Source: Bradyrhizobium sp. 132 (lineage in GTDB: Bacteria > Pseudomonadota > Alphaproteobacteria > Rhizobiales > Xanthobacteraceae). Taken from it: a stretch of 64,000 nt of DNA. Each line of letters starts with the position of its first letter. Position 1 is the first letter of the stretch. The position numbers and the translations under genes are program-made. Shown in pieces: positions 1 through 64,000 of the stretch. The stretch lies in NCBI RefSeq assembly GCF_023074185.1, contig NZ_JADPKY010000043.1, positions 62,001 through 126,000 of the forward strand. Reading direction: 5' to 3'. Under the pieces are notes generated by a model, which searched no databases, was not told the DNA's origin, and was given only the letters and a program-made list of their open reading frames with translations.

Positions 1-2
1 CA

Positions 3-1283
3 CGTCTGAAGTTGCTGCTTCAGCGCGCCTGGGCCTGGCGGGCCAGTGGAGATTTTCTGAATTCCCTGCAGGATCTCAGCGCAGTCGTCGCGCACGCGGC
101 GGAGAACGGACACGTGCGCGAAGAGGTGAACGCACTGGTCGACCTCAGCAGATTCTGTCTTTACGTCGATCGACGCCAGAGCCTGCCTGTTGCGGAACAG
201 GCTCTTGTAAAGAGCCGGGCGATCGACGACGCCGCGTTCAGCGCTCTGGTCCAGGGGAACGTTGCCAATTTGAAGCTGATGCTCCGCGGCTGGGATCGCG
301 AGAATGCGGACCTTGCCGAGCATGCGTCAGCACTGATCACCGGAGAACAGGATCTGAGCATGCGGCTGCGACGCTGCTCGATGGAGATGGTGCTGGAGTT
401 CTTGCGCGCGAATTATCCGGCCTGCTGCGATGCGACGACCAGGGGCAAGGAGCTCGCCCGCCTGGTCGGTGACGTCTATCTGTTCGTGCTCTATGAAACG
501 GTCGAGGCGTTTGCCCAGATTTATCACGGTGAATGGGGGCAGGCGCAACGAAACGTCGTCTCCGCATTGGCCATCTCGGAGCGAAATGCAAATCCGCAGG
601 CCGTCGCGCTGTGTCATCTTGCGATCGGATGGCTGTATTCCGAGGCCGAGGAATATGGGAGCGCGTCACGGCGTGCGGAGGATGCGCTCGGCCCGATGAT
701 CGAGGCCAATCCGTTCACCTTCTTCGTTGGCAGGAACCTGCTGGCGCGAGCTTATGTCAGGATGGGCGACCTGACTCGGGCGCGCCAGCATCTCGATGCG
801 ATGGAGCGGCGAATGGAGGTCGATCGCGTACCGATGGAGTCGCTGGTCATCCCCCACTATCTGCTGACTTGCTGCGACTATTGGATCGCAATCGGCGATC
901 TGGATCGCGCCCAGAGTTCGGCCAGCCAGTTTCATGAGGTGACGAGCGCGGCACCCGACCGCCCGTTTCTCGCGCTGTGCCACGAGGTCATGGCAAGAAT
1001 TGCGATCCTGAAGCAGGATGTGCAACTCGCCGGCGAACATTTGTCGACGGCAATTTCGATCGTCCGCCATGCCAGGTTGCCGCATGCCACCTGGCGGGTT
1101 TATCGCACGACCGCAGCGCTTTATGCGGGCCTTGGACAAACGCAAAGGGCTGCCAAGTGGCGGGACCGCTCCTGCCAGGTGATCGGATCGCTGGCAGAGA
1201 CGCTTGATCCCGGCGATCCGCTGCGATCGGCGTCCTTTTTCGACGCAGGCCGGGACACCCGGCTCGATAGTGCGGAACGGTGA
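3..1283 (+). CDS. TPR-rich protein, C-terminal part (cut by window edge)
   Basis: The reading frame is open to the left edge (codons before the first possible TTG start at 12 are all sense), so this is the 3' part of a longer gene. The roughly 425 visible residues are alpha-helical and made of degenerate tetratricopeptide-like pairs, for example ARAYVRMGDLTRARQHLDAM and AALYAGLGQTQRAAKWRDRS. Such C-terminal helical repeats are typical of large winged-helix/AAA-ATPase regulators and of cyclase-type signalling proteins; which one applies cannot be told without the N-terminus. It is convergent with the catalase-family gene, with a 6-bp gap. A scaffold or regulatory role is inference. Confidence 0.6.
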   Translation, partial: RLKLLLQRAWAWRASGDFLNSLQDLSAVVAHAAENGHVREEVNALVDLSRFCLYVDRRQSLPVAEQALVKSRAIDDAAFSALVQGNVANLKLMLRGWDRENADLAEHASALITGEQDLSMRLRRCSMEMVLEFLRANYPACCDATTRGKELARLVGDVYLFVLYETVEAFAQIYHGEWGQAQRNVVSALAISERNANPQAVALCHLAIGWLYSEAEEYGSASRRAEDALGPMIEANPFTFFVGRNLLARAYVRMGDLTRARQHLDAMERRMEVDRVPMESLVIPHYLLTCCDYWIAIGDLDRAQSSASQFHEVTSAAPDRPFLALCHEVMARIAILKQDVQLAGEHLSTAISIVRHARLPHATWRVYRTTAALYAGLGQTQRAAKWRDRSCQVIGSLAETLDPGDPLRSASFFDAGRDTRLDSAER

Positions 1284-1289
1284 TCGGGC

Positions 1290-2384
1290 TCAATCCGGCA
1301 GGTCCGCGATCTGTCGCGGTTCTCCGGGCTGTTGCTTGACCGTGTGTTGATTCTGCTGCTGCCGCAGCGTGCGGGAGGCACGGTAGGCATCCCTGCGCAA
1401 TCGCATGATCGAGCCGAGCGGCTGATGGGCCGCGAGACATCGCCATGGATCGAACGAAAGCACCTCGTCGGAATAGACGCGACGCGCGGGGCTGTCGGCG
1501 GTCTGGCGCGGAAGCGTGATCTTGCCGAGTGCTTGCGGCGGCGCGACGTCTTCGGGCCAGTCGATTGAGGCATCTTCGATCGGCGTTTGCTCCAGGTCGG
1601 TGCAGAGCTGGGCAAATAGTTCGTACTCGGCCGCATTGTCCTTGAAGAAGGCGACGACAGTGTTCAGCACGGCATTATCGGCATCGTGGCAGGGCTGGCC
1701 GGTGAGCCGGCGGACCGAGGCCGAGATCGGCACCAGGCGAAGCCTTGCGATATAATCGCCAAACCGCAGTGCTCCCTCTGTGTGAAAGGTTTCTCCAAGA
1801 ATGTTGCTGCCGGCATCACCAAGCGCTTTCAAGACTATCGGGATCGGAATGCCTGTTCTGTCCGATGCGGCGACCAGGATGCGCGCGACAAAGCCTATGG
1901 GTCCATACGCCAGATCCGGCAGGATCAGGCTGCGCTCGACCTTGTGCTGCGCGCGCATATAGGCCATCGCATCCGCGAAATAGCTGGGGTGATTGACGAG
2001 CAGAAGATCCTGGTTCGTCGAGTCGTCGTCGCCGAGCGCCTTAAGCCCAGTCGCGCCCAAGACCTTGATGGCAAACCCCCGCGGCGAACGTACGCGATCG
2101 CTCCTGTTGAATGCGGTGGAGAGGCGGACGATGATCGGGAAGTGGCCAGCCTGTTTGAACAGGCCCTGGCGCAGATGATCAGGCAAATCGTCGTAGACGA
2201 TCAGCTCGCCGCGGAGATAGCCGGCGCCCTTGGCGTGCTGCTGCCGGGTCCCATGCTTGTCGTTGTGAAAAGTGCGGGCGCTCGTTCGCGAGATCGAGGC
2301 AACGATCGCCTCGACGGCCTCCGCTTCCTCCGGCCGGATTTGTTCGACGGACGGATCGTAACGAAGATACTGACCGGCTGACAT
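1290..2384 (-). CDS. catalase-family (SrpA-like) haem protein
   Basis: A 364-residue protein of the small catalase-related family. The N-terminal catalase core is visible: HGTRQQHAKGAGYLRGEL, then FPIIVRLSTAFNRSD, corresponding to the distal-His region and the R-S-T motif of catalase. The segment SPRGFAIKVLG follows, and near the C-terminus SFDPWRCLAAHQPLGSIMR. It is shorter than classical catalases (about 480 residues or more) and lacks their C-terminal extension, like SrpA-type proteins. The ATG at 2384 is preferred over an upstream in-frame start because the homologous segment begins at MSAGQYLRY. Peroxidase, catalase or lipid-peroxide activity cannot be separated from sequence. Confidence 0.82.
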   Translation of the reverse strand: MSAGQYLRYDPSVEQIRPEEAEAVEAIVASISRTSARTFHNDKHGTRQQHAKGAGYLRGELIVYDDLPDHLRQGLFKQAGHFPIIVRLSTAFNRSDRVRSPRGFAIKVLGATGLKALGDDDSTNQDLLLVNHPSYFADAMAYMRAQHKVERSLILPDLAYGPIGFVARILVAASDRTGIPIPIVLKALGDAGSNILGETFHTEGALRFGDYIARLRLVPISASVRRLTGQPCHDADNAVLNTVVAFFKDNAAEYELFAQLCTDLEQTPIEDASIDWPEDVAPPQALGKITLPRQTADSPARRVYSDEVLSFDPWRCLAAHQPLGSIMRLRRDAYRASRTLRQQQNQHTVKQQPGEPRQIADLPD

Positions 2385-2654
2385 GGCGCTGATCTCCCAG
2401 CCCGAAGGTCGCCTTCCCATTGCAAGCGTTGACGGCCGCAGGGCGAGTTCCACTGTAAGCCCGTCCAGTCGGGATCGGCAATCGGAGAACGAGCTGCGGT
2501 TGCCTGGACAAGCCGTGGACGAGGCATCCTGTTACCGACGAGATCACAGGGTCGATGCTAGGCCAGTGGCGTCTCGTAAGTCCTTATGTGCTCCTTATGT
2601 TGTCCTGATCTTTTCCTTAAGGCCCGGCCAGCGAGCGGCGACGTTGGCCGGCGT

Positions 2655-2753
2655 CTAAAGTGACAGCCACACGATCAGGCCCATGCAAGCGAAATGCGCG
2701 AGCACGATCGCGGCGAGATGCAGTGGGCCAGCCTTGAGGCGAAGCCTTCGCAT
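2655..2753 (-). CDS. 32-residue single-membrane-span small protein
   Basis: A short frame starting ATG at 2753, 11 bases after the stop of the binding-protein gene upstream on the same strand, and preceded by a strong Shine-Dalgarno AGGAGG at about 8-nt spacing. The product begins MRRLRLKAG and continues with one hydrophobic span (LHLAAIVLAHFACMGLIVWLSL). The basic N-terminus followed by a helix predicts an inner-membrane peptide with a cytoplasmic N-terminus. Its position makes it the second gene of a binding-protein operon. No family is recognised. The ribosome site and placement support translation; function is unknown. Confidence 0.5.
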   Translation of the reverse strand: MRRLRLKAGPLHLAAIVLAHFACMGLIVWLSL

Positions 2754-2764
2754 CCCGCCGCCTC

Positions 2765-3745
2765 CTAGTTCGATCCTGCGGCCGCAGTGGTGAAGCTGCG
2801 GTCGACGGCTTTGCTGACGTCGAGCTTCTTCGGCAGGATGCCGTAGCGCGTCGAGCGGTCGGAGGCTTCCTGCACTTCCTTCACGACGTTCTCGTCGATC
2901 ACGATCGGGCTGGTGCGCTGCGCGGTGTAGGCCGAGAGCAGCACGTCCTCCGGCAGCTTGGTTAGTTCGGCCGTGCTCTTGGCATATTCGCCGAGATGAT
3001 CCAGCGACCACAGCCGCGCCTTGTTCAGCCGCTGCACGAGGTCCTGCACCGCCGCGCGCTTGCTAGTGATGGCGCTGTCAGAGGCGACGATAAAGGTGAT
3101 GGTCGGCGTCAGGCCCTCACCATCGGCGATCACGCGGGCGTTGTCCTTGAGCGTCGCGAACGAGACGTAGGGCTCCCACACTGCCCAGGCATCGATCGAG
3201 CCCGCGACCAACGCGATCTTGGCGTCGACCGGGCCGAGCGGTGCGAAGGTCGCGTCCTCCAACTTGATCTGCGCCTTCTCCAGCGTGGCGTCGATCAGGA
3301 ACTGGCCCCAGCCGCCGCGCGTGCCGGCAAGGCGTTTTCCCTTGAGGTCGGCGGCCGATTTGATCGGCGAATCCTGGCGTACGAGAATGGCTTGTGTCTT
3401 CGCATCCGACCTTGTGCCGCCGATCGCCTTGATCGGCGCGCCGGCCGCGTAGACGGAAAGGAACGAGAGGTCGCCGGTGTAGCCGACGTCGAGTGCGCCG
3501 GCGTTGAGCGCCTCCAGGATCGGCGCAGCCGCGGGGAATTCCGACCATGCGATCTTGTAAGGCAGATCCTTCGCGTAGCCAGAGATCTCGAGCAGCGAGC
3601 GATTGCCGCCCTTCTGGTCGCCGACGCGCAGCACGATTGCGTCGGCTGCGAATGACGTCGCGGCCGTCGACAGGGTGATGGCGGCAGCAAGCAGCGATGC
3701 GGCGAGCCGGCGGGTGACGGAATGGTGGAGGGAGTTGATGCTCAT
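2765..3745 (-). CDS. SsuA/TauA-type ABC substrate-binding protein
   Basis: A 326-residue periplasmic binding protein of the aliphatic sulfonate/nitrate/taurine family. A Sec signal peptide ends near ATSFAADA, and the mature protein opens with IVLRVGDQKGG, the family's first strand. Later segments FPAAAPILEALNAGALDVG and GSIDAWAVWEPYVS line the ligand cleft in this family. The ATG at 3745 is chosen because it directly precedes the signal peptide. It is divergent from the sulfonate-type operon at 4.2-10.4 kb and is similar to the binding protein at the end of that operon (both share LRVGDQKG and EFPAAAP). No permease or ATPase lies on its own strand, so it probably feeds the divergent one. Confidence 0.85.
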   Translation of the reverse strand: MSINSLHHSVTRRLAASLLAAAITLSTAATSFAADAIVLRVGDQKGGNRSLLEISGYAKDLPYKIAWSEFPAAAPILEALNAGALDVGYTGDLSFLSVYAAGAPIKAIGGTRSDAKTQAILVRQDSPIKSAADLKGKRLAGTRGGWGQFLIDATLEKAQIKLEDATFAPLGPVDAKIALVAGSIDAWAVWEPYVSFATLKDNARVIADGEGLTPTITFIVASDSAITSKRAAVQDLVQRLNKARLWSLDHLGEYAKSTAELTKLPEDVLLSAYTAQRTSPIVIDENVVKEVQEASDRSTRYGILPKKLDVSKAVDRSFTTAAAGSN

Positions 3746-4220
3746 GTTGCCTGTCTTGGTGCTTTGCTCACGACGCGTGAGCGAACGATCCAGCGAGACG
3801 ATCAAGTCTATGGTCGCGCGATGCGCAGTCAATGAAATGGCTAACCGTATTGCGCGCGCGATGGGCAAGGACGTTTTAGCGAGGCGCTGCTTTCGAGAAC
3901 GTGCGGTGTGCGCCACTGATGCTGCGCAAGAATGAAGCAAGAGAGGGAGTAGGCCAGCACGCTGCCAACCGATGCATCGGAAGAAATCCTTTCATCGTCC
4001 CGGACGCGCCGATGGAGAGAATGACTTCGCTTCGCGCAACATTCGAAAATCCATTTCATTGACGATGCGGCGAGCACGCCGCATGATTTGCGCATCGCAT
4101 CAACGAGGCGCAGCAGGCGCCGGCGAAAGGATTTTCTCTCAACGCAGCTCCGCACGGAACAGGCGCAACGCAAACTGTTGTGCAGATGGCGGAGCCGTGC
4201 CAGCGCAGGAGTGGGGACGG
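3746..4220. other. divergent intergenic region, no gene
   Basis: 475 bases between two divergently transcribed binding-protein genes. No coding frame with family resemblance is seen. It should hold the promoters and operator(s) of both transcription units; no operator could be assigned by eye. Confidence 0.5.
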
Positions 4221-5324
4221 ATGAACGACGACATCAAGCACGGCGGATCGAGGCTCGACCGGCGTCACCTGCTCCAGGCGGGGCTCGCGGCGGCATTCGC
4301 CGCGCCGCTCGGCGCCCTCGGTGCGGCACAGGCTTTTGTGCCGCACGGGATTGCGTCCGGCGTCGACTTCTCGGAATTTCCGCTGTGCCGGACGGCGTCA
4401 GATGCGCCCGCGCTCGCCGGTGCGCCGCGCAAATTGAAGCTGTCGTGGAATGCCGGCGCGGTCTGCCTTGCACCGCTGCCGGTCGCCATCGAGCACGGTT
4501 TCTTCCAGAAGCAGAATCTCGACGTCGAGCTCGTCAACTATTCCGGATCGACCGACCAGCTGCTAGAGGCGATCGCAACGGGAAAGAGCGATGCCGGTCT
4601 CGGCATGGCGCTGCGCTGGCTGAAGCCGCTGGAGCAGGGCTTTGACGTCAAGATCGCCGCCGGCACCCATGGCGGCTGCATGCGCGTGCTGACGCGCGCC
4701 GACTCCAACGTGAGCAAGCTGGCCGACCTCAAGGGCAAGATCGTCGCGGTCGGCGATCTCGGCGGTCCCGACAAGAATTTCTTTTCGATCCAGCTGGCAA
4801 AGCTCGGCATCGATCCCAACAAGGACGTCGACTGGCGCGCCTATCCCGGCAACCTCCTCAACGTAGCCGTCGAGAAAGGCGAGGTGCAGGCGTTCCTGTC
4901 GTCCGACCCACTCGGCTATCTCTGGCTCAAGGACAGCCAGTACAAGGAAGTCGCCTCCAATCTCGACGGCGAATACCGCGACAAGAGCTGCTGCATCGTC
5001 GGCTTGCGCGGCAGCCTGGTGCGCGAGGAGCCGCAGGTCGCGCGCGCCATCACGCAGGCGCTGCTCGACGCCGCCATGTTCACCTCGCAGAACCCGACAG
5101 TGGCGGCAAAATCGTTCCAGCCCTACGCGCCTAAGACGGCATCGCTCGCCGATATCGAAGGCATGGTGCGCTACCACACTCACCACCATCACCCCGTCGG
5201 CGAAGTACTGAAGCGCGAGCTCAAGGCCTATGCCGACGATCTCAAGAGCGTGCAGGTCTTCAAACAGAGTACCGATACGGCCAAATTCGCGGAGCGCATT
5301 TATGTCGACGTATTCGCTGTCTGA
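4221..5324 (+). CDS. NrtA/SsuA-like ABC substrate-binding protein with TAT-type signal
   Basis: A 367-residue binding protein. The N-terminus DRRHLLQAGLAAAFAAPLGALGAAQA is a twin-arginine-like signal, implying export of a folded protein. The mature part follows the NMT1/SsuA fold: LSWNAGAVCLAPLPVAIEHG, then VELVNYSGSTDQLLEAIATG, then VGDLGGPDKNFFSIQLAKLG. A His-rich stretch, YHTHHHHPVGE, sits near the C-terminus, which is unusual and could bind metal (inference). The ATG at 4221 is chosen because the signal starts here. It is the first gene of an operon; its 3' end overlaps the permease gene by 23 bases, indicating translational coupling. Confidence 0.82.
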   Translation: MNDDIKHGGSRLDRRHLLQAGLAAAFAAPLGALGAAQAFVPHGIASGVDFSEFPLCRTASDAPALAGAPRKLKLSWNAGAVCLAPLPVAIEHGFFQKQNLDVELVNYSGSTDQLLEAIATGKSDAGLGMALRWLKPLEQGFDVKIAAGTHGGCMRVLTRADSNVSKLADLKGKIVAVGDLGGPDKNFFSIQLAKLGIDPNKDVDWRAYPGNLLNVAVEKGEVQAFLSSDPLGYLWLKDSQYKEVASNLDGEYRDKSCCIVGLRGSLVREEPQVARAITQALLDAAMFTSQNPTVAAKSFQPYAPKTASLADIEGMVRYHTHHHHPVGEVLKRELKAYADDLKSVQVFKQSTDTAKFAERIYVDVFAV

Positions 5325-6324
5325 CGGCCTTGCTTCCGGCGCGCCGCGTCTCTCGCGCGCGCCGCTGCTTGCGAGTTGGGTCCGTGAATCCGGCGTTGGC
5401 ATTCTCGCCAGCGTGGCGTGGATCGCCTTCGGCCTGTCCTGCCTGTGGTGGGAGGACGTCGGCGATTGGTCGCGAACCCATTCGCTCGGCATTGCCGCCT
5501 TTGTCATCGCGGTCGTCGCGCTGTTCGGGACCGTCGCCGCCGACTATCTCGGCTCGGCCGGCCGGGCCTTGCGCCAGCGTGCGCCGTGGCTCGTCGTGCT
5601 CGGCGTTTTCATGACCCTGTGGGAAGTCGCGACCGCGAAATTCGCCTGGCTGCCATTGCCGTTCTTCCCGCCGCCACAGTCGATCATCGAGGTCTATACC
5701 GACGATCTGCCAAAACTGCTCGACAGCGTGTTCGCCTCGGTCAAGCTCCAGCTCGGCGGCTATCTGATCGGCGCAACAGTCGGCTTCCTGACCGGCGTCT
5801 CGATCGGCTGGTCGCGCGCCGTCGGCTATTGGGTGCATCCGGTGCTGCGCTTCATCGGCCCGCTGCCGGCGACCGCCTGGCTGCCGATCGCCTTCTTCAC
5901 CTTCCCGTCGAGCTGGAGCGCCTCGACCTTTCTGATTGCGCTGGCAACCGGCTTCCCGGTCACCGTGCTGACTTGGTCGGGCGTCGCGAGTGTGAGCAAC
6001 GCTTATTACGACGTCGCGCGGACGCTCGGCGCAAAGCCGTCCTTCCTGGTGTTGAAGGTCGCGATCCCCGCGGCACTCCCGCACGTCTTCGTCGGCCTGT
6101 TCATGGGGCTCGGCTCGTCCTTCGCCGTATTGGTCGTCGCCGAAATGATCGGCGTCAAGGCCGGCCTCGGCTGGTACCTGCAATGGGCGCAGGGCTGGGC
6201 CGCCTACGCCAACATGTATGCGGCGCTGATCGTGATGTCGCTGCTCTGCTCCGGTGCGATCACGCTGCTGTTCGCGATCCGTGATCGCCTGCTGGTCTGG
6301 CAGAAGGGGACCGTAAAATGGTAG
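5302..6324 (+). CDS. SsuC/TauC-type ABC permease
   Basis: A 340-residue inner-membrane permease. After two extra N-terminal membrane spans, the family core begins around VVLGVFMTLWEVATAKFAWLP. The conserved cytoplasmic EAA-type loop is seen in ISNAYYDVARTLGAKPSF-like sequence (NAYYDVARTLGAKPSFLVLK), followed by the VAIPAALPHVFVGLFMGLG span typical of sulfonate/taurine/nitrate permeases. The ATG at 5302 lies inside the preceding gene's end and has a GGAG upstream. It presumably forms a homodimer with the next gene's ATPase. Organosulfur substrate is inferred from the enzymes downstream. Confidence 0.88.
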   Translation: MSTYSLSDGLASGAPRLSRAPLLASWVRESGVGILASVAWIAFGLSCLWWEDVGDWSRTHSLGIAAFVIAVVALFGTVAADYLGSAGRALRQRAPWLVVLGVFMTLWEVATAKFAWLPLPFFPPPQSIIEVYTDDLPKLLDSVFASVKLQLGGYLIGATVGFLTGVSIGWSRAVGYWVHPVLRFIGPLPATAWLPIAFFTFPSSWSASTFLIALATGFPVTVLTWSGVASVSNAYYDVARTLGAKPSFLVLKVAIPAALPHVFVGLFMGLGSSFAVLVVAEMIGVKAGLGWYLQWAQGWAAYANMYAALIVMSLLCSGAITLLFAIRDRLLVWQKGTVKW

Positions 6325-7118
6325 CCGCAACTGCACTCGCCGAAATCGACGCTCACCCGGCCGCAGGCGCCGCGCTCGACATCGAGCAGGTCAGCCACGC
6401 CTTCGACATCGACGGTGCCGAGTTGCCGGTGCTCAGCGACGTCAGCCTCTCCGTGGAGCCGGGCGAGTTCGTCGCGCTGCTCGGCCCCTCCGGCTGCGGC
6501 AAGTCGACCTTGCTGCGCCTCGTCGCAGGCCTCGACAAACCCAGGTCCGGAACGCTGCGCGAGGACGAGGCTCGCATCACGCGACCGCACCCGTCGCGCG
6601 TTGTCGTGTTCCAGGATCCGACATTGTTTCCCTGGCGTACGGTGTGGGACAACGTCGCACTGGGGCTGGAGGCGCAGGGCATCTTGAAGAGCCAGCGTCA
6701 TCGCGTCGATGCCGCGCTCGATCTCGTGGGGCTATCGTCCTTCCGCAATGCCTATCCGCACCAGCTCTCAGGCGGCATGGCGCAGCGCGTCGCGCTGGCC
6801 CGCGCGCTGGTCAACGATCCCAAAATCCTCATCCTCGACGAACCGCTCGGAAAGCTCGATTCGCTGACCCGCATCACCATGCAGGCCGAGTTGGTCTCGT
6901 TGTGGCAGCGCAAGGGTTTTACCACGTTGCTGGTGACGCATGACGCCGAGGAGGCGCTGGTACTCGCCAACCGCGTCATCGTGTTCAGCGACCGCCCGGC
7001 GCGGGTCAAGGCCGACATCCGTGTCGACCGGCCCTATCCGCGCCATCGCGGCGATCCGTATCTGGCCGATCTGCGCCGCCAGATTCTTGGCCTGCTGGGA
7101 CTGGACGCCACATGGTGA
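6318..7118 (+). CDS. SsuB/TauB-type ABC transporter ATPase
   Basis: A 266-residue cytoplasmic ATPase. Walker A is GPSGCGKST, the Q-loop lies in VFQDPTLFPW, the signature is LSGGMAQRVALARAL, Walker B is ILILDEPLGKLD, and the switch His is in VTHDAEEAL. The DEPLGKLD variant is typical of the nitrate/sulfonate/taurine subfamily. The start overlaps the permease stop (ATGGTAG), and the end overlaps the next gene, so it is one translationally coupled operon. It energises import by the adjacent permease. Confidence 0.9.
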   Translation: MVAATALAEIDAHPAAGAALDIEQVSHAFDIDGAELPVLSDVSLSVEPGEFVALLGPSGCGKSTLLRLVAGLDKPRSGTLREDEARITRPHPSRVVVFQDPTLFPWRTVWDNVALGLEAQGILKSQRHRVDAALDLVGLSSFRNAYPHQLSGGMAQRVALARALVNDPKILILDEPLGKLDSLTRITMQAELVSLWQRKGFTTLLVTHDAEEALVLANRVIVFSDRPARVKADIRVDRPYPRHRGDPYLADLRRQILGLLGLDATW

Positions 7119-8284
7119 GTTCGATAGCCAAGGGGCGCGTGGGCCATAGCGAGCCCGACTACATCGCACGTGCCGAGGCGCTGGCCGGGGCCTTCGCCGC
7201 GCGCGCGGCCGAACACGACCGCACCGGCAGCTTCCCGTTCGAGAATTTTCGCGAGCTGTCCGACGCAGGCCTGCTGTCGCTGACGGTGCCGGCCGCCCAT
7301 GGCGGGGCCGGAGCGGGCGCACAATATGCCGCACGCGTCCTCGGCATCATCGGCAAGGCCGATCCGTCGACCGCGCTGGTGTTGTCGATGCACTACATCA
7401 ATCATCTGGTGATGGCACGGAGCCCGACCTGGCCGGCGCGGCTGTCGCGCAAGCTTGCACGCGAGAGCGTCGAAGGCCTTGCGCTCGTCAACGCGCTCCG
7501 CGTCGAGCCCGAACTGGGCTCGCCTGCGCGCGGCGGACTGCCCGCGACCATTGCACGTCGCACCGAAACCGGCTGGCGGCTTTCCGGCCACAAGATCTAT
7601 TCGACGGGCTCGCCGATCCTGAAATGGTATGTGGTGTGGGCGCGGACGGACGAGGCCGAGCCGCGCGTCGGACAATTTTTGGTGTCGGCGGGCCTGCCGG
7701 GCACCCGCATCGTCGAGACCTGGGATCATCACGGCCTGCGCGCCAGCGGCAGCCACGACGTCATCTTCGACGACGTCGTGATTCCTCTCGATGCCGAGAT
7801 CGATGTGCGCAAGCCGGCGGACTGGCGCGCACCCGATGTCGCGCAGGCGACCGTGCACACAATCTTCGTCGCCGCGATCTATGACGGCGTGGCGCGGGCT
7901 GCGCGCGACTGGCTGGTCGCGTTCCTGAAGCAGCGGGTGCCGGCCAGCCTCGGTGCGCCGCTTGCGACCTTGCCGCGCGTGCAGGAGATCCTCGGCGCGA
8001 TCGAGGCACGGCTCGCGGTCAATGCGCGGCTGATCGCATCCTTCGCCGGTGATTTCGATGACGGCATCGCGCTCTCGGCGGCCGAGTCCAATGTCATCAA
8101 GCTGACGGTGACCAACAACGCCATTACTGCGGTCGAGGATGCCTTGTCGCTCACCGGCAATCACGGCCTCTCCCGTGCCAATCCGCTGGAGCGGCACTAT
8201 CGCGACGTCCTGTGCGGTCGCGTGCACACGCCGCAGGACGATTCCACGCGCGCCGGCCTCGGCCGTGCCGCATTGGGACTCTAG
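7112..8284 (+). CDS. DszC/SfnC-like acyl-CoA-dehydrogenase-fold flavoenzyme
   Basis: A 390-residue protein of the acyl-CoA dehydrogenase fold. Visible landmarks are the N-terminal helical part (LSDAGLLSLTVPAAHGGAGAG), the middle beta domain (SGHKIYSTGSPILKWYVVWA), and a C-terminal helical domain with SLTGNHGLSRANPLERHYRDV. The last segment, with its conserved Arg-His-Arg-Asp region, is typical of the FMN-dependent group that includes dibenzothiophene monooxygenase DszC and SfnC. It lies between a sulfonate-type ATPase and an SsuD-like monooxygenase, which supports a role in oxidising an organosulfur compound with a reduced flavin supplied elsewhere. No flavin reductase is seen in the operon. 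Confidence 0.75.
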   Translation: MVSSIAKGRVGHSEPDYIARAEALAGAFAARAAEHDRTGSFPFENFRELSDAGLLSLTVPAAHGGAGAGAQYAARVLGIIGKADPSTALVLSMHYINHLVMARSPTWPARLSRKLARESVEGLALVNALRVEPELGSPARGGLPATIARRTETGWRLSGHKIYSTGSPILKWYVVWARTDEAEPRVGQFLVSAGLPGTRIVETWDHHGLRASGSHDVIFDDVVIPLDAEIDVRKPADWRAPDVAQATVHTIFVAAIYDGVARAARDWLVAFLKQRVPASLGAPLATLPRVQEILGAIEARLAVNARLIASFAGDFDDGIALSAAESNVIKLTVTNNAITAVEDALSLTGNHGLSRANPLERHYRDVLCGRVHTPQDDSTRAGLGRAALGL

Positions 8285-8314
8285 CTTTTCCGCCAAACAA
8301 TCAGGGAGACGATC

Positions 8315-9415
8315 ATGTCGATCGAGTTCATCGGTTTCATCAGCAACAACAATTCGTCCGAGACCGTCGTTCGCGAGGGACCGATCCTCAACCCGACCCA
8401 CATCGAGACGGTGGCGAAGGCGCATGAGAATGCCGGCTTCGACCGCGCGCTGCTGGCGTTTCATTCAACGGCGCCCGATGCGCTTCAGGTCGCCCAGCAC
8501 GTCCTCGGTGCGACCAGCCGCCTCAACGTGCTGATCGCGCAGCGCCCGGGCTTCACCGCCCCGACTCTGCTGGCGCGGCAGTTCGCAGCGCTCGACCAGT
8601 TCTCCCGCGGACGTGTCGCGCTCCACGTCATCACCGGCGGCAACGCCACCGAGCTGCGGCAGGACGGCAACACGCTCGACGACAAGGACGAGCGATACGC
8701 GCGCACCTCGGAATTTCTTGATGTCCTCAAACTGGAATGGACCAGCGACAAGCCCTTCACCTACAAGGGCAAGCACTATCAGGTCGAGAACGCGTTTTCG
8801 CAGGTGAAGCCGTATCGCCCAGAGGGCATCCGGATCTATTTCGGCGGCGCCTCGGATGCCGCGATCGACGTCGCCGGCAAGCATGCCGACACGTTCGCGC
8901 TGTGGGGGGAATCTTATGCGCAGGTGCGCGACGTCACCTCGCGCGTTCACAACGCAGCCGTCAGGCAGGGCCGTCCGACGCCACGCTTCAGCCTCTCGGT
9001 GCGGCCGATCATTGCCCCGACCGAGAAGCAGGCCTGGGAAAAGGCGGAAGAGATTCTTGCGCGCGCCACCGCGCTCCAGGACAAGACCGGCTATCGCAAG
9101 CCCGCCGACGGCCACGCCACGGCCGGCGCACGGCGCCTGCTCTCGCTCGCCGACCAGGGCAGCCGCATCGACAAGCGGCTGTGGACGGAGATCGCAAAGC
9201 TCACCGGCGCCAACAGCAACACCACGGCGCTGGTCGGTACGCCGGAGCAGGTCGCGGAAGTCTTCGGCGACTATTACGACCTCGGCATCAGCCATTTCCT
9301 GATCCGCGGCTTCGATCCCCTGATCGACGCCATCGAGTATGGGCGCGAGCTGATTCCGCTGACGCGCGAGCTGGTCGCCAAGCGTCAGGCCGTTCGCGGC
9401 GAGGCGGCGGAATGA
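8315..9415 (+). CDS. SsuD-like LLM-class FMNH2-dependent monooxygenase
   Basis: A 366-residue TIM-barrel luciferase-like monooxygenase. Family segments include ENAGFDRALLAFHSTAPD, LNVLIAQRPGFTAPTLLARQ, the glycine-rich VALHVITGGNATELRQDG and DERYARTSEFL. These resemble alkanesulfonate monooxygenase, including the HVITGGN phosphate-binding part. The expected reaction is FMNH2- and O2-dependent C-S cleavage releasing sulfite, but the substrate is not fixed by sequence. An ATG at 8315 follows a GGGAG ribosome site. The stop overlaps the start of the next gene by 3 bases. Confidence 0.85.
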   Translation: MSIEFIGFISNNNSSETVVREGPILNPTHIETVAKAHENAGFDRALLAFHSTAPDALQVAQHVLGATSRLNVLIAQRPGFTAPTLLARQFAALDQFSRGRVALHVITGGNATELRQDGNTLDDKDERYARTSEFLDVLKLEWTSDKPFTYKGKHYQVENAFSQVKPYRPEGIRIYFGGASDAAIDVAGKHADTFALWGESYAQVRDVTSRVHNAAVRQGRPTPRFSLSVRPIIAPTEKQAWEKAEEILARATALQDKTGYRKPADGHATAGARRLLSLADQGSRIDKRLWTEIAKLTGANSNTTALVGTPEQVAEVFGDYYDLGISHFLIRGFDPLIDAIEYGRELIPLTRELVAKRQAVRGEAAE

Positions 9416-10350
9416 TCCGCCTCATGCTAGCCGGCGCGCTGCTGTTCGGCTCGTTCGAGCTGGCGGCGGCGCAGACCACCTTGCGTGTCGGCGACCAGAA
9501 GGGCAACTCGCAGGCGGTCATGGAAGCCGCTGGCGTGCTGAAGGACGTTCCGTACAAGATCGAGTGGAAGGAGTTTCCGGCCGCCGCGCCACTGCTGGAA
9601 GCGCTGAGCGCTGGCGCGATCGAGACCGGTCTCGTTGGCGATGCACCCTTCACCTTCGCCGCCGCCTCCGGCGTGCCGGTGAAAGCGATTGCCGCGATCC
9701 GGCAGACGCGCGAGGGTCTCGCCATTCTCGTGCCCGAGAACTCGCCGATCAAGAGTTTCGCCGATCTGCGCGGCAAGAAGATCGCAACGGGCCGCGGCTC
9801 GATCGGCCATCAACTGATCCTGGCCGCGCTCGAGAAGAACGGCTGGAGTGCGGCCGACGTGCAGATTGCCTTCCTGGCGCCGTCGGACGCCAAGATCGCC
9901 TACACGCAAGGTTCCGTCGACGCGTGGTCGACCTGGGAGCCTTATGTCAGCCAGGAGGAGGTGCTGTTCAAGTCGCGCCGCGTCATCACCTCGGAGGGCC
10001 TGACACCGGGGCTGAGCTTTCAAGTGGCGCGGCCTGATGCCATCCGCGACAAGCGCGCGGAGCTGACCGACTTCATCCGGCGCCTCACCGCGGCGCGGGC
10101 GTGGTCGCTGAACAATGTCGAGAGCTATGCCGCGACCTGGGGCAGGCTGATGAACATCCCGACCGCCGTGCCGCAGAATTGGCTGTCACGCGCAAAGATC
10201 AGGATCGCGCCGATCGACGACGGCGTGGTCGCGGACGAGCAGAGCACGATCGATCTCTATTTTCGCTGGGGCCTGATCAAGCAGAAGCTGGATGCGACCG
10301 AGATCGTGGATCGCTCGTTCTCGGATGCGATCGCGAAGGCGGGCTTGTAG
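9412..10350 (+). CDS. SsuA-type ABC substrate-binding protein (third of the locus)
   Basis: A 312-residue binding protein, last gene of the operon. A short Sec signal (MIRLMLAGALLFGSFELAAAQ) leads into TTLRVGDQKGNSQAVMEAAG. The segments EFPAAAPLLEALSAGAIETG and GSVDAWSTWEPYVSQEEV match the binding protein at 2765-3745, so the two are paralogs. The ATG at 9412 overlaps the monooxygenase stop (AATGA), which fixes the start. With two other binding proteins and only one permease/ATPase pair nearby, it probably widens substrate range. Confidence 0.85.
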   Translation: MIRLMLAGALLFGSFELAAAQTTLRVGDQKGNSQAVMEAAGVLKDVPYKIEWKEFPAAAPLLEALSAGAIETGLVGDAPFTFAAASGVPVKAIAAIRQTREGLAILVPENSPIKSFADLRGKKIATGRGSIGHQLILAALEKNGWSAADVQIAFLAPSDAKIAYTQGSVDAWSTWEPYVSQEEVLFKSRRVITSEGLTPGLSFQVARPDAIRDKRAELTDFIRRLTAARAWSLNNVESYAATWGRLMNIPTAVPQNWLSRAKIRIAPIDDGVVADEQSTIDLYFRWGLIKQKLDATEIVDRSFSDAIAKAGL

Positions 10351-10361
10351 GAACAGCTCTC

Positions 10362-10494
10362 GTGTCCCGGACGCGGCGCAGCGTGCAACGCTGCTCCGCA
10401 GAGCCGGGACCCGTGTTGCACAGAAATGCTCGGCGATATGGGCCCCGGCTCAGCAGCGCACCGCTGAAGAAGCGCTGCGCTGCGTCCGGGGCAC
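10362..10494. repeat. GC-rich intergenic palindromic repeat element
   Basis: Two facing palindromic halves: one begins GTGTCCCGGACGCGGCGCAG and returns as CTCCGCAGAGCCGGGACCCG; the second begins GGGCCCCGGCTCAGCAGCGC and returns as GCGCTGCGTCCGGGGCAC. Outer ends are inverted copies of each other. Elements of this look occur at many intergenic sites in Bradyrhizobium genomes; only this copy is seen in the window. It could act as a transcript-stabilising or terminating structure after the sulfonate operon. Confidence 0.6.
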
Positions 10495-10683
10495 GAAACC
10501 CCACATGCCTCTCAAGTGTCCGTGAAGCGGAGAGAGCACCTCCTAATCCGATTGCCTTCTTCGAAACGTTCCTTCTGCATTCCTTGCTCTCGACAACACC
10601 CCCATTGCTATTTGCACCACCTCCCTTGCGCCACGCGCGGTCCCCTCAAAAATCATCCAGACGACCACATCGGGAGACCGGCC

Positions 10684-11529
10684 ATGGGCCTGCAAGAAAC
10701 AAAGATCGAATCGCTTCCCTTCGTCACCGCCGAACTCAACTATCTCGCGCCGGTTTCGGGCAAACCGCGCACCTACGCCTTCGATCCGCCGCCGGGCGAG
10801 CCCAAAAGTACGTCGTTGCCGGAGCCGCATCAGGTGCCGATCTTCGATGCGCGCCTGATCGCGCAAAATATCTCGCTCGATCGCGAAGGCTTTGCGCTGG
10901 TGCGGCATCCGACCCTGGTGAAAAATTTCAACAACGACGAAGAGGTGAGGGTGGTCTACTATCCCGCCGTCGAGGCCTTCCTGCGCGCAACGCTGAAAGC
11001 CGACCGCGTCGTCATCTTCGACCATACCGTGCGCAGGCGGGTCGAGGGCGCCGCGGACATTCGCGACGGCGGTCCGCGTCAGCCGGCAACGCGCGTCCAT
11101 GTCGACCAGACCGCAATCTCCGGCGCCAATCGCGTGCGCGAACATCTGCCCGACGAAGCCGAAGAGCTGCTGAAGGGACGCGTGCAAGTGATCAACCTCT
11201 GGCGGCCGATCCGCGGCCCCTTGCGCGATTCACCCTTGGCGATGGCCGACGGCATGACGGTTGCGCCCGACGATCTCGTCGCCTCCGATCTGATCTATCC
11301 CAACCGTCGCGGCGAGACTTATTCGGTGAAATACAATCCGAACCATCGCTGGTTCTATTTCCCCGAGATGACGGCCGAGGAAGCGCTGCTGCTCAAGTGC
11401 TACGATTCCGCAACCGATGGCCGCACGCGCTTCGGGCCTCACACGGCTTTCGCCGATCCGACCACGCCGGCGGATGCGGCGCCGCGCGAGAGCATCGAGG
11501 TCCGGACGCTCGTGTTCCACAAACGGTAA
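10684..11529 (+). CDS. CmcJ/NvfI-family putative oxidoreductase
   Basis: A 281-residue protein of the CmcJ/NvfI (GA4-desaturase-like) family. Landmarks: FDHTVRRR near residue 115, RVHVDQT near residue 140, NLWRPIRGPLRDSPLA near 180, and YNPNHRWFYFPEMTAEEALLLKCYDS near 220. Members in fungi and actinomycetes are annotated as 2-oxoglutarate/iron-dependent hydroxylases or methyltransferases of secondary metabolism; the bacterial role is unknown. The His-x-Asp in HVD fits an iron ligand pair (inference). The ATG at 10684 is preferred; upstream sequence in frame is low-complexity, non-family sequence. It stands alone between a repeat and an RlpA-like gene. Confidence 0.7.
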   Translation: MGLQETKIESLPFVTAELNYLAPVSGKPRTYAFDPPPGEPKSTSLPEPHQVPIFDARLIAQNISLDREGFALVRHPTLVKNFNNDEEVRVVYYPAVEAFLRATLKADRVVIFDHTVRRRVEGAADIRDGGPRQPATRVHVDQTAISGANRVREHLPDEAEELLKGRVQVINLWRPIRGPLRDSPLAMADGMTVAPDDLVASDLIYPNRRGETYSVKYNPNHRWFYFPEMTAEEALLLKCYDSATDGRTRFGPHTAFADPTTPADAAPRESIEVRTLVFHKR

Positions 11530-11633
11530 CAATGTGTGATGGCGCTGCCGGGCGTCGCCCGGCAGCGGCTCAGGAACCCACGGGAACCAACAAACGTTTG
11601 CTGCGCGGGCCAGGGCCAACCGGGAGCGGTGCC

Positions 11634-11945
11634 GTGCGAGCGCAGACCACGCTATTTTCTTGCCTTGCCACTTTTTCGCTTTCTGCTGTTTCCTTTGCCC
11701 ACGCCGAGAGCGGGCTTGCCTCCTATTACGGATACGGAAAAGCCGGGAAAGGCGAGCTGACCTGCGCGCACCGGACGCGGCCCTTCGGAAGCGTGCTGAG
11801 GGTGTCTTACGGGAGCCGCTCGATTCAGTGCCGCGTCAACGATCGCGGTCCGTTCATCCGCGGCCGTATTGTTGACCTCTCCGTTCCCGCCGCTCGTGCG
11901 CTCGGCATGATGAGCGCCGGCGTGGTGCGGGTCTCGGTGGAATAG
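11634..11945 (+). CDS. RlpA-like double-psi beta-barrel secreted protein
   Basis: A 103-residue protein starting at GTG 11634 with GGGAG upstream. The N-terminus (CLATFSLSAVSFAHA) is a Sec signal. The rest is one double-psi beta-barrel: GLASYYGYGKAGKGELTCAH, RPFGSVLRVSYGSRS and CRVNDRGPFIRGRIVDLS. RGPF-x-x-GR-x-x-DLS is the RlpA hallmark. RlpA in other bacteria cleaves peptidoglycan strands lacking stem peptides; this short form has no SPOR domain, so septal targeting is not expected. Periplasmic wall-related activity is inference. Confidence 0.78.
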   Translation: MRAQTTLFSCLATFSLSAVSFAHAESGLASYYGYGKAGKGELTCAHRTRPFGSVLRVSYGSRSIQCRVNDRGPFIRGRIVDLSVPAARALGMMSAGVVRVSVE

Positions 11946-11994
11946 GCCTGCCGGCGCGCTATAGTGCGGCCCAAAGCATGGGTAAGGGGGCGCT

Positions 11995-13164
11995 ATGGCA
12001 AAGATCAGGGTGGGACTCGTCGGCTGCGGCTTCGTGTCGGAGCTGCATATGTATGCGTTCCGGCGCGTCTACGGCGTGGATGTCGAGGTCGCGGCGGTCG
12101 CTGCGCGCGGCGACCGCGTCGTCGAATTCGCCGGCCGCCACCAGATCCCGCGGGTCTATCGCAGCTTCACCGAGCTGATCGCAGACCGCGAACTCGACAT
12201 CATCGACATCTGCACGCCGCCCAATCTGCATGCCGAAATGATCGTGGCCGCCGTGCAAGCCGGCAAGCACGTGATCTGTGAAAAACCCTTCGCCGGCTAT
12301 TTTGGCCGCGCGGGCGACGAGCAGCCGATCGGCAAGCATGTGCCGAAGGCGCTGATGTACGAGCGCGTGCTGGAGGAGATGGACGCGACACGGGCCGCGA
12401 TCGAGCGCACCGGAAAGCTCTTCATGTATGCCGAGGACTGGATCTACGCACCCGCGGTGACCAAGACCGCGGAGATCATCAGGGCGACGAAAGACAAAAT
12501 CCTGTTCATGAAGGGCGAGGAGAGTCATTCCGGCTCGCATGCGGCCCATGCCGCGCAATGGGCGATGACCGGCGGCGGCTCGTTGATCCGGATGGGCTGC
12601 CATCCGCTCTCCGCGGTGCTGTATCTCAAGCAGGTCGAAGCCAAGGCGCGCGGCGAGACTATCCGCGTCGCCAGCGTCACCGGCGATGTCGGCAATGTCA
12701 CGGCCATCCTCAAGCCGGAGGAGCGCACTTACATCAAGGCCAATCCGGTCGACGTCGAGGATTGGGGCACACTCACCGCCACCTTCTCGGACGGTACCAA
12801 GGCGACGGTGTTCTCCGGCGACATGATCATGGGCGGCGTGCGCAATCTGATCGAGACCTATACGTCAGGCGGCTCGCTGTTCGCCAACATCACGCCGAAC
12901 ACGCATCTGATGAGCTATCAGACCTCCGAAGAGAAGCTCGCCTCGGTCTACATCACCGAAAAAGTCGACCGCAAGACCGGCTGGCAATATGTCTGTCTCG
13001 AGGAGGAATGGACGCGCGGCTATCTCCAGGAAATTCAGGACTTCATGGAATGCGCCGCGAGCGGAAGGCCGCCGCTGTCGGATCTGGCGCTGGCGTATGA
13101 GACGATCAAGGTGAACTACGCGGGGTATTGGGCGGCGGAGGAGGGGCGAAGGGTGGTGTTGTAG
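11995..13164 (+). CDS. Gfo/Idh/MocA-family NAD(P)-dependent dehydrogenase
   Basis: A 389-residue oxidoreductase. The N-terminal Rossmann domain starts IRVGLVGCGFVSELH (GxGxxS-type dinucleotide site), with DIIDICTPPNLHAEM and the catalytic-region GKHVICEKPFAGYFG around residue 95. The EKP lysine is the usual catalytic residue. The C-terminal alpha/beta domain includes GGGSLIRMGCHPLSAVLYLK, supplying the family histidine. Length fits the family. The sugar or inositol-like substrate is unknown, and no transporter of sugars is adjacent. The transcript ends at the hairpin at 13,181. Confidence 0.85.
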   Translation: MAKIRVGLVGCGFVSELHMYAFRRVYGVDVEVAAVAARGDRVVEFAGRHQIPRVYRSFTELIADRELDIIDICTPPNLHAEMIVAAVQAGKHVICEKPFAGYFGRAGDEQPIGKHVPKALMYERVLEEMDATRAAIERTGKLFMYAEDWIYAPAVTKTAEIIRATKDKILFMKGEESHSGSHAAHAAQWAMTGGGSLIRMGCHPLSAVLYLKQVEAKARGETIRVASVTGDVGNVTAILKPEERTYIKANPVDVEDWGTLTATFSDGTKATVFSGDMIMGGVRNLIETYTSGGSLFANITPNTHLMSYQTSEEKLASVYITEKVDRKTGWQYVCLEEEWTRGYLQEIQDFMECAASGRPPLSDLALAYETIKVNYAGYWAAEEGRRVVL

Positions 13165-13180
13165 GGCGAGCGGCGAGCCA

Positions 13181-13203
13181 CCCTCTCCCACAAGGGAAGA
13201 GGG
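13181..13203. terminator. convergent-gene hairpin
   Basis: CCCTCTCCC, a 4-base ACAA loop, then GGGAAGAGGG. It lies between two convergent genes (stops at 13,164 and 13,229) and can serve both. Similar CCCTCTCCC-type hairpins are common intergenic repeats in rhizobia. No clear T-run follows. Confidence 0.5.
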
Positions 13204-13228
13204 ACGCACCGTCTGCGCGGCTTCAATC

Positions 13229-14539
13229 CTACGTCCCGTAAGTCGATCCCTTCGGCAGTGGAAACACCGGGTCTTGCGTCCTGATGTTCGTTGGCCACAC
13301 CACCGAGATGTGCTCGCCGGCGTTCTGCATCACGACCGGGGTCGAGCGTTCGTTCTGGCCGGAAAGCGGCGTGCCGGGCGGGAAGAATTTCACGCCGTAG
13401 CCCTGGATGGTGCCGCCGGCGGGGATGTCGACGTCGAGCGCGGCTTTGCGAATGGCATCCGGCTCGAAACTGCCGTACTTTTCCTTGGCGACCGGCAGCA
13501 CGTTGTTGAGCAGCACCCAGGTCTGGTTGAAACCCATCGAGCAGTGCGGCGGCACGTCGGTCGCGCCGGTCTTGGTCTGGTAGCGCGAGACCATGGTCTT
13601 GGTCAGATCGCCGATTCCAGGCGCAAGCTTCGCCGGATCGAGCAGCTGCGCCGGCACCGGATCGATGTTGCAGAAATTGTCGATGTCTGCGCCGAAAGTC
13701 GCGCGCAGCTTGTCGAGCTGGCTATAGCCGGCGCCCGCGCCGAACAGCATCTTGAAGCGCAGGCCGCTCTCGCGGGCCTGGCGCAGGAACAGGGTGATGT
13801 CGGGGTTGTAGCCGGCATGCGAAATCACGTCGGCCTTGGCGCGTTTGATTTTTGTGACCAGCACCGACAAATCCGGGGCCGAAGCCGAATAACCCTCTTT
13901 CAGCACGATCTGAAGTCCGGCTTCTTTCGCATAGGCCTCGTCTGCGGCGGCGACGCCAACACCGTAAGGGCCGTCCTCGTGGATCAACGCGATCTTGACG
14001 TCCTTTGGCTCCATGCCGAGCTTGGCCTTGGCGTGCTCGCTCATAAAGCCGGCAAAGGCCTGTCCATATTGGTCGGAATGGATCTGCGCGCGAAAGACAT
14101 ATTGCAGGTTCTTGTCCTTGAACACGGCGGTCGACACCGCGGTCGTGATCCAGAGGATCTTCTTCTGCTGCTCGACCTTTGCCGCCATCGGCACCGCATG
14201 CGCGCTGGAATAGACGCCGTTGATGATGTCGATCTTTTCCTGGCTGATCAGCCGCTCGGCCTCGTTGATCGCGACATCGGCCTTGCTCTGCGAGTCTGCC
14301 GCGACCGGCACGATCTTGGTCTTGCCGCCGATGCCGCCTTTTTCGTTGACGAGGTCGATGGCGATCTGTGCGCCGACCGAGGAGGCGACCGAGCCGCCGG
14401 CGGCGAACGGGCCGGTGAGGTCGTAGATCAGGCCGATGCGCAAATTCTCGGCTTGCGCCTGGGCCCTTGTCCAATCGAGGCTGAGTGCGGCGGCAGCAGC
14501 CGCCGAGCTCTTCAGCAGCTGCCTGCGTGAAGTCGGCAT
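13229..14539 (-). CDS. LivK-type ABC substrate-binding protein with TAT-type signal
   Basis: A 436-residue type I periplasmic binding protein. The N-terminus SRRQLLKSSAAAAAALSL is a twin-arginine signal; the mature part starts LRIGLIYDLTGPFAAGG and has AIDLVNEKGGIGGKTKIVPV and AERLISQEKIDIINGVYSS, as in leucine/amide/aromatic-acid binding proteins. The ATG at 14,539 has GGGAGG 6 bases upstream; the in-frame TTG 15 bases earlier lacks this. No permease or ATPase gene is adjacent, so it is an orphan or works with a distant Liv system. Ligand unknown. Confidence 0.83.
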   Translation of the reverse strand: MPTSRRQLLKSSAAAAAALSLDWTRAQAQAENLRIGLIYDLTGPFAAGGSVASSVGAQIAIDLVNEKGGIGGKTKIVPVAADSQSKADVAINEAERLISQEKIDIINGVYSSAHAVPMAAKVEQQKKILWITTAVSTAVFKDKNLQYVFRAQIHSDQYGQAFAGFMSEHAKAKLGMEPKDVKIALIHEDGPYGVGVAAADEAYAKEAGLQIVLKEGYSASAPDLSVLVTKIKRAKADVISHAGYNPDITLFLRQARESGLRFKMLFGAGAGYSQLDKLRATFGADIDNFCNIDPVPAQLLDPAKLAPGIGDLTKTMVSRYQTKTGATDVPPHCSMGFNQTWVLLNNVLPVAKEKYGSFEPDAIRKAALDVDIPAGGTIQGYGVKFFPPGTPLSGQNERSTPVVMQNAGEHISVVWPTNIRTQDPVFPLPKGSTYGT

Positions 14540-14695
14540 CCTATCCTCCCTCAAAAACCGTCCGATGACTGGTCTTGCTTATCTTTTTACGAAGTATGGG
14601 GAGCGGGACGGCGGAAAGTCAACATGGCGAAAGTCGGGGTTCCTCCTCCGCGGCGCAGAACGCAATTGCGAAATGAGTGGCGATGAGATCGTGCG

Positions 14696-17230
14696 CTACT
14701 GTTTCAAGCGACGGGCAAGGTAATTTGCGGTCTTCCCGCCGGCTTCGGCGATCTGATGCGGTGTCCCCGATGCCACGATACGGCCGCCCTCGTCACCGGC
14801 GCCGGGGCCGAGGTCGATGATCCAGTCGCAGTGAGAGACGACATCCATGTCATGCTCGACCACGATCACGCTGTTGCCGGCCTCCACGATCCGCTCGAGC
14901 TGGGCGATCAGCCGCTCGACATCCTGCGGATGAAGACCGGTGGTCGGCTCGTCGAGGACGTAGAGCGTGTGACCGCGTTGCGGCCGCATGAGCTCGGTCG
15001 CGAGCTTGATGCGCTGGGCTTCGCCGCCGGACAATTCGGTGGCGGACTGGCCAAGGCGGATATAGCCGAGGCCAACCTCGCGGACGACCGATAGCGAGCG
15101 GTTCAGTGTTGGATCTGCGCGGAAGAATTCGAAGGCATCGTCGACGCGCATCGCCAGCACGTCCGCGATGGATTTTCCGCGGATCTTCACCTCGAGCGTC
15201 TTGTCGTTGTAGCGCGCGCCCTTGCAGGTCGGGCAGGGCGCATAGACGCTGGGCAGGAACAGAAGCTCGACGCAGACAAATCCTTCGCCCTCGCAGGTGC
15301 TGCATCGGCCTTTCGCGACATTGAAGGAGAAGCGTCCGGCATCGTAGCGGCGGGATTTTGCCTGCGGCGTCGCGGCGAACAGCTTGCGCACATGTTCGAA
15401 CAGGCCGGTATAGGTCGCTAGGTTGGATCGCGGCGTGCGGCCGATCGGCTTCTGATCCACCACGACGAGGCGATTGATCTGGTCGAGGCCGCCAACAATC
15501 TTGCCGCCCAATGTCTCGACCGTAGGTGCCAGGCTGTCGTCGTCCGCTTCCGCGGCACGTGTATGGCCGAGATGCTCCGCTACGGCATCGACCAGAAACT
15601 GGCTGATCAGGCTCGATTTGCCGGAGCCCGACACGCCGGTCACGCTGGCGATAACGCCCAGTGGGATATCGACGTCGAGGCCGCGAAGATTGTTGCGGGT
15701 CACACCCCGGACTTTCAGATGCCCCTTCGGCGCGCGACGGACCGTCGGCAGCGGTTGTCGTGGATGCGTGAGATAAGGAGCGGTTCGCGATTGCTCGATT
15801 TGGCCAAGCCCACCGGGCGGCCCGCTATAGAGGATGTTCCCGCCGCCTTCGCCGGCGTCAGGGCCGACATCCACCAGCCAGTCGGCATGCCGGATCACCT
15901 CGATCTCGTGCTCGACCACGAAGATTGAATTGCCCGCGTGCTTCAGCCGGTCCAGCGCCCGTAGCAGCGCCTCGGTGTCGGCGGGATGCAAGCCTGCGGA
16001 GGGTTCGTCGAGCACGTAGACGACGCCGAACAGGTTGGAGCGGACCTGCGTCGCAAGTCGCAGCCGCTGCAACTCGCCCGGCGACAGCGTCGGCGTGCTG
16101 CGCTCGCAAGCGAGATAGCCGAGGCCGAGGTCGAGCAGGACGGCTAGTCGCGCCGACAGATCCTCGCTGATGCGCCTGGCGACGATGGTCTTCTCCGATG
16201 CCTCTTCCGTCGATGCCCTTGCGAACGGCTTTATCACCTCCTGCAGCTGCTTGAGCGGCAGATGCGACATCTCGGCGATATTGAGGCCGGCGAATTTGAC
16301 CTTCAGCGCCTCGGGCTTCAATCGCGTGCCGTGGCAGGTCGGGCAGTCCTGGGTGATCATGAATTGCGCGACGCGGCGCTTCATCATCGCACTCTCCGAC
16401 TTGGCATAGGTCTGCATCACGTAGCGCTTTGCGCCGGTGAAAGTGCCCTGATAGCTCGGCTCCTCCTTGCGGCGAAGGGCTCGTTTGACCTCGGCCGCAG
16501 TGTAACCGGCATAGACCGGAACGGTCGGCTGCTCCTCCGTGAACAGGATCCAGTCGCGGTTCTTTTTGGGCAGCTCACGCCAGGGCTTGTCCACGTCGTA
16601 ACCGAGCGTCGTCAGGATGTCCCGGAGGTTCTGCCCCTGCCAGGCACTCGGCCAGGCCGCGACGGCGCGCTCGCGGATGGTCCTGGTGTCGTCGGGCACC
16701 ATGGATTTTTCGGTGACGTCGAGCATCCTGCCGATACCGTGACAGGTCGGGCAGGCTCCTTCCGGCGTGTTCGGCGAGAACGATTCCGCATAGAGCATCG
16801 GTTGTCCGCGCGGGTAATCGCCGGCACGGGAGTAGAGCATCCTGAGCAGGTTCGAGATGGTGGTCACGCTGCCGACAGACGACCTCGTCGTCGGCGCGCC
16901 GCGCTGCTGCTGGAGCGCTACGGCGGGCGGCAGGCCTTCGATGTCGTCAACCTCTGGGATTTGCATCTGGTGGAACAGCCGCCGCGCGTAAGGCGACACC
17001 GATTCCAGATATCGACGCTGCGCCTCGGCATAGATCGTTCCAAAGGCGAGCGAGGATTTCCCTGATCCCGACACGCCCGTGAACACGACGAGGGCGTTGC
17101 GGGGAATGCGAACGTCGACGTTCCTGAGGTTGTGCTCACGCGCGCCTCGCACACGAACGAAGCCGTCGTCCTGCATCAGTCTATCGGGTTGTCTTGGTCG
17201 GTCGTCCATCTGGCTGTTCCAGCCGCGCAT
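14696..17230 (-). CDS. UvrA-like excinuclease subunit A paralog (UvrA2 type)
   Basis: An 844-residue protein with two ABC ATPase modules. Module 1: Walker [10 protein letters not shown] near residue 53, zinc-finger CPTCHGIG near 160 and CPTCHGTR near 295, signature [12 protein letters not shown] near 385. Module 2: GVSGSGKSS near 535, [29 protein letters not shown] and [10 protein letters not shown]. It is about 100 residues shorter than housekeeping UvrA (about 940-990), consistent with a missing UvrB-binding insertion, a trait of UvrA2/drug-resistance-type paralogs. Possible starts are 17,230, 17,209 and 17,176; none has a convincing ribosome site. DNA-damage or DNA-ligand tolerance is inferred. 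Confidence 0.85.
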
Positions 17231-17301
17231 AGGAGGTTAACGGCAAGATCGCAGGATGGGTCCTCCGATGCCAGCGCACCAGCTGCGTTCTGCACAAAGC
17301 G

Positions 17302-17332
17302 AAGGCCCGTCGCAGTTGAAGCGACGGGCCTT
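17302..17332 (-). terminator. intrinsic-terminator-like hairpin after the Liv-type binding-protein gene
   Basis: A perfect 12-bp stem, AAGGCCCGTCGC, 7-base loop, GCGACGGGCCTT, 50 bases downstream of the binding-protein stop on the minus strand. The following minus-strand sequence is only moderately T-rich, so termination strength is uncertain. Confidence 0.6.
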
Positions 17333-17382
17333 GCAAGGGTGATGGGGCGCTCGGTACCGAGCCCGGCGCCCAGCCCGAAGTG

Positions 17383-18621
17383 CTACTGCGACAGCTTCAC
17401 GAAGCTCGGAAACTTCAGCTTGCCCTCCGCGATCTTCTCGGGCCAGACCACGATCTGCTTGCTGTCCTGCCACTGGAAGACCAGACCGGATACGGTCGTG
17501 GGACCGGACTTGATGCCGTGGGTGAACTCGTCGTCCTTGCCGTAGAACTGGATGCGGCCGATCGTGCCCTCGTAGTCGGTCTTTTCGAGCTCGGTGACCA
17601 TCTTGTCGGGATCGGTCGAGCCCGCGCGCTTGATCGCCTCCGTGATGAAGTAGACCTCGTCATAGGCGGTGTAGCCGGTATAGGCCGGCGGCGAGCCGAA
17701 CTTGGCCTGGAACGCCGCCGCGAACGGCTTTGTCTTGGAGGTCACGGCGACGTCGGGCGTGGCGACCGCCAGCGACGGCACTCCGTCGGCGGCACCATTG
17801 GTGTCCTTCCAGAAAGTCGGGCTCAGCGCCTGCGCGCTGATGCCGAACATCGGGATCGGCACTTGCTGGTTCTTCCACTGCACCGTCGGCTGCACGCCGA
17901 CATGAGAGATGCCGGTGACGATCACGTCCGGCTTCTTGCCCTCGATGTTGTTGAAGATCGGGGTGAAGTCGGTGGTGTCGGGCGAGAACCGCACATGCTC
18001 GACGACCTTCAGGCCTGCTTTCGGAAGGCAGGCCTCGTAGCCAACGTCGAGCGGCTTGGTCCAGGCCGCGTCCTCGCTCATGATAGCGGCCGTCTTGAAC
18101 TTGAGCTTGTCCACGAGCAAGTCCTTGGCAGCGTCGCAGACGAGCTGGGCTTGCGCCGCCGAGGTCAGATAGCCGTGGAAGGTGTACTTGTTCTTCTCGT
18201 AGTCGTTGTGGATCGCCTTGGTGATCTCGTTCGAGGCCGCGCCGGGCGTGATCAGCGGCATCTTCAGCCGCGCCGCCCAGGGCTCGAGCGCCAGCACGAC
18301 TTCGCTGATATAGCTCGCGATCACGGCCGACACCTTGTCCTCGCTCACGGCACGCTGGAAGGCGCGCACCGAGTCCGCCGAGGAGCTCTTGTTGTCGTAG
18401 GTCACGATCTCGATTTTGCGGCCGAGGATGCCGCCTTTGGCGTTGATCTCGTCGGCGGCGATCTGCGCGCCGCCGGGCGTCGCGGCGCCCGCGATCGACT
18501 GCACTTCGGCGATGACGCCGATCTTGATCGGATCATTCGACTGCGCGTAGGCGGGGGCGGCGAGGCACAGCGCCAGCGCAGAGGTGAGGAGGCTGCTGCC
18601 GAGAATCGTAGATAGTCGCAT
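17383..18621 (-). CDS. LivK-type ABC substrate-binding protein (copy A)
   Basis: A 412-residue periplasmic binding protein. The Sec signal ends near APAYAQS, followed by DPIKIGVIAEVQSIAGA. Family core: AADEINAKGGILGRKIEIV, SADSVRAFQRAVSEDKV, SEDAAWTKPLDVGYEACLP. It is a close paralog of the protein at 22,035-23,279 (long identical runs such as GISHVGVQPTVQWKNQQV). The ATG at 18,621 is preferred because it precedes the signal peptide and has AAGGGAAA upstream. It is the last gene of a five-gene transport cluster on this strand. Branched-chain amino acids, amides or other small polar ligands are possible. Confidence 0.87.
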   Translation of the reverse strand: MRLSTILGSSLLTSALALCLAAPAYAQSNDPIKIGVIAEVQSIAGAATPGGAQIAADEINAKGGILGRKIEIVTYDNKSSSADSVRAFQRAVSEDKVSAVIASYISEVVLALEPWAARLKMPLITPGAASNEITKAIHNDYEKNKYTFHGYLTSAAQAQLVCDAAKDLLVDKLKFKTAAIMSEDAAWTKPLDVGYEACLPKAGLKVVEHVRFSPDTTDFTPIFNNIEGKKPDVIVTGISHVGVQPTVQWKNQQVPIPMFGISAQALSPTFWKDTNGAADGVPSLAVATPDVAVTSKTKPFAAAFQAKFGSPPAYTGYTAYDEVYFITEAIKRAGSTDPDKMVTELEKTDYEGTIGRIQFYGKDDEFTHGIKSGPTTVSGLVFQWQDSKQIVVWPEKIAEGKLKFPSFVKLSQ

Positions 18622-18658
18622 GGTCGTTTCCCTTCTTGTTTTGTTGTTGGGCTGTGAA

Positions 18659-20140
18659 TTACAGGAAATCGGCGCCAGCCTCCGCGGCGAAGCGGCCGGG
18701 ATCGCCCTCCCAGACGATCCTTGCATGTTCGAGCACATAGACGCGGTCGGCATGTGGAAGCGCGAAAGTCACGTTCTGCTCGCCGAGCAGCACCGTGATC
18801 GACGTCGTCTGCCGCAGTTTCGTTAACGCCTTGGACAGGAGTTCGAGGATGACAGGGGCGAGGCCCAGCGTTGGCTCGTCCAGGATCAGGATCTGCGGCT
18901 GCATCATCAGCGCGCGGCCGATCGCGAGCATCTGCTGCTCGCCGCCGGAGAGCGTCTGAGCCATTTGGCCCTGGCGTTCCTTCAGGATCGGGAACAGCTC
19001 GAACAGCCAGGCGAGCTGCGTCGCGCGCTTGTCGTCGGTCAGATGTTGACCGCCGAGATCGAGGTTTTCCCGAACGCTCATCTCGCCGAACAGTTCTCGC
19101 GATTCCGGGCACTGCACAAGACCGCTGCGCGCGATCTTGGCCGGCGTCGTGCCGCGCAGCTTCTCGCCTCCGCGCGCGATCTCGCCGCTATAAGGCAGGA
19201 AGCCGGAGATGGTGTTGAACAGCGTGGTCTTGCCGGCGCCGTTGAGGCCGACGATCGAGACGAATTCGCCCTCGTGGACGTGGATCGAGACGTTCTCCAG
19301 CGCCTGCGCCTTGCCATAGAACACGCTGACATTCTCGACCTGGAGCAGCGGCACCTTGTCCTTGAAGCTGGTCTCGGGCCGCGCGTGAGTCTCGATAGCG
19401 CCGCCGAGATAGACCCGGCGCACGGTCTCGTTCTTCATGACGTCCTCGGCCTTGCCGGTGACGATCTCCTCGCCGAGATACATCGCGAGCACGCGGTCGA
19501 CCAGGGCCGCGACGCTCTTGACGTTGTGGTCGACCAGCATCACCGCGCGGCCTTCGTCGCGAAAACTGCGGATCAGGTCGGAGAAGACGTCGACCTCGCC
19601 GCGCGTCAGGCCAGCGAAGGGTTCGTCAACCAGCACCACCTTCGGATCACGCGCGATCGCTTTCGCAAGCTCGAGCCGGCGCAGGTCGGCAAAGGGCAGC
19701 GTCGGCGGGCGGCGATTCATGACGGCGCCCAAACCGACGCGGTCGGCAATCCATTTGGCGCGGTCGACCAGCGCCTTGTCCGGGAACAGCATGAACAGGC
19801 TGTCCGGCAGCAGCGCCACCATGATGTTCTCCAGCACCGTCTGCCGGTTCAGCGGCCGCGAGTGCTGGAACACCATGCCAAAGCCCTTGCGCGCGATCTT
19901 GTGCGCGGGAAGGCCGGCGACGTTCTCGCCTTCGAAGATCACTTCGCCGGCGGTCGGGCGCTCGATGCCCATCACGCTCTTCATCGCGGTCGACTTGCCC
20001 GAGCCGTTCGGCCCGATCAGGCCAAAAATCTCGCCGCTGTTGACCTCGAAGCCGAGGTTCTTCACCGCCGTCAATCCGCCGAAGCGCTTGGTCAGGCCGC
20101 GGACTTCGAGCACGGCCCGGTTTGAAGTCTTCATATCCAT
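18659..20140 (-). CDS. LivG-LivF fusion: tandem ABC ATPases in one polypeptide
   Basis: A 493-residue protein carrying two complete ATPase modules that are normally separate proteins. Module 1 (residues about 10-245, LivG-like): Walker A GPNGSGKST, HSRPL region, then LPFADLRRLELAKAIA in place of a canonical LSGGQ signature, and Walker B VVLVDEPFAGL. Module 2 (about 265-490, LivF-like): GLNGAGKTT, canonical LSGGEQQMLAIGRAL, and ILILDEPTLGLAP. The ATG at 20,140 overlaps the LivM stop (TGATG), indicating coupling. A covalent heterodimer with one degenerate signature is expected to energise the LivH/LivM pair upstream. Confidence 0.88.
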   Translation of the reverse strand: MDMKTSNRAVLEVRGLTKRFGGLTAVKNLGFEVNSGEIFGLIGPNGSGKSTAMKSVMGIERPTAGEVIFEGENVAGLPAHKIARKGFGMVFQHSRPLNRQTVLENIMVALLPDSLFMLFPDKALVDRAKWIADRVGLGAVMNRRPPTLPFADLRRLELAKAIARDPKVVLVDEPFAGLTRGEVDVFSDLIRSFRDEGRAVMLVDHNVKSVAALVDRVLAMYLGEEIVTGKAEDVMKNETVRRVYLGGAIETHARPETSFKDKVPLLQVENVSVFYGKAQALENVSIHVHEGEFVSIVGLNGAGKTTLFNTISGFLPYSGEIARGGEKLRGTTPAKIARSGLVQCPESRELFGEMSVRENLDLGGQHLTDDKRATQLAWLFELFPILKERQGQMAQTLSGGEQQMLAIGRALMMQPQILILDEPTLGLAPVILELLSKALTKLRQTTSITVLLGEQNVTFALPHADRVYVLEHARIVWEGDPGRFAAEAGADFL

Positions 20141-21066
20141 CACGAGCGCGCCTCACGCGAGAGAGCCGCTCCGAGGAAGCCGCCGGGGAAGAACAGCACG
20201 ACGAGAAGCGCGACCGCCGAGACGATGAAGGTCGCGAGCTCGCCGGTCGGCCTGAGGAATTCGCCGGCGACGATCAGGAAGATCGCGCCCAGCGCCGCGC
20301 CAAGCACCGTGCGCCGGCCGCCCAGTACGGCCGAGACGATGACGTTGACGCCGACCGCGACGTCGACCACGGTGCCGACCGAGGCGGTGCCGAAGTAGAA
20401 CACCAGCAGCGCGCCTGATAACCCTGAGAAGAACGCGCTGACGATGAAGGCGGCGAGCTTGTGCTTGACGATGTTGAAGCCGAGCGCGCCGGCCTGCACC
20501 GGGTCCTGGCCGCTCGCCTGCAGCACCAGCCCGACCGGCGATTGCGACAGGCCGTAGAGGATCGCGGCCGAAATCGTCATGAAGCCAAGCGCGATCCAGT
20601 AGTTTGCGCCGGCGTTGATGGTGATGACATCCGGGATGGTCAGGCCGATCTCGCCGCCGGTGAGATCGGCAAAAACCACGATGAAATTCTGCAGCATCAG
20701 CACCGCGACCAGCGTGGTCAGGCCGAAATACGGTCCGCGCACCCGAAGTGCCGGTAGCGCCAGCACGAGGCCGGCGATCACGGAGGCGAGCGCGCCGAGC
20801 ACGATGCAGAGATAAACCGACCAGCCGAACTGGGCGTTCAGGATGCCGGCGGTGTAGGCGCCGACGCCGATCAGGAAGGTCGGCCCGAAATTGACCTCGC
20901 CGGCGAAGCCGAACAGCAGGTCCCAGGCCATCGCGAACACGCCGAAATAGAACGCGACGGTGAGCAGCCCGAGCACGTAGCCGGAGACGTAGAGCGGCAG
21001 CGTTGCCGCGATGATGACGAGGGCGAGCGAGATGAAGAACAGGCGTGTCGTAAAGAAGCTGGCCAT
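20140..21066 (-). CDS. LivM-type ABC permease
   Basis: A 308-residue, about eight-span inner-membrane permease. Recognisable segments: MAWDLLFGFAGEVNFGPTFLIGVGAYTAG (the LivM signature region), LRVRGPYFGLTTLVAVLMLQ, and GLSGALLVFYFGTASVGTVVDVAVGVNVIVSAVLGG. The gene starts 1 base after livH ends and overlaps the ATPase fusion, so all are one operon. It forms a heterodimeric channel with LivH. Confidence 0.88.
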   Translation of the reverse strand: MASFFTTRLFFISLALVIIAATLPLYVSGYVLGLLTVAFYFGVFAMAWDLLFGFAGEVNFGPTFLIGVGAYTAGILNAQFGWSVYLCIVLGALASVIAGLVLALPALRVRGPYFGLTTLVAVLMLQNFIVVFADLTGGEIGLTIPDVITINAGANYWIALGFMTISAAILYGLSQSPVGLVLQASGQDPVQAGALGFNIVKHKLAAFIVSAFFSGLSGALLVFYFGTASVGTVVDVAVGVNVIVSAVLGGRRTVLGAALGAIFLIVAGEFLRPTGELATFIVSAVALLVVLFFPGGFLGAALSREARS

Positions 21067-21067
21067 C

Positions 21068-21943
21068 TCAGCGCCTCCCCAGAAGGCCCTGGGGCCGGAT
21101 GTACATCACGAACACGAGCAGCAGCAGCGCCGGAATGGTGCGATAGGCCGGCGAGATCAGATAGGCCGTGAGGGTTTCGAGATAGCCGACCACGAAGGCC
21201 GCGATCAGCGAGCCGGAGACGCTGCCGAGACCGCCGAGCACGACGATCGAGAATGCGCTCGCCGTCAGCGGTCCGACGCTGTAGGAACTGACGCCGAGGA
21301 ACATTCCGAGCAGCACGCCGGCGATGCCGGCGAGGATGCCGTAGATCGCCCACACCACGACATAGATGTTGGTGAGCTCGAGCCCGAGCAGGGTGACGCC
21401 GCGCGGGTTCATCGATGCCGCCAGCACCGCCTTTCCGGTGCGGGTGCGGTTCACCAGGAGCCACAACAGCGCGATGACGAAGCAGCACACGATCGCGGTA
21501 AAGATCTCGTTCTTGGGCGTGCGGACGCCGAGGATCTCGACGACACCATCGACGATCGGCAGCACGGTCTTGGCGTTGTTGGTGAAGAAATAAGCGATCA
21601 CCTCCTGGATCATGATCCCCCACAGCAGCGTGCCGGTGAGGACGAAGATCTCCTTCTCTTCATTCGGTATGCGCCGGGAGTCCTGGATCGGCTTCACCAC
21701 CGCGAAATAGGTGGCAAAGGCTGTGAGGAGGGCAACTCCGACGCCGATCAGTGCGCCAGCATAGGTGCCGACATTGAGAATGCTGGCGGCGGCCCAGGCC
21801 GCCACCGCTGCCGCCACCATGATGGCACCGTGGGAGAGGTTGAGCACACCAGAGACACCGAAGATCAGTGTGAAGCCGGTGGCACCGAGAGCGTAGAGGG
21901 CGCTGATGGCAAAGCCATCAATCAGAATCTGGAAAGCTCGCAT
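21068..21943 (-). CDS. LivH-type ABC permease
   Basis: A 291-residue permease. The N-terminal LivH hallmark is present: ALYALGATGFTLIFGVSGVLNLSHGAIMVAAA. Central and C-terminal segments ASMNPRGVTLLGLELTNIYV and SAFSIVVLGGLGSVSGSLIAAFVVG match the family. It is first of the permease/ATPase genes, preceded by an intergenic hairpin and the second binding-protein gene. Confidence 0.88.
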   Translation of the reverse strand: MRAFQILIDGFAISALYALGATGFTLIFGVSGVLNLSHGAIMVAAAVAAWAAASILNVGTYAGALIGVGVALLTAFATYFAVVKPIQDSRRIPNEEKEIFVLTGTLLWGIMIQEVIAYFFTNNAKTVLPIVDGVVEILGVRTPKNEIFTAIVCCFVIALLWLLVNRTRTGKAVLAASMNPRGVTLLGLELTNIYVVVWAIYGILAGIAGVLLGMFLGVSSYSVGPLTASAFSIVVLGGLGSVSGSLIAAFVVGYLETLTAYLISPAYRTIPALLLLVFVMYIRPQGLLGRR

Positions 21944-22000
21944 CTATGATTGGCCAGACGATCTTGCTGGAGGAATGTGCTGCGGAAAGCCGCGTGTGGA

Positions 22001-22027
22001 AGCTCCCGGGAAGTGGTCCCGGGAGCT
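22001..22027 (-). terminator. hairpin between binding-protein copy B and livH
   Basis: A perfect 11-bp inverted repeat, AGCTCCCGGGA, 5-base loop, TCCCGGGAGCT, 8 bases after the copy B stop on the minus strand. No long T-run follows, so it may partially terminate or protect the upstream mRNA, giving more binding protein than permease, as is usual in ABC operons. Confidence 0.5.
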
Positions 22028-22034
22028 GTTCCGG

Positions 22035-23279
22035 CTAGTTCGAGAGCTTGATGAAGCTCGGGAACTTGACGCCGACCTTGGCGACATCCTTGGGCCAGAC
22101 TGCGCTCTGCTTGCCGTCCTGCCATTGCAGCATCAGTCCGGTGATCAGGCCCTTGCCGTATTTGATCGAGTGGGTGAACGGATCGTCCTTGCCGTAGAAC
22201 TGGACGCGGCCGATCGTGCCTTCCCAGTCGGTCTTCTCGAGCGCATCGACGAGCTTGTCGGCGTCGGTCGAGCCGGCGCGCTTCACGGCATCGGCGATGT
22301 AGTACACCTCGTCATAAGAGGTGTAGCCGGCATAGGAGGGATAGTTGCCGAACTTCTTCTTGAAGGCTTCTGCGAACGGCACCGACTTCGGCGTCACCGC
22401 GACGCCGGGCCCGGAAACGCCCTGGTAGAGCACGCCTTCAGCGGCCTGGTTGGTATCCTTGCCAAAAGTCTCGTTGGTGGCCTGCGACGAGATACCGAAC
22501 ATCGGGATCGGCACCTGCTGGTTCTTCCACTGCACCGTCGGCTGCACGCCGACATGGGAGATACCGGTGATGATCACGTCGGGCTTTGAGCCTTCGATCT
22601 TGTTGAAGATCGGCGTGAAGTCGGTGGTATCAGGCGAGAAGCGGATGTGATCGAGCACCTTGAGCCCGATCTTGGGCAGGCATTCCTCGTAGCCGACGTC
22701 GAGCGGCTTGGTCCAGGCGGCGTCCTCGCTCATGATGACCGCGGTCTTCATGTGCATCTTGTCGACGAGGAGGTCCTTGGCGCCGTCGCAAACCGAGAGC
22801 GCCAGTGCCGCTGACGTCAGATAGCCGTGGAACGTATACTTGTTCTTCTCGTAATCGGCGTGGACGCTTTTGCTGATCTCGTTGGAAGCAGCACCGGGCG
22901 TCACGAACGGCGTTTTCAGCCGCGAAGCCCAGGGCTCCAGCGCCAGCACGACCTCGCTGATGTAGCTGGCGATGACGACCTGCACCTTGTCCTCGTTCAC
23001 CGCGCGTTGGAACGCGCGCACTGAATCTGCCGAGGAGGAGTGATTGTCGTATCCGATGATCTCGATCTTGCGGCCGTCGACGCCGCCATTGGCGTTGATC
23101 TCGTCGGCGGCAAGCTGTGCCGCCTGAGGGATGGAGGCGCCGGCAATCGCCTGCGCTTCCGCGATCACGCCGATCTTGATGGGATCGGCGGCAAGTGCCG
23201 CGCCTGACGCCGTCATCAACGCACCGGCCGCGGCCGCACCGAGCGATATTCGCAATGCGACAGAGAGTCGTTTCTTCAT
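22035..23279 (-). CDS. LivK-type ABC substrate-binding protein (copy B)
   Basis: A 414-residue binding protein whose Sec signal ends near GAALAADP; the mature part starts IKIGVIAEAQAIAGASIPQA. It is a paralog of copy A at 17,383-18,621 with the same length and order of motifs, differing mostly in the signal, in QAAEGVLYQGVSGPGVAV versus the equivalent loop of copy A, and in other ligand-side loops. It is the first gene of the cluster on this strand. Two binding proteins sharing one permease/ATPase set suggests two related ligands. Confidence 0.87.
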   Translation of the reverse strand: MKKRLSVALRISLGAAAAGALMTASGAALAADPIKIGVIAEAQAIAGASIPQAAQLAADEINANGGVDGRKIEIIGYDNHSSSADSVRAFQRAVNEDKVQVVIASYISEVVLALEPWASRLKTPFVTPGAASNEISKSVHADYEKNKYTFHGYLTSAALALSVCDGAKDLLVDKMHMKTAVIMSEDAAWTKPLDVGYEECLPKIGLKVLDHIRFSPDTTDFTPIFNKIEGSKPDVIITGISHVGVQPTVQWKNQQVPIPMFGISSQATNETFGKDTNQAAEGVLYQGVSGPGVAVTPKSVPFAEAFKKKFGNYPSYAGYTSYDEVYYIADAVKRAGSTDADKLVDALEKTDWEGTIGRVQFYGKDDPFTHSIKYGKGLITGLMLQWQDGKQSAVWPKDVAKVGVKFPSFIKLSN

Positions 23280-23529
23280 GTTATTCTCTCCCTTTGAAAA
23301 GGCCTCTTGTGAGCCATTATGTCGGCAACTATACCGGCGGAGGCATTCTCGGCAAGTGAAACCGCGTTCAGGATTGCGACAGACGAACTAAAGTCTAGCG
23401 CTGCGCAATTAGCGGGCGGGAGAGCTGCCGGACCCGTTTCACGCGCAGGCATGCAGATTTCGTCGGTAGGCATGCGCAGCTATCGCGCCCAGCAACCGGA
23501 TCGTTGAATTGCGATACCTGCGCGTTGGC

Positions 23530-24633
23530 TCAGCGCGCTCGCAGCAGCGATGGATCGAGCGGCTCGAGCCGGGCCGGATAGAAGGGCGAGATGTCGACGC
23601 TGCGCGTCGCACCCTCAGCGATCAGTTGCGCCATTGCCTCGCCCGTGGCGGGAGCATTCAGGATGCCCCACACGTTGTGCCCGGTCGCAACATAGAGGCC
23701 GTTGCTCTGCGGTACCCGGCCGATCAGCGGCAGGCCGTCCTGTGTCAGCGGCCGGAAGCAAGCCTGCCGCGCAATGATCCTCTCGGAGCGGAACAGCGGC
23801 GACAGCCGCTCGGACATGGTTTGCAGGCGCGCGATCGCGTCGTGGTCCGGCGTCACGGCGGCCGGATCGAGCGGAAGCGGCGCGAAGTCGGAGAGAGCGG
23901 TGATATGCGTGCTGCCGTCAGCGCGAGGAAAGACCTCGACTGACACGGCGCTGCCATTCTCTTCAGACTCCAGAAACAGCGCATCGGCCGGAGCATCCGT
24001 GCCGGTGTCGTACACGATGCTCGGGCTGCGCTGGCCGAAGACGGCGGGCAGGCTCATCCATTGCGCGGCGAGCAGCGACCATGGTCCCATCGCGATCACG
24101 ACGGCGTCCGCCTCCACGGTGCGGCCGTCGACCTCGACGCCCGTCGCGGTCGTGCCGTCCGCATCGCGCATGATACCGGCCACGTTGCCGGCGCGAAGCT
24201 CGGCGCCTTGCGCGAGCGCCGCGTTCATCACGGCTGAGGTGAATTTTTTGGGGTGAACGATCGCGGTGGTCTCCGTCGTGCCGATGCGCTGTGCGATGAT
24301 GACGCCGTTGCTCAGCCAGCCGAGCGCGGAGGGTGCATCCCGGAGCGGATGGCCATCGGCAGCAACGAAGCCGCTATAAGCGGTCATCGGGCGATAGCCC
24401 CAATCGCCTGCGATCTCTTCCGGCAGTTGCGCATGAATCGCAAAGCTCCGTCGCGCCAGCGCATCGAGCGGCGAGCCCTCGCACCAGTTGCGCGCGAGGA
24501 AGCCGCCCGCCTTGCCTGATGCTGCGGCCGCGATGTCTGTCCGCTCCACGACGATGACGTCGATGCCGCGGCGGCGGAGAAACCAGGCGGTACAGGCCCC
24601 GATCACGCCGCCGCCGCAGATCACAACGCGCAT
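23530..24633 (-). CDS. FAD-dependent oxidoreductase, D-amino-acid-oxidase (DAO) family
   Basis: A 367-residue flavoprotein. The FAD-binding N-terminus reads MRVVICGGGVIGACTAWFLR, a GxGxxG Rossmann motif, with acidic ERTD at the end of the second strand. KAGGFLARNWCEG follows, and the C-terminal RQACFRPLTQDGLPLIGRVPQSNGLYVATGHNVWGI is the DAO-family FAD-closing segment. It likely oxidises an amino acid or secondary amine using O2 or a quinone; the substrate is not evident. It is upstream of, and on the same strand as, the Liv-type cluster, with a 250-base gap. Confidence 0.85.
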   Translation of the reverse strand: MRVVICGGGVIGACTAWFLRRRGIDVIVVERTDIAAAASGKAGGFLARNWCEGSPLDALARRSFAIHAQLPEEIAGDWGYRPMTAYSGFVAADGHPLRDAPSALGWLSNGVIIAQRIGTTETTAIVHPKKFTSAVMNAALAQGAELRAGNVAGIMRDADGTTATGVEVDGRTVEADAVVIAMGPWSLLAAQWMSLPAVFGQRSPSIVYDTGTDAPADALFLESEENGSAVSVEVFPRADGSTHITALSDFAPLPLDPAAVTPDHDAIARLQTMSERLSPLFRSERIIARQACFRPLTQDGLPLIGRVPQSNGLYVATGHNVWGILNAPATGEAMAQLIAEGATRSVDISPFYPARLEPLDPSLLRAR

Positions 24634-25166
24634 GAATTCCCTCTACACAATGAAATCCTTCGCATGGAGATCCGCGGTATGGACCCCCTCCAGCCGCCAT
24701 GCGCATGATCGCTGATGGAACTACCGGAGTCTCCGCTGAACGCGGCGGACGATCTGTTTTTCATCGATGCAATGACGACGTCATTGTCGGCAGGCCCGGG
24801 TCTCCAAACTCAGTCACGAATTGCTGGGTCCCAACGCTGACGATGATGGTGTCGTTTGGCATACGGCGCATCGCGCAACTCCCGGTTCAAGCCGGGCGCG
24901 GGAACGAAGAGCAGCATGCCTTCGCGCCGCACTGCGGCCTTGGCGCGCCATTCAATCTTCGTTGGATTGATGGCGGAGATTTGCCCGAGGCGTAACTTGA
25001 TTGCGACCAGGGAACCGCAACTCTGCGCACGCGTTCGAACTGCTGTCACAACGCGCAAGTTCGCCGCGGTGCTCGTGACCGTTATTTGTGCAGATCGCAC
25101 CCGCGGAAAGCGATCGGGCGCCGGCGGTCCACGCCGACGCCCGTGCTTGCGGTCTCTCGCGCGGGC
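24634..25166. other. intergenic region without a recognisable gene
   Basis: About 530 bases between two minus-strand genes. Open frames exist, but none shows family resemblance, a convincing ribosome site or a hydrophobic or repeat pattern. It presumably contains the promoter of the FAD oxidoreductase gene. Confidence 0.4.
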
Positions 25167-26405
25167 TCAGCCGGGCCCTGCGCCTTGCGTGGCCGTATAC
25201 ACCGCGTAGACCGACTGGCTCGCGGCCATGAACAGACGGTTGCGCTTGGGGCCGCCGAAGCAGATGTTGCCGCACACTTCGGGCAGCCGGATGCGGCCGA
25301 GCAGCTTGCCGTCCGGCGACCACACCGTCACGCCGCTGTAGCCGACGGCGCGGCCGGCATTGCTGGCAGCCCAGACATTGCCGTTGACGTCGCAGCGCAC
25401 GCCGTCCGGCCCGCACTTCACGCCGTCGATCACGCACTCGCTGAACCGCTTTTGGTTGGTGAGCTTGTTGTCGCCGCCAACGTCGAACACGAATATCTCG
25501 CCCTTGCCGCCGGGCCCGGTGTCGCCGGGTCCCTTGCCGGTCGACACGACGTAAAGCTTCTTGAAGTCCGGCGAAAAGCACAGGCCGTTCGGATCTGGCA
25601 CCTGCTCCTCGGTGACGACGAGATCGACACGGCCCGAGGGATCGATGCGATAGCAATTGGTCGGCAGTTCGCGCTTGCCCGGCACGAAGCCGGCCGGCTG
25701 CCCAATCCGCGGATTGAGCTTGCCGCCGGAGTTGGTTGGACCGCCTGCGGCATCGGGCTCGCCTTCGTAGAGCTGGCCGCCATAGGGCGGATCGGTAAAC
25801 CAGTAACTGCCGTCGGGATGCGCGACGACATCGTTAGGCGAGTTCAGCTTCTTGCCGTTGTAATTGTCGCAAAGCACGGTCGCGGTGCCGTCGTGGTCGT
25901 AGCGCGTCACCCGCCGGGTCAAATGTTCGCAGGAGAGCTGGCGGCCCTGAAAGTCGAACGAGTTGCCGTTGGAATTGTTGGACGGCGAACGAAACACGCT
26001 GACGCGGCCGTCGTCCTCGCTCCAGCGCATCTGCCGGTTGTTGGGAATGTCGCTCCACAGCAGATAGCGGCCTTGTGCACTCCACGCCGGGCCTTCAGCC
26101 CACAGCACGCCCGTATAGAGACGCTTGATCGCCGTGTTGGGCTGGGCGAGATCGTTGAAGGACGGATCGACCGCAATGATGTCGGGATCCCAGAAATAGG
26201 TGGTCGGGGCACCGTTGGGACCGAAATCGCGTGGCGGGGTGGTGATCGTCGTCGGCGGTGCGGCGGGTCCGGTCTGGGCCAGCGCGGAGCCGGCGCCGGC
26301 CATTGTGGCGGCAGCACCCAGCGCGAGCCCCTGAACGAGTGTTCGTCGTGAAAGCGCAGCATCCTGGTCACGCTGCTCGTGGTCACGAGCTTCCTGGCGT
26401 GTCAT
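25167..26405 (-). CDS. SMP-30/gluconolactonase-family secreted protein with TAT-type signal
   Basis: A 412-residue beta-propeller protein. The N-terminus has LSRRTLVQGLALGAAATMAGAGSALAQ, a twin-arginine signal, so export in folded form is expected. Propeller motifs include EGPAWSAQGRYLLWSDIPNN, SPNDVVAHPDGSYWFTDPPYGG and DGVRCDVNGNVWAA (metal-coordinating Asn/Asp positions of the family). The ATG at 26,405 has GGGAGG upstream. Likely a periplasmic lactone hydrolase; the actual substrate is unknown. It is longer than cytoplasmic gluconolactonases (about 300) because of the signal and inserted loops. Confidence 0.83.
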   Translation of the reverse strand: MTRQEARDHEQRDQDAALSRRTLVQGLALGAAATMAGAGSALAQTGPAAPPTTITTPPRDFGPNGAPTTYFWDPDIIAVDPSFNDLAQPNTAIKRLYTGVLWAEGPAWSAQGRYLLWSDIPNNRQMRWSEDDGRVSVFRSPSNNSNGNSFDFQGRQLSCEHLTRRVTRYDHDGTATVLCDNYNGKKLNSPNDVVAHPDGSYWFTDPPYGGQLYEGEPDAAGGPTNSGGKLNPRIGQPAGFVPGKRELPTNCYRIDPSGRVDLVVTEEQVPDPNGLCFSPDFKKLYVVSTGKGPGDTGPGGKGEIFVFDVGGDNKLTNQKRFSECVIDGVKCGPDGVRCDVNGNVWAASNAGRAVGYSGVTVWSPDGKLLGRIRLPEVCGNICFGGPKRNRLFMAASQSVYAVYTATQGAGPG

Positions 26406-26685
26406 CGCGTCCTCCCGGTCATGTTCGGCTAGCCGGTTGATCCGGCCGAGCAGGGCAAGTTAGTCCGGTCCGATGACGGTTGCGAGGGGGAGGTACGCAT
26501 CCTCCGCGTGATATCGGGCCGGCAAAAGCGTGGGAACGTCGAACATGGAAACGACAAATTCGTCCCCGCGTGACGGCTTCCCCGGAACGCCTTCGGAGCG
26601 TTGCCAAACTGTGGAGCATGTCAAGCCTTGACCTCCTGCGCGACGCTGGCAGAACGTCACTCGGGGTGTAAAGTCGGAGTTCGCC

Positions 26686-26949
26686 GTGGTCGCTGTCGTC
26701 GTACTGGTTTTGCTGCTCGGGATTGCATTTGCGGCCGGCTATTTCACCCGCGACCACGTCTCCCGCAAAAGGCGAGCTGAGGCGCGCCGCTGGCGCGAGT
26801 ACTCCGAGCCGGAGTGGCTCGGTGCCAACGCGCCGGCCAACACCAACGAGGTCGCGAACGCCGATAAAGCCGCGCCGGTCGCGACCGGCGAGCTGGGTCA
26901 GATGCTGGACCGCTGGGAGACCAGGGCTCGCGCTCGCCGCACGGGATAG
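26686..26949 (+). CDS. small membrane-anchored hypothetical protein
   Basis: An 87-residue frame starting GTG at 26,686 with GGAG 6 bases upstream. It has one N-terminal membrane span (VAVVVLVLLLGIAFAAGYF) followed by a basic stretch (RDHVSRKRRAEARRWREY) and a hydrophilic tail. The expected topology is N-out with a short cytoplasmic tail. No domain is recognised. It is alone upstream of the leuA leader. Confidence 0.55.
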   Translation: MVAVVVLVLLLGIAFAAGYFTRDHVSRKRRAEARRWREYSEPEWLGANAPANTNEVANADKAAPVATGELGQMLDRWETRARARRTG

Positions 26950-27143
26950 CTACCGGCGGAAGGCGCAAGCACTTGCAGCACATCTGGTGATATCGCCCGC
27001 GCTGCAATCACGTCAGCCTTTCTGTCCATCTTTTGGCGTTGCAGTTGCTCCTATTTTTCGTCTAGAAACGGCCGATCGAGCCCCCCGGCAACCAACCGTC
27101 AACGGTTTTGACCGAGGATTTGAGGGCTCAACAGGGTCTGGCA

Positions 27144-27263
27144 ATGCTGATTCGCGGCCAAATCGATGGGATTTCGGGGGAGGTGGCTCTGGCCGCCGCC
27201 ACGATCCCGGCCGCGCTGCTGCCCTCCCTCCTTATTGGCGGGCTTCTTCTTACTTGCCCCTGA
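27144..27263 (+). CDS. leucine-rich leader peptide upstream of leuA
   Basis: A 39-residue frame from ATG 27,144 to TGA 27,261-27,263. It contains ten leucines, concentrated at the end: LLPSLLIGG then LLL from three consecutive CTT codons, then TCP and stop. A GTG at 27,183 in the same frame is an alternative start. It is followed at once by a hairpin (27,257-27,300) and ends 108 bases before leuA. This is the layout of ribosome-mediated transcription attenuation, in which stalling at Leu codons would favour leuA expression. No gene family match is expected for such peptides. Confidence 0.55.
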   Translation: MLIRGQIDGISGEVALAAATIPAALLPSLLIGGLLLTCP

Positions 27264-27300
27264 GGGCCGGCTGGGCGCCATGCGCCTGGGCGCTCAGGGG
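27257..27300 (+). promoter_or_regulatory. leuA leader hairpin (candidate attenuator element)
   Basis: The outer stem CCCCTGAG/CTCAGGGG encloses an inner GGCGC-CAT-GCGCC hairpin. The 5' arm overlaps the stop codon of the leucine-rich leader frame, so ribosome position would affect folding. An upstream GGGGGAGG could alternatively pair with CCTCCCTCC inside the leader. No run of T follows the hairpin, so whether it terminates transcription or hides the ribosome site is open. Confidence 0.45.
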
Positions 27301-27371
27301 TTGGTCGAGATCACCGGACACCTCAAGCGCCCAGAAAACTGATGGCGCAGAAGCTCAAAAGGAAATTTGAA

Positions 27372-28934
27372 ATGGCTACCGTGAACAAGTCCGAGAAGGA
27401 CCGCGTCATCATTTTCGATACCACCCTGCGCGATGGCGAGCAGTGCCCCGGCGCCACCATGACCTTCGAGGAAAAGATCGAGGTGGCCGAGATGCTGGAC
27501 GAGATGGGCGTCGACGTCATCGAAGCCGGCTTCCCGATCACCTCTGAAGGCGACTTCCAGGCGGTCAGCGAGATCGCCCGCCGCTCCAAGAACGCCGTGA
27601 TTGCCGGCCTGTCGCGCGCGCATCCCGCCGACATCGACCGTTGCGCCGAGGCGGTGAAATTCGCCAAGCGCGGCCGCGTCCACACCGTGATCGCGACCTC
27701 GCCGCTGCATATGCGGGTGAAGTTGAACAAGACCCCGGAGCAGGTGCTCGAGACCTCGGTCGCCATGGTCGCGCGCGCCCGCAACCAGATCGATGACGTC
27801 GAATGGTCGGCCGAAGACGCCACCCGCAGCGAGATGGACTATCTGTGCCGGATTGTGGAGGCCGTCATCAAGGCCGGCGCCACCACGGTCAACATTCCGG
27901 ATACCGTCGGCTACACCACGCCCGAGGAATACACCCACTTCATGCGCACGCTGATCGAGCGCGTGCCGAATTCGGACAAGGCGGTATTCTCGGTGCACTG
28001 CCATAACGATCTCGGCATGGCTGTTGCGAATTCGCTGGCCGGCATCGCCGGCGGTGCGCGCCAGATCGAATGCACTGTCAACGGCATCGGCGAGCGGGCG
28101 GGCAATGCCGCGCTGGAAGAAGTCGTGATGGCGATCAATGTCCGCAACGACAAGTTTCCGTGGTGGAACAAGATCGACACCACGCAGCTCACCCGCGCCT
28201 CGAAAGTGGTGTCGGCGGCGACCTCGTTCCCGGTGCAGTACAACAAAGCCATCGTCGGCCGGAACGCGTTCGCGCATGAAAGCGGCATCCACCAGGACGG
28301 CGTGCTGAAGGACGCCTCGACCTACGAGATCATGCGGCCGGAGATGGTCGGCCTGAAGCAGTCCTCGCTGGTGCTCGGCAAGCATTCCGGCCGCCACGCC
28401 TTCGTGCACAAGCTGGAGGAGATGGGCTACAAGCTCGGTCCGAACCAGCTGGAAGATGCGTTCACGCGCATGAAGGCGCTGGCCGACCGCAAGAAGGACA
28501 TCTACGACGAGGACATCGAGGCGCTGGTCGACGAGGAAATGGCGGCTTCGCATGACCGCATCAAGCTGACCTCGCTGACCGTGATCGCCGGCACCCATGG
28601 CCCGCAGCGCGCGACCATGAAGCTCGACGTCGACGGCCAGATCAGGATCGAGGAGGCCGAGGGCAACGGTCCGGTTGACGCGGTGTTCAACTGCATCAAG
28701 CGCCTGGTGCCGCACGAAGCCAAGCTCGAGCTGTACCAGGTCCATGCGGTGACCGAAGGCACCGACGCGCAGGCCGAGGTCTCGGTGCGGTTGTCGCATG
28801 AGGGACGTGCAATGACGGCGCGCGCGGCGGATCCGGATACGCTGGTTGCCTCGGCAAAGGCCTATCTCGGCGCGCTGAACAAGATCGTCATGAAGCGCCA
28901 GCGCGACACGGTGACGACGGCAGCGGCGAGCTGA
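27372..28934 (+). CDS. leuA: 2-isopropylmalate synthase
   Basis: A 520-residue enzyme condensing acetyl-CoA with 2-ketoisovalerate, the first committed step to leucine. The catalytic TIM barrel starts IFDTTLRDGEQCPGATM, and the metal-binding HxH is in FSVHCHNDLGMAVANS near residue 210. AHESGIHQDGVLK and the C-terminal allosteric (leucine-binding) domain from about residue 400 complete it. Length matches LeuA type 1. The ATG at 27,372 is chosen over the one at 27,342 because AAAAGGAAA precedes it. It is a single-gene unit with a leucine-rich leader and a terminator at 28,964. Confidence 0.95.
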   Translation: MATVNKSEKDRVIIFDTTLRDGEQCPGATMTFEEKIEVAEMLDEMGVDVIEAGFPITSEGDFQAVSEIARRSKNAVIAGLSRAHPADIDRCAEAVKFAKRGRVHTVIATSPLHMRVKLNKTPEQVLETSVAMVARARNQIDDVEWSAEDATRSEMDYLCRIVEAVIKAGATTVNIPDTVGYTTPEEYTHFMRTLIERVPNSDKAVFSVHCHNDLGMAVANSLAGIAGGARQIECTVNGIGERAGNAALEEVVMAINVRNDKFPWWNKIDTTQLTRASKVVSAATSFPVQYNKAIVGRNAFAHESGIHQDGVLKDASTYEIMRPEMVGLKQSSLVLGKHSGRHAFVHKLEEMGYKLGPNQLEDAFTRMKALADRKKDIYDEDIEALVDEEMAASHDRIKLTSLTVIAGTHGPQRATMKLDVDGQIRIEEAEGNGPVDAVFNCIKRLVPHEAKLELYQVHAVTEGTDAQAEVSVRLSHEGRAMTARAADPDTLVASAKAYLGALNKIVMKRQRDTVTTAAAS

Positions 28935-28963
28935 CGCTCATTCTCGCGGCCAATCTGCAAAAG

Positions 28964-28988
28964 CGCGGCGCCTCGGTGCCGCGTTTTT
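28964..28988 (+). terminator. intrinsic terminator of leuA
   Basis: CGCGGC, 8-base loop, GCCGCG, then TTTTT, 30 bases after the leuA stop. Confidence 0.75.
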
Positions 28989-29156
28989 CGTTCATCGTCC
29001 AGTGCGGGCGCTTCTTTCCGGGTACCGCATTTTTGCAAGGAGGCCCCTGCTAAGGGGCAATGGCGCCTTGGCGTGCTTCCCTATAAATCTGCCCCCAAGA
29101 GTTCAAGTCCCGGGGGCCGGCGGTCCGTGCCCCATAAGGACATGGGGGGAGGAAGC

Positions 29157-30158
29157 ATGCGGAAACTCATTTTGGCTGCGACATCGATTGCGGCTTTGGC
29201 GCTGACCGGGCCGGCATCGGCGCAATCGCCGATCATCATCAAGTTCAGCCACGTCGTGGCCACCGACACGCCGAAGGGCAAGGCGTCGGAGAAATTCAAG
29301 GAGCTTGCCGAGAAGTACACCGGCGGCAAGGTCAAGGTCGAGATCTATCCGAACTCTACGCTCTACAAGGACAAGGAAGAGCTCGAGGCGCTTCAGCTCG
29401 GCAGCGTGCAGATGCTGGCGCCGTCCAACTCCAAGTTCGGCCCGCTCGGCATCCGCGAATTCGAGGTGTTCGATCTGCCCTACATCCTTCCCGACCTGAA
29501 GACGCTGCGGAAGGTGACGGAAGGCCCGCTCGGCCTTCGGCTGCTCAAGCTGCTGGACTCCAAGGGCATCACCGGGCTGGCCTATTGGGACAACGGCTTC
29601 AAGCAGATGAGCGCCAACAAGAAGCTGGTGACGCCGGCGGACTATCAGGGCGTCAAGTTCCGCATCCAGTCCTCGCGCGTGCTCCAGGCCCAGTTCAAGT
29701 CGCTCGGCTCGCTGCCGCAGGTGATGGCGTTCTCGGAAGTCTACCAGGCGCTCCAGACCGGCGTCGTCGACGGGCAGGAGAACACCTGGTCGAACATCTA
29801 TACCCAGAAGATGCACGAGGTGCAGAAGTACATCACCGAGACCAACCACGGTTACATCGGCTACGTCGTGATCGTGAACAAGAAGTTCTGGGACGATCTG
29901 CCGGCCGACATTCGCGACCAGCTCTCGAAGGCGATGAAGGAAGCGACCGACTTCAACAATACGCAGTCGCAGAAAGAGAACGACGCCGCGCTGGCGGAGA
30001 TCAAGAAGAGCGGAAAGAGCGAGATCATCAAGCTCACGCCGGAGCAGGACGAGGCGATGCGCAAGGCCATGGAGGCGGTCTACAAAGACGCCGCAGGCCG
30101 CATCGGCCAGCCGCTGATCGACGAGTTCCAGAAGGAAGCGAAGAGCACGACGAACTGA
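29157..30158 (+). CDS. DctP-type TRAP transporter substrate-binding protein (orphan)
   Basis: A 333-residue periplasmic protein of the TRAP C4-dicarboxylate family. A Sec signal ends near GPASAQSP; then IIIKFSHVVATDTPKGKASEKF is the DctP N-terminal hallmark. YKDKEELEALQLGSVQM, SRVLQAQFKSLGSLPQ with the ligand-binding Arg region, and GVVDGQENTWSNIY follow. The ATG at 29,157 has GGGGGAGGAAG upstream. No DctQ or DctM membrane gene is adjacent, so it must work with a distant permease. C4-dicarboxylate is the usual ligand, but other organic acids are possible. Confidence 0.88.
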   Translation: MRKLILAATSIAALALTGPASAQSPIIIKFSHVVATDTPKGKASEKFKELAEKYTGGKVKVEIYPNSTLYKDKEELEALQLGSVQMLAPSNSKFGPLGIREFEVFDLPYILPDLKTLRKVTEGPLGLRLLKLLDSKGITGLAYWDNGFKQMSANKKLVTPADYQGVKFRIQSSRVLQAQFKSLGSLPQVMAFSEVYQALQTGVVDGQENTWSNIYTQKMHEVQKYITETNHGYIGYVVIVNKKFWDDLPADIRDQLSKAMKEATDFNNTQSQKENDAALAEIKKSGKSEIIKLTPEQDEAMRKAMEAVYKDAAGRIGQPLIDEFQKEAKSTTN

Positions 30159-30179
30159 TCCGGATCGGCCGTGAATGAA

Positions 30180-30216
30180 GGGGCTTCCGTGCAGACCCCG
30201 CGGAGGCCCCGTTTTT
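30180..30216 (+). terminator. intrinsic terminator of the TRAP binding-protein gene
   Basis: GGGGCTTCCG and CGGAGGCCCC arms followed by GTTTTT, 21 bases after the stop. Confidence 0.8.
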
Positions 30217-30346
30217 GTTGCAAATCGTTTCAGTCTGCATCTGAATGGACATTCAGGGGTGTAAGAAGGCTCTCTCTGTCCAACTTGTAAGTTGCGCGTC
30301 AGCCTTGCGACCCTCATCTTCAGGGCGTCCTTCCAAGGAGGTTCGT

Positions 30347-30946
30347 ATGAGGAAGTTTACCATCGCCGCCATTGCCGTGCTCAGCATCGCCGGCTCGGGC
30401 GCGGTCTATGCCCAATATCATCGCCCGTGGATGCACGAGCACATGCGCCACATGCGCATGAATCCGGAAGACCGCGCCGCTTTCGTCGACGCGCGGATCG
30501 CCGCCGTCCATGCCGGACTGAAGCTTAGCGCGGACCAGGAGAAGCTGTTGCCGGCGGTCGAGAGTGCGGTGCGCGACTTCGCCAAGCTGCGCATCGACCG
30601 CGCCAATGCGCGGATGAATGCCGGCCCCGGCGATGCCGACAAGCCCGAGGATCCAATCGCGCGCCTGCGCCAGCGCGCCGAGGACATGGGCACGAACTCG
30701 GCGGCCCTGAAGAAGATCGCCGATGCAGCCGATCCGCTCTACAAGACCCTGGACGAGGGCCAGAAGCGGCGCCTCGCCGTACTGACCCGTCACCGCGGCC
30801 CGTTCGGCGGCGGCGAAGACGGCCCGCGCCGCCACTTCATGGAACGGGGCATGGACCGCATGATGGAGCGCGGCATGGACCACTTCCACCGTGACCGTTT
30901 CGACCGCGATGCCGGCCCGGACCGGGACCGCGAGGGGCGGCTCTAA
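30347..30946 (+). CDS. Spy/CpxP-family (LTxxQ) periplasmic protein
   Basis: A 199-residue protein with a Sec signal (MRKFTIAAIAVLSIAGSGAVYA). The mature part is helical, with the LTxxQ-like motif LKLSADQEKLLPAV and a second half-repeat LDEGQKRRLAVL, as in Spy/CpxP chaperones. The C-terminal 50 residues are rich in His, Met, Arg and Asp (MERGMDRMMERGMDHFHRDRF), suggestive of metal binding. The ATG at 30,347 has AAGGAGG upstream. Spy/CpxP proteins protect or sense misfolded envelope proteins. It is monocistronic, with a terminator at 30,980. Confidence 0.78.
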   Translation: MRKFTIAAIAVLSIAGSGAVYAQYHRPWMHEHMRHMRMNPEDRAAFVDARIAAVHAGLKLSADQEKLLPAVESAVRDFAKLRIDRANARMNAGPGDADKPEDPIARLRQRAEDMGTNSAALKKIADAADPLYKTLDEGQKRRLAVLTRHRGPFGGGEDGPRRHFMERGMDRMMERGMDHFHRDRFDRDAGPDRDREGRL

Positions 30947-30979
30947 GCCTTCAAGTGTGGTCCGGGATCAACCTTGGCG

Positions 30980-31004
30980 AAGCCGCTGGAATCCAGCGGC
31001 TTTT
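30980..31004 (+). terminator. intrinsic terminator of the Spy-like gene
   Basis: A perfect AAGCCGCTGG-AAT-CCAGCGGC stem ending in TTTT, 33 bases after the stop. Confidence 0.8.
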
Positions 31005-31102
31005 CGCTTTCTGAGGACTGTGGAAAAACCTTCGCTGCATCGCTTGCCAGACCGGGATCGCTTTGCTAAACGACCGACCTCGCAAGGCATTGACCGCCTT
31101 TC

Positions 31103-31178
<76 letters not shown>

Positions 31179-31239
31179 AATAAATCAAACACTTAGCGGT
31201 TTGAGCAAACGGCAAAACCAGCGCCGTTTACACCACCGT

Positions 31240-31870
31240 TTACAGTTTTGTTCTTGCTTCGAGCTTGAGCACGGCAGCTTCTGCGAGCTGAATGTCACGT
31301 CCGGGATAGTGTGCATCGAGAATAGCCTCGACGTCCTTCAGGGAGTGACCGGTGACTGCGGCAATCTGTGGCACACTAGCGCCGGCGATCGCCAACCGAA
31401 CCACCGCCGTGCCGCGCAGGTCATGAAATGTCAGGCCCTCGATACCGGCGCGCTCGCAAGCCTTTGCCCACGATGTCCGAAAACCGTCGGACGTCCAAGG
31501 CCGGCCCAGCGTGTTCGTCAAGATAAGGGGTCCCCGACTTTCGGTGGTGTCGAGTAGAGCTCGCAGAGGACCGCCGGCAGGCATTGCGACGCGCCGACTC
31601 CCTTCGACTGGCGAAGGCGAATGTAAGGGCTCTCGTAGGCCGACCAGGGCAGCCGCAACAGGTCGCCTTGCCTTTGTCCGCTCCACAAAGCCAAGACCAG
31701 CGCCAGCTGGATCTCGGGGGAGCCGACTGACAGGACTGCGGCGATGTTCTGCTCGGTCCAGATCTTGTCTCGGCGGTCTGCGACATAGAGCCGACCACCG
31801 CGCTCACAGGGGTTGCTGGTAATGATGCCGCGGTCTTTCCCAAAGGACAGAATGCGCGCCGGTACCGCTA
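31240..31870 (-). pseudogene. tyrosine-type site-specific integrase remnant
   Basis: C-terminal two thirds of a phage-type integrase. The upstream frame reads ITSNPCERGG, DRRDKIWTEQNIAAVLS and LALWSGQRQGDLLRLPW (first catalytic Arg). A one-base shift near 31,602-31,610 then moves to the frame with RRVAMPAGGPLRALLD, HDLRGTAVVRLA (HxxR), TGHS and LDAHYPGRD (catalytic Tyr). The N-terminal arm-binding part is absent; sequence identity stops near 31,870 where an SDR remnant begins on the other strand. It lies 61 bases from tRNA-Lys, as expected for the island's own integrase. Confidence 0.85.
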
Positions 31871-31912
31871 GGCGAGATCAGCCTTGCGCGGTGTGGCAAA
31901 AAGGGGAAAACC

Positions 31913-32659
31913 ATGGATCTCAAGCTCGCCGGCAAGGTCGCGCCTGTCACCGGTGCCAGCGTCGGCCTCGGCGGCGGGATCGCGCAGATGCTTGCCGAAG
32001 AAAGGATGTTGCCTCGCAGCCGTGGCCCAGCGAGAAGACCGCCTAAGAACGCTGCGGAAGAGATTGCGGTTATCGGATGCGAGCGGCCGTTGGTCATTGT
32101 CGCGGATATCACGCAGCACGACGCAGCTACGAGGATCAGAGATGATGTGGTTGCCGCTTTCGGCCGACTAGACATCCTCGTCAACAATGCCGGCGGTTCG
32201 CGGCCCTTCGACGGGCTCGGCACGCGTCAACAATGGGATGAGGCTATGGCGCTTAATTTCATGCCGGTCGGGAACTCGCCCATGCCTTCGTACCCATAAT
32301 GCAAGCACAGAAATTCAGCCGGATCATCAATCTGACGGGAGGCGACGATCCGTTGGCGTTGAACGGCGGCATTCCCCCAATGGGGCCACCGACATCTGGG
32401 CAAAGTCGCCTTCCCGCGTTGTCGGCAAGGATGGGATCACGGTCAATTCAATCCCGCCAGGTCGGCTGCACTCCGAGCAGATCGACCAGAATTGTTGCCA
32501 GGCTCAGCGCAAATGGGTCGCTGAAAATTGTCCTGCCGCTATATCGGCGAACCGGAAGATCTCGCGGTGCTGGTCGCCTTTCTTGCCTCACCACTTGCCC
32601 GTTACATCACGGGACAGGTAGTCCACGTTGACGGAGGTGCGCGACGCTTCTCGCGCTAG
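31913..32659 (+). pseudogene. short-chain dehydrogenase/reductase remnant (frameshifted)
   Basis: The start MDLKLAGKVAPVTGASVGLGGGI has a degenerate GxxxGxG cofactor site, followed by LDILVNNAGGSRPFDGLG. The frame breaks near 32,270; RIINLTGGDDPLALNGG continues in another frame. It shifts again to NGATDIWAKSPSRVVGKDGITVNSIPPGR, and a last shift leads to the usual C-terminus [20 protein letters not shown] at a stop at 32,657. At least three frameshifts; the catalytic Tyr-x3-Lys region is also altered. Non-functional. Confidence 0.82.
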
Positions 32660-33258
32660 CAAGCCGAGTTCTTGCAGAGCGAGTCTGTCAACAGAGCACC
32701 TGGACACGCCTCAGGCCGAAATTGGAGCAACTTCCAGAGGCGAACACCGCCTGCTCGAACTGGCCTGGCGAGGTAATTTGGCGCCGCGTGGAGGAGCTTG
32801 GAAAACGTTACATTCGGTGCCCCAGTGGACCTGAGGTTCATCTGGGTGAATAAGTGTCTCCTGGAATTTCTGTTCCAGCGAGAGAGCGTTACCGAATTTA
32901 GTTGACGCGCGGTTGTCCTGGAAATCCGAGCAACTGAAAAGCGACGCATACGAATCGGAGTAAGCATGCCGACTGATAAGGTTTCATACGAAAGCTTATC
33001 AGTTGGGCGCTGGACGGGAGATGGTTGCCTGATTTGTCCCGAATAGCAGACCGCAGCTACAGCCGTTGGGATGTCAACTATGCGGCCAGAAGCCGAAACC
33101 AGAGTTTGCCCGATGGTGCCAATCAGTTGAGAGCTCATCGAGCGCTATGCGATGCGCGTGCTACGGCTCATCTTCTCGATGTGACGATGCAACAGCAAAG
33201 AGTCCAGCGGGGCATAGGAGATTGCGGCCTGTCACGCCCGCCCGCAGCTGGAGGCGAT
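32660..33258. other. gene-free stretch at left border of the amide regulon
   Basis: About 600 bases with no supportable gene. The only structured element is the 32-bp palindromic sequence at 32,972-33,003, plus a weak similarity about 70 bases beyond it to the sequence after the second copy. Confidence 0.5.
32972..33003. repeat. 32-bp palindrome-armed site, copy 1
   Basis: The left arm ACTGATAAGG and right arm CGAAAGCTTATCAGT are separated by 7 bases (TTTCATA). Copy 2, with the same length and arms but a different centre (AAATAGC), lies at 45,052-45,083 in the same orientation. In copy 1 the palindrome extends to 14 pairs with one mismatch. Conserved arms with a variable centre resemble tyrosine-recombinase core sites or transposon ends; identity unproven. 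Confidence 0.6.
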
Positions 33259-33846
33259 CTAACCCGTTGCGCGTGGGAGCATGCCGCTTGCCGTAATCTC
33301 TGCCGAAAGCTCTTCGATCGTCTTGCGTTGCTCCATGGCGGCTTTTCGGATCAGCGCAAAGGCGGCAGGTTCGGCAAGCGCATGCGAATGCATCACCTGG
33401 AGAACGGCGGCAAGTACGACACGACGTGACCGCAGGCGCTGCTCGAGTTTGAGGATCTGTTGCTTCAATTCGCTTGTGCGTTCGTTTCGCTCGAATGCCA
33501 TGACGAGCGCGGCATAGATGCCGGCCGATCGTAACGGCTTGACTAGGAACGAAGCTGGGTCGAGTTCGAACACCAGCTTCAGGCGGCTTGGGGTCTCGGT
33601 GCCGAGCAGCGCGATGACAGGGGACCGCGCCAGGAACGCGCGTTGCGCCGCCTGCAGCAAGGGCAGGAACTCGTCGTCGATCAGCGACAGATCCGGTGCG
33701 AAGTCGACGGGCTCTCCTGGTGTCCATGCAACGCACTCGATTCCGAGGCGCTCGAACTGGCGTCGCACGATGGTCACATCGCGTTCGTCCTTAATGGCGA
33801 CGAGCGCCCTGCGTCCGCGCAGCGAAAATGAAGACGGTCTGCTCAT
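33259..33846 (-). CDS. amiR: AmiR-like ANTAR-domain antiterminator
   Basis: A 195-residue protein with a pseudo-receiver N-terminus (RALVAIKDERDVTIVRRQFERLG; LIDDEFLPLLQ) and no clear phosphoacceptor set. A linker coiled coil (ERTSELKQQILKLEQRL) leads into a C-terminal ANTAR domain from about residue 130 to 185 (VLQVMHSHALAEPAAFALIRKAAMEQRKTIEEL). In Pseudomonas AmiR, ANTAR binds nascent leader RNA and prevents termination, held inactive by AmiC. Here the gene overlaps the AmiC-like gene by 4 bases (ATGA), and a leader terminator precedes the divergent amidase operon. Confidence 0.85.
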   Translation of the reverse strand: MSRPSSFSLRGRRALVAIKDERDVTIVRRQFERLGIECVAWTPGEPVDFAPDLSLIDDEFLPLLQAAQRAFLARSPVIALLGTETPSRLKLVFELDPASFLVKPLRSAGIYAALVMAFERNERTSELKQQILKLEQRLRSRRVVLAAVLQVMHSHALAEPAAFALIRKAAMEQRKTIEELSAEITASGMLPRATG

Positions 33847-35018
33847 TTCACAACCCGCAAATGCGGCGCATTCGGCAATGCGCCGCCCGCCGAGGTTTCC
33901 CTCGATGGACTGGCGACAACGTCGAGCTGCGTCAGGTAAGGATCAGGCTTAACAGGCGCGTCGGCTTCCCAGAAGATATCGAACTGTCCTCGCGGATTGG
34001 ATACGGCAAGCCGCGGTGTAAGGACGCAATGATTGTTGCCGCCGTCGATCCACACCGGTCCTTGCGGCGAATTGTAGCGATATCCCGCCGCGGCGCGCTG
34101 CACCTCGGCAATGTCGGACGTGCCCGCGCGCTGCAGCGCGCGCGCCAGCAGATAGACTGCGACATAGGCGGATTGCCCGTCAACGGAGGGGCTGCTGTCC
34201 TCGCCATGGCGCGCCTTCCAGCGCGCTACGAAGGCGCGGTTCTCCGGCAGCCGGATGCTCTCGAAATAGGCCGACGACGTGATACAGCCGGCCGATGCCG
34301 GCCCGACGATCGCCAGTTCCGGCTCGCACAGGCTACAGCTCAGCATGGGAATCTCCAGCCCGGCAGCCTTGGTGCCGGCGTGAAATGCGCGGATGAAGTC
34401 GTAGCTCGAGCTTCCGACCAGCGTATTGAACACGATCGGCGGTTTGCGGCGAACAATCTCGTCGACGATGTGACCGACGGCGCTTTCGCCGAGCTCGAGC
34501 AGCCGCTCGGCGAGGATGTGGCCATCTGCCGCGCTGACCAGTTCACGGGTGACGCGATTGGTCTCCCACGTCCACACGTAGTTGGAGCCGACGCAGAAGA
34601 TTTCCCGTGACAGATTGTCGAGCACGTAGCGGACCAGCGGCAGCACGTTGTGATTGGGCGAGGCGCCGACATAGATCACGTTGTCCGAGCACTCGAAGCC
34701 TTCATAGCGGGCAGGATACCAGAGCAGGCGATCGGTGCGCTCCACGATGGGAAGCACCTGCTTGCGCGAGGCCGAGGTGTAACAGCCGATGATGTGCTCG
34801 ACGCCGACATTGCGAATGAGGTCGTCACAGACCGTGTGATATTCGGAGACGATGCCGCGGGGATCGCGAATATGGGGCGCGATCGCGAAGTCGAACTCCG
34901 CCTGGCTGTTGATCTCGTCGACCGCCATCATCGCGCTCTTGAGGATCTCGCGGCCCATTGCCTGATAAGGCCCGGACTGCGAGCAGATGATGCCAACGGG
35001 AACATACGGCTTGGTCAT
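33843..35018 (-). CDS. amiC: AmiC-like cytoplasmic ligand sensor (type I binding-protein fold)
   Basis: A 391-residue type I periplasmic-binding fold protein without a signal peptide: it starts directly MTKPYVPVGIICSQSGPYQAMGRE, so it should stay in the cytoplasm. Segments typical of AmiC/UrtA: VEHIIGCYTSASRKQVLPIVE, LLWYPARYEGFE (ligand-site Tyr region), CVGSNYVWTWETNRV and GQSAYVAVYLLARAL. It is transcribed divergently from the amidase operon and followed by AmiR with a 4-base overlap. By analogy with Pseudomonas AmiC it sequesters AmiR until an amide binds. Confidence 0.85.
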   Translation of the reverse strand: MTKPYVPVGIICSQSGPYQAMGREILKSAMMAVDEINSQAEFDFAIAPHIRDPRGIVSEYHTVCDDLIRNVGVEHIIGCYTSASRKQVLPIVERTDRLLWYPARYEGFECSDNVIYVGASPNHNVLPLVRYVLDNLSREIFCVGSNYVWTWETNRVTRELVSAADGHILAERLLELGESAVGHIVDEIVRRKPPIVFNTLVGSSSYDFIRAFHAGTKAAGLEIPMLSCSLCEPELAIVGPASAGCITSSAYFESIRLPENRAFVARWKARHGEDSSPSVDGQSAYVAVYLLARALQRAGTSDIAEVQRAAAGYRYNSPQGPVWIDGGNNHCVLTPRLAVSNPRGQFDIFWEADAPVKPDPYLTQLDVVASPSRETSAGGALPNAPHLRVVK

Positions 35019-35425
35019 TGACGGCTTTCGATCGCGTAACGCGAAGATGAAATCATCATCGCCGATGACAGCGCAAGTGGCTTGCCGTTTTGCTGCGCAG
35101 AACTCTCGAAATTTAGGCAGACAGCATCGTTGACAACGCGATGGGCAGGTCCTTAGACTTTTCTCCTACAGGGTGACCTGTCGAACCTCGCGTGCGCCGA
35201 TCTGGCCGATGACGTCCAGCTCCTTGCACTGAGTGCTTTGTTCGATCACGGACCCTAAAGCGAAGATCATAGCCGCGGCATTTGAGCCATTCGTCACCTC
35301 ATTCGGGAGGGACGGGTGGCTTTTTTCGTTTGCCGCCGGGAAAGCTGGCGATGCGTCCGCGTAGCCAGAACGGTGACGCATGTGCGAGACGGCGATGTGT
35401 CATGTGAGCGGGAGGATGAAGAGCG
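35019..35425 (+). promoter_or_regulatory. divergent promoter and untranslated leader of the amide operon
   Basis: 407 bases between the divergent sensor gene and the first amidase. No gene is present. It contains a strong intrinsic terminator (35,286-35,326) about 100 bases before the amidase start. Just upstream is a 3-bp hairpin with a six-base loop, GGC-ATTTGA-GCC (35,277-35,288), whose 3' arm is also the first part of the terminator stem. That overlap is what ANTAR target RNAs show, but the loop lacks the usual G at position 4 and no first partner hairpin was found. Confidence 0.6.
35286..35326 (+). terminator. leader terminator upstream of the amidase operon
   Basis: The stem arms GCCATTCGTC and GACGGGTGGC pair along 10 bases with two G-U pairs, and enclose an inner CCTC/GAGG hairpin; TTTTTT follows directly. 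It lies inside the leader in front of the amidase gene, where it would abort transcription of the operon unless bypassed. This fits control by the AmiR-type protein encoded next door. Confidence 0.8.
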
Positions 35426-36826
35426 ATGGCGGAAACGGATCTCCACTATCTCGGGCTCGTCGACATCGGGCGAAAGATCCAGGCGAAGGACCTGTCGCCG
35501 GTCGAAGCGACCAAGGCGATGCTCGGGCGGATCGAGAAGCTCGACGGCAAGCTCAAGAGTTTCGCGCATGTGATGGCTGACTCGGCGCTTGCCGACGCCG
35601 CCGTGGCCGAGAAGGAAATCGCCTCCGGCAAGGTCAAAGGACCGCTGCATGGGGTGCCGGTGGCGGTCAAGGATCTCTGCTGGGCCAGGGGCGCGCCTGC
35701 CGCGCACGGCATGACGATCCATCACGATTTTCGTCCGACTGAGGACGCAACGGTGGTTGCGCGGCTGAAGGAGGCCGGCGCAATCATTCTTGGTAAGCTG
35801 CAGCAGACCGAAGGAGCTTACGCCGATCATCATCCGAAGATTGATCCGCCGAAAAATCCGTGGAACGCGGATCTTTGGCCCGGCGCATCCTCGAGCGGTT
35901 CCGGCGTCGCTACCGCGGCTGGCCTCTGCTTCGGCTCGCTCGGCACCGATACCGGCGGTTCAATCCGCTTTCCGTCAGCGGCCAACGGCGTCACCGGGCT
36001 TAAACCGACCTGGGGACGAGTCAGCCGCTACGGCGCTTTCGAACTTGCGGCGACGCTGGATCACATCGGCCCGATGGCGCGGAGCGCCGTCGACTGCGGC
36101 GCAATCCTCGGCGTCATCGCGGGGCAGGATCCCAGGGACACGACGTCGGTGCCGCTGCCTGTGCCCGACTATCTCGCCGGTCTCTCCGGCGACCTGCGCG
36201 GTGTGACGATCGGCGTCGACCGGCGCTGGACCAGCGAAGGAACCGATGGCGATGCGGCGAAGGTCCTGACCGAAGGGTTGCGTGTGGCGGCCGATCTCGG
36301 CGCGAAGATCAATGAGATCATTTTCCCCGATCCCAAGGCGGTCATCGACGACTGGTTCCCGCTCTGCGGCATCGAGGTCGCCGTCGCGCACGAAGACACC
36401 TATCCGGCGCGCAAGGACGAGTATGGCCCGGCGCTCGCGGGTCTGCTCGATCTCGGCCGGCAGCAGTCCGGCATGGACTACCAGAAGATCGTGCTTCGCC
36501 GCGAGGCATTTCGCGGCGCGGTCCGTGTCCTGTTCGAGACCGTCGATCTCGTCGCGGTGCCGGCACAGGCGTTCGCCGCGCCCACGCTCGCCAAGATGGC
36601 GGCGCTCGGCGAGGACGCCTCGCTGATCGGCGGACTGCTGCGCTTCACGTGTCCATTCGACATGACGGGAAGTCCGACCGTGACGCTGCCCGGCGGGTTC
36701 GCGGCGAATGGCGGTCCGGTCGGCTTCCAGTTCGTTGGTCGTCATTTCGACGAGGCCGGACTTGTGCGGGCGGGCGACGCGTTCCAGCGCGTCACCGACT
36801 GGCACAAACGTCATCCCGGGGTCTGA
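35426..36826 (+). CDS. amidase-signature family amidase (first of two)
   Basis: A 466-residue amidase-signature enzyme. The Ser-cisSer-Lys triad is visible: Lys82 in VPVAVKDLC, cis-Ser about 155 in GASSSGSGVATAAG, and nucleophile Ser179 in GTDTGGSIRFPS. It hydrolyses a carboxamide to acid and ammonia; the substrate is not determined. First gene of the operon, 100 bases after the leader terminator; the next gene follows after 17 bases with a GAGGAG ribosome site. Related to the second amidase at 43,483 with identical triad spacing, so the two are likely duplicates with diverged specificity. Confidence 0.9.
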   Translation: MAETDLHYLGLVDIGRKIQAKDLSPVEATKAMLGRIEKLDGKLKSFAHVMADSALADAAVAEKEIASGKVKGPLHGVPVAVKDLCWARGAPAAHGMTIHHDFRPTEDATVVARLKEAGAIILGKLQQTEGAYADHHPKIDPPKNPWNADLWPGASSSGSGVATAAGLCFGSLGTDTGGSIRFPSAANGVTGLKPTWGRVSRYGAFELAATLDHIGPMARSAVDCGAILGVIAGQDPRDTTSVPLPVPDYLAGLSGDLRGVTIGVDRRWTSEGTDGDAAKVLTEGLRVAADLGAKINEIIFPDPKAVIDDWFPLCGIEVAVAHEDTYPARKDEYGPALAGLLDLGRQQSGMDYQKIVLRREAFRGAVRVLFETVDLVAVPAQAFAAPTLAKMAALGEDASLIGGLLRFTCPFDMTGSPTVTLPGGFAANGGPVGFQFVGRHFDEAGLVRAGDAFQRVTDWHKRHPGV

Positions 36827-36843
36827 GTTGAGGAGCTGATCAC

Positions 36844-37839
36844 ATGTCCGAAGACTGGTTGAAGACATCAATCATGACCAAGCGCGCGGTCGCCAAAGGC
36901 GCGACTGGCGCGACGCATAGCCTGACGATCGAGCAGCAGGGCGGCTTCCATTATGTCTACGGCCCCTATGCCAAGCCGACCCTGTCGATCGACCCGGGTG
37001 GGATCGTTGTCGTCGAGACGGAAGATGCCTTTGGCGGCGTGCTCACCAGCGAAAGCGACAGCCCAACCGCCAAACTGAATTTCCCCTATCTCAACCCGCA
37101 ATGCGGACCGATCGCCGTCAAGGGCGCCAAGAAGGGCGATTGTCTCGCGATCTATATCCGCGACGTCGAGACGCGGGGTGAACAGCCGGCCGGTACGACC
37201 TGTATCATTCCGGAATTCGGCGGGCTGGTTGGAACAAGCTCGACGGCGCTGCTCAATCCGCCGCTGCCGGAACGCGTAAAGAAACTGCATGTCGACAGGA
37301 ACGGCATACGCTGGAACGACAAGATCACGCTGCCCTACGAGCCGTTCATCGGAACCATCGGTGTCTCGCCGGAAATCGAGGCCATCTCGTCGCTTCAGCC
37401 TGATTACCACGGCGGCAACATGGATCTGCCCGACGTCGCGCCAGGTGCGATCATCTATTTCCCCGTTCATACCGACGGCGGGATGCTCTATGTCGGCGAC
37501 TGTCACGCGACCCAGGGCGACGGCGAACTCTCCGGCGTGGCGCTGGAGCAGCGCGCCACCGTTACATTGCAGATCGACCTGATCAAGAACTGGAGCTTCG
37601 CCTGGCCCCGGCTCGAGACTAAGGACTTCATCATGACTATCGGCAGCGCGCGTCCGCTCGAGGACGCGGCACGCATCGCCTATCGCGAGCTCGTGCGGTG
37701 GATGGCGGCCGATTACGGCTTCGACGAGATCGACGCCTACATGCTGCTGAGCCAGGCCGGCCGCATGCGCCTCGGCAATATGGTCGACCCCAAATACACG
37801 ATGGGGGCATCGATCCTGAAGAATTACCTCAAGCCATGA
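36844..37839 (+). CDS. acetamidase/formamidase (FmdA/AmdA) family protein
   Basis: A 331-residue protein of the FmdA_AmdA family. Recognised segments: VVVETEDAFGGVL, KGAKKGDCLAIYIRDVE, MDLPDVAPGAIIYFPVHTDGGMLYVGDCHATQGDGE (the conserved metal and active-site core around residues 190-225), and the C-terminal DEIDAYMLLSQAGRMRLGNMVDP. It hydrolyses formamide, acetamide or a similar short amide, releasing ammonia. It is in the same operon as two amidase-signature enzymes and an ABC importer, so it may act on a product of the first amidase (inference). Confidence 0.88.
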   Translation: MSEDWLKTSIMTKRAVAKGATGATHSLTIEQQGGFHYVYGPYAKPTLSIDPGGIVVVETEDAFGGVLTSESDSPTAKLNFPYLNPQCGPIAVKGAKKGDCLAIYIRDVETRGEQPAGTTCIIPEFGGLVGTSSTALLNPPLPERVKKLHVDRNGIRWNDKITLPYEPFIGTIGVSPEIEAISSLQPDYHGGNMDLPDVAPGAIIYFPVHTDGGMLYVGDCHATQGDGELSGVALEQRATVTLQIDLIKNWSFAWPRLETKDFIMTIGSARPLEDAARIAYRELVRWMAADYGFDEIDAYMLLSQAGRMRLGNMVDPKYTMGASILKNYLKP

Positions 37840-37873
37840 CATCCAATCGCTTCAGCAACAGGGGGACATCACG

Positions 37874-39115
37874 ATGACTTCGAGACGCAAGTTAGGGATG
37901 GTTTTACTCGGCGCCATGCTCGGCACAGCGGCAGCGATCAGTGTTGCCCAGGGGGCCGAACCGCCGTTGAAAGTGGGTTTGCTCGAGGACGTGTCCGGCG
38001 ATCTCGCCTTCATGGGCATGCCCAAGCTGCATGGATCTCAGCTGGCGGTCGAAGAGATCAACAAGAGTGGCGGCATCATGGGGCGGCAGATCGAGCTGAT
38101 TCATCTCGATCCGCAGGGCGACAATGCGCGTTACCAGGAATTCGGCCGACGCCTGCTCAATCGCGACAAGGTCGACGTATTGATCGGCGGCATCACTTCG
38201 GCCTCGCGCGAAGCGCTGCGTCCGATCGTCGACCGCACCTCCACGCCTTATTTTTACACCAACCAGTATGAAGGCGGTGTCTGCGACGCCAGCATGATCA
38301 GCATGGGTGCGGTGCCTGAGCAGCAGTTCTCGACGCTGATACCGTGGATGGTCGAGAAGTTCGGCAAGAAAGTCTACGTCATCGCCGCCGACTACAATTT
38401 CGGTCAGATCTCGGCAGAGTGGAACCGCAAGATCCTGAAGGATCTCGGCGGTGAGGTAGTGGGCGAAGAGTTCATTCCGCTCGGTGTGTCGCAGTTCGCG
38501 CAGACGATCCAGAACATCCAGAAGTCGAAGCCGGATTGGCTGCTCACGATCAATGTCGGTGCCGCCCAGGATTCGTTCTTCGAGCAAGCCGCTGCCGCCA
38601 ACCTCAACCTGCCGATGGGGTCTTCGATCAAGGTCATGCTCGGCTTCGAGCACAAGCGGTTCAAGCCGCCGGCGCTCAACAACATGCACGCAACCGCGAA
38701 CTGGTTCGAGGAAATAGACACGCCTGAAGCGACCGAGTTCAAGAAGCGCTGGCACGCCAAATTCCCGGATGAACTCTACATCAACGACATGGGCTATAAC
38801 GCCTACAATGCACTCTACATGTACAAGGCGCTGGTCGAGAAGGCGAAGTCGACCAAGCTCGATAACATGCGGAAGGTGATCGCAACGGGTGATGCTTGCA
38901 TCGATGCGCCCGAAGGCAAGGTCTGCATCGATCCGAAGAGCCAGCACACATCGCACCGCATGCGCCTGATCTCGGTCGGGCCCAAGCACGAGGTGACGGT
39001 GGAGAAGGACTACGGAACGATCCAGCCCTACTGGCTGGGCGAGATCGGGTGCGATCTCACCAAGAAGAACGACAAGGATCAGTACACGCCGAGTCATCTT
39101 CCCAAGAAGTCGTGA
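37874..39115 (+). CDS. UrtA/AmiC-type ABC substrate-binding protein
   Basis: A 413-residue exported binding protein. A Sec signal ends near SVAQGAEPP; then LKVGLLEDVSGDLAFMGMPKLHG and AVEEINKSGGIMGRQIELI. TPYFYTNQYEGGVCDASM and YVIAADYNFGQISAEWNRKIL are typical of the short-chain amide/urea-binding group (FmdD, UrtA, AmiC). It shares its fold with the cytoplasmic sensor at 33,843 but has a signal peptide. It delivers the operon's substrate to the permeases that follow. Confidence 0.88.
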   Translation: MTSRRKLGMVLLGAMLGTAAAISVAQGAEPPLKVGLLEDVSGDLAFMGMPKLHGSQLAVEEINKSGGIMGRQIELIHLDPQGDNARYQEFGRRLLNRDKVDVLIGGITSASREALRPIVDRTSTPYFYTNQYEGGVCDASMISMGAVPEQQFSTLIPWMVEKFGKKVYVIAADYNFGQISAEWNRKILKDLGGEVVGEEFIPLGVSQFAQTIQNIQKSKPDWLLTINVGAAQDSFFEQAAAANLNLPMGSSIKVMLGFEHKRFKPPALNNMHATANWFEEIDTPEATEFKKRWHAKFPDELYINDMGYNAYNALYMYKALVEKAKSTKLDNMRKVIATGDACIDAPEGKVCIDPKSQHTSHRMRLISVGPKHEVTVEKDYGTIQPYWLGEIGCDLTKKNDKDQYTPSHLPKKS

Positions 39116-39214
39116 GGTGCCGCGGGCACGGATTTTGCTCGTGATGTGCGTCACGATCTTGAACAAGGCCGGCGCCGCAACGATGCGGCGCCGGGATCGG
39201 CAAGGGGGATCAAG

Positions 39215-40081
39215 ATGTCGGCTGAAGTATTCTCCGTGTTCTATCAGTTCGCCGACGTGTTTGCGTTCCTCATTCTTTCGGCCGCCGGCCTCGCCATTGT
39301 GTTCGGCATGATGGGCGTCATCAACATGGCCCACGGCGAGTTCATCATGTGTGGTGCCTATGTGACGGTTGGCCTTGTGAATCTCGGTGTGCCGCTCGCG
39401 ATTGCCCAGATGCTGGCCGCGCTGACGGCGGGGCTCATCGGTGTCCTCGTCGAGTTCCTGGTCGTGCGGCGTTTCTACAAGCGGCCGCTGGATTCGTTGC
39501 TCGCGACCTGGGGGCTCAGTCTCATCGTGACGCAATCGATGCTCCTGATTGTCGGGTCTGCCGTACGGGGGATCGGAACGCCGGAGGGAAGCTTCGCAAT
39601 CGGCGGTTATTCGTTTTCGACCTATCGTCTGGTGCTGTTCGGTTGCGCGGTGGCCGTGCTGGGCGGTCTCTACATCATCTTCATGAAGACGCGGTTCGGA
39701 GTGATCGCCCGCGCGACTATGCAGAACGCCGCGATGGCGAAGGCGCTGGGCGCGCGCACAGGCCGCATCTATGCGATCAGTTTCGGGATCGGCACCGGCC
39801 TCGCCGGGCTCTGCGGGGCGCTCTACGCGCCGACCATGACGCTGATTCCGACCATGGGTGCGACATTCGTGGTCGAAAGCTTCGTCACCGTCGTGATCGG
39901 AGGAGCGAACGTGCTGCTTGGAACGGCGCCGGCCGCGGTCTTCCTGGCGATGATCCGGATGGCGCTGAACGCGAGCTATGGGCAGATCATCGGTCAGATC
40001 GGCATGCTGGTGGCTGTCATCCTGATCATTCGGGTGTTGCCCGAAGGGCTCTCTAGCGTGCTGGTCCGCCGTGGGCGCTAA
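39215..40081 (+). CDS. LivH/UrtB-type ABC permease
   Basis: A 288-residue permease with the LivH hallmark LSAAGLAIVFGMMGVINMAHGEFIMCGAY and the conserved ATMQNAAMAKALGARTGRIYAISFGIG loop. The ATG at 39,215 is preferred (AAGGGGGA upstream); the longer frame from 39,146 lacks family sequence before it. About 8 membrane spans. Second subunit is the next gene, 6 bases downstream. Confidence 0.88.
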   Translation: MSAEVFSVFYQFADVFAFLILSAAGLAIVFGMMGVINMAHGEFIMCGAYVTVGLVNLGVPLAIAQMLAALTAGLIGVLVEFLVVRRFYKRPLDSLLATWGLSLIVTQSMLLIVGSAVRGIGTPEGSFAIGGYSFSTYRLVLFGCAVAVLGGLYIIFMKTRFGVIARATMQNAAMAKALGARTGRIYAISFGIGTGLAGLCGALYAPTMTLIPTMGATFVVESFVTVVIGGANVLLGTAPAAVFLAMIRMALNASYGQIIGQIGMLVAVILIIRVLPEGLSSVLVRRGR

Positions 40082-40087
40082 GGGGAA

Positions 40088-41167
40088 ATGTTGATGTTCA
40101 AGCTGCTGGAAGGCCCACAGACGCTCGGACGCGGCAAGATCTTCTGGTCATGCTTCCTCGCCGTGCTCGCGGGTGCGCTGACTTATCCGCTGTTCGCCGA
40201 TTCCTACGACGTGGGCAATTTCGCTTACTTCCTGATCTGGATCTTCATGGCGCTCGGCCTCTGCCTGATGTGGGGCTATGGCGGCATGCTGTCGTTCGGC
40301 CAGACCTTGTTCTTCGGCATTGCCGGCTATGGCTATGGCGTGCTCGCCATCAACATGGGCGGCGGCACTGCGACGATCGCCGCACTCGTGCTCTCGGTTG
40401 TCCTCGCGATGTTGGCGGCGGGAATCCTCGGCTACTTCATGATCTGGGGTGGGATCAACGGCATCTTCTTCGGCATCGTGACGCTGTCCGCGACGCTCGT
40501 GCTTGCCTTCTTCCTTGGTCAGACCGCTGGGCCGGAATGGCACATCGGCCCGGCGCGGTTGAACGGCTTCAACGGCATGAAGGGCATGGACCCGCTGACC
40601 GTGGGTGACTTCTATATCGAGGGATCGGCGCTCTATTACACCATGATCGCGCTGATCGTGATCGTCTATCTCGCGCTGCGCATGCTGGTCAATTCGGGGA
40701 TCGGCAATGTCATCGTGGCAACGCGCGAAAATCCCCAACGCGCGGAGATGCTGGGCTATGACGTCCGGAAATACCAGCTGCTGACATTCGTGATCGGCAG
40801 CGGCCTCGCGGGCCTCAGCGGCGCACTCTACACGTCCTGGGGACAGTTTATCACGCCCTCCAGTATCGGCCTGCCGGCAGCCGCGATGCCGATCGTGTGG
40901 GTGGCCTTCTCCGGGCGAAACGATCTGACGGCGACCCTGGTCGGGTCGTTCCTGTTGCTGTTCGGCTTTCAGACAATCACGGTCTACAGCCAGCAGGCCG
41001 CGCTGGTGCTGATGGGCGCGCTGCTGCTCGCCACGGTGATGCTGGCGCCGCAGGGGTTTGTGCTCGGAATTGGCAAGCTTGCCGCCGACTGGTGGGGTGG
41101 GCGCCGACGGCGCGATGATGGCGCCGTCGCGGAGGAGGCCGGTCGCTTACAGCCGGAAGAATCCTGA
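40088..41167 (+). CDS. LivM/UrtC-type ABC permease
   Basis: A 359-residue permease: LGLCLMWGYGGMLSFGQTLFFGIAGYGYG is the LivM/UrtC signature region, and VATRENPQRAEMLGYDVRKYQLLTFVIG is the conserved cytoplasmic loop. The C-terminus is a basic tail (WWGGRRRRDDG). It starts 6 bases after the preceding gene with AGGGG upstream. It forms the translocation pore with the LivH-type protein. Confidence 0.88.
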   Translation: MLMFKLLEGPQTLGRGKIFWSCFLAVLAGALTYPLFADSYDVGNFAYFLIWIFMALGLCLMWGYGGMLSFGQTLFFGIAGYGYGVLAINMGGGTATIAALVLSVVLAMLAAGILGYFMIWGGINGIFFGIVTLSATLVLAFFLGQTAGPEWHIGPARLNGFNGMKGMDPLTVGDFYIEGSALYYTMIALIVIVYLALRMLVNSGIGNVIVATRENPQRAEMLGYDVRKYQLLTFVIGSGLAGLSGALYTSWGQFITPSSIGLPAAAMPIVWVAFSGRNDLTATLVGSFLLLFGFQTITVYSQQAALVLMGALLLATVMLAPQGFVLGIGKLAADWWGGRRRRDDGAVAEEAGRLQPEES

Positions 41168-41169
41168 TC

Positions 41170-41889
41170 ATGGCGCTGGTCGAGGTCAAAGGCGTATCCA
41201 AGCGCTTCGGCGGATTGACCGCTGTCTCCGATGTCGATCTTACGGTCGACGCGGGCGAGGTGCACTGCCTGATCGGTCCCAACGGTGCCGGCAAGAGCAC
41301 GTTGTTCAAGCTGATCGTGGGTCTTTACCCACCCACCCAGGGCAGCATCCTGTTCGATACCGTCGACATCACCGCCGAGCGTCCATATGCGCGGGTGCAA
41401 CGGGGCATGAGCATCAAGATGCAGGCTCCGAGCGTGTTCAAGGAACTTCCGGTCCGGCAGAACATTCAAATCGCGCTCCAGGAGCGATTGTCCGGGGCGG
41501 AACGCATCACAGAGGAGGATCGTCTGCTGACGCTGCTCAATCTCGGCCCGGACAGCGAAAAGCTCGCGGGGGCACTGTCGCACGGCCAGCAGCAATGGCT
41601 TGAAATCGGGATGGCATTGGCGCTGAAGCCGCAGCTCCTGTTGCTGGACGAGCCGACCGCCGGCATGTCTCCCGAGGAAACCTTCAAGACCGGGGAGTTG
41701 ATCAAGTCGTTCAATGCCGAAGGCATGACTGTGCTTGTCGTCGAGCATGACATGGCCTTCGTGCGCCAGGTCGCCCAGCGCGTCACGGTGCTGCATCTCG
41801 GCAAGATATTTGCGCGCGGCAATCTCGAAAACATCCTGCAGGACGAGAAGGTCGCGGAAATCTATCTCGGTAAAACCCATGCCCACTGA
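41170..41889 (+). CDS. LivG/UrtD-type ABC ATPase
   Basis: A 239-residue ATPase: Walker A GPNGAGKST, signature LSHGQQQWLEIGMAL (the UrtD/LivG variant), Walker B LLLLDEPTAGM and switch His VVEHDMAF. Two bases separate it from the permease gene, and its 3' end overlaps the next ATPase gene by 11 bases. Confidence 0.9.
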   Translation: MALVEVKGVSKRFGGLTAVSDVDLTVDAGEVHCLIGPNGAGKSTLFKLIVGLYPPTQGSILFDTVDITAERPYARVQRGMSIKMQAPSVFKELPVRQNIQIALQERLSGAERITEEDRLLTLLNLGPDSEKLAGALSHGQQQWLEIGMALALKPQLLLLDEPTAGMSPEETFKTGELIKSFNAEGMTVLVVEHDMAFVRQVAQRVTVLHLGKIFARGNLENILQDEKVAEIYLGKTHAH

Positions 41890-42589
41890 TCGGATTCTTG
41901 ACGTATCGGATCTATGGGCGGGATACGGCGCGACGCCGATCCTGCAGGGTGTCACCATGTCGGTCTCGCGCGGCGAGATCGTCGGCGTGATCGGCCGTAA
42001 CGGGGTCGGCAAGTCGACCCTGATGCGGTGCCTGATCGGCCTGCTGCAGACTTGGCGCGGCACGATCAGCTTCATGGATCAGGACGTCACAAAGCTCGAA
42101 GCCGACGCGCGGGCGAGGGCGGGCTTCGGCTACATCCCGCAGGGGCGCGACGTGTTTCCGCAGATGACCGTTGAGGAAAACCTCCAGGTCGGCGAGTTGA
42201 TCGGCGGTCCCGACGGTAAGAAGCTGCCGGAGCTCGTCTATGAGTATTTTCCGCGGCTCAGGGAACGCAGGCGGCAGGTCGCGGGGACCATGTCGGGCGG
42301 CGAGCAGCAGCAGCTCGCCATCGGCCGCGCGCTGATCGGCAATCCATCCTTGATGATCCTGGACGAACCGTCTGAGGGCATCCAGCCCTCGATCGTCCAA
42401 CACATCTGCGGGGCGCTGAGATCGTTCCGGAACGAGCTCGGCACTACGATCATCTTCGTCGAGCAAAATCTCGACACGATCCTGGCGATCGCCGAGCGTT
42501 GTTACATCATGGAGAAGGGCAAGATCACGCAGTCGCTGGCAGGCGGCGAGGTCAACGAGCAAAATGTCCGCGAGCAGCTTCTGCTCTGA
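41879..42589 (+). CDS. LivF/UrtE-type ABC ATPase
   Basis: A 236-residue ATPase: Walker A GRNGVGKST, Q-loop FGYIPQGRDVFPQMTVEENL, signature MSGGEQQQLAIGRAL, Walker B LMILDEPSEGIQPS and VEQNLDT. DEPSEGIQPS is characteristic of LivF/UrtE proteins. The ATG at 41,879 lies within the end of the preceding gene, giving tight coupling. Completes the five-part importer. Confidence 0.9.
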   Translation: MPTDRILDVSDLWAGYGATPILQGVTMSVSRGEIVGVIGRNGVGKSTLMRCLIGLLQTWRGTISFMDQDVTKLEADARARAGFGYIPQGRDVFPQMTVEENLQVGELIGGPDGKKLPELVYEYFPRLRERRRQVAGTMSGGEQQQLAIGRALIGNPSLMILDEPSEGIQPSIVQHICGALRSFRNELGTTIIFVEQNLDTILAIAERCYIMEKGKITQSLAGGEVNEQNVREQLLL

Positions 42590-42635
42590 ACGGCCACGTC
42601 GCACGTTATAAGTCGTCAATAGGGAGGGAATGGAC

Positions 42636-43397
42636 ATGGATCTGGGACTCAAGGGAGCAAAGGTTCTCGTTACCGGCAGCACCAGGGGCATCGGCAAGGC
42701 GATAGCCGACACCTTCGCGGCGGAAGGCGCAGATGTCGGCATCTGCGCCCGCAACCAGGCCGACGTCGATAGTGCTGTCACCGCGATCAAGGCGAAAGGT
42801 GTTGCGGCGTTCGGCGGTTCGGTCGACGTCTCCAATGGGCCGGCGCTCAAGGTCTGGGTCGAGGATATGGCCTCGAAACTTGGCGGGATCGATATCGTCG
42901 TTGCCAATGTCAGCGCGCTGTCGATTGGGCAGGACGAGGAGAGCTGGGAGAAGGAGTTCTCCACCGACATGATGGGCACGGTGCGGCTGGTCAATGCGGC
43001 GATGCCGTATCTTGAGAAGAGCAAGGCCGCTGCGATCGTCACCATCTCCAGCGTGTCGGGCCGCGAGGTCGACTTCGCCAGCGGCCCCTACGGCACGTTC
43101 AAGGCTGCGATCATCCATTACACGCAGGGGCTCGCCTTCCAGCTTGCCGGCAGAGGCATCCGCGCCAACTCGGTCTCTCCCGGCAACACCTATTTCGAGG
43201 GCGGTGTCTGGAATCAGATCAAGGACGGCAATCCCGAACTGTACAACACCGCGCTGGCGCTCAATCCTACCGGCCGCATGGGAACGCCGCAGGAGATGGC
43301 GAACGGCGCTGTGTTCCTTGCCAGCAAGGCGGCGAGCTTCATCACGGGGACCAACCTCGTGGTTGATGGTGCCCTCACGCGCGGCGTGCAGTTCTAG
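42636..43397 (+). CDS. short-chain dehydrogenase/reductase
   Basis: A 253-residue classical SDR: cofactor site VTGSTRGIGKAIAD, NVSALS in place of NNAG, catalytic Ser in ISSVSGREVDF and YGTFK as the Tyr-x3-Lys pair. C-terminus GTNLVVDGALTRGV. The ATG at 42,636 has GGGAGG at 8 bases; the ATG at 42,630 is too close to it. Its place between transporter and second amidase suggests it oxidises or reduces the acyl or alcohol part of the imported amide (inference). Intact, unlike the SDR remnant at 31,913. Confidence 0.85.
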   Translation: MDLGLKGAKVLVTGSTRGIGKAIADTFAAEGADVGICARNQADVDSAVTAIKAKGVAAFGGSVDVSNGPALKVWVEDMASKLGGIDIVVANVSALSIGQDEESWEKEFSTDMMGTVRLVNAAMPYLEKSKAAAIVTISSVSGREVDFASGPYGTFKAAIIHYTQGLAFQLAGRGIRANSVSPGNTYFEGGVWNQIKDGNPELYNTALALNPTGRMGTPQEMANGAVFLASKAASFITGTNLVVDGALTRGVQF

Positions 43398-43482
43398 GCG
43401 CATCTCGAGCAGCGTAGTCACGAGGCCGGCCGTCTGCGGCGCCGGTGAGCGAAGCCATTTCCGACAACAGCAGGGCTGTCAG

Positions 43483-44886
43483 ATGTCAGCGGATCCAATT
43501 CACTACAAGTCGATCACCGAACTCTCCGAGCTGTTCCGCCGGGGTGAGCTCCTGCCTTCGAAAGTAACCGAGGCCATGCTGAGCCGGATCGCGAAGCTCG
43601 ATAGCAAGTTTTACGGTTACGCGCTCGTGCTTGCCGAGCGGGCCATGGCGCAAGCGAAGCGCTGTGACGCGGAGCTTGCCAAGGGCGTCTGGCGTGGACC
43701 ATTGCATGGCGTGCCGATCGGATTGAAGGATCTCTGCTACACCACGTTCGCACCGACGGCAGGCGGCACTACGATCCATGCCAAGTTCGTTCCGTCCTTC
43801 AATGCGACGATCGTGGACCGGCTCGAGCACGCCGGCGCCGTCACTCTTGGCAAGCTCAAGATGACCGAGGGCGCCTATACCAGCCACCATCCGAACGATC
43901 AGGCGCCGCTCAATCCCTGGGGTGTCGATTACTGGGTCGGCTCCTCGTCAAGCGGATCGGGCGTGGCGACCTCGGTGGGGCTCTGCTTCGGCTCGATCGG
44001 CAGCGACACCGGCGGCTCGATCCGGTTTCCGTCGGCGACCTGCGGATTGACCGGCATCAAGCCGACCTGGGGACGCGTCAGCCGCCACGGCGTCTTTCCG
44101 CTGGCGGACTCGCTCGACCATGTCGGGCCGATGTGTCGAAGCGCTGCCGACGCGGCGGCCATGCTCGGCGTCATCGCAGGTGCCGATGTCAACGACCCCA
44201 CGGCCCTGCAGGCGCCGGTGCCGAACTATCTGGCCGGCATCGATGACGGCATCCGGGGCGTACGGATCGGCGTGGACCGCAGCTACATCCAGGACGGGAT
44301 CGATCCGCAGGTGGTCGCTGCGTTGCTGGAAGCCGAACGCACGCTGGCAGCGCTCGGTGCCGATATCCGCGAGGTCAAGTTCCCGGCCTACGAGAAGCTT
44401 GTCAGCATGTGGATCCCGATGTGCTCGATCGAAACGGCGGAGGCGCACCTGGAGACCTATCCGTCGCGAAAATCGGAATACGGCCCCGATCTGGCGCAGC
44501 TGATCGAGCAGGGCAGGTCGATGAGCGGTATCGAGATCGCGCAGATCCATCATGAGCGACTGAAGTTCTGCGGAAGTCTCGCCGCCTTGTTCGGCGATAT
44601 CGACTTGCTGCTGATCCCCACAATGCCTGTGCCGATCCCGACGCTGGCCAAGATGGCCGAATACGGTGCCGATCCGAACGTGCTGCTCAGTATCCTGCGC
44701 TTCACCGCGGTGTTCGACTTCTCGGGCAGCCCCACTATCACGCTGCCGAACGGGATGGCGTCGGACGGCCTGCCGCTCAGCATGCAGCTGGTGGGTCCGC
44801 ATCTGTCCGAGGATGTGCTTGCCCGCGCTGGTCATGCCTTCCAGTCGGTAACGGACTGGCATACCCGGCGCGCGGCCATCGAATGA
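43483..44886 (+). CDS. amidase-signature family amidase (second of two)
   Basis: A 467-residue amidase-signature enzyme: Lys82 in VPIGLKDLC, cis-Ser about 155 in GSSSSGSGVATSVG, nucleophile Ser179 in GSDTGGSIRFPS. It aligns along its full length with the amidase at 35,426 (for example GLKPTWGRVSR versus GIKPTWGRVSR). Last gene of the operon; the gene-free stretch with the second palindromic site follows. Two paralogous amidases in one operon point to sequential or alternative amide substrates. Confidence 0.9.
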   Translation: MSADPIHYKSITELSELFRRGELLPSKVTEAMLSRIAKLDSKFYGYALVLAERAMAQAKRCDAELAKGVWRGPLHGVPIGLKDLCYTTFAPTAGGTTIHAKFVPSFNATIVDRLEHAGAVTLGKLKMTEGAYTSHHPNDQAPLNPWGVDYWVGSSSSGSGVATSVGLCFGSIGSDTGGSIRFPSATCGLTGIKPTWGRVSRHGVFPLADSLDHVGPMCRSAADAAAMLGVIAGADVNDPTALQAPVPNYLAGIDDGIRGVRIGVDRSYIQDGIDPQVVAALLEAERTLAALGADIREVKFPAYEKLVSMWIPMCSIETAEAHLETYPSRKSEYGPDLAQLIEQGRSMSGIEIAQIHHERLKFCGSLAALFGDIDLLLIPTMPVPIPTLAKMAEYGADPNVLLSILRFTAVFDFSGSPTITLPNGMASDGLPLSMQLVGPHLSEDVLARAGHAFQSVTDWHTRRAAIE

Positions 44887-45286
44887 ACGGGGTCACGGAA
44901 TGATACCAAGACGCGCGCGCAATCTCCTGGCCTGCGGAGTCGACTGGCAGATAGGGCTCATTTAGCGACTCGGACACGAAAGTTGGGTTGGTGAGCCCAG
45001 CAGTCAGTCGGCAACCGATATGGCTTGGTCGCAAATGGAGGCAGTTCGCGAACTGATAAGGAAATAGCCGAAAGCTTATCAGTGGTGGCCGGGCGTAGAC
45101 AGGGTGACCGCTTCCGCCCATCTAGTAGGCTTGAGTTGTCGAAAGTCAGCTATGGCCATGAGCGGAAGTCGGATCGAACCGCATATCGTCGATCTCAGCG
45201 GATGCCTGGGTAGGCTTTTGGGGAGCCCGAGAGAGCCCGGACGCCACCGGAATTCAATGACTTCCTGCCGTCAGTAGGACTTGCAG
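44887..45286. other. gene-free stretch at right border of the amide regulon
   Basis: 400 bases without a supportable gene. It contains the second 32-bp palindromic site (45,052-45,083). About 60 bases after it, a segment GTCAGCTATGGCCATGAGCG resembles the segment about 70 bases after copy 1, so the repeat may extend beyond the palindrome in a diverged form. Confidence 0.5.
45052..45083. repeat. 32-bp palindrome-armed site, copy 2
   Basis: ACTGATAAGG, 7-base centre AAATAGC, CGAAAGCTTATCAGT. Arms and length are identical to copy 1 at 32,972-33,003 in the same orientation; only the centre differs. The two copies lie just outside the two ends of the intact amide regulon. Confidence 0.6.
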
Positions 45287-46240
45287 TCAGTTACGGATTG
45301 GCGTACGCGGCGCGCTCCGATCGACTGAATCTCGCTCGCAAGCGGCTGCAACCCGTTCGTCATATCGTCGAGACGCTTGCCATTCGGCTCCGGCTATGAA
45401 AGCGAGCACTGGAGCACCACCGGCTGAGCTCTTGATGTATTCGGGATCGTTGAGGCTCTCGGCGATCGCGGCTTGCAGCTTCTTTGCGATGTCATCGGGC
45501 GCCCCCTTCGGCGGCGCAAAGCCGCGCTCGGCGGTCATGATGACGGGAACGCCGGCTTCCTCGGCCGTGGGTACGCCGGGCAATGATGAGGAACTAGGCT
45601 TAGACAGGATTGCGATAGCCCGGAGCTCTGCTTTGTTGGTACCGTGAAGCTTAGGCACTTTGCTCAGGCTGACCAGATGGCCGCTGCCGTTCCGCGATAG
45701 GAAATCTCATTCGGCTCGGCGCCGGCCGCCTTTGCGAGCATGCAGATGGCCAGATGTCCGTTCGTGCCCGCGCCGTTATGGCCGAACGTGACCGAACCCG
45801 GCTTCTTGCGCTGCGCGTCGAGCACGCTTGCAAGGGTCGTGAACGGGCTGTCGTTGCGAACGACGATCACGCTGGGATCGTCGACCACGCGCGCAACCAG
45901 ACGGATTTCGTCCCATGGTGTACTGGGTCTTTCATCGGCAGAAAGTTGTAGCCGGGGACGTTGACGACCCGATCGCGTAGGCATCGGGGACGGCGCGCGC
46001 AATCGCTGCGACCGCGATCTCGCCGCCGGCACCGGGCTTGTTGACGACGACAAATCTCGCGTTCCCGCCAAGTCTTTTCTCGTCGAAGGGAAGAAGCTTG
46101 CGGGCCATCACGTCGGTCCCGCCACCCGCGGCGAAGCCAACGACGACTTCGACCGGGTTGTCGTCGGGCCATGCGGCCTAGGCCGTCCCCGACGCGGTCA
46201 GGCCAAGAATCAGAACTACCGTCTGCACCGTCCAGAACAT
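45287..46240 (-). pseudogene. TctC/Bug-family binding protein remnant
   Basis: On the minus strand from ATG 46,240: signal-like MFWTVQTVVLILGLTASG, then an in-frame TAG, then AAWPDDNPVEVVVGFAAGGG (the Bug-family opening). FVVVNKPGAGGEIAVAAI, FVNVPGYNFLPMK, VRNDSPFTTLASVLDA, GHNGAGTNGHL and GVPTAEEAGVPV appear in different frames. At least one stop and two frameshifts, so not functional. The family supplies tripartite tricarboxylate transporters; no membrane subunits are present here. Confidence 0.85.
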
Positions 46241-46256
46241 GAAGGTTATCCTTTCG

Positions 46257-46953
46257 CTATCTATGCGACGCCATCAACCGACCGGCGACGGGAAGGCGCG
46301 CAACCACAGCCGCTCTCGGATTCAGTGATGTAGAGGCTCTTGTTGTCGGGACCGCCATAGGCCACGTTGGTGGTGGCGAGCCCTTCGCAGGAGCGGATCC
46401 GATAGAGCGGCTCGCCCAGGCGGCTGAAAATCCAGTCGGTACCAAGACCGGCGTGAGCAATGGCAAGGTTGTCCTGCTCGTCTATCGCAAGGCCATCGGG
46501 CCCGCCGAGGCTCCCGGACAGTTGAATGAAGATGCCGACCTTCGATGCCGTGCCGTCGGGCATCAGCGGTATCCGCCAGATCGCATTGCCCCTTATGGCG
46601 GCCACGTAGAGGATGTGTTCGCTGCCGTTGAGCACGAGGCCGTTCGGGCTGGGGACGTTGTTGACGATCTGGTCGAGCGTTCCGTCCACGCGCAGGCGAT
46701 AGACGCGACCGGTCGGGTCGTGCATGCCGGTCTGGCCCTGGTCGGTGAAATAGATGTCGCCATTGCTGGCAAGGACCAGGTCGTTGATGCCTTTGAAACG
46801 CTCCGACCAGCGCCGCTCCAGCATGGACGTGACCTTGCCGCTGGCTGGATCGAGCGTCATGAGCCCATAGCGATAGTCCGTGATGACGATCCGCCCGTCG
46901 CGCGCGATCTTCAACCCGTTCGGCTCGCCGTCGTACGCCGCTTGGAATGGCAT
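46257..46953 (-). pseudogene. SMP-30/gluconolactonase remnant
   Basis: A 230-residue open frame with propeller motifs EPNGLKIARDGRIVITDY, FKGINDLVLASNGDIYFTDQ, SPNGLVLNGSEHILYVA and GGPDGLAIDEQDNLAIAHAG. The N-terminal blade is missing from this frame, and the expected C-terminus (VVARLPVAGRLMASHR) is found one frame over, so a frameshift near 46,310 breaks the end. Probably inactive; related in family to the intact exported protein at 25,167 but closer to cytoplasmic forms. Confidence 0.7.
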
Positions 46954-47337
46954 TCAACTGGGACACACCACTGGTGAGCGGCCTTGTGGTCACGGCGGGC
47001 GGAGTTGCTTTCACGGGGGCTATGGACGCGTATCTGTGGGCTTCCGTGTAGCTTCCAGCAGGTATCGCATCGCAGACAACTTCTCCACGCGACGCCCTCG
47101 CCATCAGGACTGCTCAACGTGGTCGACCTGATCCCGGTTGCCGTCTTCAGGTCTGCGACGATCGTCCAAGTTCGGTTCGCGATGATCTTGAGGGCGCGCC
47201 CTTGGGGACGTTGCAGCGCACCAACTTCGTGCTTCGCGGTGCGCAGCCAGTCGCGTCAGGATGATCGTCTTCGGATGGACGTGCTTCAATTGCGTTCCGA
47301 TCGCAAGTATCGTCGCTAAAGGATCAGCAGCGTGCAC
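46954..47337. other. gene-free stretch between remnants
   Basis: About 380 bases with no supportable gene; the first part probably holds decayed N-terminal sequence of the SMP-30-like gene. Confidence 0.4.
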
Positions 47338-48027
47338 CTATTTTTCTTCGACGCGGCCCACCAGCAGAAGCGCGACGGTCGAGACAACCACGCTCAGCAT
47401 CAGCAGGATCAACCCGAGCCCGAGCGCCAGCGGAAGGTCGCCCTTGCTGGTTTCGAGCACTATCGCGGTCGTCATCGTGCGAGTGAAACCATGTATGTTG
47501 CCGCCCACGATGATAATGGCACCGACCTCGGCGATGGCGCGCCCGAATGCGGCTAGGAAGGCTGTCAGCAGCGATGCTCTTCCGAGTGCGAACAGCAAGG
47601 CGACGCTGCGCAGGACTGACAAACGGTCGGTACGTGCGAGGTCGCCGTATTCTGCCCAGAGCAATGTGGAGGCTCGGTGCACGAGCGCGACCACGATCGG
47701 AGTGGCAAGAAGCGTTTGGGCGATCACCATGGCAGTAGGCGTGAATAGTAGCCCCGCAGTTCCCAAGGGGCCCGAGCGCGAAAGGAATAAGTAGATCCCG
47801 AGACCCACCACGACGGGAGGCAAACCGAGTAGCGCGTTGGCAAAGATGATGAGCGGCTGCCGGCCCGGGAAGCGGGCGATTGCAAGCCCAGGCGCCGACG
47901 GGAGCGCCGACCGCCAGCGCGACGATGCTGGCGTTAGGCTGACGCGCACCGACAGAGCGACAATTTCGAGAAGCTCAGAATCGCTCTCGCCGATCAGCGA
48001 GGCGGCGGCGCTGATCGCACCCAACAC
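47338..48027 (-). CDS. tupB: TupB-like tungstate ABC permease (possibly damaged)
   Basis: A 229-residue permease: FPGRQPLIIFANALLGLPPVVVGLGIYLFLSRSG, LATPIVVALVHRA and AFGRAIAEVGAIIIVGGNIHGFTRTMTTAIVLETSKG match TupB/ModB-type anion permeases. Residues about 31-50 (TPASSRWRSALPSAPG) do not fit, but the neighbouring frame there reads ASIVALAVGAPVGAW, the expected membrane span; two compensating frameshifts are the likely cause. No TupA or TupC gene is present. GTG start at 48,027, 12 bases after the Crp/Fnr gene. Probably not functional. Confidence 0.65.
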   Translation of the reverse strand: MLGAISAAASLIGESDSELLEIVALSVRVSLTPASSRWRSALPSAPGLAIARFPGRQPLIIFANALLGLPPVVVGLGIYLFLSRSGPLGTAGLLFTPTAMVIAQTLLATPIVVALVHRASTLLWAEYGDLARTDRLSVLRSVALLFALGRASLLTAFLAAFGRAIAEVGAIIIVGGNIHGFTRTMTTAIVLETSKGDLPLALGLGLILLMLSVVVSTVALLLVGRVEEK

Positions 48028-48039
48028 CCAGGGAGCGCC

Positions 48040-48762
48040 TCAAGGGGCCGATCCTCTGACTTGATCCGCTTCGTTGCCTTCGGCGAGTATATGCAGTTTG
48101 TGTGGATCCCGGAGCACGATGCGCTGGCGGCCGCCTTCCACAAGTCCCTGCTGTTCCCAAGCGCTCAATATGCGACTCACGGTGTGCAAGGTCGTGCCCG
48201 TCATCTCCGCGACGTCCTGCCGGCTGATCGGAAAGTCGATCTCAACTCCCGCGTCAACCTTGCGTCCGGCCTGTTTCGCCAGGCGCAGCAACGCGTGGGC
48301 AACTCTCTGCTCGACCTGTTCATTGGATATCTCGATCACGCGGGCCTGCGTGTCTTGCAGGCGGCTGCCGACGGTTTGCAGTGCGCTGACGGCAAGGGTC
48401 GGAAATGTGACGATCAGCCGGTGCCAGGACGAGGACGGCCAGGAGAGCGCGATACTGTCGACGGCGGCTACCGCGGTCGCCGGATAGCTCTTGAGGTTCA
48501 TCGCCTGCGCGACACCGAATAGTTCGCCGGCCGAAACGTAACGCACCACCATCTGCTGCCCCTGCGGGGTGGTCTTCTCCACACGCAGGTGGCCATGCAA
48601 CAGCACGAAGAAGCGCTCGGCCTCTGTGCCTTGATTGAAGACCGCCGTTCCCTTGGGGTAGCGGACCGAGCGTGCTTCGCGCAAGAGCTCGTCCTGCTCG
48701 GCGGGCGAAAGTCCCGCGAACATCGCCAAATTCGCGACCAGGGATCGGTCGACCGCGGCCAT
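48040..48762 (-). CDS. Crp/Fnr-family transcription regulator
   Basis: A 240-residue regulator: cyclic-nucleotide-binding-type N-terminus (LFAGLSPAEQDELL-like, GTEAERFFVLLHGHLRVEK, SAGELFGVAQAM), long dimer helix and a C-terminal winged helix with SRQDVAEMTGTTLHTVSRILSAWEQQGLV. There is no Cys cluster for an FNR iron-sulfur centre, so it resembles the DNR/NnrR branch. The start at 48,762 has AGGATTGAA upstream; 48,774 is an alternative. Neighbours (pseudoazurin fragment, NnrS) fit nitrogen-oxide control, but DNA targets could not be identified. Confidence 0.8.
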   Translation of the reverse strand: MAAVDRSLVANLAMFAGLSPAEQDELLREARSVRYPKGTAVFNQGTEAERFFVLLHGHLRVEKTTPQGQQMVVRYVSAGELFGVAQAMNLKSYPATAVAAVDSIALSWPSSSWHRLIVTFPTLAVSALQTVGSRLQDTQARVIEISNEQVEQRVAHALLRLAKQAGRKVDAGVEIDFPISRQDVAEMTGTTLHTVSRILSAWEQQGLVEGGRQRIVLRDPHKLHILAEGNEADQVRGSAP

Positions 48763-48947
48763 TTCAATCCTCATTTTCGATGCGGGCACACATTATCTGC
48801 CGCAGCAGCAAGCCACAATGTTGACGCCACTGATAGCGAGTCAACCTACCGGAACGTTGCGCTGGCTCAAACTCGCGCCTCTCGGAAAAGGATATCGACC
48901 CTTTGGACACCCGGAGTTCGGGAAATCCATTCGAAAAGGGTCGGTAG

Positions 48948-49096
48948 ATGAACAAGTTGGCAATTTTGACCGTCGTGGCGGCGAGTTTGGCGCTGGCGGG
49001 AACCGCCCGCGCGGCGGAGGTCGAAGTCAAGCTCCTGAACAAGGTATCCGAAGGTGCAGTCATGGCCTTCGAGCCCGCCTTCGTGAAGGTGGGTCG
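48948..49096 (+). pseudogene. pseudoazurin 5' fragment
   Basis: The N-terminal 49 residues of a blue-copper pseudoazurin: Sec signal MNKLAILTVVAASLALAGTARA, then AEVEVKLLNKVSEGAVMAFEPAFVKV. The expected continuation with the copper ligands is missing; after 49,096 the sequence is unrelated. Ribosome site (GGTAG region) is intact. Pseudoazurins donate electrons to copper nitrite reductase or N2O reductase, linking the fragment to denitrification. Confidence 0.75.
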
Positions 49097-49698
49097 AAGT
49101 GAGCATCTACGGCCGCCAGATTCGCCAGTTGGTAGGATGGACGAGCACCGCCTCGTCCGTCCAGACGTTGTACCACACGCCCGATTTGCGCTTGCTCGGA
49201 AAGCGCAGCGCCTCGATGCGGACCAGGCGGACTTGGCCGAGTTCGAGGCTACAATTATCGGAGGCAAGCGCGATCGGAAGCTAACCATCGCGCGGAGCGG
49301 TATTGCACATCGGGGCTTCTTGTGTCGCCGAATGCAGGGTCCGCATTGATCTGGCGCAATTACCGACGCGGCATCTCTTCGGCCCAACAACAGGAACAGC
49401 ACGTGGATTTGCTCTCGGGGAGGACCGTGGCCTCGGTTCCCTGCTCGATGCGGCGGAGAAGATCGCCGGCGATCGCTTCGAAAAGCTTGCGCTCGATGCT
49501 GCTTCCGCTCCGGTTCCGGTCCCGCAATCTCTCGAAAATCGCATCGCAACCTCCATTGATGACGGAGTCGAAAATCGAACGCGGCTCGCTCTTTGTCGCG
49601 GATGAAACCCGTAGCTGAACATTGCTGCAATTTGCGCTCCGACAAAGAGCCCTCGATCACGACGATCTACGATGAGGCCACTGAACAGGAATACATCC
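49097..49698. other. junction debris upstream of nnrS
   Basis: About 600 bases without an intact gene. On the minus strand at about 49,110-49,255 a frame ends VWYNVWTDEAVLVHPTNWR and IWRP-stop, which reads like the C-terminus of a protein; family not recognised. The last 80 bases should hold the nnrS promoter. Confidence 0.4.
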
Positions 49699-50877
49699 AT
49701 GGCAACGATGCAGAAATTCAGGGCCTACCGGGGACCGGCGGTGTTCTCGCACGGTTTCCGGCCGTTCTTCCTGTTCGGCGCGATCTACGCCGGCGCGATG
49801 GTTCCGCTGTGGCTCGCGGTGTTCGCCGGCAACGTCCACGTTCCGACGGTGCTGGCGCCGCGGGACTGGCACGTCCATGAGATGCTGTTCGGCTATATGG
49901 CTTCGGTGATCGCTGGCTTCCTTCTGACCGCCGTTCCGAACTGGACCGGTCGCCTGCCGTTCCAGGGCGCACGGCTGGAGTGCCTGTTCGCGGCCTGGTT
50001 CGCAGGGAGGCTTGCGATGACGTTCTCCGCATTTATCGGGTGGCAAGCCGCCCTTGCGATCGACGCAGTCTTTCTGCTGCTGCTCGCAGCCGCCGCCGCC
50101 CGCGAGATCGTCGCCGGCCGCAAGTGGAACAATCTGAAGGTGGTCGGCATCGTCTCGCTTCTTGCGATGGTCAACATCGCGTTTCACATCGAGGCGCATT
50201 TCCACGGCCTGGCGGAGTATTCCACGCGGGCCGGCATTGCCCTCGTCGTCACGCTGGTTTGCTTGATCGGTGGACGGATCGTGCCGAGCTTCACGCGCAA
50301 CTGGCTCGCCCGCCGCGAGCCGGGGCGGCTCCCCGTTCCCTTCGGTCGGTTCGACGCGATCGCGATGGTCGCGGGCGTGTGCGCCATGGCCGCCTGGACC
50401 GTAAACCCTTCGGGTGGGCTCGTCGCGGGCGCGCTTTGCGTCGCCGGAGTGCTTCACGTCGCCCGCCTGGCTCGCTGGGCCGGCTACCGGACCTTGTCGG
50501 ACCGGCTCGTCCTCATTCTTCACGTGGCCTACGCATTCGTGCCGGTCGGCTTCTTTCTGGCGGCACTCGCCGCGATGGACATCGTTGCCCCGGGCGCGGG
50601 CGTGCACGCTTGGACCGGTGGAGCAATCGGCACGATGACCATCGCCGTGATGACGCGTGCCTCGCTCGGCCATACCGGGCAGGCCTTCTCGGCGTCCGTT
50701 GCCACCCAAACGATCTACGCTGCGATCGTCGTCGCGGCGGTGGCTCGGGTGTGTGCGGCGCTTGAGCCGACCTATTCGATGCCGGTGCTGACGGTCTCGG
50801 GCATCGCGTGGGCCGGGGCGTTCCTGGGCTTCGCGCTCGCCTACGCGCCGCTCCTGTGCCGGACACGAAGGTTCTGA
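49699..50877 (+). CDS. nnrS: NnrS-family haem-copper membrane protein
   Basis: A 392-residue, about 12-span membrane protein: PAVFSHGFRPFFLFGAIYAG opening, RDWHVHEMLFGYMASVIAGFLLTAVPNWTGR (the conserved His-rich NnrS core), GGRIVPSFTRNWLAR and VMTRASLGHTGQA. NnrS protects against nitric-oxide stress or supports denitrification. The ATG at 49,699 has AGGA upstream. It looks complete, unlike its neighbours; the next gene (broken) starts 7 bases later, so they were once one operon. Confidence 0.87.
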   Translation: MATMQKFRAYRGPAVFSHGFRPFFLFGAIYAGAMVPLWLAVFAGNVHVPTVLAPRDWHVHEMLFGYMASVIAGFLLTAVPNWTGRLPFQGARLECLFAAWFAGRLAMTFSAFIGWQAALAIDAVFLLLLAAAAAREIVAGRKWNNLKVVGIVSLLAMVNIAFHIEAHFHGLAEYSTRAGIALVVTLVCLIGGRIVPSFTRNWLARREPGRLPVPFGRFDAIAMVAGVCAMAAWTVNPSGGLVAGALCVAGVLHVARLARWAGYRTLSDRLVLILHVAYAFVPVGFFLAALAAMDIVAPGAGVHAWTGGAIGTMTIAVMTRASLGHTGQAFSASVATQTIYAAIVVAAVARVCAALEPTYSMPVLTVSGIAWAGAFLGFALAYAPLLCRTRRF

Positions 50878-50884
50878 GGTCGCG

Positions 50885-52212
50885 ATGATCGGCGCCAGCA
50901 CATCAAGATGGACGATGAGTTATTTTGCGGTGGCGCTCGTGTGGCTCTTCATCGCGCTGGCCCTGATAGTCGCGGGTGTCGGCTATCCGGCCGCCGAACG
51001 AACTGCGCCGGATACGCTCGTCCTGGTGCACGTCGTCAGCATCGGATGGCTAAGCCTAGCGATGTGCGGTGCGCTGTTCCAGTTCGTTCCTGTGCTCGTC
51101 GTGAAACCCTTGTTTTCCGAGAAGTGGGCCTTGCCGGCTTTGGGCCTCCTGACCGCCGGCCTCGTCTCCCTGCTCGCGGGTTTTCTGGCTTTGGGAGGCC
51201 GCTTGCCCACCTGACTCTGGCTTCTTCCCGTCGGCGGGATGCTGCTCGTCACCGGCTTCGGTCTGGTTGTCGTCGATCTCGGCCTGACTGCGTGGCTGCG
51301 GCCGACGGGGCCGGCCAGCTTCGTCCTCGTCGGCCTGGCATCGCTCTGCGCAACAGCGGCCTTCGGCGCGGTATTCGTGTTCGCTTGCGGGGTGGGCGGG
51401 ATCGATAGGCGAATCAATTTTGGCGTCCGGCATCCCGCTCCACGCCATCGCCGGTTTCGGCGGCTGGCTGACCTTGACGGCCATGGGTGTCAGCTACCGG
51501 CTCCTGGCCATGTTCATGCTGGCGCCGGACGTGGACGACCGACAGAGCCGCTTGCGGCCGGCGCGCTCGCCGTCGGCGTGACGGTGGCGGGCGGGATCCT
51601 CGCGATAGGGCTCGCATCGGGATTGAGCGTCGTGCTGTCTATTGCCGCGGTTTTCGGTCTTGCGTCCGCCGCCCTGTACGCACGGGACATCGCCGGCATC
51701 TTCCGCACCCGCAAGCGGCGGCAGCTCGAGCTCAACATGCGGATGGCGACGCTATCCTTCGCGAGCCTGGCGGCAACGGCAATGCTGGGGTCGCGCTCGC
51801 GGCGACAGACACGTTCGCCGCGCATGTCGGCGCCTTCGCCTTCCTCGCCATCTTCGGATGGCTGTCTGGCCTAGTCCTCGCAAAGCTCTACAAGATCGTG
51901 GCATTCCTGACCTGGCTCGAGACCTACGGCCTCCTCATGGGATGTGTACCCACTCCCCGCATCCAAGACCTCGTCGCGGAGGGGAGGGCTTCGAAGTGGT
52001 TCGTCACCTACTACGCTGCCGTGTGGTTCGGGACGCTGATGCTGCTGGCCGGCGAACCGCACGCGTTCCGCGCGTTTGCGGCTGTAATGACCCTAGGCAT
52101 CGCGGGAATCGTCCGCGAAGTGATCCGGACGCGGCGGCTTGCCGACGTCGCGAGCCCGCTGCGTCTCCCGGGTGGCACGCACGCACCCCATCTTCTGTTC
52201 GCTAGGAACTGA
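50885..52212 (+). pseudogene. broken multi-span membrane protein of the nnrS operon
   Basis: It starts well (MIGASTSRWTMSYFAVALVWLF, HVVSIGWLSLAMCGALFQFVPVLV) but meets TGA at 51,212 after GRLPT. The same frame continues LWLLPVGGMLLVTGFGLVVVDL to about 51,420, then shifts: [20 protein letters not shown], then LASGLSVVLSIAAVFGLAS, then TFAAHVGAFAFLAIFGWLSG and a C-terminus ending HAPHLLFARN at 52,210. One stop and at least three frameshifts over an original of about 440 residues with many spans. Function not recognised; the context suggests a haem-copper-like partner of NnrS. Confidence 0.78.
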
Positions 52213-52234
52213 TGAGCCGACGAAAGGAAGCAAC

Positions 52235-52321
52235 ATGACCGAATACATCGATGTCGACGTCCGTCCGATCCTGCAAGCAGGCGGAGAGCCGTTCTCGGTC
52301 ATCATGTCCGCGCTCGGAAAG
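52235..52321 (+). pseudogene. DUF2249-protein 5' fragment
   Basis: ATG at 52,235 with AAGGAAG upstream; IDVDVRPILQAGGEPFSVIM matches the start of small DUF2249 proteins often found beside nitrogen-oxide genes. Sequence identity ends near 52,321, where the opposite strand carries part of a DNA ligase. Confidence 0.65.
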
Positions 52322-52640
52322 CCGGCTCCGCTGCAGCAAGTGCGCCAAGGCCAATCGCCGGCCGGCGGCGAGCGCGGCCTGGAGTTCGGAAAGTTGGTGC
52401 GGCCGTCCTTCACCACGACGACTTCGCCGTCGAAGATCGCAGTCGCGACGGAAAGATCGAACGCGGCCGCGATCGACGGGAAGCGCTTGGTCCAATCCAA
52501 TCCGGTCTGGGTGTAGACCCTCGCCCGGCCCTTGTTCAGGTGAAACTGGAGCCGATAGCCGTCGTACTTGATTTCGTGGAGCCAGTGGTCGCCGGCGGGC
52601 GCCTTGGATCTCAGCGTGGCGAGCTGGGCGAGATGAATCC
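52311..52640 (-). pseudogene. ATP-dependent DNA ligase (LigD-like) internal fragment
   Basis: On the minus strand ATLRSKAPAGDHWLHEIKYD continues GYRLQFHLNKGRARVYT, including the ligase adenylation motif KYDG, then GLDWTKRFPSIAAAFDL and AIFDGEVVVVKDGRTNF. A frameshift follows (SELQAALAAGRR in another frame). Both ends of the gene are missing. It abuts the DUF2249 fragment, so a deletion or rearrangement joined them. Confidence 0.8.
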
Positions 52641-53093
52641 CGGCATCGCCGACGGCTTCGAGCCGTCGACCGTTCGCGCGAGAAACCGCGTCTGGGTACG
52701 GTTCGCCAATTACGCAAACCCGCAAAGTTCCGGCCGGGGCCGGAGGACAGCGGCGGGCAGTCTACTGGATATTTTCCGAAGGCGGCCAACGGTCAGACGC
52801 GAACTTGAGGTGGGTCAAGGCGAGATCGGAGCCTCGCCCTAAAGTTAGAATCGTACCGAGCGGCATGAGCGCGCTCAGGTGCTGTTACGGTTGCGGCGCC
52901 CGGGCTCCTAGGCATCCGGGTTCCGTTTTATAACTAGCGACCGCAGACAGGAGTTGGCTCCGAGAGCGACTCCGCCGGAACGACAGCCGGCGTTGCGGGT
53001 CGATCGGCGACCAGCCGCACGAAAATGCGAGCAATTCGGCCTCGGCAATCCATTGGTTGCCCGGGGGCGAATTCTGTCGGCGCCGCCTCACCC
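52641..53093. other. gene-free stretch
   Basis: About 450 bases with no supportable gene on either strand. Confidence 0.4.
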
Positions 53094-53279
53094 TTACGCC
53101 TTGCCTGGAGCCCGCAACGGGCCGTCCGCCCACCTGCGGGCTGTTGGGTCGTGCAGCGGGTCGTCGTCGCAACTGGCGCAGACGTAGCGCTGCCGCCCCT
53201 CGGCGACGTCGTCGGGCACTGCGGCCATCGGCTTGCCGCACGACGGGCACGCCTTCCGGATCGGGTGGAGCGCCGTCAT
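53094..53279 (-). CDS. small zinc-ribbon-like protein
   Basis: A 61-residue protein with two Cys pairs, CPSCGK near residue 10 and CASCDDD near residue 38, giving a C-x2-C...C-x2-C zinc ribbon. Start ATG 53,279 with AGGGGAAA upstream. The tail is DPTARRWADGPLR. Small ribbons of this type are frequent orphan proteins in Bradyrhizobium; function unknown. Confidence 0.65.
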   Translation of the reverse strand: MTALHPIRKACPSCGKPMAAVPDDVAEGRQRYVCASCDDDPLHDPTARRWADGPLRAPGKA

Positions 53280-53451
53280 TTTAGAATTTCCCCTGCCGCC
53301 GTAGCTTAATCCTGCGATGGCGGCGGGCTCAAGTGGATCGCGGAAAGTTGCTTGGGGCGCGCTCACGCCGGACGACATAGCCTGGCTCTTGACGCAGCCG
53401 AAGCTGGCGTACTGAACGTTGCGCAGGGCGATGTCGTTGTGGGGGTGCGTC

Positions 53452-53661
53452 ATGGATCGGGAGTTCTATCGGCAGCAGGCGCGGCGCGTCCGCGATCTGG
53501 CCGAGAAGGCAGATCCGTTCACCAGGCGGCGCCTGCTGGATCTGGCAGGTCAGTACGATGCCAGGGCCAGCAGCCCTTCAGTGGCGTTGAGGATGATCGA
53601 ACGGCCGCTGCCGCGCACCGCGCCGCCCGTCTCTGCCTTCTCCGGCGCCGGCGAGGCATGA
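53452..53661 (+). CDS. small hypothetical protein
   Basis: A 69-residue protein: MDREFYRQQARRVRDLAEKA followed by DPFTRRRLLDLAGQYDARA, a charged helical pair, then a Pro-rich tail. The helical part resembles short orphan proteins common in rhizobia, often annotated hypothetical. Last intact gene before the right attachment repeat. Confidence 0.55.
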   Translation: MDREFYRQQARRVRDLAEKADPFTRRRLLDLAGQYDARASSPSVALRMIERPLPRTAPPVSAFSGAGEA

Positions 53662-54400
53662 CGAAACCGGCCGCCCTCGAATCCGCTGCGACGTCTACAA
53701 CGGCACGGGCTCGGCGCCGGCCCATGAGCCGGAGCCCGAGCCCACAACTCTCCCAAAAAGCGGAGTTCCTGGGGACGTCGCTGGTAACGGCTCTCTGGGC
53801 GCCGTCTCTGCTCCGTCTTCTGACCCTCCAACGTTTGTCACGATGCGACGCGAACCGGTGCGACTAGCCCCAGTATTCGGAAAAAAGATCCGACTGGAAG
53901 GTCGTTGTTCGGCCTCAGCGGCTCGTATTGCGGCGGACAATCAGCTTTTGGCCAAAGCAAACCCTTCGCGAGCGTCGCGCTGGCCGATTGAGGTGTTTCG
54001 GTCGGCCTCACGAGGGCTAGCGCCCTGTATCCAACGGACATTTGGCTCAACCTGCATCATCGATTGATCGAAATAGCACTTGGCGGGTGCTTTCGTCCGC
54101 CTGTCACGCTGTTTTTTTAAGGTGATGACGAAGAGCGTAGGCGCTGCTGAGATCAACCGCGATTTAACCTGAACTCGACCACCGATTGAGCACCGAAACC
54201 GTGCGCATAAACGGCGATAAGGGTGGTCGATCAGGAACTTGGGTTGTTTTTGCTGGATTTTTCGATCGCTACTTACGTTCCGGACGCAGGGCTGGGGGTT
54301 CCCCATGCGATTTACAATCCGCGTGTAACCTATTGGTCTATATAGGCTCATTGAACGACCATTTTACAGCTAAGTACCTGTTTGCGTTCGTAGAAGATGA
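53662..54400. other. gene-free right end of the island
   Basis: About 740 bases, more AT-rich toward the end, with no supportable gene. It ends at the partial tRNA-Lys repeat. Confidence 0.45.
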
Positions 54401-54447
54401 GACTCTTAATCAGCGGGTCTCAGGTTCGAGCCCTGGTGCGCCCACCA
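54401..54447 (+). repeat. right attachment repeat (partial tRNA-Lys copy)
   Basis: 47 bases matching the tRNA-Lys 3' end (31,132-31,178) with one C-to-T change. The 5' half of the tRNA is absent, so this is an attachment scar and not a tRNA gene. Confidence 0.9.
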
Positions 54448-55176
54448 TCTAATCCCCAACAGCATCAGTTGCTTAGGCCGGCCTCGGTTCATTCTTTTGG
54501 CCGCCGTGCGACACGTTGTGCGATCGATTTTGTTGCACGCCGTGCGACTTTTCGAGCTAATCGCGCTTGTGCCATGGACGGCTATTGTCGTTCTCGATCG
54601 CGCGCGCCCTTTGTGGTTGCAAGAAATCGGTCGATGAGCGCCTCTACCGTCGATCAGGCCGATCAATACCGCCGCGCCGTTGTTCCTGCGGTCTTCCCGA
54701 CTGACATCCAGAACGGCGTCTACGATTGGCCCTTTAGCAACCTCGTCCAGCTTCAACAGGACTTCGTCTGCGTGAAATCCGGCGGACCGGCGCTGTTCCA
54801 GTCCTTCCCCTGACGCTGCGGGCGCAACCGCGAGCAGGTGGAGATCGTCGGCAGTAAGCCGGTCGGCGAGCTTGGAGAACGCACGTCCTGCCGGCATTGA
54901 TCGCCCGATAGACCCAGAGCCAGTCTCCGCGTATCGCGTTAATTAAATGCAAAATGGGAGTCGAATAGGTGATCATCGGCAATGTCAATCGATCAAAAGA
55001 GGCAGTTAATTACGTAGATTCCATTTCAATCCTCGATTTAATCGTGTTATTAAAATCAAGTAGATTGGCGCAAGTTTGGGATCACGCCTCTTTATCCTTC
55101 TATTGTGCCCGTGCGGATCTACGTGATTTGGTGCGATATAAGACCATCATTTATATTGGATATATTGGAAGTTGCC
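54448..55176. other. gene-poor stretch right of the island
   Basis: About 730 bases. Open frames overlap on both strands at 54,450-54,900, but none shows a recognisable family or ribosome site; the second half is AT-rich and probably promoter sequence for the next small gene. Confidence 0.4.
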
Positions 55177-55392
55177 ATGTCGGTCGATTGTAGTCGCGCT
55201 GTTGAATGGGATGGAAAGGTTCTGACTGGTTTGGTGGTTGTAAATGGAGTGCCCACCAAGGTAACTGCGGACCGAGCCACTATCCATGCGTATGCCACAG
55301 GGTTTAGCGATGCGCTTACCTGGGAGATTGATCGCTTTCGGTCGCAAATCTTCGAAAAGCTGATGCCATTCTTCATTCGACAGAATAGCTGA
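55177..55392 (+). CDS. small hypothetical protein (DUF1488-like)
   Basis: A 71-residue protein: MSVDCSRAVEWDGKVLTGLV then VTADRATIHAYATGFSDALT and a terminal helix. The two-strand-plus-helix pattern resembles short DUF1488-type rhizobial proteins; the assignment is tentative. Start ATG 55,177 with TTGGAAG upstream. Confidence 0.5.
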   Translation: MSVDCSRAVEWDGKVLTGLVVVNGVPTKVTADRATIHAYATGFSDALTWEIDRFRSQIFEKLMPFFIRQNS

Positions 55393-55546
55393 CGGTGCGG
55401 TATGGCGCTCGCGGCGCCTTCGCCAAGCTTTCGGCCAGCGATGTTGGGAGACAAGCTGGTGATCGTTGGGTCGAGGAGATTGGCGCGATTCGAGATAAAC
55501 TCACGCCTCCAGCCACCATCGAACTTCCATTTCCTGGCGTCTCGGA

Positions 55547-56035
55547 ATGACTCAAAACTGCAAATGGGTTCTCTTCCTTTGTACGGGCAATTACTACCGC
55601 AGCCGGTTTGCGGAGGAACTGTTCAATCACCTTGCTGAACAAGAGGAGCTGCCCTGACGAGCATTCTCCAGAGGCTCTGCCGAGAGGGGGGCGCTTGAGA
55701 ACACCGGTCCCATCTCCGGCTTTGCACTCGAGGGGTTGCAAGCCCTAGGAATTAGCCCGAAGGGCGCTGATAAATTTCCGCAGGCCTGCAATTTAGCTGA
55801 CTTCAGTCAAGCAGATGTCGTCATAGGATTGAAAGAGGCGGAGCATCGATCGATGATCGAACGCCACTTTCCGGCTGTGGCGGACCGGGTCCTATATTGG
55901 CAAGTGGATGATATCGATGTCGCCCAGCCCAGCGATGCCCTGCCGCACCTGACGCAAATGGTCACGAACTTGATCGCTATATCGCGACAACCGGCGGTCC
56001 TGAAGGGGCATGCCGAAAGCCTGCGGAAAGAATAG
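55547..56035 (+). pseudogene. low-molecular-weight phosphatase-like gene with in-frame TGA
   Basis: From ATG 55,547: CKWVLFLCTGNYYRSRFAEE carries the C-x5-R phosphatase loop (CTGNYYR). Codon 37 is TGA (55,655), after which the same frame continues RAFSRGSAERGALENTGP, GFALEGLQALGISPKGADKF and ADFSQADVVIGLKEAEHRSM to the stop at 56,033. The 162-residue length fits the family. Only one base change (TGG to TGA) need separate it from an intact gene. The C-terminal DVVIGLKEAEH replaces the usual DP acid loop. Sequencing error is possible. Confidence 0.8.
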
Positions 56036-56408
56036 CGGGAGGCGCGGACATCCCCACTCCATCATAGCGCCACCTTCATCCGCGTGAGGCAGATGGTTGT
56101 TCTATTCGTTCGCCGAAAGGGCATGGCAGAGCCGTCAGCCCCTGTCGCATCGACAGCGAAGCAGCCTGGATTGGCCCTCATGGCATTCAGTGTGTCCATT
56201 CTTCAATTAATAAAAATAATCATTGGAGCATATAAATAAGAAATTGCAACGGGCTCAATTCCCTACATGGCAGCCAAGGCGCCGTCGGGGAGCCCGGCGA
56301 CGTCTGTGATTATCTATGGAATTGAAATGCTATAGCTTAAGGTATATTCCTCAGATATTTGGGTAGAATAATATTGTCGATGTCGCTCCCATAAATTGAG
56401 CTATTCCA
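56036..56408. other. AT-rich gene-free stretch
   Basis: About 370 bases, AT-rich in its second half, without a supportable gene; probably promoter region of the next gene. Confidence 0.4.
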
Positions 56409-56795
56409 ATGTCGATGCATTCATTACCAAGCACACATATCGCTTCGCTCAACAGGTCGCCCAATAAACCCAATCCGGAGCTCCTATTCTCGTCGGAGCA
56501 TGCGGATGCCAAGCTTCTTCACTTGGGGTGTAGGTTCAGGCGGGTGACGGATACTGCTAAAACGTGGCCACCGAGGCAACGGAGGGCTCTCCAAGAGCAG
56601 TTGGACAACGTTGAGCGTGAAATCGAGATGTACATTCAAGTCGATGGATTTGAAAAAGATCGGTTCAATCGAGAGTCTTACTTATGGACTGCAGAGGATC
56701 GAATCGAGTGGCAGGAAACACAAATTGGCAATGCTCAACGTCTGAACGAACTACTTGAAGAGCGTAACGATCTGCAAAAGCAGCTTCGATCGTAA
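56409..56795 (+). CDS. hypothetical coiled-coil protein
   Basis: A 128-residue protein. The N-terminal 50 residues are polar and without pattern; residues about 55-128 are highly charged and helical (QRRALQEQLDNVEREIEMY, IEWQETQIGNAQRLNELLEE), predicting a coiled coil. No signal peptide or known domain. AT-richer codon use than the backbone genes suggests foreign origin. Confidence 0.5.
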   Translation: MSMHSLPSTHIASLNRSPNKPNPELLFSSEHADAKLLHLGCRFRRVTDTAKTWPPRQRRALQEQLDNVEREIEMYIQVDGFEKDRFNRESYLWTAEDRIEWQETQIGNAQRLNELLEERNDLQKQLRS

Positions 56796-56847
56796 GAGCG
56801 CAACCTTTAGCCCCGTGCCACCGAACAGGGAGCACCGAGAGGCTCGT

Positions 56848-56973
56848 ATGGGCAATATCAAAGAAGTGTTTCTTCGCGCGGTACCCCAAATGTTGTTCTT
56901 CACGGGATATGCGGCTGTCTTTCTGCTTGCGGTGCATCTTTACGTCTCGCTAGCGTGGGGTGCACGACAGTAA
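56848..56973 (+). CDS. 41-residue single-span membrane peptide
   Basis: ATG 56,848, MGNIKEVFLRAVPQM followed by one hydrophobic span (LFFTGYAAVFLLAVHLYVSLA) and a short WGARQ end. A basic N-terminus predicts a cytoplasmic start. Unknown family; support comes from composition and position only. Confidence 0.4.
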   Translation: MGNIKEVFLRAVPQMLFFTGYAAVFLLAVHLYVSLAWGARQ

Positions 56974-57614
56974 CGCGGAGGAGGTGGCACGCAGTGTCCC
57001 TTTCGCTGCCGACCAGGCTGCCTCCGATTTTCGTCCCAGGCCATAAAGCTGCGCCGATGGAGCACGGTGGATCATTCGAAAACTCAGACGGATCTATCAG
57101 TAAGATGTCACCCGGCGGGAGGAAGGACTAAGCAGCAGGCGCTCCGCCAAAACGTGCGGGCCCGATCGAGGCCATGTCCCGGGAATTTATGCGGTTGAAC
57201 ATTGTTTCACGACGGCAAAGCGAGCGGAAGCTGTTAGGGCGACGGCACTCAACCGTGCGCTGCCGGAGGGATGCCTTGGCCTCAAAGCCGGCGAGAGCCC
57301 ATGCCCGCGATTGCGTGTGCCCGGCCCTTGGGCTCTCATTTTCCGACCAAGCGCTGAACCTGTAAGCTGAGGCTGGTAAGGGCCTCCCAGGGATCTATCC
57401 AACATCGGAGAATGTGAGAATCACCGCCTGTCCGCGTGCGCTCCAACCTTGCTCGCAATGCATCGGAAAGAGACATAAGGCCGGCATAGGTCTCCAAATC
57501 CTTGTTCAAGTATTTAATTTATTCAAGTGAGAAAATTTAAACGGCAAGCTTAAATCCGACAAAATACAAGGCGTTCTCTTGGCTGGGGCAGGGCCATTAA
57601 TCGGGAGTATCTGC
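56974..57614. other. gene-free stretch
   Basis: About 640 bases without a supportable gene; AT-rich close to 57,520-57,560, probably the promoter region of the next gene. Confidence 0.4.
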
Positions 57615-58142
57615 ATGTTTAGTCGAGTAGTAACTGCGTCAATTTTCGCTTTAACAACTTCCGTTTCTTCGGAGGCGCGCCCTTTACGTCCTCCTCCACC
57701 CGAATGCAACGTCACTATGCCCTGCGATTTTTCAACGTCGTTGGTGCACATGCAGAGATCTAGCAGATCAGCACGGGGTCTAAAACCAGATGCTGTTCGG
57801 AGCTTAAGGATGTCCGCAGTCAGCTCAGACATGGCTGGGACTGAGATCGTCGGCGGTCGTCCAGCCGGTTGCCCTCGATCGTTCTGTGGATGTGGTGCGG
57901 CAATACGAGTATTTGGTCGCATAGTGCCGGAACTTAACCTGGCGGCTAATTGGCTGCGTTTTCCGCGCGCCTCGCCCGCCCCGGGAATGGCTGCAGCGCG
58001 ACGCGGACACGTCTTTGTCCTGGAGCGGCACATCGCCGGTGACATCTGGTTGGCGTATGACGCAAACTCGGGAGGGCACGCAACGAGGATCCACGCGCGC
58101 TCCCTGAGGGGGTACACCATCGTGAACCCTCGTTCAGCCTAG
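57615..58142 (+). CDS. secreted hypothetical protein
   Basis: A 175-residue protein starting ATG 57,615 with a Sec signal (MFSRVVTASIFALTTSVSSEA). The C-terminal half holds GCPRSFCGCGAAIRVFG, then LNLAANWLRFPRASPAPGMAAARRGHVFVLER and WLAYDANSGGHATRIHARSL. The Cys and His placement (C...C.C...H) and the PG-x-VAARRGHV-like strand recall cysteine-peptidase (CHAP/NlpC-like) folds, but this is not established. Probably periplasmic or secreted; near polysaccharide and peptide-modification genes. Confidence 0.6.
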   Translation: MFSRVVTASIFALTTSVSSEARPLRPPPPECNVTMPCDFSTSLVHMQRSSRSARGLKPDAVRSLRMSAVSSDMAGTEIVGGRPAGCPRSFCGCGAAIRVFGRIVPELNLAANWLRFPRASPAPGMAAARRGHVFVLERHIAGDIWLAYDANSGGHATRIHARSLRGYTIVNPRSA

Positions 58143-58649
58143 CAGCATTGTGCAGCGCGTCCCATCAAGACTCCACATCCAGGCGGCGCGCCTCCTGTCG
58201 AGAACCGCAGCGGAGATTCGCTGCGGCTTCTCTCGCTCGGACAATTTGCAGGCGACCAGTCGTTTAATGTTTTGCAGGAGCCGTTATCGGCGATCGGGCC
58301 GATGAACGAGATCCGCATCCCCGCTTAGCGCGGTCGCCTGCGAAGTTTGAAGCTAGGCGATTCTACCCGGTGAGGGCGAAACGACCATGATAGCGATCAG
58401 CTGAGAGGAGGTAGGACCCCGATCTCTCAACTGCACATAGCCGCTGCGGATCTGGCCGAAGCGGGATAGCAACAGTCTCCATTGAGAAGCGCATCATTTC
58501 GCTTCTATCAGGCGCGGCCAAGTTCCTTTCCACGGATCGGAAGGGGGAACGCAATAGAACTCAGCAAGCGCGGTGCCAAATAAGGTTATCCATCCGGTCC
58601 GCATTCCATCGTTAATTCGGCTAGACGTATACGCCGACGATATTCGACA
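58143..58649. other. gene-free stretch
   Basis: About 500 bases. A minus-strand frame at 58,363-58,554 is open but has no recognisable family or ribosome site. Confidence 0.4.
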
Positions 58650-58865
58650 TCAGCACGACGGCGCCCCTCCGAACAACTTGACAAGCTGAGTGACCGGCTC
58701 TTCCACCCAAGCCTCGCGAGCAAACCAATTGTGATTGGCGCGGCAAATTGGACAATGAGTATTGCCGAAAAACACGACGCTTCGCAGAAATGTCTCACGA
58801 TCGGACATGATACCGGTGGGAATAACGTGACCGGTTTGGGGGCACTTGACCATAATCATACCCAT
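58650..58865 (-). CDS. small Cys-containing hypothetical protein
   Basis: A 71-residue protein: MIMVKCPQTGHVIPTGIMSD, then HCPICRANHNWFAREAWV. One Cys-Pro pair and a C-x2-C pair fit a small zinc-ribbon fold, and similar short proteins recur in rhizobial genomes. Start 58,865 or the ATG 6 bases later. Function unknown. Confidence 0.6.
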   Translation of the reverse strand: MGMIMVKCPQTGHVIPTGIMSDRETFLRSVVFFGNTHCPICRANHNWFAREAWVEEPVTQLVKLFGGAPSC

Positions 58866-59326
58866 GTAGGCCTTTCCTAGATATTGCTCGCTGCTGATCG
58901 GAAACCGGCTGGCTTGAGTGGGAGTGCTGTTTACTTAGCGGCATCGGGCACTGGGCGTTTGCTTGGCGCCATGAGAGATGCCGGTGACGGCGCTTCTCGA
59001 CAGCTTCACTCCCCGTTCTTCACTTCGTCATATGTTCGCTTCGAAAAAATCAATTTGCAAATTAAATCGCATTTGCTCGAATGATTCGAGCGTATGCGTT
59101 CTGTAAATCGGAATAAGGCTCGATGGATATCTGCCGTTGATGGAGCCGGCTAATCGTCGGCGGGTATCTGGGCGCCTTCTACAAGCGCCCCTTGGTATCA
59201 AGGGGGATGGTGCAGGTTCAATCATACGGCGCATTTTTATTATATTTGAGGCCGCGAATATTTATTGTCAATTCTACCGCATGACGTAAGCTAACTTTGT
59301 AAGTTGTGCTGTGCTGGGAGGGAACC
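58866..59326. other. AT-rich gene-free stretch
   Basis: About 460 bases with no supportable gene; runs such as AATTTGCAAATTAAATCGCA make it AT-rich and a plausible H-NS target. Confidence 0.4.
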
Positions 59327-59572
59327 ATGTGGGAATCAAATCATAACAAGCGCAACATCGGCTCCGCTACGCTGCAGTTCGCCAAAACGCGCGACCAATT
59401 AATAATCATCAGTGAGAGAGAACGAATTTTAAAAGAGCGTAGTGCCGATCGTGAAGCCTACCGGTATCTGCTGGACGCTCACCGATTAGCTGTGCTGCAC
59501 AGCGATTGTACAGAAGATGTGGTGAACAATTCTCGAACCAGAACAGGCGAGGGCAATCAGTTGGCTGCTTGA
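59327..59572 (+). CDS. small hypothetical protein upstream of the kinase module
   Basis: An 81-residue protein with a strong ribosome site (GGGAGGGAACC before ATG 59,327). Mostly helical and charged (RDQLIIISERERILKERSAD; AYRYLLDAHRLAVLHSD). No signal, Cys pattern or leader-peptide-like cleavage site. It lies 157 bases before the PqqD-HprK fusion on the same strand. It may be part of the same unit; a precursor-peptide role cannot be supported from sequence. Confidence 0.5.
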   Translation: MWESNHNKRNIGSATLQFAKTRDQLIIISERERILKERSADREAYRYLLDAHRLAVLHSDCTEDVVNNSRTRTGEGNQLAA

Positions 59573-59729
59573 CCCGCCGGTGTCTGGCCATTTTCGAAGT
59601 GATGTGTGCCCACGCTAGATGCTGGGCTTGGATCTGAGGCGGCTGTTCGTTCCATCGAGGGCTGTGGAATAGTGCATCGCAGATTTCGTCGCGGCTGGCT
59701 CGGCACGGTGACGAGATTGAATACTGCTC

Positions 59730-60860
59730 ATGTTGGCTGGAGCCGTGCTCGAAAAATCATCAGAAAAAGTGGTGTTGAGGCCAGCTGTGGATGCAGTCTT
59801 CGCACTGCTGGATGGCCGACCGGTGCTATTTAGTGAGACAAGGCAGAACATCTATCAGCTGGACCAGCTGGGTGCATTTATCTGGTGCAAGTTGGCAGAA
59901 GGCGCTTCTTTGGCAACCGTTTATCGGGAGCTCGGAGAGCTGGACATTGTTGAGCACGCTGCGCGCCGGTTCACGTGGCAGGCTATAGACGCTTGGACAG
60001 ATCAAGGGCTGCTCGACGTCGATTGGCAAATCTCGGCCAGTTGTGCCTTCTCAGCCATTTTAGGGCGGCATCGTATCAGTGTCCGGGCTGACAATCGGAA
60101 GCTCTTGCAGCGGTTGGTTTCGCTATTTTGCATCCTGGACAATGAGGATGGCGAAAACGATATCACAATCGAGGCGATGCTGCTGGACGATCGAGTGTTC
60201 TTCCGAGGAATTGACGGGGGCGTCCACAGATGTGAAATTGAAGCACTTGCACCTACAGTCAAAGCGTACTTGACCGAGCGGCTTATTCGAAGCGATCGAT
60301 CGGGCTTCGCCCTCCATGCCGCGTCTCTTGCGAATTGCGGGACTGGCTTGCTGTTGTGCGGCGAGCCGGGAGCCGGCAAGTCGACGCTTACACTGCAATT
60401 GGTGGACGCAGGATTTCAGTATGCCGGTGACGATGTTGCGCTGATTGGTGATGATGGCGCGGTCTGTGGATTTCCATTTGCTCTCACTCTCAAGGAAGGG
60501 TCATGGGAGTTGTTGTCGCTGTTGCATAGCAGTTGGGACGGCGTCACGCATTGCAGGGCCGACGGCGCTCAGGTGCGATACTTGCCTATTCGGAACGCGC
60601 ACATTGGAAGCCTTTCTGCGAGTTGGATCATTTTTTTGAACCGGGTTGCGAGCGGCACGGCCGAGCTGGCATCGCTGGATCAGCTGGATTCGATGAAGCG
60701 GCTCATTGACGGCGCATTTGCCGCCGACGGAAGGCTGTCGCAGGCCGGGTTTTTTGCTTTGAAGCGGATTGTCGCCGGCGCGCGATCGTTTCAGCTTACC
60801 TACTCCCAGTCGGGAGAGGCCCGGGCGCTGCTGATGGACTTGTACAATGGCAAAGCATAG
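59730..60860 (+). CDS. PqqD-like domain fused to HPr-kinase-like ATPase
   Basis: A 376-residue two-domain protein. Residues about 20-97 are PqqD-like (VLFSETRQNIYQLDQLGAFI, then IDAWTDQGLLDV), the fold that binds leader peptides in RiPP pathways. Residues about 105-376 are an HPr-kinase-like phosphotransferase: FALHAASLANCGTGLLLCGE then PGAGKSTLTLQ (P-loop near 211-219) and FQYAGDDVALIGDD. Related K proteins phosphorylate lasso peptides; others sit in exopolysaccharide loci. Its stop overlaps the nucleotidyltransferase start by 14 bases. No RiPP cyclase or protease is visible in the window. Confidence 0.78.
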   Translation: MLAGAVLEKSSEKVVLRPAVDAVFALLDGRPVLFSETRQNIYQLDQLGAFIWCKLAEGASLATVYRELGELDIVEHAARRFTWQAIDAWTDQGLLDVDWQISASCAFSAILGRHRISVRADNRKLLQRLVSLFCILDNEDGENDITIEAMLLDDRVFFRGIDGGVHRCEIEALAPTVKAYLTERLIRSDRSGFALHAASLANCGTGLLLCGEPGAGKSTLTLQLVDAGFQYAGDDVALIGDDGAVCGFPFALTLKEGSWELLSLLHSSWDGVTHCRADGAQVRYLPIRNAHIGSLSASWIIFLNRVASGTAELASLDQLDSMKRLIDGAFAADGRLSQAGFFALKRIVAGARSFQLTYSQSGEARALLMDLYNGKA

Positions 60861-61923
60861 TGCGGCACTGACGAGCCTCTGTAATTGCCTTCGAGGTTTG
60901 CCGCCTGCCGATGTGGAGTGGACGTCCGTAATCGGCCTCGCAAACCAGACGTTGACGACGCCCGCGCTTATTGACTTCGTCGATCAATTTGCATCGGTGT
61001 TGCCGGACGACGTCTGCGCGTATATCCGCGAGATCTATCGCCGAAACGTGCTGCGCAACAATCGGTTGGTCGCTCAACTCGAGGAAACCGTCGTTGCGAT
61101 GAATGGCCACGGAATTACGCCAATATTGTTCAAGGGGGCAGCGACGCTGGCTACCACGCCTGTTGGACGGCGAGGCGTTCGGTTGATGTCTGATCTTGAT
61201 ATTTTGGTTCAGCCGAAAGAAATCGAAGGCGCAGTCGCCGCTCTGAGGGCAATTGGCTACGAGATTCATGAACAGGCGCCCCCCGGAAGCCAGAGATGGT
61301 GTGCCGACCTGAATCGGCCGCGGGACGTCGGAGCCATCGATCTGCAGCAGAGCGCTCCCGGCCCGGCGTATCTCTACCGCGGCCCCGGACTTGCTCTGAG
61401 CCACTGCGTTCCGGTCACGTTGGGACGGGGGAGGGTGCATATTCCCAAACCAACTTACCAGGCGCTCACGCTGATCATGCATGATCAATTTCAGGACTAT
61501 GGTTACTGGCTCGGCGATATCGATCTGCGACATCTTGTTGAGTTACGAGATCTGAACAATTTCGTCGGGGGCCTTGACTGGAAGGAACTTACCTCCATTG
61601 CCTCTGGCAAACTGATTCAAAACGCAATCGAAACCCAGCTGATCGCTCTCGCTGCGCTGCTTGGAGTCGAGATTCCGCACGCGCTGCGCTCCCGACTAAT
61701 TCCGCGCCTACAGCTTATTCGTCAATTGATGCAAGCGCGCTTTCCGGCCTCACGTCTGCCCCTCCTGGCAATGACGGTCCTGGACCTCAGGAACTACCGG
61801 CGGGAGGCGACCGTTGATCACGCGCAAACCAGCGCGCGCCGTGGATTGTGGTCGATGCCGAGAGCGGACACCTTACAGTTTCTGTGGAAGGCGGCTACGG
61901 TGGCTCGTGCGGGAAAAGTCTAG
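60847..61923 (+). CDS. nucleotidyltransferase-fold protein (NTP_transf_5-like)
   Basis: A 358-residue protein. An N-terminal helical segment leads to ILFKGAATLATTPVGRRGVR and LMSDLDILV near residues 113-121, where the SDLDILV acid pair is the metal site of the Pol-beta-type nucleotidyltransferase fold. The C-terminal half is helical (LIMHDQFQDYGYWLGDIDLRH). This family accompanies lasso-peptide kinases (PadeN-like) and exopolysaccharide loci. It overlaps the kinase gene by 14 bases and is surely cotranscribed. Likely transfers a nucleotide or acts on a phosphorylated peptide or sugar (inference). Confidence 0.75.
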   Translation: MAKHSAALTSLCNCLRGLPPADVEWTSVIGLANQTLTTPALIDFVDQFASVLPDDVCAYIREIYRRNVLRNNRLVAQLEETVVAMNGHGITPILFKGAATLATTPVGRRGVRLMSDLDILVQPKEIEGAVAALRAIGYEIHEQAPPGSQRWCADLNRPRDVGAIDLQQSAPGPAYLYRGPGLALSHCVPVTLGRGRVHIPKPTYQALTLIMHDQFQDYGYWLGDIDLRHLVELRDLNNFVGGLDWKELTSIASGKLIQNAIETQLIALAALLGVEIPHALRSRLIPRLQLIRQLMQARFPASRLPLLAMTVLDLRNYRREATVDHAQTSARRGLWSMPRADTLQFLWKAATVARAGKV

Positions 61924-61978
61924 GGTCGACAGCGACGTCTGACAGATCAGCGGTAAAATTTTGCGATCGCAAGCCGGG

Positions 61979-62359
61979 TCAGGAGTGCTCTCGATCATGA
62001 GCGTTACGGTCTGACGATTCGCCGGTCTCGCGGACTCTGAACTCCTCCAGCGTGTGGCCTGATTGGAGGGCGGCTACCAGCCACCGAGGCTGTTTGCCAC
62101 GTCCTGACCAAGTCTCTGTCGGCTGCAGCGGGTTGTAGTATTTGGGCACGACCTTGGGATATTTGCGGCGCGGGGGTTGGCTCGTCTCCGCCGCCCCGCT
62201 TCCAGCTTGGCCCAACTGCTCGGGTTGGTTGAGTTGCGCAAGACGTTTCTCCAGTTCCCGCTTCTCGGCGGTTATCTTTTCAGCGAGAATCTTGGTCAGC
62301 TCCTCGTGGAGAAGCCAAAGTTCCTCAAAATCCATAGCTTCGAGATCCTGCTTGCGCAT
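61979..62359 (-). CDS. H-NS-family nucleoid protein (copy 1)
   Basis: A 126-residue H-NS/HvrA-type protein: N-terminal oligomerisation coil (DFEELWLLHEELTKILAEKI), a Gln/Gly linker and C-terminal DNA-binding motif YYNPLQPTETWSGRGKQPRW. The ATG at 62,359 is preferred over upstream starts because the family begins MRKQDLEAMD. It silences AT-rich foreign DNA; the surrounding sequence is AT-rich. A second copy lies at 63,085 on the opposite strand. Confidence 0.88.
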   Translation of the reverse strand: MRKQDLEAMDFEELWLLHEELTKILAEKITAEKRELEKRLAQLNQPEQLGQAGSGAAETSQPPRRKYPKVVPKYYNPLQPTETWSGRGKQPRWLVAALQSGHTLEEFRVRETGESSDRNAHDREHS

Positions 62360-62526
62360 AGCATTCTCGTCACCGTTCGACTGACTGGTTGTCCATCTAT
62401 CATCTTCTACATTCGAGTATCGTGACCCGAGCCGCGAATGAACGATTGACGAAGTCAGCACCGGAATTGACCTGACAGTAAAATTATTATATATGATTTA
62501 ATAGTTATTGCGACGATTATTTATTA

Positions 62527-62835
62527 ATGCTTTCGACAAGCAAAGAAATTGCGGATGGAGGAGTGGTCTTGATCGAACTTCCTCTTGAACGTCTTCAAGA
62601 TTCAGTCAGCCGATTTATTGTTCCCTCGGCTTCATTTTCGGACGTCCAGGCTCTGATGGCCCAAATCGAGCTCAGGCAGCGTGCACTGCGGGATATCGAA
62701 GTTATTCGCTGCCGTCTGCGGGTATGGGACGACCGTACGGTAATAAGGATGCCCAGACGAAGGAGGGGCGCCTCCGCGCGTCAAGCGTCCTTCTTGAGGC
62801 TGCGGCGCGGAAAGTTGTTCACGCGGCCGGCTTGA
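62527..62835 (+). CDS. hypothetical protein between the H-NS genes
   Basis: A 102-residue protein: VVLIELPLERLQDSVSRFIV, then DVQALMAQIELRQRALRDIE and a basic C-terminal tail (RMPRRRRGASARQ). The start ATG 62,527 follows a very AT-rich run. No family recognised. The basic tail could bind nucleic acid (inference). Confidence 0.45.
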   Translation: MLSTSKEIADGGVVLIELPLERLQDSVSRFIVPSASFSDVQALMAQIELRQRALRDIEVIRCRLRVWDDRTVIRMPRRRRGASARQASFLRLRRGKLFTRPA

Positions 62836-63084
62836 TCTCATCCCCCAGGTCCCGGTTTGATGTTTGATGTGTTCCGCGGCCCTGCGCTGGGCGCGCGAAA
62901 TTACTTCTCCGCGGTTAAATTCTGCGGATCACTCATCTTCCAGACTTGATTAATAACCGAGACGCAGCTATCTGGAACGAAGGTTCCAGTCGGTTCCGCG
63001 CATTTTGCGGGGATAATTTTGCTTTTTGTCTTGATTAATGTCAATCGGGCCAATATTAGATGATCGCAACTAAAAGGTGAGCCT

Positions 63085-63453
63085 ATGTCGGCTAAGAAAC
63101 TCGAACTAGAATCCATGTCTCTTGACGATCTCTGGTCGCTTCATGAGGAAATTAGCGGGATGTTGTCTGAGCGGATCAAAGCGGAGAAGCACGAACTGGA
63201 AAAGCGCTTAGCAGCTCTCGGGGGCGGGATGGCTGTACTAGCGGATTCCCGTGGCGCAGGCGCGTCTCCGACCGGCAAGCAGAGGCGAAAATATCCGCGA
63301 GTTCTGCCGAAGTATCGGAATCCACAGACGTCCGAGACCTGGTCAGGGCGCGGCAAGCGGCCGCGGTGGTTGGTTGCAGCAGTGAAGTCTGGTCGAAGGG
63401 TCGAGGACTTTCGCATAGGCGAAGCGGGTCCTAAGCTTCGTCAGCGGGGCTGA
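63085..63453 (+). CDS. H-NS-family nucleoid protein (copy 2)
   Basis: A 122-residue H-NS-type protein: coil LDDLWSLHEEISGMLSERIK, linker, and DNA-binding YRNPQTSETWSGRGKRPRWL. It is a paralog of the protein at 61,979 with the same layout. Start ATG 63,085 has AAAGGTGA upstream. Two H-NS paralogs within 1.5 kb beside a polysaccharide gene suggest local silencing, with mixed oligomers possible. Confidence 0.88.
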   Translation: MSAKKLELESMSLDDLWSLHEEISGMLSERIKAEKHELEKRLAALGGGMAVLADSRGAGASPTGKQRRKYPRVLPKYRNPQTSETWSGRGKRPRWLVAAVKSGRRVEDFRIGEAGPKLRQRG

Positions 63454-63510
63454 CCGGATCGGCAATGATCGGCGGCAAGCTAGCCGGCGCAACCACATAA
63501 ATCTGTGCGC

Positions 63511-64000
63511 CTAGTAGGCATTGCGGCCACGCAGCACTTCCACGGGCGTTCGCAGCAAGATTGCGAGATCCAACCGAGGGCTCCAGTTGTCGATGTACCA
63601 GAGATCATATTGCACACGTGTTTCGACCATGACCGCTGTGGGAGTCGGGCCGCGGCAGCCGTGGACTTGAGCCCACCCGGTCAATCCCGGCCTGACCCTG
63701 CGGCGAAGGGCATAGTTGCGCACCAGCTTGTCAAATTCTCCGTCGTGAGCCAAGGCATGAGGACGAGGGCCCACCAGTGACATGCTGCCGTCGAGTACAT
63801 TCAGCAGCTGTGGCAGTTCGTCGAAGCTTGTCCGGCGCAGCCATTTGCCGACGCGGGTAACGCGTCGATCGGCGCGGTTGGCCTGAAGGATCACAGGCCC
63901 GTCTTCGAGCACATGCATCGTCCGAAATTTGCGCATCAAGAAGGTCCGGCCGTTAAAGCCGCAGCGTTGTTGTCGAAAGAATACAGGGCCAGGAGAATCC
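63511..64000 (-). CDS. polyprenyl-phosphate sugar transferase, C-terminal part (cut by window edge)
   Basis: A minus-strand frame open to the right edge. The visible part is the catalytic domain of the WcaJ/ExoY-type phosphotransferase: [20 protein letters not shown] then [27 protein letters not shown] and LVGPRPHAL, then [14 protein letters not shown] and [18 protein letters not shown]. It transfers the first sugar phosphate to undecaprenyl phosphate in exopolysaccharide assembly at the inner membrane. The N-terminal spans lie beyond the window. It ends at 63,511 with LRGRNAY, a typical C-terminus. Confidence 0.92.

Follow-up and report, generated by a model that had tools for sequence, protein, structure and literature searches.

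The leader of an amidase operon in the window (the whole 64,000-nucleotide stretch of Bradyrhizobium sp. 132 that was analysed) is very probably a transcription attenuator controlled by AmiC and AmiR, in which AmiR would use one hexaloop hairpin (P1) and then a second one (P2). Judged from sequence, this leader is a new variant of ANTAR antitermination, with its function deduced: a sensor appears to free a protein that opens an RNA stop signal, switching on amide-degrading genes. From homology, we infer ligand control and antitermination at this amidase operon.

The leader and its operon

The leader examined is the gap of 407 bases between a divergent gene pair and the amidase operon. The features of the locus are as follows:
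33259..33846, minus strand: AmiR-like antiterminator with pseudo-receiver, long helix and ANTAR domain (Pfam, alignment, AF2 model)
33843..35018, minus strand: AmiC-like cytosolic amide sensor (phmmer; predicted role)
35130..35159, plus strand: predicted promoter of the amidase operon, TTGACA-N18-TAGACT (scan and conservation; start expected at about 35166)
35171..35255, plus strand: long irregular hairpin with P1 at its tip (predicted fold; GGG/CCC; TCGAAC 35181-35186 with GTTCGA 35240-35245)
35202..35219, plus strand: P1 hairpin CTGG C C[GATGAC]G U CCAG (hexaloop 35208-35213; closing pair C35207-G35214; C-U mismatch 35206/35215)
35277..35288, plus strand: P2 hairpin GGC[ATTTGA]GCC (hexaloop 35280-35285; 3' arm also in the terminator)
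35284..35326, plus strand: intrinsic terminator (12 + 4 pairs, 35284-35322; T6 at 35321-35326)
35426..36826, plus strand: amidase of the amidase-signature family, operon gene 1 (domain match)
36844..37839, plus strand: formamidase/acetamidase family protein, FmdA_AmdA (domain match)
37874..39115, plus strand: urea/amide-type ABC substrate-binding protein (N-terminus signal-peptide-like by reading)
39146..41889, plus strand: ABC permeases (UrtB- and UrtC-like) and ATPase (UrtD-like) (domain matches)
41735..42589, plus strand: second ABC ATPase, in the UrtE-like place (start uncertain, probably near 41890)
42630..43397, plus strand: short-chain dehydrogenase (domain match)
43486..44886, plus strand: second amidase, Pfam Amidase (start guessed; mechanical open frame from 42994)

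According to the proposed mechanism, AmiC would hold AmiR when no ligand is present, and RNA polymerase would halt at the terminator. Binding of an amide (or urea or formamide) by AmiC would free AmiR, a dimer of which would engage the nascent RNA, the P1 hexaloop first and P2 next. With P2 held, the terminator would lose its 5' arm, and the amidase, formamidase and ABC transporter genes would be transcribed. P2 and the terminator are mutually exclusive because the 3' arm of P2 is part of the 5' arm of the terminator; the hairpin GGC-ATTTGA-GCC with this shared arm, described in the sequence-only reading of this DNA, is indeed found at 35277-35288. In the best fold of the terminator region (35282-35326), 35284-35295 pairs with 35311-35322 and an inner 4-pair hairpin is formed (-25.9 kcal/mol); the terminator is also picked up by a simple scan, and 99 nt separate its end from the amidase ATG at 35426. 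The same reading had placed a strong leader terminator with an inner hairpin and T6 about 100 bases before the amidase, which holds, except that the 10-bp stem it gave becomes 12 pairs in the best fold.

Two related amidases (35426-36826 and 43486-44886) bracket this one operon. On the other side of the locus, a tRNA gene (31103-31175, plus strand) is followed by a short Phage_integrase fragment (31240-31686, minus strand); lying about 1.6 kb from amiR, the two likely mark an old island border. Between 31913 and 32631 (plus strand), we found the start of a short-chain dehydrogenase (Pfam adh_short, 31913-32299) with more pieces apparently in other frames, a remnant that is probably a pseudogene.

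Conservation of the leader hairpins

A scan of genome contigs with AmiC gave 75 loci, and a search of 296 family genomes found a match in 76, with 30 matches becoming loci, several of them sequence-identical to earlier loci; leaders were selected through amiC. We define the following classes: (i) class 1a, 65 of 107 loci, in which the same amidase is divergent from amiC (55 distinct leaders); (ii) class 1b, 9 loci with a different amidase, 30-33% identical, the tested member of which, L048, belongs to the same Pfam family; (iii) class 2 (L092-L107, same family), amiC-amiR-transporter operons with the leader ahead of amiC itself. The gene amiR directly follows amiC in all 74 class-1a and class-1b loci, being broken in L036. 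The comparison set comprised 62 distinct orthologous leaders of two operon types. One contig (L003), labelled as a Bryobacterales MAG, carries an AmiC 98% identical to that of the present Bradyrhizobium-like locus and is probably mis-binned.

A covariance model, R1, was built from 18 class-1a leaders and contained the P1 stem, the enclosing helix and the terminator, with no P2 pairs. R1 recovered all 9 held-out class-1b leaders, with rough E-values of 6e-9 to 4e-18 over 31 sources, as well as L053 (9e-7) and L067 (3e-6), both at the expected places; the remaining sources of different operon type among the 31 gave chance-level matches only. In the own 8.46-Mb genome, R1 has a single copy at E up to 10, at this locus, and the idea of a regulon was dropped since R1 matches nowhere else there. 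Among 149 family genomes, R1 matched in 9, in 6 of them beside amiC. Three weak matches (L143-L145, E 6e-5 to 0.01) lie over long open frames with no significant match to ten operon proteins, and are taken as chance. The sequence-only reading had looked to orthologous leaders for a conserved terminator and an ANTAR-type two-hairpin RNA, and the covariance and alignment comparison bears this out. The arrangement of terminator and hairpins is not a chance one, because the terminator, P2 and the promoter are conserved in orthologous leaders.

With regard to the two-hairpin target, that reading recognised P2 and overlooked P1, which lies 62 nt upstream of it. When 54 leaders are aligned with MAFFT, P1 shows an invariant A2 and G4 in its loop and an invariant closing C-G pair, a result independent of the regular expression by which P1 was placed in 61 of the 62 distinct leaders (for L045, a literal string served instead). 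Loop G4 is present in 62/62 leaders, and the mismatch beneath the closing pair is C-U in 60 and C-C in 2. Standard pairs occupy 90.2% of the P1 stem cells versus 74.0% (sd 1.2) in shuffled controls, a comparison in which seven pairs count as free evidence. The remaining three, inner ones, were partly selected, because the expression demanded G and C on each side (5' and 3') as well as a purine/pyrimidine at the fourth pair. Slid registers of the stem yield 25.5-44.0% standard pairs. Cells changed on both sides number 73 versus 24.2 in shuffles (42 distinct rows); both-side changes affect 8 of the 10 pairs, a count attained by 96 of 500 shuffles.

In 23 of 27 single-sequence folds, P1 caps a long irregular hairpin (the exceptions are L012, L022, L038 and L060). 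Among distinct class-1a and class-1b leaders, respectively, such folds contain an enclosing helix of at least 4 pairs in 39/52 and 9/9, the inner P1 stem in 41/52 and 8/9, and P2 in 29/52 and 6/9. The flanks forming the enclosing helix are complementary to one another, with a mean energy of -19.4 kcal/mol in class 1a and -16.8 kcal/mol in class 1b, versus -12.2 and -11.6 kcal/mol, respectively, for cross-class swaps. Flank energy falls under the 5th percentile of simple shuffles in 39 of 46 class-1a leaders, but in only 4 of 9 class-1b leaders, so the predicted long helix around P1 is only partly supported as real.

Covariation is uninformative on P2 because its GGC/GCC stem never varies. The P2 loop, counted in related, non-independent leaders, has G4 in 5/53 class-1a and 8/9 class-1b leaders, and A at position 1 in 52/53 and 8/9, respectively; all 48 class-1a leaders without G4 carry G5. 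The absence of G at position 4, which the sequence-only reading had pointed out as a possible variant of the RNA target, is accordingly a lineage feature across class-1a leaders. The loop of L049 (ATCAAA) contains no G. By eye, G5 was also seen in the Azospirillum and Rhodobacterales-type leaders L067, L071-L073, L076 and L077 (ATATGA, AATAGC, AAAAGC, ATTCGC, AATCGG and ATTCGC). Counted from the closing G of P1, P2 is 62 nt away in the window and 56-64 nt away over the 61 leaders measured. A classical P1 at most 14 nt from P2 was rejected, since RNAalifold of the class-1a and class-1b spacer gives no conserved hairpin except P2. Just 5' of P2 (window 35260-35276, and leaders L048, L051 and L066) there is a conserved stretch, GCGATAGATCATAGC-like in class 1a and CATYGATAGC in class 1b, which may reflect a protein contact or transient pairing. 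A further pairing is available in class 1a between GGCA, the 5' arm of P2, and a TGCC right after the terminator (window 35331-35334; 53/54 at 2 of 4 pairs).

Class 2 is a related autogenous class. Of its 16 leaders, 15 were aligned; L094, the terminator of which was missed by the pattern, was left out (its P2 loop, AAAAGC, has no G4). Each of the 15 contains a hexaloop hairpin P1, a terminator-overlapping P2 and a middle hairpin, CCRRC/GYTGG, adjoining P2; no such conserved spacer hairpin was found in classes 1a and 1b. The middle hairpin has five base pairs in 15/15 leaders, one of the five and inner pairs being changed on both sides. The P1-P2 distance, here counted from where the 4-pair stem of P1 ends, is 58-65 nt, and G4 was counted by eye in 8/15 P1 loops and 14/15 P2 loops.

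A further leader, L177, comes from the genome of the AmiR L146. It is of the amiE type: its frame 2964-4070 (minus strand) is an aliphatic amidase (NCBIfam 727 bits, cut-off 427). Read by eye in this one leader, P1 is CGCTG-C-C[AAAGCT]G-C-CAGCG, with a C-C mismatch under the C-G-closed hexaloop, and P2 is GGGC[AACAAG]GCCC, with 15 nt from the closing G to GGC. From the shape of this P1, it follows that the Bradyrhizobium P1 is of amiE design but located far upstream. A scan of L176-L178 for G4 loops with terminators, and inspection of L176 and L178, gained nothing.

The sensor, the ANTAR protein and loop recognition

The sequence-only reading had described a signal-less AmiC-like sensor and an ANTAR protein, transcribed divergently and overlapping by 4 bases, and coordinates, phmmer, Pfam and fold match all agree with it. 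The AmiC-like protein matches P. aeruginosa AmiC (phmmer, E 3.6e-62), and its N-terminus, examined by reading the sequence rather than with a prediction program, enters the first strand directly, without a signal peptide; its gene adjoins amiR, the two frames sharing 4 bases. The ANTAR protein has both domains of the AmiR subtype above the curated cut-offs: Pfam ANTAR (3e-10, 40.2 bits; cut-off 27.3) and AmiR_N (2.9e-7, 30.9 bits; cut-off 27.0). Its AF2 model (pLDDT 90.3) finds its best fold match in AmiR of the 1qo0 AmiC/AmiR complex, followed by RNA-bound EutV.

In EutV, according to PMC8934654, loop G4 is recognised by stacking of Tyr164 and hydrogen bonds from Arg142, Lys149 and Glu160. 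At the EutV contacts Arg142, Lys149, Glu160, Tyr164, Arg168 and Met172, the own AmiR has R, V, E, F, R and M, i.e., Lys149 is replaced by Val and Tyr164 by Phe; at the further contacts Lys147, Asn173 and Arg177 it has A, E and T. Lys149 is present in 27/27 top-scoring ANTARs of the phylum (30 loci, 3 left out as truncated by contig ends) versus 0/102 AmiRs of amiC loci (V 79, I 13, L 9, Q 1; 104 sequences, 2 not aligned, duplicates left in), a contrast that is biased because the first set was chosen as best-scoring. The other contacts are retained among the 102: Arg142 in 102, Glu160 or Asp in 101, Phe or Tyr164 in 101, Arg168 in 100 and Met172 in 102. In a pairwise alignment, P. aeruginosa AmiR retains the lysine. 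By eye, so do 4 of the 26 AmiR_N-type ANTARs taken from 30 loci in 398 genomes of the phylum (L146, L148, L149 and L158). The first three are amiC-linked, though more distant than the 102 AmiRs above; therefore, loss of Lys149, although common among AmiC partners, is not universal. For L158, no AmiC match was found within the examined stretch.

The other ANTAR protein of the own genome consists of a receiver and an ANTAR domain, has the canonical AKG lysine and adjoins an NMT1_2-family protein; we take this pair to be NasT and NasS. One candidate leader inspected for its target had no evident motif.

A strict coupling between loss of Lys149 and loss of G4 was considered and rejected: classes 1b and 2 mostly keep the P2 G4 without the lysine, and the amiE leader accompanying a Lys149-bearing AmiR lacks G4 in its P2 loop. 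Nor did residue 173, followed by eye, track the G4/G5 form.

The system resembles P. aeruginosa AmiC/AmiR-amiE (1qo0) in its cytosolic AmiC-like sensor adjoining an AmiR-like ANTAR protein and in a leader terminator overlapped by P2; the P1 design is shared with the amiE leader of L177, a relative not established as P. aeruginosa. It differs from P. aeruginosa amiE in the divergent gene order, in an operon of signature amidase, FmdA and urea-type ABC transporter, in P1-P2 spacing (62 nt here, 15 nt in L177) and in the ANTAR residue at 149 (Val here instead of Lys). Like the Enterococcus faecalis eut targets of EutV (PMC3369931, PMC8934654), the leader has a pair of hexaloop hairpins of which the second overlaps an intrinsic terminator; unlike them, it does not have A1 and G4 in both loops, a C-U mismatch breaks its P1 stem, its linker is about 60 nt compared to 5-12 nt, and no histidine kinase is involved. 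In the same genus, NasS/NasT of Bradyrhizobium diazoefficiens (PMC6759348) likewise has a sensor that frees an ANTAR protein whose target is leader RNA; the nitrate/nitrite signal and a different sensor are its own. A literature search, with most subscription journals outside its reach, found no paper on this amidase-leader system.

The ANTAR dual-hexaloop motif, as given in PMC3369931, calls for A at position 1 and G at position 4 of each loop, for 3 pairs or more and for a linker of variable length; eut linkers of 3 or 14 nt impair induction. Set against Ramesh 2012, P2 has 3 pairs, and P1 has 1 closing pair, a mismatch and then a stem; the window loops are G1/G4 in P1 and A1/T4 (G5) in P2; the linker is not a short one; and P2 does overlap an intrinsic terminator. 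These departures lend something to an unlikely account, in which P2 alone is the ANTAR site and P1 a separate element (for RNA stability, or the site of another protein): the spacing is far above that of EutV, P1 has a single closing pair above its mismatch, and the minimal EutV target has been redefined as a single hexaloop (PMC8934654). However, this account has to accommodate a P1 that occurs in every one of the 62 leaders with an invariant G4, a hexaloop hairpin at a similar distance 5' of P2 in 15 class-2 leaders (tempered by the scarcer P1 G4 of that class), and the same P1 shape near P2 in the L177 amiE leader.

If AmiR uses P1 and then P2, as we prefer, the 62-nt spacing would need a folded spacer, because a linker 20 nt longer abolishes EutV antitermination (PMC8934654). 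A folded spacer (the long P1 stem or the middle hairpin) would bring the loops together or allow successive binding. It is possible, although we put it somewhat below an even chance, that alphaproteobacterial AmiC-linked AmiRs constitute a subfamily of ANTAR proteins that reads an RNA code of its own: no G4-contact lysine, a P2 with A1 and G4 or G5, and hexaloops about 60 nt apart with the gap bridged by such a spacer. Motif searches that fix A1/G4 and close hairpin pairs would probably miss or mis-score leaders like these. Because operons of different arrangement naturally space their hairpins 56-65 nt apart, they directly test whether an ANTAR dimer uses two hairpins jointly or successively, and a subfamily lacking Lys149 provides a natural contrast for studying loop recognition.

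Other modes of control and the transcription start

Attenuators governed by a leader peptide, by a riboswitch or constitutively are common, and short open frames do occur within the leader; a real terminator under control of one of these kinds is nevertheless quite improbable here. No Rfam family reaches its gathering score in the leader (three weak sub-cut-off matches bear eukaryotic RNA names), leaders with GACGAC have lost the ATG, located in the P1 loop, of a 7-codon frame, and the P1/P2 core is retained although class 1b has a different amidase, 30-33% identical, as its first gene.

Over 8 kb, a simple scan picks out 2 promoter-like sites, where chance alone would give 1.9; the case for the promoter therefore rests on conservation. 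TTGACA is found at the corresponding place in 54/55 class-1a and 9/9 class-1b distinct leaders. At 18-nt spacing, the -10 element is TAGAAT or TAGACT in 48 of those 54 class-1a leaders, and only CACAAT in class 1b (8/9). Because the window has TTGACA-N18-TAGACT at 35130-35159 with a conserved TTGACA, a start of transcription downstream of 35326 appears unlikely; a hairpin with no regulatory purpose upstream of such a start, for which the weak class-1b -10 element might be cited, is scarcely credible given the TTGACA conserved upstream and the base-pairing conserved across the leader.

The sole TTGACA miss is L056 (Bradyrhizobium barranii subsp. apii), in which amiC is split by an insertion of about 1.4 kb (L056 4185-6795).
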